Shown here one piece after another: positions 1 to 20,823 of a DNA stretch of 20,823 nt (its first letter is position 1; each line of letters opens with the position of its first letter). The translations under genes and the position numbers were made by a program. The notes under the pieces are model-generated. The model had not been told where the DNA came from, searched no databases, and saw only the letters and a list, made by a program, of their open reading frames with translations. Origin of the DNA: Candidatus Parcubacteria bacterium (GTDB lineage Bacteria; Patescibacteriota; Patescibacteriia; Patescibacteriales; UBA12075); assembly GCA_023139655.1 (NCBI GenBank), contig JAGLNE010000033.1:1-20823 (forward strand), written 5' to 3'.

Positions 1-15
1 CGAGCGATAGCGAGC

Positions 16-26
16 GGGGGAGAGGT
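16..26 (+). promoter_or_regulatory. Ribosome binding site of dnaJ
   Basis: A purine run GGGGGAGAGG ends about 10 nt before the ATG at 36. It is one of the few clear Shine-Dalgarno-like sites in this window and supports the ATG at 36 as the start. The bases before it (CGAGCGATAGCGAGCGG) are a small GC-rich repeat, similar in wording to the GC-rich core of the inverted-repeat element near 1780. Confidence 0.6.
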
Positions 27-35
27 AGATAAATT

Positions 36-1121
36 ATGGGAAAAGATTATTATAAAACACTCGGGGTGGAAAAAGGCGCGAGCCAGGATGAGATTAAGAA
101 AGCCTTTCGGAAAAAAGCGCATGAATGCCACCCGGATAAAGCCAATGGTAATGAGGCCAAGTTTAAAGAAATAAATGAGGCCTACCAGGTTCTTGGCGAC
201 CCTAAAAAACGCGGCCAATATGATCAGTTTGGTTCAAGCTTTGAGAATATGCAAGGCGCGGGCGGCTACGCTGGATTTGACGGTTTTAGGGATTTTTCCG
301 GAGCCGCCAATGGTTTCAACGTCAACATGGATGATTTGGGTGATATTTTCGGCGGTATTGGCGATATGTTTAGCTGGGGCAATGGCAGACGCGGCCGCAA
401 TACCCGCGGCCGGGATCTGCAGATGCTCATCAACATAAGTTTTATGGAAGCGGTATTTGGAGTTGAGAAAGAAGTGATAATAAACAAACAAGTTGTTTGC
501 GGCCGTTGTAATGGTAATTTAGCTGAGCCGGGAACCAAAATAGAAACATGTAAGACCTGTAAGGGCACCGGCCACATCACTCGTGTCCAGCGGACAATTC
601 TTGGTAATATGCAGGTTAATGCAACTTGCGAGGCTTGTCGCGGCGAAGGCAAGACTTATTCCAAACTATGTACCAAGTGTTCTGGCAAAGGCACGGTCAT
701 GGACCGCGTAAGTTTGAAAATAAAAATCCCGGCCGGAATTGATAATAACGAAACTATCCGTCTCTCCGGCCAAGGCGAGGCTGGGGAAAGGGGTGCGTCT
801 GCTGGCGATCTCTATCTCAAAGTACAAGTGACATCAAGTTTAAAATTTAAACGTGATGGTTTTGACGTTATATCAGAAACCAATATAAGCTTTACCCAGG
901 CGGCCCTGGGTGATAAAATAGATATAGAGACAGTGTATGGATCGGTTAAGCTAAAAATACCGGCTGGCGCTGAGTCAGGAACGGTTTATAAGCTAAGAAA
1001 CAAAGGAATAGAACGCCTTCAAGGAAGTGGTAAGGGTGACCACTTGGTAACAATTAACATTAAAACCCCCAGAAATTTAAGTAGAAAACAAAAAGAGCTA
1101 TTAAGGGAATTAAACCTATGA
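36..1121 (+). CDS. dnaJ: Chaperone protein DnaJ (Hsp40)
   Basis: Co-chaperone that delivers unfolded clients to DnaK and stimulates its ATPase in the cytoplasm. The 361-aa protein has the full type I layout. The J domain is at about residues 4-66 with the HPD tripeptide at 32-34. A Gly/Phe-rich linker runs from about 66 to 118. The zinc-binding region has four Cys pairs (C155/C158, C172/C175, C198/C201, C212/C215). The C-terminal substrate-binding domains follow, with an IPAG motif near 231. The first Cys pair is followed by NGNLAEPG rather than the usual GxGA, a mild deviation. Length is slightly below the common 370-380 aa. The stop codon overlaps the next start (ATGA), so the downstream gene is probably translationally coupled. 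grpE and dnaK, if adjacent, lie outside the window. Confidence 0.97.
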   Translation: MGKDYYKTLGVEKGASQDEIKKAFRKKAHECHPDKANGNEAKFKEINEAYQVLGDPKKRGQYDQFGSSFENMQGAGGYAGFDGFRDFSGAANGFNVNMDDLGDIFGGIGDMFSWGNGRRGRNTRGRDLQMLINISFMEAVFGVEKEVIINKQVVCGRCNGNLAEPGTKIETCKTCKGTGHITRVQRTILGNMQVNATCEACRGEGKTYSKLCTKCSGKGTVMDRVSLKIKIPAGIDNNETIRLSGQGEAGERGASAGDLYLKVQVTSSLKFKRDGFDVISETNISFTQAALGDKIDIETVYGSVKLKIPAGAESGTVYKLRNKGIERLQGSGKGDHLVTINIKTPRNLSRKQKELLRELNL

Positions 1122-1564
1122 GTAAATCACCCCATGAGCAAATAAAATTTGATTTTGCGGAAGAGGATTCAGAATTTAGTGCTGATAATAAACTTAAGGT
1201 CACTAGCGAAAAAAGAATGAAGCCGAAGAAGAAATTAAAAATAGTAGTTGAGGAGTTTTGGGATAAAGACGTGGATACACAATATAATATTTTTAAAAGA
1301 GTGTTTTTGCATAAACCAGACATTAAGCCAGAAGAAATAAATACAAGGCAGGTGGCGCTTGCTATGTTAAGTGAATATTCTGGTAGTGTTTACGAAGCTG
1401 AAGATTGTGATACTGTCCCCAGAAAAGATTTTTATGATTTAGAAATACTAGTGTTGGATTATTTTAGTAGGTTAAAGGAAGATTATAAACAAGGCGAGGC
1501 TTCGATCCAACAAAAAAGTAAGTGGACATCCCATATTGGCAGGGGTCTACCGGAAGATGATTAA
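1118..1564 (+). CDS. Unknown 148-aa soluble protein, coupled to dnaJ
   Basis: I do not recognise a family. The ATG lies in the ATGA overlap with the dnaJ stop, which argues for a real, co-translated gene. The protein is hydrophilic with no signal peptide or membrane segment. It has an acidic N-terminal part, then a Lys-rich patch (KRMKPKKKLK, about residues 32-41), then an apparently folded, mostly helical region from about 45 to 125, and an acidic C-terminus. It holds a single Cys. Position suggests, but does not prove, a link with the DnaK/DnaJ system or its regulation. It could equally be a lineage-specific protein that uses the dnaJ transcript. Confidence 0.75.
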   Translation: MSKSPHEQIKFDFAEEDSEFSADNKLKVTSEKRMKPKKKLKIVVEEFWDKDVDTQYNIFKRVFLHKPDIKPEEINTRQVALAMLSEYSGSVYEAEDCDTVPRKDFYDLEILVLDYFSRLKEDYKQGEASIQQKSKWTSHIGRGLPEDD

Positions 1565-1591
1565 TGTTTTCCCTATTTAATTAGTTGTTAG

Positions 1592-1623
1592 CTAATATTA
1601 AGCTAAAAATATTAGTGTTTTTT
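1592..1623 (+). terminator. Probable intrinsic terminator of the dnaJ unit
   Basis: A perfect 8-bp stem (CTAATATT at 1592-1599, AATATTAG at 1608-1615) with an 8-nt loop is followed by TGTTTTTT. It sits 28 nt after the stop at 1564. The stem is A/T-rich, so the hairpin is weak, but the position and T-run fit a terminator. Confidence 0.5.
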
Positions 1624-1638
1624 CCACAGTTTTAAGAC

Positions 1639-1666
1639 TTGAAAAATTATTTTGAATTTGTATAAT
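1639..1666 (+). promoter_or_regulatory. Predicted sigma70-type promoter
   Basis: A -35 box TTGAAA (1639-1644) and a perfect -10 box TATAAT (1661-1666) are separated by 16 nt. Transcription would start near 1673 and run about 280 nt before the ABC ATPase start at 1954. The product would be either a long leader containing the inverted-repeat element or a separate small RNA. Confidence 0.5.
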
Positions 1667-1748
1667 ATTAATGCTACAATGTTAAAGCTTTTAAAACACT
1701 TTTAAATATTTTATTTTTATTTTTAAGTTTGGATAATACCCACGATCA

Positions 1749-1867
1749 CATTGGCTAATATTATTTATTTTCTCGCTACGGAACTCGCTACGCTCAGACC
1801 CTCCTACGCCAAGGCTACGGCAGGGCGCGGCAGCCATCGCTTCAAAAATAAATAATATTAGCCAATG
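1749..1867. repeat. Inverted-repeat element with GC-rich core
   Basis: Arms 1749-1771 and 1845-1867 are perfect 23-nt reverse complements (CATTGGCTAATATTATTTAT on the left, continuing TTT). They enclose about 73 nt that is strikingly GC-rich against the AT-rich flanks and contains small repeated words such as CTCGCTACG and GCTACGG. The whole could fold as one long hairpin. It resembles a non-autonomous palindromic intergenic element, but I see no open reading frame and no clear target-site duplication. Confidence 0.75.
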
Positions 1868-1953
1868 TTTGTGCTTATTAAATAAGCAGGTGTGTAAGTT
1901 ATGATTTAATAAAAATAAAGTATTTAAAAGTTTTATTGTTTTATTTTGTAAAA

Positions 1954-2883
1954 ATGATTGAAATATCTAATCTAACAAAAAAATTTGGCACTAATGTGGT
2001 TTTGGACGACATTAGTTTTTCTGTGAAAAAGGGTGAGATTCTTGGGTTCCTGGGGCCAAATGGCGCCGGTAAGACCACGACCATGAAGATCATCACCAGT
2101 TTTTGGACGCCCACTAAGGGTACAGTGAAAATTGACGGCGTGGATGTGATGGTTGATTCAATGGCGACCAGGAAAAAAATTGGTTATTTACCAGAGACTG
2201 TCCCGCTCTATGATGATATGCGGGTTTATGAATATTTAAAGTTTGTTGCCGAGATCAGAGGAATAGACAAGGGCAGGATCAAAGAACGCATGGCTAGTGT
2301 GGTTGGTTCTTGCGGGCTTAAGCAAGTGATCCGTAAACCAATAGAGGAGCTTAGCAAGGGTTTTCGCCAGCGGGTCGGTTTGGCTCAGGCGATCATGCAT
2401 GAGCCGGATATTTTGATTCTGGACGAACCAACCACCGGCCTGGACCCGAACCAGATCGCGGAGATCCGTGATTTGATCAAAAAAATCGGCAAGGAAAAGA
2501 CGATTATTTTTTCCACCCATATCCTCTCTGAGGTAAGCGCGACTTGTGACCGGGCGATTATTATCAATAATGGCAAGATCGTGGCCGAAGGTAGTCCTGG
2601 TAACTTGGTCAAACAGGCCGGCGGCAAGGAAATAGTTTATATCAAAGTGCGTGGCCCGCGCGACGTAGTGTTGGAAAAACTTAAAGAAATGGAAAATATT
2701 GAATCAGTTGAATATAAGGACAAAGAAGCGGAAAATATATTTGGTTTTAATATCGTACCCAAAGCCGGAGTTGATATCCGCGAGCATCTATCAATGAAAG
2801 TAGTTAAAAATAATTGGAATATTTATGAGCTATACCGTGAGTCAGTTTCGCTGGAAGATGTGTTTATGGATTTAACAAAGTAG
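1954..2883 (+). CDS. ABC transporter ATP-binding protein (GldA-like)
   Basis: Nucleotide-binding subunit that powers an ABC-2 type exporter at the inner face of the membrane. Residues from the ATG at 1954 (309 aa): Walker A GPNGAGKT 34-41, signature LSKGFRQRV 132-140, Walker B ILILDEP 152-158, D-loop TTGLDP 159-164, switch His188. A C-terminal extension of about 90 residues follows the nucleotide-binding domain, as in the gliding/Nod-type ABC-2 ATPases. An in-frame TTG at 1936 would add six residues (MFYFVK), but the ATG matches the family start (MIEISNLTKKFG). The partners are the permease and GldG-like genes downstream. A REP-like element separates this gene from the permease. The substrate is unknown. 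Confidence 0.93.
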   Translation: MIEISNLTKKFGTNVVLDDISFSVKKGEILGFLGPNGAGKTTTMKIITSFWTPTKGTVKIDGVDVMVDSMATRKKIGYLPETVPLYDDMRVYEYLKFVAEIRGIDKGRIKERMASVVGSCGLKQVIRKPIEELSKGFRQRVGLAQAIMHEPDILILDEPTTGLDPNQIAEIRDLIKKIGKEKTIIFSTHILSEVSATCDRAIIINNGKIVAEGSPGNLVKQAGGKEIVYIKVRGPRDVVLEKLKEMENIESVEYKDKEAENIFGFNIVPKAGVDIREHLSMKVVKNNWNIYELYRESVSLEDVFMDLTK

Positions 2884-2931
2884 TTACTAATTACGAATCA
2901 GTACGAATTTACGAATACTTAAAAATAATCT

Positions 2932-3018
2932 GTCATTCTGATCCCGCGAAGCGGGAGAAGAATCCCGTGGGTACAGTCACGAGATCCTTCACTCCGCTAG
3001 CGCTTCGTTCAGGATGAC
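2932..3018 (+). repeat. REP-like palindromic element, copy 1
   Basis: An 87-nt GC-richer element with imperfect terminal complementarity (GTCATTCTGA at the left, TCAGGATGAC at the right). It has an inner hairpin (CCCGCGAAGCGGGA) and words shared with the copies at 10377 and 11738. It lies between the ABC ATPase and permease genes and ends 8 nt before the permease ATG. Its terminal AGGA could act as a distant ribosome binding site. Confidence 0.85.
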
Positions 3019-3026
3019 AAAAAGTT

Positions 3027-3767
3027 ATGAATAATATTGATAAAAAATATTTAAAAACCATATATATACTTTTCAAGAAAGAGTTGATGGGTTATTTTAA
3101 TTCACCGATTGCTTATATTTTTATCGGCGTTTTTTTGATAGTGGGAAATTGGCTGTTTTTTAAGAATTTTTATATTATCGGCCAGGCTAGCATGCGGGCT
3201 TACTTTGAGCTTTTGCCCTGGATATTTTTGTTTCTTGCGCCGGCCATTACTATGCGTTTGTGGGCCGAGGAAAAGAAGAACGGTACAATTGAATTTCTTT
3301 TGACCCTGCCGTTGACTGATTGGCAGATAGTATTATCCAAATTTTTTGGCGGACTGGCCTTTTTGTTTATTTCCCTGTTGCTTACCATAACCATTCCTAT
3401 CTCTTTGGTCAGCATTGGTAATGTTGACTGGGGTCCGGTTATTGGCGGCTACTTAGGCGCCCTTTTTCTGGGCGGAGCTTATTTGGCGCTGGGTTTATTT
3501 ATCTCCAGCTTGACCAAAAATCAGATTATTGCTTTTATTTTAGCCTTAGTAACTAGTTTTATTGCTTTTATAATTGGCGCGAATTTTGTTTTGATCGGCG
3601 CGCCCCAATTTTTAGTCCCAATCATGAGTTTTATGGGCCTGGGGACGCATTTTTATAATATTGCCAGAGGAGTGTTAGACTCCAAGGATATAATTTATTA
3701 TTTATCGTTTATTTTTGTATTTTTATATTTAAACGCGCGGGTGATAGAGACTAGGGGATGGAAATAA
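3027..3767 (+). CDS. ABC-2 type transporter permease (GldF-like)
   Basis: Membrane subunit of the exporter energised by the upstream ATPase. The 246-aa protein has about six hydrophobic segments: near residues 28-44, 62-78, 103-130, 139-160, 168-190 and 222-240. It begins with a cytoplasmic segment typical of ABC-2 permeases (YILFKKELMGYFNSPIAYIF). The AEEKKNGTIEFLLTLP motif (about residues 80-95), between the second and third helices, is characteristic of the family. The length fits GldF-type permeases (about 240 aa). The gene is followed by an AT-rich palindromic spacer and then the GldG-like gene. In this arrangement ATPase, permease and auxiliary protein form one complex. What it exports cannot be told from the sequence. 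Confidence 0.93.
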   Translation: MNNIDKKYLKTIYILFKKELMGYFNSPIAYIFIGVFLIVGNWLFFKNFYIIGQASMRAYFELLPWIFLFLAPAITMRLWAEEKKNGTIEFLLTLPLTDWQIVLSKFFGGLAFLFISLLLTITIPISLVSIGNVDWGPVIGGYLGALFLGGAYLALGLFISSLTKNQIIAFILALVTSFIAFIIGANFVLIGAPQFLVPIMSFMGLGTHFYNIARGVLDSKDIIYYLSFIFVFLYLNARVIETRGWK

Positions 3768-3900
3768 AAAAAATCAAAAATCAAATTTCAAAATGCAAAA
3801 TGTAATTCAAAAATCAAAATGTCTATATTTTTACATTTTGAATTTATTTTTAACTTTTGATTTGTCATTTTAACTTTTGATTTTTGTATTTTGATTTTTA
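3766..3900. repeat. AT-rich palindromic spacer (ATCAAAAATCAAA words)
   Basis: The left half is built from AAAATCAAA-type words and the right half from TTTGATTTTT-type words, so the spacer can fold back on itself as an imperfect hairpin. It separates the permease from the GldG-like gene and ends just before the ATG at 3906. A spurious Lys/Asn/Gln-rich reading frame on the minus strand comes from this repeat. Confidence 0.75.
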
Positions 3901-3905
3901 GAATC

Positions 3906-5450
3906 ATGACTAAAAAGACTACTAGAGTAAAAAAAACCGATCTAAGTGTTACCATATTATTAATATTGGGAATTTTGGTGGTGGCAAACTTTTTTTCATA
4001 TAAATTATTCCTTCGCTTAGATTTGACCGAGAATAAGATTTTTTCTATATCTGATGCGACCAGGAATACGATGCGGGAGCTGGATGACGTAGTAAACATT
4101 AAAGCCTATTTTAGTTCTACTTTGCCCAGTCAGGTATTGTCTTTAAAACAAGAGGTAGGGGATGTGTTGGATGAATATGAGGCTTACTCAGGCGGGAAGG
4201 TTAAGGTTGAGTTTATTGACCCAAGTGATGACGTTGATTTGGCCCAGGAGCTGGCCATCAAAGGAATCCCGCAATTGACTTTTGAAGTCTATGAAAAAGA
4301 CAAGATGCAGCTGGTGAATGGATATATGGGAATCGCAATTAGTTACAGCGATAATATTGAAGTAATTCCGGCGGTTAAACGCGATACCAGCGACTTGGAA
4401 TATCAAATAACTTCCGCAATTAAAAAAGTAACCGTGGACGAGATGGCTACTATTGGCTATCTTAGTTCGCACGGAACGCATAGTTTAACCGAAAGTTTAA
4501 AAGCGGCTGACCAGGGTCTAAGGGAATTATACTCAGTAAGGGAAGTTTCTCTAAGCGAAGAAGAGCCAAGTATCGTCGAAGACATTGATACTCTTTTAAT
4601 CGTTGGTGCCAAAGAAAAATTTTCAGGTGATCAGCTGCGGGCAATAAACGCGTTCGTGGTTCGAGGCGGCGCCCTATTGATACTGCAAGACGGTGTGTCA
4701 ATCGGGCAAGGCCTAATGGCCCAAAAAAATAACACTGGTTTGGATACTTTATTAAAGCAATATGGTATTAGTCTTAATCATGATTTGATAGCGGACAAGC
4801 GCAGCGGGGTGGCTTCATTTACCCAAGGTTTCCTGACTTTTTCCAGCGATTATCCTTTTTGGCCCAAGATCACTAACGCGGGATTTAATCCGGATGCGAG
4901 TGCGGTCTCCAATTTGGAGAATGTAATTTTACCTTGGGCTAGCAGCGTTGTGGTTGATACCGCTAAAATCAGTGAAGATAGCTTTAAATATTTAGCCTTT
5001 ACTACCAATGATGGCTGGCGTGTAAGTGATAATTTTAATATTTCACCAAATGGTTCAGCAGTGCCGCAAGGCGAGCAAAAGCGTTATAATTTGGCGCTGG
5101 TCGTGAACGGCACTATTACTAACGCATATCCGGAAGAGGGAGCAGCGGAAAAAATAAACGGAAAGATTGTAGTTGTCGGGGACTCTGATTTTGTAACGGA
5201 CGGCTTTCTTCGTAATAATCCGGATAATTTAACTTTGTTCCAGAATTTGGTTGATACTTTAAGCTTTGACGAAGACCTTATCAGTATCCGCTCCAAGGGT
5301 GTCACTAGCCGCCCCGTAAAAGAGCTCTCAGACGGCTCACGGGCGACAATTCGTTATTTAAATATATTTGGATTAACCTTATTGGTAATTGCCCTTGGTA
5401 TGCTTAGGTATTTTATGAGGAGAAAAAGTCGGTTTGTAGATGATATCTAA
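3906..5450 (+). CDS. GldG-like ABC transporter auxiliary protein
   Basis: Membrane-anchored extracytoplasmic component of Gld-type ABC exporters (ABC_transp_aux family). The ATG at 3906 gives 514 aa; an in-frame TTG at 3891 would lie in the repeat and is unlikely. An N-terminal membrane helix (about residues 13-31) is followed by the family hallmark LDLTENKIFSIS (about 38-49). A large extracytoplasmic domain comes next, with a ThuA/GATase-like segment that includes the GYLSSHGTHSL stretch near 186-196. It ends with a C-terminal helix (about 483-500) and a short basic tail (RYFMRRKSR). Both termini are thus likely cytoplasmic. It forms a set with the ATPase and permease upstream and the DUF4340 protein downstream, as in many Bacteroidetes and CPR genomes. 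Confidence 0.9.
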   Translation: MTKKTTRVKKTDLSVTILLILGILVVANFFSYKLFLRLDLTENKIFSISDATRNTMRELDDVVNIKAYFSSTLPSQVLSLKQEVGDVLDEYEAYSGGKVKVEFIDPSDDVDLAQELAIKGIPQLTFEVYEKDKMQLVNGYMGIAISYSDNIEVIPAVKRDTSDLEYQITSAIKKVTVDEMATIGYLSSHGTHSLTESLKAADQGLRELYSVREVSLSEEEPSIVEDIDTLLIVGAKEKFSGDQLRAINAFVVRGGALLILQDGVSIGQGLMAQKNNTGLDTLLKQYGISLNHDLIADKRSGVASFTQGFLTFSSDYPFWPKITNAGFNPDASAVSNLENVILPWASSVVVDTAKISEDSFKYLAFTTNDGWRVSDNFNISPNGSAVPQGEQKRYNLALVVNGTITNAYPEEGAAEKINGKIVVVGDSDFVTDGFLRNNPDNLTLFQNLVDTLSFDEDLISIRSKGVTSRPVKELSDGSRATIRYLNIFGLTLLVIALGMLRYFMRRKSRFVDDI

Positions 5451-5451
5451 A

Positions 5452-5530
5452 CACGAAGATAACGAATAAAAACTAATGTAACGAATTATATTTCGTATAT
5501 TTCGTGTCTATTCGTTTAATTCGTGTATAT
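5452..5530. repeat. Palindromic spacer (AACGAAT / ATTCGTGT words)
   Basis: The left half repeats CACGAA/AACGAA words and the right half repeats TTCGTGT/ATTCGT words, forming an imperfect inverted repeat between the GldG-like and thioredoxin-like genes. No T-run follows, so it is not a standard terminator. Confidence 0.75.
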
Positions 5531-5534
5531 ATTT

Positions 5535-5801
5535 ATGAAAGTATTAAAATTCGGGGCAATATGGTGTAAGGAATGTTTGGTAATGCGCCCAATGTGGGAA
5601 GAGATTGAAGCCGATATGCCCAATCTAAAAACAGAATATTACGACGCGGATTTAAATCCGGAAGTAATAAAAAAATATGAGGTAAAAAATTTACCGGTAT
5701 TTATTTTTTTGGATAAAAACGACAATGAAATATCGCGTCTTAAAGGCATCCAGAATAAGGAGGACCTAGTTCGAATAGTTAAAGAGAATATTGATAAGTA
5801 A
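5535..5801 (+). CDS. Thioredoxin-like protein
   Basis: Small predicted thiol-disulfide protein. The ATG at 5535 gives 88 aa (MKVLKFGAIWCKEC...). The redox pair is C11/C14 in WCKEC, and the cis-Pro motif is KNLPVFIFL (Pro near residue 57). It lacks the first helix and strand of the longer thioredoxins and matches the short single-domain form common in CPR bacteria. No signal peptide is seen, so it is probably cytoplasmic. An in-frame GTG at 5523 would only add MYIF from the repeat. It sits inside the ABC exporter cluster between the GldG-like and DUF4340 genes. Whether it serves that exporter is unknown. Confidence 0.88.
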   Translation: MKVLKFGAIWCKECLVMRPMWEEIEADMPNLKTEYYDADLNPEVIKKYEVKNLPVFIFLDKNDNEISRLKGIQNKEDLVRIVKENIDK

Positions 5802-5803
5802 TA

Positions 5804-5884
5804 TAACACAAATACGCGAATGAACACGAATGACGCGAATATATTTGCGTCATTCGCGTGATATTCGTGTCATTCGTGTTACGA
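5804..5884. repeat. Palindromic spacer (CACGAATGACGCGAAT words)
   Basis: Imperfect inverted repeat. The left-half words AACACGAATGACGCGAAT are mirrored by GCGTCATTCGCGTG and ATTCGTGTCATTCGTGTT on the right. It fills the gap between the thioredoxin-like gene and the DUF4340 gene, with words different from those of the spacer just upstream. Confidence 0.8.
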
Positions 5885-5888
5885 CAAT

Positions 5889-6830
5889 ATGAACAAGAAG
5901 AATTTAGTATTGGGGGGGATTTTAGCCGCGTTAATAATAATTGCTTTTGTAAGCGAGGGGCCGCTTAAAGATTGGCGAGCCAAATTAGGTAAAGTAGAGA
6001 ATATATTGGCTACAGTTGATTTTAGTCAAGTCAGCCGAATAGATATTAATAGATCAGGTGAAGCGTTTAGTATAGAGAAAGACGGGGACAGGTGGAAAAT
6101 AGCCGGTACCAAGGGTTTTTATGTGCGCGATGATATCATCCAAGGTATAGAGCTAGCTCTTAACGCGGTCAAAGAAGCGGACGTTCTATTAGCTAGTGAA
6201 AACGAGGCAAAAAAGGACGATTTTGAAGTGGGAGAAAGCGGAACCAGTATCAGTCTTAGGCAGGGTGACACGCTCCTTTATGAATTTATTGTCGGTAAAG
6301 TCGGAGTGGATTTTACAAGCACCTATATTACCAAGAACGATACTCCAAAAACTTATTTAATAAAAGCTAATTTAAATTCAGCCTTGGTGCGGAGTGATTG
6401 GTATGACCCAATAATACTCAAAGGCGATATAGAAAAGATAAGTAAGCTTAGGTTCCAACATTCGAGCTTGGAATTTACCGCTGAATTGCAAGAAGATGAG
6501 TGGCAAGGAATATTACCCTATAAGTTTGATGTTGACGAGGAAAAAATTGGTTTAATTTTGGAGAGTATGTCTAATTTAATTGCGGCTGATATTCCGGAAC
6601 AGACTTTTGAAGGGACTGGTTTTGATAAGGATATAATTATCATCCAAGCCACAGGCGAGGACATTGACTCAACGATTATGATCGGCGGGCCGCAGGCTGT
6701 TGACGCAGAGGAAGAAGTTGATTCAGAAGACATTCTATATTACGCCAAGCGCGCTGATAGTGATAATATTTATTTAATAAGCGCGGAGCAAAAAGAGCTG
6801 TTAGATGTTAGGATTCAGGATTTGCGATAG
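5889..6830 (+). CDS. DUF4340 domain protein, membrane-anchored
   Basis: Protein of unknown function with the DUF4340 fold, usually found next to GldF/GldG-type transporters. The 313-aa sequence has an N-terminal membrane helix (about residues 5-24, LVLGGILAALIIIAFVSEGP). An extracytoplasmic region follows with the typical motifs FSIEKDGDRWKIAG (about 58-71), an ADVLLASENEAKKDDFEVGE-type segment (about 96-115) and later SDWYDPIIL (about 168-176). Its position as last gene of the ABC cluster suggests that it is an extracytoplasmic partner of the exporter. A strong terminator follows after an inverted-repeat arm. The family assignment is by motif and context. Confidence 0.85.
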   Translation: MNKKNLVLGGILAALIIIAFVSEGPLKDWRAKLGKVENILATVDFSQVSRIDINRSGEAFSIEKDGDRWKIAGTKGFYVRDDIIQGIELALNAVKEADVLLASENEAKKDDFEVGESGTSISLRQGDTLLYEFIVGKVGVDFTSTYITKNDTPKTYLIKANLNSALVRSDWYDPIILKGDIEKISKLRFQHSSLEFTAELQEDEWQGILPYKFDVDEEKIGLILESMSNLIAADIPEQTFEGTGFDKDIIIIQATGEDIDSTIMIGGPQAVDAEEEVDSEDILYYAKRADSDNIYLISAEQKELLDVRIQDLR

Positions 6831-6872
6831 ACGCCGCGGATATTACGCGGACTCTACGCGGAATTAACGCGG

Positions 6873-6898
6873 AAAGGTGTATTTTTACACCTTTTTTT
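6873..6898 (+). terminator. Intrinsic terminator of the ABC exporter cluster
   Basis: Perfect 9-bp stem AAAGGTGTA (6873-6881) / TACACCTTT (6886-6894) with a TTTT loop. The T-run covers 6892-6898. This is the strongest terminator in the window. Confidence 0.85.
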
Positions 6899-6911
6899 GG
6901 TACTTAAGCTA

Positions 6912-6920
6912 TGGTATAAT
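6912..6920 (+). promoter_or_regulatory. Extended -10 promoter for the PfkB-kinase unit
   Basis: TG-G-TATAAT is an extended -10 element right after the terminator. No good -35 box is seen, as is usual for extended -10 promoters. The same 11-mer TATGGTATAAT occurs before pgk at 10492-10502. Transcription would start near 6927 and run through the right inverted-repeat arm to the ATG at 7042. Confidence 0.6.
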
Positions 6921-7041
6921 TAATATTAAGGTTTATCTGCGTAAAATCCGCGTAGAGTCCGCGTTAATTCCGTGGATAAATGCGTATAACGCATTTTATA
7001 TTATTAATAGTAAAAAGTGTAAAAAGCACTTATACATTTTT

Positions 7042-8037
7042 ATGCAATACGATTTTATTACTGTCGGCGGTTCTACCGAAGACATTACGGTTTTTACCCG
7101 TGAGGGCATAGTCATAGAGAATAAGGATAATATTTTGCAGCAGCGCTTGTTTGCTTTTGAGTACGGCGCTAAATTGCAAGTTGACCAGGCTTATTCAACT
7201 TTTGGCGGCGGGGCCGCGAACGCGGCTGTTTGTTTGGCTAAGCTGGGATTAAAAGGAGCGGCCTTAGTGGCGCTTGGCGAAAATGGACGGGGTGACAGGA
7301 TAATAAAAAATTTCCAAAAAAATAAAGTTGACATTGGTTTAATCCAGCGGATCAAAGATGAAGTAAGCGGTTTTTCCTTTCTCTTGGTCGGCCAGGAGCA
7401 TGAACATGTGGTTTTTTCTAACCGGGCCGCTAATAAAAAAATATCAATTGGAGCTAAAGAGTTGAGAGCTTTGGATTCTGCTAGCTGGGTGTATATGACT
7501 TCATTGTCAGGAAAGTGGCAAGAAGTATTAAAAAATGTATTCAAAACTAAATCCAAGGTGGCTTGGAATCCGGGGCATGTTCAGTTGCACGCTGGTTTTA
7601 AAGTTATTGGCAAGTATTTGAAAAAAACCACTATGCTTTCCGTAAATAAGGATGAAGCGATTGAACTTACAATAACTAACCCCAAATACAAAAAAAAGGA
7701 TAACCGCTGGCTAAATAATGTCCGGAATTTACTTAAGGCAATCCAGGAATGTGGTGTGAAAATTGTGGTTATTACCAAGGGGAAATACGGCGCTGACGCT
7801 TATGACGGGAAAAAATTCTATCATCAGGACATCCTTAAAGAGCGTCGCCGAATGGACACGACCGGAGTTGGTGATGCTTTTGGCTCAACTTTTGTGGCTG
7901 GCTTAGAACTTTTTGACAATGATATTGCTAAAGCAATGTATATGAGTGCCAGAAATACTGCCTCGGTTATTAGTCTACAGGGAGCGCAGAATGGATTGTT
8001 GACTAGGCGGACGATATTGAAAGGGTATAAACGGTAA
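7042..8037 (+). CDS. PfkB-family carbohydrate/nucleoside kinase
   Basis: ATP-dependent kinase of the ribokinase superfamily acting on a sugar or nucleoside; the exact substrate cannot be read from the sequence. From the ATG at 7042 the protein has 331 aa. The N-terminal strand MQYDFITVGGSTEDI is followed by the PfkB motif 1 region FGGGAANAAVCLAKLG (about 54-69). SVNKDEA (about 208-214) and the ATP/anion-hole motif DTTGVGDAFGSTFVAG (about 273-288) with catalytic Asp in GVGD complete the set. In-frame codons reach back to 6877, but that stretch covers the terminator, promoter and repeat, so the start at 7042 is preferred. The gene begins a new transcription unit that may continue to murJ. Confidence 0.9.
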   Translation: MQYDFITVGGSTEDITVFTREGIVIENKDNILQQRLFAFEYGAKLQVDQAYSTFGGGAANAAVCLAKLGLKGAALVALGENGRGDRIIKNFQKNKVDIGLIQRIKDEVSGFSFLLVGQEHEHVVFSNRAANKKISIGAKELRALDSASWVYMTSLSGKWQEVLKNVFKTKSKVAWNPGHVQLHAGFKVIGKYLKKTTMLSVNKDEAIELTITNPKYKKKDNRWLNNVRNLLKAIQECGVKIVVITKGKYGADAYDGKKFYHQDILKERRRMDTTGVGDAFGSTFVAGLELFDNDIAKAMYMSARNTASVISLQGAQNGLLTRRTILKGYKR

Positions 8038-8100
8038 AGGACACAAGAAACAAGACACAAGGATACAAACAAGATACAAATTAAAAATTAAAAACAATTA
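8038..8100. repeat. Word-repeat arm (ACAAGATACAAA), left of the S23 gene
   Basis: Built from ACAAGA/CAAGGATAC words. Bases 8058-8095 are a perfect 38-nt reverse complement of 8531-8568, so the S23 gene lies between matched inverted arms. Confidence 0.8.
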
Positions 8101-8104
8101 ATAT

Positions 8105-8473
8105 ATGGCTAAGGAGGGTATTATATATGACTTGGAAGATAGAACTACAGAATTTGCTAAAAGAGTTATTAGATTATGCAAGGTAATACCGAAAAATACA
8201 ATTAATTTTCCATTAATAGGGCAAAGTGTAAGATCAGCAGGTTCAATTGGTGCTAATTATCGCGAAGCAAATGACGCCCTAGGCAAAAAAGATTTTATTC
8301 ACAAATTAAAAATATCCAGAAAAGAAGCTAAAGAAACCTTACATTGGTTTGAATTAATTGAAGAATCTAATCCTGAATTATCTGTCCGAATGCAAGAATT
8401 AAAACAAGAGAATCGAGAATTAATTAATATTTTATCAGCTATTATCAGAAATAGTACTAAGAAAAATAAATAA
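8105..8473 (+). CDS. S23 four-helix-bundle protein (23S-IVS type)
   Basis: Member of the four-helix-bundle family first found in 23S rRNA intervening sequences and related to the accessory Avd protein of diversity-generating retroelements. The molecular function is unsettled. The 122-aa protein shows the family signature: YDLEDRTTEFAKRVI (about 8-22), QSVRSAGSIGANYREAN (about 40-56), KKDFIHKLKISRKEAKETL (about 61-79) and a final helix. The length is typical. It is not inside an rRNA gene here, and no reverse transcriptase is nearby. It lies between inverted word-repeat arms, which suggests insertion as a cassette. No Shine-Dalgarno sequence is seen before the ATG. Confidence 0.93.
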   Translation: MAKEGIIYDLEDRTTEFAKRVIRLCKVIPKNTINFPLIGQSVRSAGSIGANYREANDALGKKDFIHKLKISRKEAKETLHWFELIEESNPELSVRMQELKQENRELINILSAIIRNSTKKNK

Positions 8474-8610
8474 AGAAACAAGATACAAGAAACAAGATAC
8501 AAACAAATTAAAAGATACAAATTTCAAACAGTTTTTAATTTTTAATTTGTATCTTGTTTGTATCCTTGCGTCTTGTGTCCTTGTGTCTTATGTTTAATAT
8601 TCTTGTATCA
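8474..8610. repeat. Palindromic spacer (ACAAGATACAA words), right of the S23 gene
   Basis: Imperfect palindrome. AAGATACAAGAAACAAG words on the left are mirrored by TTGTATCTTGTTTGTATC words on the right. Its right half (8531-8568) also pairs perfectly with 8058-8095 upstream of the S23 gene. The wording matches the spacers at 16198 and 17957. Confidence 0.8.
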
Positions 8611-8629
8611 TATATTTTGAGTAACAATT

Positions 8630-10273
8630 ATGATAAAACGCTTATTCTCCAGTCCAATCAATAGCATTACGATCGCGGCGCTAGCAGTAGCGCTGTCTTC
8701 GCTTGTCAGCCGGTTTTTGGGGATATTTCGCGACCGGATCCTGGCCGGTGAGTTTGGCGCGGGCGACACTCTGGATATTTATTATACTGCTTTTCGTGTT
8801 CCGGATCTAATTTTTAATCTGTTGGTCCTGGGCGCTCTTTCTGCCGGCTTTATCCCAATATTTGTTAATTTGCTCAGTAGCAAGAAAGCCAAGATAAAAG
8901 ATTTGGTCTCCAGCGCTAAACATAAGGAAGCCTGGTATTTGGCAAATAATATTCTTAATATTTTACTTTTAAGTATTGCGGCTTTATCGGTTTTGGGAAT
9001 TATATTCGCGCCCACCCTGATTAAGATTTTGGCACCCGGATTTTTTCCGGTCAAACAGGCAATAACCGTAGACCTTACCCGGATTATGTTTTTATCGCCG
9101 ATTTTACTTGGGATATCCAGCGTCTTGGGCGGTGTATTACAGTCTTTTAAGCGTTTTTTTATTTATTCTTTGGCGCCAATTTTATATAATATCGGAATTA
9201 TTGTCGGGGCTTTATTTTTTGTGCCTTACTGGGGAATTTATGGCTTGGCCTGGGGCGTGGTCTTAGGCGCCTTACTCCACATGCTTATTCAATTGCCGGC
9301 AGTAATTAAATTAGGGTTTAGATATCGGCCAATAATCAATTTTAAGAATAAGCAAGTGAGAGAAATTGGCCGATTGATGATACCGCGCACTATGAGTCTG
9401 GCCATATCGCAGATCAATTTATTGGTTATTACAATCATCGCCTCTACTTTGGCCAGCGGTTCAATCGCGGTTTTTAATTTTGCCAATAATTTGCAATCTT
9501 TTCCAATCGGAATATTCGGCATATCTTTTGCGGTCGCGGCTTTTCCAACTATTTCCGCGATCGCTTTTGACAAGCCAAAATTAATAAACAATTTTTCTCA
9601 GGTAATCAGGCAAATTCTTTTCTTTGTTGTGCCGGCGACTGTGTTGCTGTTAACTCTTAGGGCGCAGATAATCCGGGTGATTCTTGGTACCGGGCAGTTT
9701 AATTGGGAAGACACCATGCTTACGATCCATACTTTAGGATTTTTTACTTTGTCTTTATTTGCCCAGGCATCAATACCATTATTAGTGCGTATTTTTTATG
9801 CCAGGCATAATTCCATGACCCCTTTTTATATCGGTCTTTTCAGCGCTTTGATTAATTTAGTTTTATCGCTTGCGCTGGTAAGAATGTTGGGCGTAGCCGG
9901 TCTGGCTCTGGCCTTTTCTATTGCCAGTATTATTAATTTTATTATTCTATGGCTGGTTCTTCGTGTTGAGATCGGAAATCTGGATGAAGATCGGATATTA
10001 TTTTCCACTATTAAGTTTTCCGCCGCCGCCTTGGCTGCCGGCATCACTATTCAGGGTATGAAGCTGGTTGTCTGGCCATATATTGATATGACCCGGGTGT
10101 GGGGAGTGTTTACCCAGGGAGCAGTCGCGGGCGTATCCGGGATATTGGTTTATCTGGCTTTTTGCTCACTACTCAAAAGTGAAGAGTTTATTGATTTTTG
10201 GAATTCAATAAAACGGCGTTTGCCTGGGAAAAAGATTACGACAGGTGATCATGGGGAAGCGAGAGGAATATAG
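8630..10273 (+). CDS. murJ: Lipid II flippase MurJ (MviN family)
   Basis: Flips lipid-linked peptidoglycan precursor across the cytoplasmic membrane. The 547-aa protein is hydrophobic throughout, consistent with about 14 membrane helices of the MOP superfamily. The family motif SLVSRFLGIFRDRILAGEFG lies at about residues 23-42 with the conserved Arg residues, then DTLDIYYTAFRVPDLIFNLL at about 46-65. The length fits MurJ, and the hydrophilic tail is short. Its presence indicates that the organism makes peptidoglycan. It stands alone among unrelated genes. The gene is followed by an AT-rich word repeat, a REP-like element and a terminator. Confidence 0.95.
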   Translation: MIKRLFSSPINSITIAALAVALSSLVSRFLGIFRDRILAGEFGAGDTLDIYYTAFRVPDLIFNLLVLGALSAGFIPIFVNLLSSKKAKIKDLVSSAKHKEAWYLANNILNILLLSIAALSVLGIIFAPTLIKILAPGFFPVKQAITVDLTRIMFLSPILLGISSVLGGVLQSFKRFFIYSLAPILYNIGIIVGALFFVPYWGIYGLAWGVVLGALLHMLIQLPAVIKLGFRYRPIINFKNKQVREIGRLMIPRTMSLAISQINLLVITIIASTLASGSIAVFNFANNLQSFPIGIFGISFAVAAFPTISAIAFDKPKLINNFSQVIRQILFFVVPATVLLLTLRAQIIRVILGTGQFNWEDTMLTIHTLGFFTLSLFAQASIPLLVRIFYARHNSMTPFYIGLFSALINLVLSLALVRMLGVAGLALAFSIASIINFIILWLVLRVEIGNLDEDRILFSTIKFSAAALAAGITIQGMKLVVWPYIDMTRVWGVFTQGAVAGVSGILVYLAFCSLLKSEEFIDFWNSIKRRLPGKKITTGDHGEARGI

Positions 10274-10345
10274 ATAATTTTCAATTTTCAATTTTCACCC
10301 AAAGGGCACTTCGCAATTTTCAAACAATGAATTAATTTTTTAATT
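10274..10345. repeat. AT-rich word repeat (TTTTCAATTTTC)
   Basis: Tandem TTTTCAA words after murJ, interrupted by a GC-richer insert (CACCCAAAGGGCACTTCG). Only one arm is evident, so this looks like half of a palindromic spacer. Confidence 0.5.
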
Positions 10346-10376
10346 TTCCAATGTTTTAAAAATAAATAATTTTTTT

Positions 10377-10447
10377 GTCATCCTGAGGAGCGAAGCGACG
10401 AAGGATCTCGTGACTGTCACGGGATTCTTCGCTCCACTCAGAATGAC
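10377..10447 (-). repeat. REP-like palindromic element, copy 2 (inverted)
   Basis: A 71-nt element in the opposite orientation to the copies at 2932 and 11738. It starts GTCATCCTGAGGAGCGAAGC and ends CACTCAGAATGAC. The ends are complementary with one mismatch, so it can fold as a long hairpin. Confidence 0.85.
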
Positions 10448-10453
10448 AAGGAG

Positions 10454-10474
10454 ACCCGCTAATGTGGGTTTTTT
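10454..10474 (+). terminator. Intrinsic terminator after murJ
   Basis: Stem ACCCGC (10454-10459) / GTGGGT (10464-10469), six pairs including one G-T, with loop TAAT. It is followed by TTTTTT and a second T-run (GGTTTTTT). It lies directly after REP-like copy 2 and before the pgk promoter. Confidence 0.7.
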
Positions 10475-10493
10475 GGTTTTTTGGGGTAAAATA

Positions 10494-10502
10494 TGGTATA
10501 AT
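10494..10502 (+). promoter_or_regulatory. Extended -10 promoter of pgk
   Basis: TG-G-TATAAT extended -10 element, part of the 11-mer TATGGTATAAT that is identical to the one at 6910-6920. The predicted start is near 10509, giving a leader of about 50 nt before the ATG at 10559. Confidence 0.6.
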
Positions 10503-10558
10503 ATAGAAGATGTGGATATATATGGACTCATATAAAACTCAAATCCCCATGCAAAATT

Positions 10559-11731
10559 ATGCAAATAAAAACAATTAAAAAATTGCCTAAAATAAGCGGT
10601 CAAGTAGTACTTCTGCGTAGTGATTTTAATGTACCAATTGAACATGGAATAATAAAAGATGATTTTAAAATCAGAAAAGCTTTGCCCACGCTTAATTATT
10701 TAATAAATAATGGGGCAAAAGTTGTGATATTGACTCATCTTGGTCGTCCTAAATCTGCCAAGGATAAGCACGATTTAAGTACTCGGCCGATCGCGGCCAG
10801 GCTTAGTAAGTATTTGCGTAAGACAATTAAACATTTGGATGTTTGTTATGGATTTGAAGTAGAAAAAATAATAAGAAAAATGAAACCCGGACAGGTAATT
10901 CTGCTGGAAAATATTAGGTTTGAAGCCGGGGAATATAAAAACTCTAAGCGCTTGGCTAAAAAATTAGCCAGTATAGCCACTTATTACGTTAACGACGCTT
11001 TCGGAGTTTCTCACCGGAACCACGCTAGTTTGTCGGCAATTAAAAATTATCTGCCAAGCTTTGCCGGGTTGGTCGTGGCTGAAGAAATCAAGCATTTAAG
11101 GCAAATTTTACAACCAAAAAAGCCATTAATTTCTATGATTGGCGGAGTTAAATTAGCCACTAAAATGCCATTAATTAGGAAATTATCCCGCATTTCGCAT
11201 CGGGTGCTGGTGGGTGGGGGTTTGGCTAATGACTTTTTAGCCGCCCATGGCCTGGAGATTGGCAAGTCAATAAGCGACAAAAAAAGTATTGCCTTAGCTA
11301 AGAGGATACATAATAAAAAAATAATACTACCGCTTGATGTGGTGGTTAGCAGCCGCGTTACAAAATGGCGTGTACGAGTTGTCTCAGTGAATAAAGTAGC
11401 TAAAAACGATTATATTTTCGATATTGGCCCGCAGACGATTAAATTATATGCAAAGCTTATTAAGCAGGCCAAAACCATTTTGTGGAACGGCCCTATGGGC
11501 ATGTTTGAAGATAACCAATATAAACACGGCACTTTGGCGCTGGCCCAGGTGATGGCCGCCCACTCTACGGGTAAGGCCTTTGGTGTGGCTGGCGGCGGCG
11601 AAACCGTGGCGGCGCTTAAGCAGACCAAAATGCTTGAGCACGTGGACTGGGTTTCAACCGGCGGCGGGGCAATGCTTTCGTTTTTAATTGGCGAAAAAAT
11701 GCCCGGGTTAAAAGGATTGTACGTTAAATAG
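10559..11731 (+). CDS. pgk: Phosphoglycerate kinase
   Basis: Converts 1,3-bisphosphoglycerate and ADP to 3-phosphoglycerate and ATP, an ATP-yielding step of glycolysis, in the cytoplasm. The 390-aa protein has the expected motif order: LLRSDFNVP (about 19-27), THLGRPKSA (about 60-68), LLENIRFEAGE (about 115-125), NDAFGVSHRNHAS (about 144-156), a GGVKLATKMPLI segment (about 193-204), WNGPMGMFE (about 308-316) and GVAGGGETVAAL (about 342-353). The GGGET and GGVKLATK forms differ from the common GGGDT and GGAKVSDK but keep the Lys and the Gly loop. It starts a transcription unit behind an extended -10 promoter. eno and gpmI, which act after it, lie about 3-5 kb downstream. Confidence 0.96.
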   Translation: MQIKTIKKLPKISGQVVLLRSDFNVPIEHGIIKDDFKIRKALPTLNYLINNGAKVVILTHLGRPKSAKDKHDLSTRPIAARLSKYLRKTIKHLDVCYGFEVEKIIRKMKPGQVILLENIRFEAGEYKNSKRLAKKLASIATYYVNDAFGVSHRNHASLSAIKNYLPSFAGLVVAEEIKHLRQILQPKKPLISMIGGVKLATKMPLIRKLSRISHRVLVGGGLANDFLAAHGLEIGKSISDKKSIALAKRIHNKKIILPLDVVVSSRVTKWRVRVVSVNKVAKNDYIFDIGPQTIKLYAKLIKQAKTILWNGPMGMFEDNQYKHGTLALAQVMAAHSTGKAFGVAGGGETVAALKQTKMLEHVDWVSTGGGAMLSFLIGEKMPGLKGLYVK

Positions 11732-11737
11732 TTGCTT

Positions 11738-11817
11738 GTCATTCTGATGCCCGCGTAGCGGGAGAAGAATCTCGTCATTTCAGCAATCACGGGATCCTTC
11801 GCTCCGCTCAGGATGAC
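11738..11817 (+). repeat. REP-like palindromic element, copy 3
   Basis: An 80-nt element in the same orientation as copy 1. It has GTCATTCTGA at the left end, a GCCCGCGTAGCGGGA inner hairpin, and TCCGCTCAGGATGAC at the right end. It begins 6 nt after the pgk stop. Its minus-strand translation gives a peptide of the CHPERSEGSRD type, which is common in spurious reading frames of many metagenomic genomes. Confidence 0.85.
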
Positions 11818-11870
11818 ATCCGTTTATTTGTAAATTCGTGAAAAGATTCGTTGATTCGTGGGGAATAAAT

Positions 11871-12455
11871 ATGTTTGAAAAAATCCAAAAAAAGCCAGAC
11901 GATAAGAAAAAGAAAAAACCCATGCCCGGCAACATACCGCGCCGGCCCGTGTCCTTGCCAGCCAAATTTGCCATGTCAGAGGACACAAATAACAGCAAAA
12001 AAAATAAACCGAGCAAGGAATTTGAAAACCGAATGCGGAGTTTATATGAAAAAGGCAAGAAGCGGGGCTTTAGATATTCTGTTATTGGTATAAGCTATTG
12101 TATTATTGTGGCGATTGTTGTATTGTCGCTTGGATATTTTTTAACTAAGGAAATAAAAGAAATCACCAAGCAAGTTTATGATGTTGAGCTGACTCCTTTA
12201 GAAGCTATTTTGGACCCGGGTAATAAAATATGCGATTTGGATTATTGCTGTTTAGCCTCTTTGAAACGTATCCATAAACATAATTATGAAATATACGATA
12301 GGGAAAAGCGTTGCAAGGAAGGGTATGAACGAAAATCACTTGAATGTGAGAATTCACTGGCCTGGTGCGAGCCGATAGAAGGTTTTGTTATTAATAATAA
12401 TGAGAAAATTAACGATAATGATATAAAAATCACTAATCCAGATAATGATATTTAA
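11871..12455 (+). CDS. Unknown membrane-anchored Cys-containing protein
   Basis: Unrecognised 194-aa protein. The ATG at 11871 has GGGG about 8 nt upstream and is preferred to an in-frame GTG at 11838, which lies in an ATTCGTG word repeat. The N-terminal 60 residues are very Lys/Pro-rich and cytoplasmic (KKPDDKKKKKPMPGNIPRRP). One membrane helix follows at about 70-93 (SVIGISYCIIVAIVVLSLGYF). The rest should be outside the membrane. It contains six Cys (CDLDYCC, KRC, LEC, WC) and an Asn/Asp-rich tail, which suggests disulfide bonds or metal binding. It sits between pgk and the secreted fibre genes, so a role in the envelope is likely but unproven. Confidence 0.75.
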   Translation: MFEKIQKKPDDKKKKKPMPGNIPRRPVSLPAKFAMSEDTNNSKKNKPSKEFENRMRSLYEKGKKRGFRYSVIGISYCIIVAIVVLSLGYFLTKEIKEITKQVYDVELTPLEAILDPGNKICDLDYCCLASLKRIHKHNYEIYDREKRCKEGYERKSLECENSLAWCEPIEGFVINNNEKINDNDIKITNPDNDI

Positions 12456-12501
12456 AATAAACAAAAATAATTAATATAAATAACATTAGACTGAAAAAAA
12501 A

Positions 12502-12550
12502 TCAGCGTAAATTCCGCGTTTTGATCCGCGTTAAATCAGCGTAAAGCCGT
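12502..12550. repeat. Word repeat (GCGTAAATTCCGCG)
   Basis: Single-arm stretch of TCAGCGTAAA/TCCGCGTT words, the same vocabulary as the inverted repeat at 6831-6985. The rest of the spacer from 12456 to 12618 is AT-rich, and I see no other signal in it. Confidence 0.5.
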
Positions 12551-12618
12551 GACAGACAATATTTAAGGTTAAAATTTTTTCAAATTTATAAAAATCATTA
12601 TTCAATTATTTTAAACAC

Positions 12619-12927
12619 ATGAAATCAAAATCCGCAATTTATATTTTAGCTTTACTATTTTTTGCCGTAATAATTGTTCTTATTATAATCTACGGCGTTA
12701 TGAAGCCGATTTTTACGCCTGAATTAAAAGTTGAGCGGTCAGAGCAAGTTGAGTTGACAGTAGAAGAAAAAATGCAGGTAATGGAAGACATTAATGAGCG
12801 TATTAACGCGGCCGACACTAGGAGTGAAAAAGAAAAAGCCGCTGACGCGGTTATTGAGATGAAGCAAATGCAAGAGATAAATGACAAGATTAACGCTGGG
12901 CAACCGGATGATGTCTTTGCTGAATAA
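12619..12927 (+). CDS. Small membrane-anchored protein of unknown function
   Basis: 102 aa with an N-terminal membrane helix (about residues 6-26, YILALLFFAVIIVLIIIYGV). A charged helical region of about 70 residues follows with repeated (E/M)-x-I-N-(E/D)-(R/K)-I-N-A words (DINERINAA, EINDKINAG) and high predicted coiled-coil potential. Not recognised. Bitopic topology with the helix outside is likely. It precedes the two secreted fibre-like genes and could be co-transcribed with them. No Shine-Dalgarno sequence is present. Confidence 0.7.
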   Translation: MKSKSAIYILALLFFAVIIVLIIIYGVMKPIFTPELKVERSEQVELTVEEKMQVMEDINERINAADTRSEKEKAADAVIEMKQMQEINDKINAGQPDDVFAE

Positions 12928-12974
12928 TAATTTAATATATATTTAATTATTTATTTTATTAATAAATTTATTGT

Positions 12975-13733
12975 ATGTTTAAACCCAAATTAACACTAAC
13001 AAAATTAATAATCACCATTGTCCTTGCCTTGGGCATGTCTATCTCCTTCCAATCCCTTTTAGCCGCCTGGACCGCGCCCACGGTAGCGCCGCCGGACGAC
13101 AACCTGGCCCAGCCTATAGACACCAGCGCTTCATCACAGGGTAAAGTTGGCGATCTACAAATCGGGGGCAACCTGCTGGTAGACCTCAATACTTTAGCGG
13201 TAGATAGCGTTAATAATAGGGTGGGGGTTGGGACAGATGCTCCTAACTATGAGCTGGATGTAAACGGTGACATCAATTTCATCGGCGACTTGCATCAAAA
13301 CGGAAGCTTAGTCGCTGGCGTACCTTCAGGATTTGTTGGTTTCTTTAACTCAGCATCATGCCCGCCCGGGTGGTCAGAGCTTATTGGCGCAAGAGGAAGG
13401 GCGGTTGTGGGAATGCCTGGCGGAGGAACATTAGCAGGAACAGTTGGGACAGGCCTTAGTGATCAAGGAACACGTGTTATTACAGAGGTTCCTGAACACA
13501 CCCACACAGGCACCACAGATTTTTCTGGTGATCACCGCCATGCTGATCCAAAACCAAGCCATATGAGAGCGGCTGATCTCGATCCTGCGGGTGCTATATG
13601 GGTCGCTCAAGAGCCTGGGTGGACAGGCTGGGCCGGAAATCATAACCATGAACTCGAAATAGCTAGTACAGGCCCTGCCTCTGTTGATGTTACCATGCCT
13701 TATATTCAGCTATTGGTATGTGAAAAGGATTAA
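12975..13733 (+). CDS. Secreted fibre-like protein with tail-collar-like tip
   Basis: Predicted surface protein of 252 aa. A signal peptide or anchor covers about 1-30. The leader motif W32-TAPTVAPPDD-42 is shared with the next protein. A short stalk motif RVGVGTDAPNYELDVNG (82-98) is of the type seen in phage tail fibres and other trimeric beta-stalks. From about 118 a phage-tail-collar-like domain follows: GFVGFFNSASCPPGWSEL (119-136), GARGRAVVGMPGG, PEHTHTG, an NHNHEL segment and a C-terminal MPYIQLLVCEKD. The domain order resembles a fibre with a distal tip. Family level is by motif only; binding partners are unknown. No phage structural genes are nearby, so this looks like a cell-surface protein rather than prophage. 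Confidence 0.75.
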   Translation: MFKPKLTLTKLIITIVLALGMSISFQSLLAAWTAPTVAPPDDNLAQPIDTSASSQGKVGDLQIGGNLLVDLNTLAVDSVNNRVGVGTDAPNYELDVNGDINFIGDLHQNGSLVAGVPSGFVGFFNSASCPPGWSELIGARGRAVVGMPGGGTLAGTVGTGLSDQGTRVITEVPEHTHTGTTDFSGDHRHADPKPSHMRAADLDPAGAIWVAQEPGWTGWAGNHNHELEIASTGPASVDVTMPYIQLLVCEKD

Positions 13734-13786
13734 TATGAAGAAGGTTTTTATTTGATATTTACTTAATAAAATAAGCGAAAAAATTT

Positions 13787-14896
13787 ATGTTTATGATAAA
13801 AAATAATTTGTTTAAGGCATTGTTATTTGTCGTAGTCGCGGCAATGATCGTTGGATCTATATTAGCGGTTAATTATTTTGTTTTAGCCTGGGTAGCGCCC
13901 ACCGCGAATCCGCCGGATGGTGTTTCGTCAATGGTTAATAGCCAATGGGCTGACAGCGGTTCGGATATTTATTTTACAGCCGGTAATGTGGGGATTGGGA
14001 CGATCAACCCACAACATGCATTACAAATAAGCAATACTGCAAGTTCAGACATTTCTCTTGAAGCTACATCTCCTGCAACGGGACCGGTAGGTTCAATATT
14101 TTTTGAAATAGAAAGTGATATTTTTGCCGCATCTATTGTAGCCAATAGACAAGCTGTTAGTAACGGAAATACTGATTTAATATTTGCTACAAGAGGTGCC
14201 GCGGGTGCCAACACAGAACGTATGAGAATAAATGGTGATGGCAGTGTGGGGATTGGTGATACAAGTCCGGACGGAGGTTTAAAACTTGATGTTGAGGGGC
14301 CGGTAGGCGCTACCCAATATTGCGATGAGAATGGAAATAATTGCACGGCCGCGGCTAGTTTAGGTGACGGCGGTGATGTCTTTACCCGGTGGGGCAATTC
14401 CACCTGCCCCGCTAACACAACGCTATTAATAAGCGGATATGGATTTGGCGGACACTACTCGCACACAGGGAACGGCGCCGAAATGTTATGTTTAGAGCCA
14501 AATGATCCTGGCGCCGCGTCTGCCGCTCTAGGCAACTTGCTTTACGCAGCTAGTACGGGCGGAGCGAGCTACATGCCCCCGGGCATTACTGGCAGCACGA
14601 TACTTAAATGCGCGGTTTGTTTAGCACCAGGACCAAGTTTTGAATTATTTGGTAGTGACACCTGTCCCACTGGTTGGACAAGCTCTTACACCGGCTATAC
14701 TATGGGAGCATATTATCATTCAGGTCATTATACTAATAGTACTCACTGTGTAGATAATATTAATTTTGACGCCGCGCAAGGAGGCAGCGGAAACCCCCGC
14801 TGGTATGCGACAAAAGTTCATAGCGTAGATACTATAGGTTCAGTAGGCTATACCGCTAATACATTTGTAAAGTGCGCTATGTGTTATAAAAATTAA
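13787..14896 (+). CDS. Secreted fibre-like protein with tandem C4-like domain
   Basis: 369-aa predicted surface protein. A signal peptide or anchor covers about 6-34. The leader W35-VAPTANPPDG-45 is shared with the preceding protein. Two stalk repeats follow: NVGIGTINPQHALQIS (67-82) and ERMRINGDGSVGIGDTSP (144-161). From about 198 there is a tandem domain of two about 86-residue units. Unit 1 has C207, C235, C275 and C278; unit 2 has C293, C321, C363 and C366. The first interval is 28 residues in both, and each unit ends in a CAxC pair. Words such as FTRWGNSTCP and GYGFGGHYSHTGNGAEMLCL recall animal 'short-chain collagen C4-like' proteins (from memory). A second ATG at 13793 is an equal start choice. 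Function is probably adhesion or surface structure. Confidence 0.78.
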   Translation: MFMIKNNLFKALLFVVVAAMIVGSILAVNYFVLAWVAPTANPPDGVSSMVNSQWADSGSDIYFTAGNVGIGTINPQHALQISNTASSDISLEATSPATGPVGSIFFEIESDIFAASIVANRQAVSNGNTDLIFATRGAAGANTERMRINGDGSVGIGDTSPDGGLKLDVEGPVGATQYCDENGNNCTAAASLGDGGDVFTRWGNSTCPANTTLLISGYGFGGHYSHTGNGAEMLCLEPNDPGAASAALGNLLYAASTGGASYMPPGITGSTILKCAVCLAPGPSFELFGSDTCPTGWTSSYTGYTMGAYYHSGHYTNSTHCVDNINFDAAQGGSGNPRWYATKVHSVDTIGSVGYTANTFVKCAMCYKN

Positions 14897-14932
14897 TGTT
14901 ATATTATAATAATAAATTAAAATTTTTTGATA

Positions 14933-16195
14933 ATGGCAAAAATTAAAAAAATTAGCGCAAGAGAGATTTTGGATTCAAGAGGTAATCCGACCGTTGAAAC
15001 CAAGGTTGAGCTTGATGGTAGTATTATCGCCAAGGCGAGCGTGCCGTCAGGAGCCAGTACCGGCATACATGAGGCCTGGGAAATGCGCGACGGCGACAAA
15101 AAGCGTTATGGTGGCAAAGGGGTGCTTAAGGCAGTTCATAACGTGAATACCAAGATAAATAAGGCTTTGGCTGGTATGGACTGTAATAAACAGGAAGAGG
15201 CTGATGAAGCCATGATCAAATTGGATGGAACGAAAAATAAGAAAAAATTGGGCGCTAATGCGATTTTGTCAGTTTCTCTGGCCGTGGCGCGAGCCGGGGC
15301 AGTCGCTAACAATTTGGAGCTTTACGAATATATTAGAAAGACATATAAATTTGGTAGGAATAAAATAAAATTGCCTACGCCATCATTTAATATTTTTAAC
15401 GGCGGCACCCACGCTGATACTAACTTAGACTTCCAAGAATTTATGATATTACCACTTACTAGAACCGCCTTGGCGGAAAAAGTGCGGATGGGGGCGGAGA
15501 TATTCCATGAGCTGGGGCATGTGCTTAAGTCTGCCGGTTTGGATACAGACGTAGGCAATGAAGGCGGCTATGCACCGGATATTCATTCCAGTATTCAGGC
15601 ATTGGAATTTATCAGCGCGGCTTGTCTTAACGCCGGTTATCAACCGGGTAAAGACATTGGTTTTGGTATTGATGTCGGCTCCTCAGGGCTTTATAATCCA
15701 AAAACCAAAGAATACATTTTCAAATTGGATAATGCCAGTTTTACCAGCGCGACCCTTACCGGTTTATACTATGAATGGTTTCGTAAATTTCCGATTATTT
15801 CAATTGAAGACGGACATGGCGAAGACGACTGGGAGGGCTGGCGCGATTTTAATAAAGAGCTAGGAAGCGAAATGCTTATTATCGGCGATGATCTGTTTGT
15901 TACCAATATTGACAGGTTGCGGCGTGGTATCAAAGAGCATGCGGCTAACGCGATACTTATTAAACCAAATCAGGTAGGGACGCTTAGCGAAACTATTCAA
16001 ACCATTAAGCTGGCGCAGAAACATAATATGAAGACCATGGCTTCGCATCGTTCAGGTGAAACCTGTGACACCTTTATTGCCGATTTGGCCGTGGCTGCTA
16101 ATTGTGATTACATCAAATCCGGGTCATTGTCGAGGAGTGAGCGGCTGGCGAAATATAATAGATTAATGGAAATAGAAATTAAGCTAAACGCTTAA
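14933..16195 (+). CDS. eno: Enolase (phosphopyruvate hydratase)
   Basis: Dehydrates 2-phosphoglycerate to phosphoenolpyruvate, step 9 of glycolysis. The ATG at 14933 gives 420 aa; an in-frame TTG at 14927 only adds two residues. Motifs seen: DSRGNPT (about 13-19), SGASTG (about 38-43), GANAILSVSLA (about 106-116), QEFMILP (catalytic Glu), NEGGYAPDI (catalytic Glu), the metal Asp in FGIDVGSSG, the metal Glu in SIEDGHGEDDW, the metal Asp in IIGDDLFVTN, LIKPNQVGT (catalytic Lys), SHRSGET and YIKSGSLSRSER (substrate Lys). All core residues are present, but several loops are unusual: DVGSSGLYN for the common DxAASEFY, and IEDGHGEDDW for IEDPLAEDDW. It lies upstream of both gpmI-type genes. Confidence 0.96.
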   Translation: MAKIKKISAREILDSRGNPTVETKVELDGSIIAKASVPSGASTGIHEAWEMRDGDKKRYGGKGVLKAVHNVNTKINKALAGMDCNKQEEADEAMIKLDGTKNKKKLGANAILSVSLAVARAGAVANNLELYEYIRKTYKFGRNKIKLPTPSFNIFNGGTHADTNLDFQEFMILPLTRTALAEKVRMGAEIFHELGHVLKSAGLDTDVGNEGGYAPDIHSSIQALEFISAACLNAGYQPGKDIGFGIDVGSSGLYNPKTKEYIFKLDNASFTSATLTGLYYEWFRKFPIISIEDGHGEDDWEGWRDFNKELGSEMLIIGDDLFVTNIDRLRRGIKEHAANAILIKPNQVGTLSETIQTIKLAQKHNMKTMASHRSGETCDTFIADLAVAANCDYIKSGSLSRSERLAKYNRLMEIEIKLNA

Positions 16196-16197
16196 TA

Positions 16198-16345
16198 AGA
16201 AACAAGACACAAGAAACAAGGATACAAACAAGACACAAATTCAAAATTAAAAACAGTTTGTATCTTAGAATTTGTATCTTTTAATTTGTTTGTTTCTTGT
16301 GTCTTGTATCCTTGTATCTTATTTCAAGTTTCTTGTATCTTGTAA
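16198..16345. repeat. Palindromic spacer (ACAAGA/TCTTGT), copy A of an 87-nt direct repeat
   Basis: Imperfect palindrome of AAACAAGACACAAG words mirrored by CTTGTGTCTTGTATCC words, between eno and gpmI. Bases 16243-16329 are identical to 18000-18086, so gpmI is bracketed by an 87-nt perfect direct repeat. The wording also matches the spacers around the S23 gene. Confidence 0.85.
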
Positions 16346-16363
16346 CTTTGGTTTATTAAAGTA

Positions 16364-17950
16364 ATGAGTAAAAAAAATAAAATAAATTCAAATCTTCCCC
16401 TCATCCTCATCATCCTTGACGGGTGGGGAGTTGATAAGCCGAATAAGGGAAATCCAATTAGTTTGGTTAAGACCCCGACCTTGGATGGTTTAATGAACAA
16501 ATACCCGAGTACCAAGCTTAGCGCGCATGGTAAGTTTGTCGGTTTGCCTGCCGGGCAGGTGGGCAACTCAGAAGCCGGACACATGAATATCGGGGCCGGA
16601 AGGCTGGTGGAGCAGGATTCGGTAAGGATAAGCAAGAGCATTACGGATGGTACATTTTTTAAAAATTCCGCTTTTTTGGGAGCAATTCGGCACGTCCAGA
16701 AAATGGGTTCAAAAATGCATCTTGTTGGTATGCTTGCCAATGGCCAGAGTCCGCATTCGGATCCGGGGCATTTATTGGCCCTGCTTAAATTAATGAAACA
16801 GCGTGGGGTGGGCCCGGTATCTCTTCACTTGTTTACCGATGGCCGCGATTCGCCCAAATACGCGTCATTAAAATTAATATATGACCTACAACGCCGTTTA
16901 ACTAACAATGAAATGATCGCTACTGTGATGGGCCGTTTTTATGCCATGGATCGGAAAAAGAAATGGGACAGGACAGCATTAGCTTATAATGCTCTAATAA
17001 ACGGAACCGGGATGAAAGCCAAGACCGCTCGCGACGCTATAACTGAAGCATATAACCGCGGTGAAAGTGATGAGTTTATTTCGCCTTTTGTAATTAGTAA
17101 AACCAAGAGAAATAATACGAGGATTAAAGATGGTGATAGTGTAATATTTTTTAATCTTCGCTCAGACCGGGGCCGGCAGCTTAGCAAAGCCTTTGTCCAA
17201 AACGATTTTAACAAGATGAACCGCGGTGCGTTTAAGCGTCCGAAGAAATTAAAACATTTATATTTTGTCGCGCTGGCAGACTTTGGCCCGGACCTGGATG
17301 ATATTTTAACCGCCTACCCCAGCTTTGATATTAGAGAAACTCTGCCGATGCAGCTTAAAGATTTAAAACAATTATATATAGCGGAAACGGAAAAATATGC
17401 TCATGTCACTTATTTTTTTAATGGTGGCTATAGCGGAACCGTTGCCGGGGAAGAACAATACATGGTAGAGTCGCCGGATGTTAAGTCGTATGATCAGACG
17501 CCGATAATGAGCTCGGACAAATTAAGTCGCCGGGTTATTCGAAATTTACGGTTAAGCAATAAGCACCTAGGCCCGAAATATGATTTTACTTTACTGAACT
17601 TTGCTGCCCCGGATATGATTGGGCATACCGGCAACCTGGAGGCAGCCAAGAAAACAGTTAAACACATTGATAAATATGTCAGCAAGATCGTCAAAGCCTA
17701 TCTCGCGGCCGAAGGTACAGTGCTTATTACAGCTGATCACGGAAATATTGAAAAAATGATCAATCCGGAAACACAGGAAATTTATACCGAACATACTACG
17801 AATTTAGTACCGTTTATTGTTGTTAATAAAAAACAAAAAAATAAAATAAAATTGCGTCCCAAAGGTATTTTAAGTGATATTGCCCCGACAGTATTAAAGC
17901 TAATCGGGAAGAAAAAGCCTAAGGAGATGAAGAGGAGCGCGTTATTTTAG
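16364..17950 (+). CDS. gpmI: 2,3-bisphosphoglycerate-independent phosphoglycerate mutase
   Basis: Interconverts 3- and 2-phosphoglycerate through a phosphoserine intermediate, using two Mn ions. The 528-aa length and motifs are complete. Metal Asp D19 is in LDGWG, and catalytic S69 in GLPAGQVGNSEAGH, followed by MNIGAGR. The inserted phosphotransferase domain is at about 90-340 (HSDPGH, LFTDGRDSPKYA, GRFYAMDR, FFNLRSDRGRQL). The phosphatase half resumes at IAETEKYAHVTYFFNGG, then has PDMIGHTGN (Asp and His metal ligands), ADHGN and EHTTNLVPF (metal His). The final GILSDIAPTVL motif is present. All catalytic and metal residues are seen. It is flanked by the identical word-repeat spacers and followed by a degenerate paralogue. 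Confidence 0.97.
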   Translation: MSKKNKINSNLPLILIILDGWGVDKPNKGNPISLVKTPTLDGLMNKYPSTKLSAHGKFVGLPAGQVGNSEAGHMNIGAGRLVEQDSVRISKSITDGTFFKNSAFLGAIRHVQKMGSKMHLVGMLANGQSPHSDPGHLLALLKLMKQRGVGPVSLHLFTDGRDSPKYASLKLIYDLQRRLTNNEMIATVMGRFYAMDRKKKWDRTALAYNALINGTGMKAKTARDAITEAYNRGESDEFISPFVISKTKRNNTRIKDGDSVIFFNLRSDRGRQLSKAFVQNDFNKMNRGAFKRPKKLKHLYFVALADFGPDLDDILTAYPSFDIRETLPMQLKDLKQLYIAETEKYAHVTYFFNGGYSGTVAGEEQYMVESPDVKSYDQTPIMSSDKLSRRVIRNLRLSNKHLGPKYDFTLLNFAAPDMIGHTGNLEAAKKTVKHIDKYVSKIVKAYLAAEGTVLITADHGNIEKMINPETQEIYTEHTTNLVPFIVVNKKQKNKIKLRPKGILSDIAPTVLKLIGKKKPKEMKRSALF

Positions 17951-17956
17951 AGTAAA

Positions 17957-18110
17957 TTACAAGATACAAGAAACAAGGACGCAAACAAGATACAAATTAA
18001 AAATTAAAAACAGTTTGTATCTTAGAATTTGTATCTTTTAATTTGTTTGTTTCTTGTGTCTTGTATCCTTGTATCTTATTTCAAGTGTTCTGTATCTTTT
18101 AATATTGTTT
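17957..18110. repeat. Palindromic spacer (ACAAGA/TCTTGT), copy B of an 87-nt direct repeat
   Basis: Same organisation as the spacer before gpmI. 18000-18086 equals 16243-16329 base for base at an offset of 1757 nt. The left arms differ by a few substitutions and small indels, and the sequences diverge after the shared core. Confidence 0.85.
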
Positions 18111-18120
18111 TATTATACTA

Positions 18121-19032
18121 ATGAAAAATAAAAACAAAATACCCCTCATAGTTATCTGCATCCTTGACGGCTGGGGAATTGCTCCGTTAAGTGAAGGTAA
18201 TGCGATTAGCCAGGCCGACACCAATAATTTCGACAAATTGATTGCTGATTATCCGGTTTGTACGCTTAAAGCCTCCGGGTCGTCTATTGGATTATCAAAA
18301 AATCAGGCTGGTAATTGTGAGATCGGACATTACTGCCTGGGAACAAGCAGGAAGTGGCCCATGAATACGGTAAATAATGCTAGCAGTACTCTTTGCGGGT
18401 GCCTCAGGCAAGCCGGATATAAATTAAGTTACTTATCAGACTCGGAAAAGATCGCTTATATTACGTATTTTTTAAATGGAGGAGTTGATCAGCTAGTTGA
18501 AGAAGCCGAAATAATAATTAGCCCCAGTCCAAGGGTGGATAATTATAAGGAAGCGCCGGAGTTGGCTTTGGCGGGCCTTTATAAATACGCAAAAAAAGCC
18601 ATTAAGCAAAGGGCCCAAAACGCGATAATAGCGAATTTTTCTAATTTGGATCTAGTCGCTCGCACCGGCTCGCTTACTGCAAGCATAAAATCTACCGAAA
18701 TAATTGATGGTATGATCGGGGACCTGGCCGGTTTAGTAAGCGACAAAAAAGGGATATTGGCAATAGTAGCTGACCATGGAAATGCTGAGGCCATGATCGA
18801 TCCGGCCACGGGCGCGATAAATGATGCGACTACTGACAATCCGGTCCCCTTTATAATAGCGGGTCAAGAATTTTTAGGCCGCAACATTGGTTGGCAAGAC
18901 GTAGCCGGTAATGATCTAAGCGTGTTAAAACCAATCGGCAGCCTGCTTGATTTTACTCCAACAATACTTGATTTATTAGATATTAATAAACCAGCCGTAA
19001 TGGAAGGAAAAAATTTGATTAATAAGAAATAA
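18121..19032 (+). CDS. Short GpmI-like protein lacking the insertion domain, catalytic Ser replaced by Cys
   Basis: 303-aa member of the alkaline phosphatase superfamily, closest by motif to the phosphatase half of the GpmI encoded just upstream. Retained: LDGWG (D16), GLSKNQAGNCEIGH (56-70 region), AYITYFLNGG (112-121), D177, ADHGN (D218, H219), NPVPF and DFTPTILDLL. Changed: the nucleophile position is C66 instead of Ser. The HTG His is R181 (ARTGS), and the HTTN His is replaced (T237 in an ungapped alignment). The roughly 230-residue inserted domain is cut down to about 35 residues (76-110). One metal site (D16, D218, H219) thus looks intact and the other eroded. Mutase activity is unlikely. 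It could be a different hydrolase, a regulatory pseudoenzyme or a binding protein. The open frame and intact fold motifs argue against a pseudogene. Confidence 0.85.
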   Translation: MKNKNKIPLIVICILDGWGIAPLSEGNAISQADTNNFDKLIADYPVCTLKASGSSIGLSKNQAGNCEIGHYCLGTSRKWPMNTVNNASSTLCGCLRQAGYKLSYLSDSEKIAYITYFLNGGVDQLVEEAEIIISPSPRVDNYKEAPELALAGLYKYAKKAIKQRAQNAIIANFSNLDLVARTGSLTASIKSTEIIDGMIGDLAGLVSDKKGILAIVADHGNAEAMIDPATGAINDATTDNPVPFIIAGQEFLGRNIGWQDVAGNDLSVLKPIGSLLDFTPTILDLLDINKPAVMEGKNLINKK

Positions 19033-19033
19033 A

Positions 19034-19101
19034 GCAAAGAACAAGGAACAGGGAACATATATTATTTTTATGTGTTCTATGCTCTATGCTCTATGTTTAA
19101 G
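19034..19101. repeat. Palindromic spacer (AAGAACAAGGAACA / TGTTCTATGCTC words)
   Basis: Left words AAAGAACAAGGAACAGGGAA face right words TGTGTTCTATGCTCTATGCT across an AT loop, an imperfect palindrome with its own wording. It lies between the short GpmI-like gene and the final gene. Confidence 0.65.
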
Positions 19102-19103
19102 TT

Positions 19104-20823
19104 ATGACTAAAAAAACTATAAAACTAATTACACTGTTATTTGGTGTCGCTTTTATATTTGGGGCTGACTATGCCCAAGGGCAGAGCTCGCCGGACGCGA
19201 TTGCTATCCGGGTTATACCAAATACTAATCATTATAGCGCCAGGGTATGGTACCAAGAGCAGAATTTTACCGGTTCACCACAGTCAATGATGGTGGACGG
19301 CTATGCCGCGGTACGGGACGGCCGGACTTTGTATGTAAATGTCGGCAATGCCGAGGGTGGCAATTTATACACTAATATTTATTTGATTTCCTATAACCAG
19401 GAGGCGGAAACCGTAACCCAGGATATTTTTGGACAGATTCTCTCTCACTGGAAGTTTAATACTAATTTAATAGTAACCGGTTTTTGCCGGAACAACCCAA
19501 GTGTTAGATGTTTAAAAGATGAAGAGTGTCCAATAAGTGATTATTGTGATAGCGCTAAGGCCCGGGTGATCCGCGACACCAGGCGCTTATCCGATTTAGC
19601 CGATATGCAGGTTACTTTAAACCAATTTAATCTTGATAACGGGCATTTTCCGTCTTTGTCAGCCGGCTCGTATTTGCCCAATCGTTCCTTATCGGTTTGG
19701 CCCAGTTGGGACGACGCTCTTCGCGATGAACTTGGCACCAATATGCTTCTTGGCCCAATAAATAAGATCGGGAATTGCCCGGGTTATGATGAGGATACTT
19801 GCTGGGATGAGGTAAATAAGAGTTTCCCTACGACGCTACCAAATTTGCCGACAAATAGTTTAGCCTATATTTATTTAAGCGATCCCGGCGGTAATATTGG
19901 GACAGTGTGCGGGGTGTTTGAATCCGGCTACGCGATTAGCGGTGTTCCGGTATGCGCGGTTGATGTTTGCCTGGATTTTGATGATGATGGATATGGCAGC
20001 CCTGGTTCCGCGCTTTGCACGGATGGGCCTGAGACCGACTGTAATGATACTGATCCTGATGTTCAATTCGGCGGGCCAGAGGATTGCACTAATTTTCTTG
20101 ATGATGACTGTGATTCGTTTGTGGATTGTTTTGACTCGGATTGTTTTGGCAGCCCGGCTTGTACCGGTTTCCTTTGTGTCCCTAATGGCTGCGGCGGCGG
20201 TTGCCCTAGTTTTTGTACCGTACTGGAAGATCCGGATTGCCCGCCCTGTACCAGCGGCAATGGCTGTTGTGACGAAGGCTGTTCGTTTGCCCAGGATAGT
20301 GATTGCCCAATAACATGCACACCTAACGGATGCGATAATGGTTGTTTGGGTTGTACACCAGCAGAGGATGGGGATTGCGCCGGTTGCGCGTCTGACATAT
20401 TTGGTTGTTGCCCAACTGGCTGTACTCGGTCTTTAGGAGATATGGACTGTCCGGAAATATGCACTGACGCGGACGGAGATGGCCAAAACGCTTATGACGC
20501 ATTGCTTTGTCCATCAGGAAGTGATTGTGATGACAGTAATGGCAATATTTATACCGGAGCCTTTGAGGATTGTGATGGTTTGGACAATAATTGCAGCGAC
20601 CCGGACCATACTGATGGAATTAACCCGGTGGATATTGACGAGGGCTGGAGCGACGAAAATTGCGATTGGGTCTGCGTAACCAGCGGCTATGATTGGTCTG
20701 GCAATGGTTTACCGGCGTTAAATTGCTGCGGTAATGATCCGCTGGAAGCCAGTCCTTATCAGGCATTTGAAAATGTGCCAATTGATCTATGCAGTGATTT
20801 AAATGACAATGACTGCGATGGCA
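19104..20823 (+). CDS. Large secreted Cys/Asp-rich protein with MopE-type motifs (partial, 3' end outside window)
   Basis: At least 573 residues with no stop before the window edge. A signal peptide covers about 1-26. An N-terminal beta-rich region follows (to about 150). Next comes a segment resembling the tail of pilin-like proteins (about 153-285: a helix, then FNLDNGHFPSL, LGPINKIGNC, SLAYIYLSDPGG). The acidic Cys-rich part starts at about 287 with a putative metal-binding motif of the MopE kind (DFDDDGYGSPGSALC, DCNDTDPDV, DDDCDSFVDC). Four short tandem Cys repeats occupy about 358-449. A second MopE-type motif follows (DADGDGQNAYDALLCPSG, EDCDGLDNNC), and a third begins at the edge (DLNDNDCDG). 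Likely an extracellular, calcium- or metal-binding, disulfide-rich surface protein. The start at 19104 is the only one that provides a signal peptide. Confidence 0.85.
   Translation, partial: MTKKTIKLITLLFGVAFIFGADYAQGQSSPDAIAIRVIPNTNHYSARVWYQEQNFTGSPQSMMVDGYAAVRDGRTLYVNVGNAEGGNLYTNIYLISYNQEAETVTQDIFGQILSHWKFNTNLIVTGFCRNNPSVRCLKDEECPISDYCDSAKARVIRDTRRLSDLADMQVTLNQFNLDNGHFPSLSAGSYLPNRSLSVWPSWDDALRDELGTNMLLGPINKIGNCPGYDEDTCWDEVNKSFPTTLPNLPTNSLAYIYLSDPGGNIGTVCGVFESGYAISGVPVCAVDVCLDFDDDGYGSPGSALCTDGPETDCNDTDPDVQFGGPEDCTNFLDDDCDSFVDCFDSDCFGSPACTGFLCVPNGCGGGCPSFCTVLEDPDCPPCTSGNGCCDEGCSFAQDSDCPITCTPNGCDNGCLGCTPAEDGDCAGCASDIFGCCPTGCTRSLGDMDCPEICTDADGDGQNAYDALLCPSGSDCDDSNGNIYTGAFEDCDGLDNNCSDPDHTDGINPVDIDEGWSDENCDWVCVTSGYDWSGNGLPALNCCGNDPLEASPYQAFENVPIDLCSDLNDNDCDG

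Follow-up and report, generated by a model that had tools for sequence, protein, structure and literature searches.

An insertion-less GpmI paralogue in the lower-glycolysis operon of Patescibacteria is probably a conserved pseudoenzyme

Identity of the short GpmI paralogue

Why is a second, much shorter phosphoglycerate mutase gene found directly behind a complete gpmI in a Parcubacteria genome, and what could its product do? The gene lies in a window (the whole stretch of DNA analysed here, 20,823 nucleotides of contig JAGLNE010000033.1) at 18121..19032 on the + strand, begins with ATG and encodes 303 aa. The sequence-only reading had described it as a paralogue beside a complete gpmI, and both reading frames were confirmed, gpmI copy A (16364..17950, +) being a full-length protein of 528 aa with all checked catalytic residues present. 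Based on family profiles and residue comparison, we describe the short protein as an insertion-less GpmI pseudoenzyme, and refer to it and its relatives as S.

Residues 10-288 of S matched PF01676 in Pfam with 150.9 bits (gathering cut-off 24.3), and the metalloenzyme/alkaline phosphatase fold is predicted to be retained. PF06415 (iPGM_N) was not matched in S, and copy A was found to carry both domains. Alignment with GpmI shows a clean gap at this place, with about 230 residues missing at residues ~77-80 of S (18349..18360, +), and the proposed clean loss of the phosphotransferase insertion is thus borne out. S scored 200.7 bits against TIGR01307, under the cut-off of 330.65 but with an E value of 3.3e-59, so that its kinship with GpmI is not due to chance. 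Against NF003897 (cut-off 862) it scored 170.3 bits, and full-length copy A also fell short with 456 bits. The genome to which the window belongs, rated 89.65% complete, contains two PF01676 matches, S and copy A.

Active-site residues of S

The metal sites of iPGM have the ligands D/H/H and D/S/D/H according to an excerpt of PMC5382265. Window S does not preserve both of them. D16 (= D12 of GpmI, a site-2 ligand; codon 18166..18168), D177 (= D403, site 1; 18649..18651) and D218 with H219 (= D444 and H445, site 2; 18772..18777) are kept, as is K110 (= K336; 18448..18450) in the alignment. Three positions are changed: S reads GNC66EIGH where GpmI has GNSEAGH, placing C66 (18316..18318) at the Ser nucleophile position, R181 (18661..18663) replaces the HTG His (= H407) and T237 (18829..18831) the HTTN His (= H462); all codons are on the + strand. 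The three replacements had been noticed from the sequence beforehand, as had the survival of the phosphatase-half motifs and the absence of a C-x-P-x-R formylglycine motif. The formylglycine sulfatase motif is C-x-P/A-x-R; it was not found at C66, which runs C66-E-I-G-H.

A Cys at the nucleophile position was observed in 8/46 retrieved short proteins, and the 213 retrieved full-length proteins had Ser (211) or Thr (2) and no Cys. The eight Cys proteins form the subclade of the window, the other seven being 39-83% identical to P0001. D16, G64-N65-C66-E67, G69-H70, K110, D177, D218 and H219 are invariant in 8/8. Site 1 is degraded, with His at the H462 position in 0/8 and at the H407 position in 1/8. 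The residue at position 181 is variable (Arg in five proteins, His, Cys and Leu in one each), which does not support the suggestion that R181 functionally replaces the His.

Relatives and stepwise loss of catalytic residues

Among the best 120 of 1943 phmmer matches were six close relatives of S (70-83% identical, 300-314 aa) and four further short relatives at 38-40% identity. A profile search added more short proteins; where a source name is given, NCBI calls them 'hypothetical protein', some being from Ca. Falkowbacteria, and jgi records call them 'phosphoglycerate mutase'. When genome contigs were scanned with an 8-row profile, mostly ordinary GpmI was matched. Matches were present in 11 of the 12 genomes of the window's family, where the usual layout is a tandem of two full-length gpmI copies, A and B (8 genomes, counting G005, whose B is cut by a contig end), and in 102/111 genomes of its order. 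Four genomes (G002, G003, G099 and G103; loci L036, L037, L183 and L187) have an extra full-length GpmI of a more ordinary type, on a contig other than that of the enolase or operonic copy.

We examined 40 short-frame loci in the order, and 39 of these encode S (37 in family f15, 2 in f19); the remaining one, in G047, is a fragment of GpmI that runs into a contig end. Residues were counted in one alignment of 50 S proteins, comprising these 39, that of the window and 10 database proteins, one of which (P0073) has the same sequence as the G102 protein. D12 is kept in 49/50, D403 in 38, H445 in 21, H407 and D444 in 8 each and H462 in none. Ser at the S62 position occurs in 2/50, both times as a letter of a different loop. 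GNSE was found in 0/50 and GNCE in 8, and no S protein has all seven catalytic residues together; all seven are kept in 23/23 full-length proteins, two of which are identical to others. In the f15 and f19 proteins the nucleophile loop is gone and the site-2 Asp as well.

The S ORF is intact in 37/39 f15 genomes. S is kept by strong selection in the f15 and f19 relatives, with dN/dS of 0.03-0.14, a range obtained for these relatives. Relaxed dN/dS with frameshifts, which the sequence-only reading had named as the mark of a decaying duplicate, was thus not observed in the relatives. G077 and G078, also of f15, carry pgk-eno without an S match, and S is therefore dispensable.

Outside the order, a 380-genome sample of the class yielded a sole short frame among the matches listed. 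This protein (317 aa, G158, locus L198, about 4800-5751) resembles S as an insertion-less GpmI without iPGM_N, but unlike S it keeps GNSE (as GNSESGH), HTG, ADHGN and the His before VPF. It is therefore possibly catalytic, perhaps a free-standing phosphatase judging by these motifs. Taking insertion loss alone as the sign of a dead enzyme is unsafe, given this motif-intact protein.

Origin of S

A C-terminal insertion of S, GRNIGWQDVAGNDLS (18877..18921, +), marks its origin, since it is common to GpmI copy B and missing in copy A. The spacing from VPF to PTIL is 40-43 residues in S and B-type copies and 26-31 in copy A and ordinary bacterial GpmI, with 34-38 in three other full-length proteins; the extra piece reads G(R/K)..G....DLS. 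In a FastTree phylogeny of 121 rows (117 unique) all 68 S formed one clade, though with a local support of just 0.74. In an iqtree analysis of 41 sequences, 16 S grouped at UFBoot 89, and S together with two insertion-bearing full-length proteins at UFBoot 97; the trees left out the f13 short forms, and long branches could help S to cluster. The AU test rejects a position of window S inside the GpmI-B clade of its own family, at p 0.008 when the three close S are moved along with it and at 0.012 once P0023 joins them.

We propose that S descends from the second gpmI copy, B, situated behind enolase, which would have lost the phosphotransferase insertion and metal site 1 and either exchanged its nucleophile Ser for Cys or lost it too. 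In f15 and f19, loss of the nucleophile loop and of the site-2 Asp would have come on top, the order of events being read from the tree.

Operon context

The window also contains pgk (10559..11731, +; by similarity to the PGKs of related loci) and eno (14927..16195, +), whose product has 12/12 checked active-site residues. The gene order in the window and in f19 is eno, gpmI-A, S. In f15 the usual order is beta-propeller protein, DUF5656-like protein, PDZ protein, pgk, eno and S, with divergent-PAP2 and gyrB next on the opposite strand. Enolase lies directly upstream of S in 37/37 f15 loci, one eno being cut by a contig end. For the 36 loci with a full-length eno the gap to S is -41 to +73 nt, and -41 to +7 nt in 32 of them, with starts chosen mechanically. 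The evolutionary rate of S across 26 genomes covaried with eno (partial r 0.50), pgk (0.47) and the PDZ protein (0.40), singling out no partner, enolase included.

Scans of 15900..19150 gave 8 promoter-like sites (9.2 expected) and 0 terminator-like sites (3.0 expected), and Rfam had no match in the window. A direct repeat of 166 nt with internal palindromes, 92% identical between its copies, directly precedes gpmI (16202-16367) and S (17959-18124). It is dispersed, with 37 matches in the genome when both strands of the palindromes are counted.

Altered enolases and other degenerate GpmI proteins

In 25/36 f15 loci the full-length operonic enolase is altered at one or more of 12 checked active-site positions, with a single change at 5 loci, two changes at 9 and three or more at 11. 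The operonic enolases of G075 and G076 have 5/12 left; L057, L072, L084 and L087 are among the altered loci. PGK motifs at f15 loci are largely intact by eye. Genomes whose operonic enolase is changed tend to have a second enolase match (changed with two matches 24, changed with one 1, intact with one 8, intact with two 3; Fisher p 4e-5, uncorrected for relatedness). The second enolases in f15 scored about 359-391 bits against PF00113, compared with 222-301 for the operonic ones. The second enolase of G044, an f13 genome, keeps 12/12 active-site residues.

Among 19 further stretches examined, those of families f13, f3 and f17 have GpmI-like proteins in the gpmI slot. In G043, G044, G048-G051, G014 and G099 these keep the insertion and have lost catalytic motifs (the loci of such proteins are L169, L170, L174-L177, L181 and L182). 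That of G046 still has the seven residues, though with GGSE and a modified Arg motif, and short forms occupy the slot in G045, G052, G053 and G054, the last cut by a contig end. Taken with the altered enolases, these proteins make loss of catalysis in the lower-glycolysis operon look recurrent.

Discussion

S has an enzyme fold from which catalytic residues have been lost, the mark of a pseudoenzyme. Close to half the length of the mutase is missing along with key active-site parts, but in related species strong selection maintains the gene next to other glycolysis genes, and S probably performs a new non-enzymatic job. We consider it likely that S is a conserved pseudoenzyme and that it works by binding, with a structural or regulatory role among the products of the lower-glycolysis genes. 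Its mutase activity would be gone, judging from the lost residues; the folded phosphatase domain is held by selection in the relatives, and its gene shares an operon with enolase. Enolase is a first guess for the partner, from adjacency. The pseudoenzyme branch of the sequence-only reading is thereby well supported across relatives, by both residue loss and selection. Counted against this explanation are G077 and G078, which lack S, and three f15 genomes without a mutase of the searched types; in addition, site 2 is intact in 8/8 of the window subclade, which a purely structural role does not need.

The intact site 2 is what gives some room to an enzymatic S. The nucleophiles known in the alkaline phosphatase superfamily are Ser, Thr or formylglycine. 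Window S shares D12, D403, D444 and H445 with this superfamily (PF01676), and differs from it in the Cys at the nucleophile position and in having one of the two metal sites. In the S102C variant of E. coli alkaline phosphatase, according to an excerpt of PMC8938923, the Cys is a zinc ligand and the enzyme catalyses transphosphorylation; by analogy, C66 could be a metal ligand. S of the window subclade might then be a mono-metal, thiolate-liganded phosphatase or phosphotransferase with C66 in site 2, where D16, C66, D218 and H219 are all invariant. We regard this as unlikely: site 1 is lost, the sister lineages without a nucleophile loop remain under selection, and the phosphoglycerate-binding residues are gone along with the insertion. 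The same loss weakens the suggestion that S senses phosphoglycerate, since the binding His, Asp and Arg residues named in PMC5382265 lie in that insertion.

It had also been suggested that S modulates GpmI. It might do so as a decoy or dimer partner of the full-length copy next door, and S does follow gpmI-A directly in the window and in f19. The distribution of mutases among the 39 f15 genomes weakens this for the family. S is present in 37, iPGM_N in 9 and GpmA above cut-off in 27; iPGM_N and GpmA never occur together (0/39), and neither is found in 3 (G060, G070 and G094, the last rated 95% complete). PF10143, the archaeal-type PGM, was not matched in any of the 111 genomes of the order. 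S occurs alongside iPGM_N in 9 f15 genomes and alongside GpmA in 25, so that in most of them it is not needed as a mutase and does not need GpmI. As S is kept in 25/27 genomes with GpmA and no iPGM_N, and iPGMs are described as monomeric in an excerpt of PMC5382265, such modulation appears improbable.

Still less credible is a decaying duplicate heading for loss: catalytic residues do erode stepwise and S was not found in G077 and G078, but the intact f15 ORFs and low dN/dS disfavour this reading for the relatives. We give next to no credence to an active mutase with its transferase domain supplied in trans, for although S sits where gpmI copy B would be, its nucleophile and metal ligands have gone, and 28/37 f15 genomes with S have no iPGM_N match.

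Returning to the likely pseudoenzyme, S resembles GpmI (TIGR01307) in phosphatase-domain fold and sequence and in its operon place after enolase, and differs in lacking the insertion, the Ser nucleophile and site 1 and in scoring below the family cut-off. With pseudoenzymes in general (reviewed in PMC5106787) it shares an enzyme fold outlasting its catalytic residues, and selection acts in its relatives; it differs from them in its descent from a glycolytic mutase, its occurrence in small-genome bacteria and the adjacent enolase altered in 25/36 f15 loci. A search by title and the start of abstracts, outside which most subscription papers fall, found no prior report of a GpmI pseudoenzyme, and none was found on Falkowbacteria and phosphoglycerate mutase. 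Broken iPGM pseudogenes, two of bacterial type and one of archaeal type, are named in an excerpt of PMC2964296. A second role beside catalysis has been reported for many glycolytic enzymes (PMC8256278).

A wider scenario can be offered tentatively, as a possibility that we rate well below the pseudoenzyme reading itself. The lower-glycolysis operon of one Patescibacteria order may be turning non-catalytic, with first the second GpmI and then enolase becoming pseudoenzymes that strong selection preserves, and the pathway itself being run by canonical copies located elsewhere; a complex of new function would arise from the dead GpmI and the enolase, and the window would represent an early stage, with one metal site and a Cys ligand.

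The label 'phosphoglycerate mutase', which some jgi records give to short S-type proteins, is a warning for annotation. Side jobs of glycolytic enzymes are hard to separate from catalysis. In S, dozens of genomes document a stepwise stripping of catalytic residues, whereas fold and operon position persist, as does strong selection in the relatives. A glycolytic protein can thus be tested directly for a non-catalytic role. S would also mean that even a small genome can retain an enzyme that is dead.
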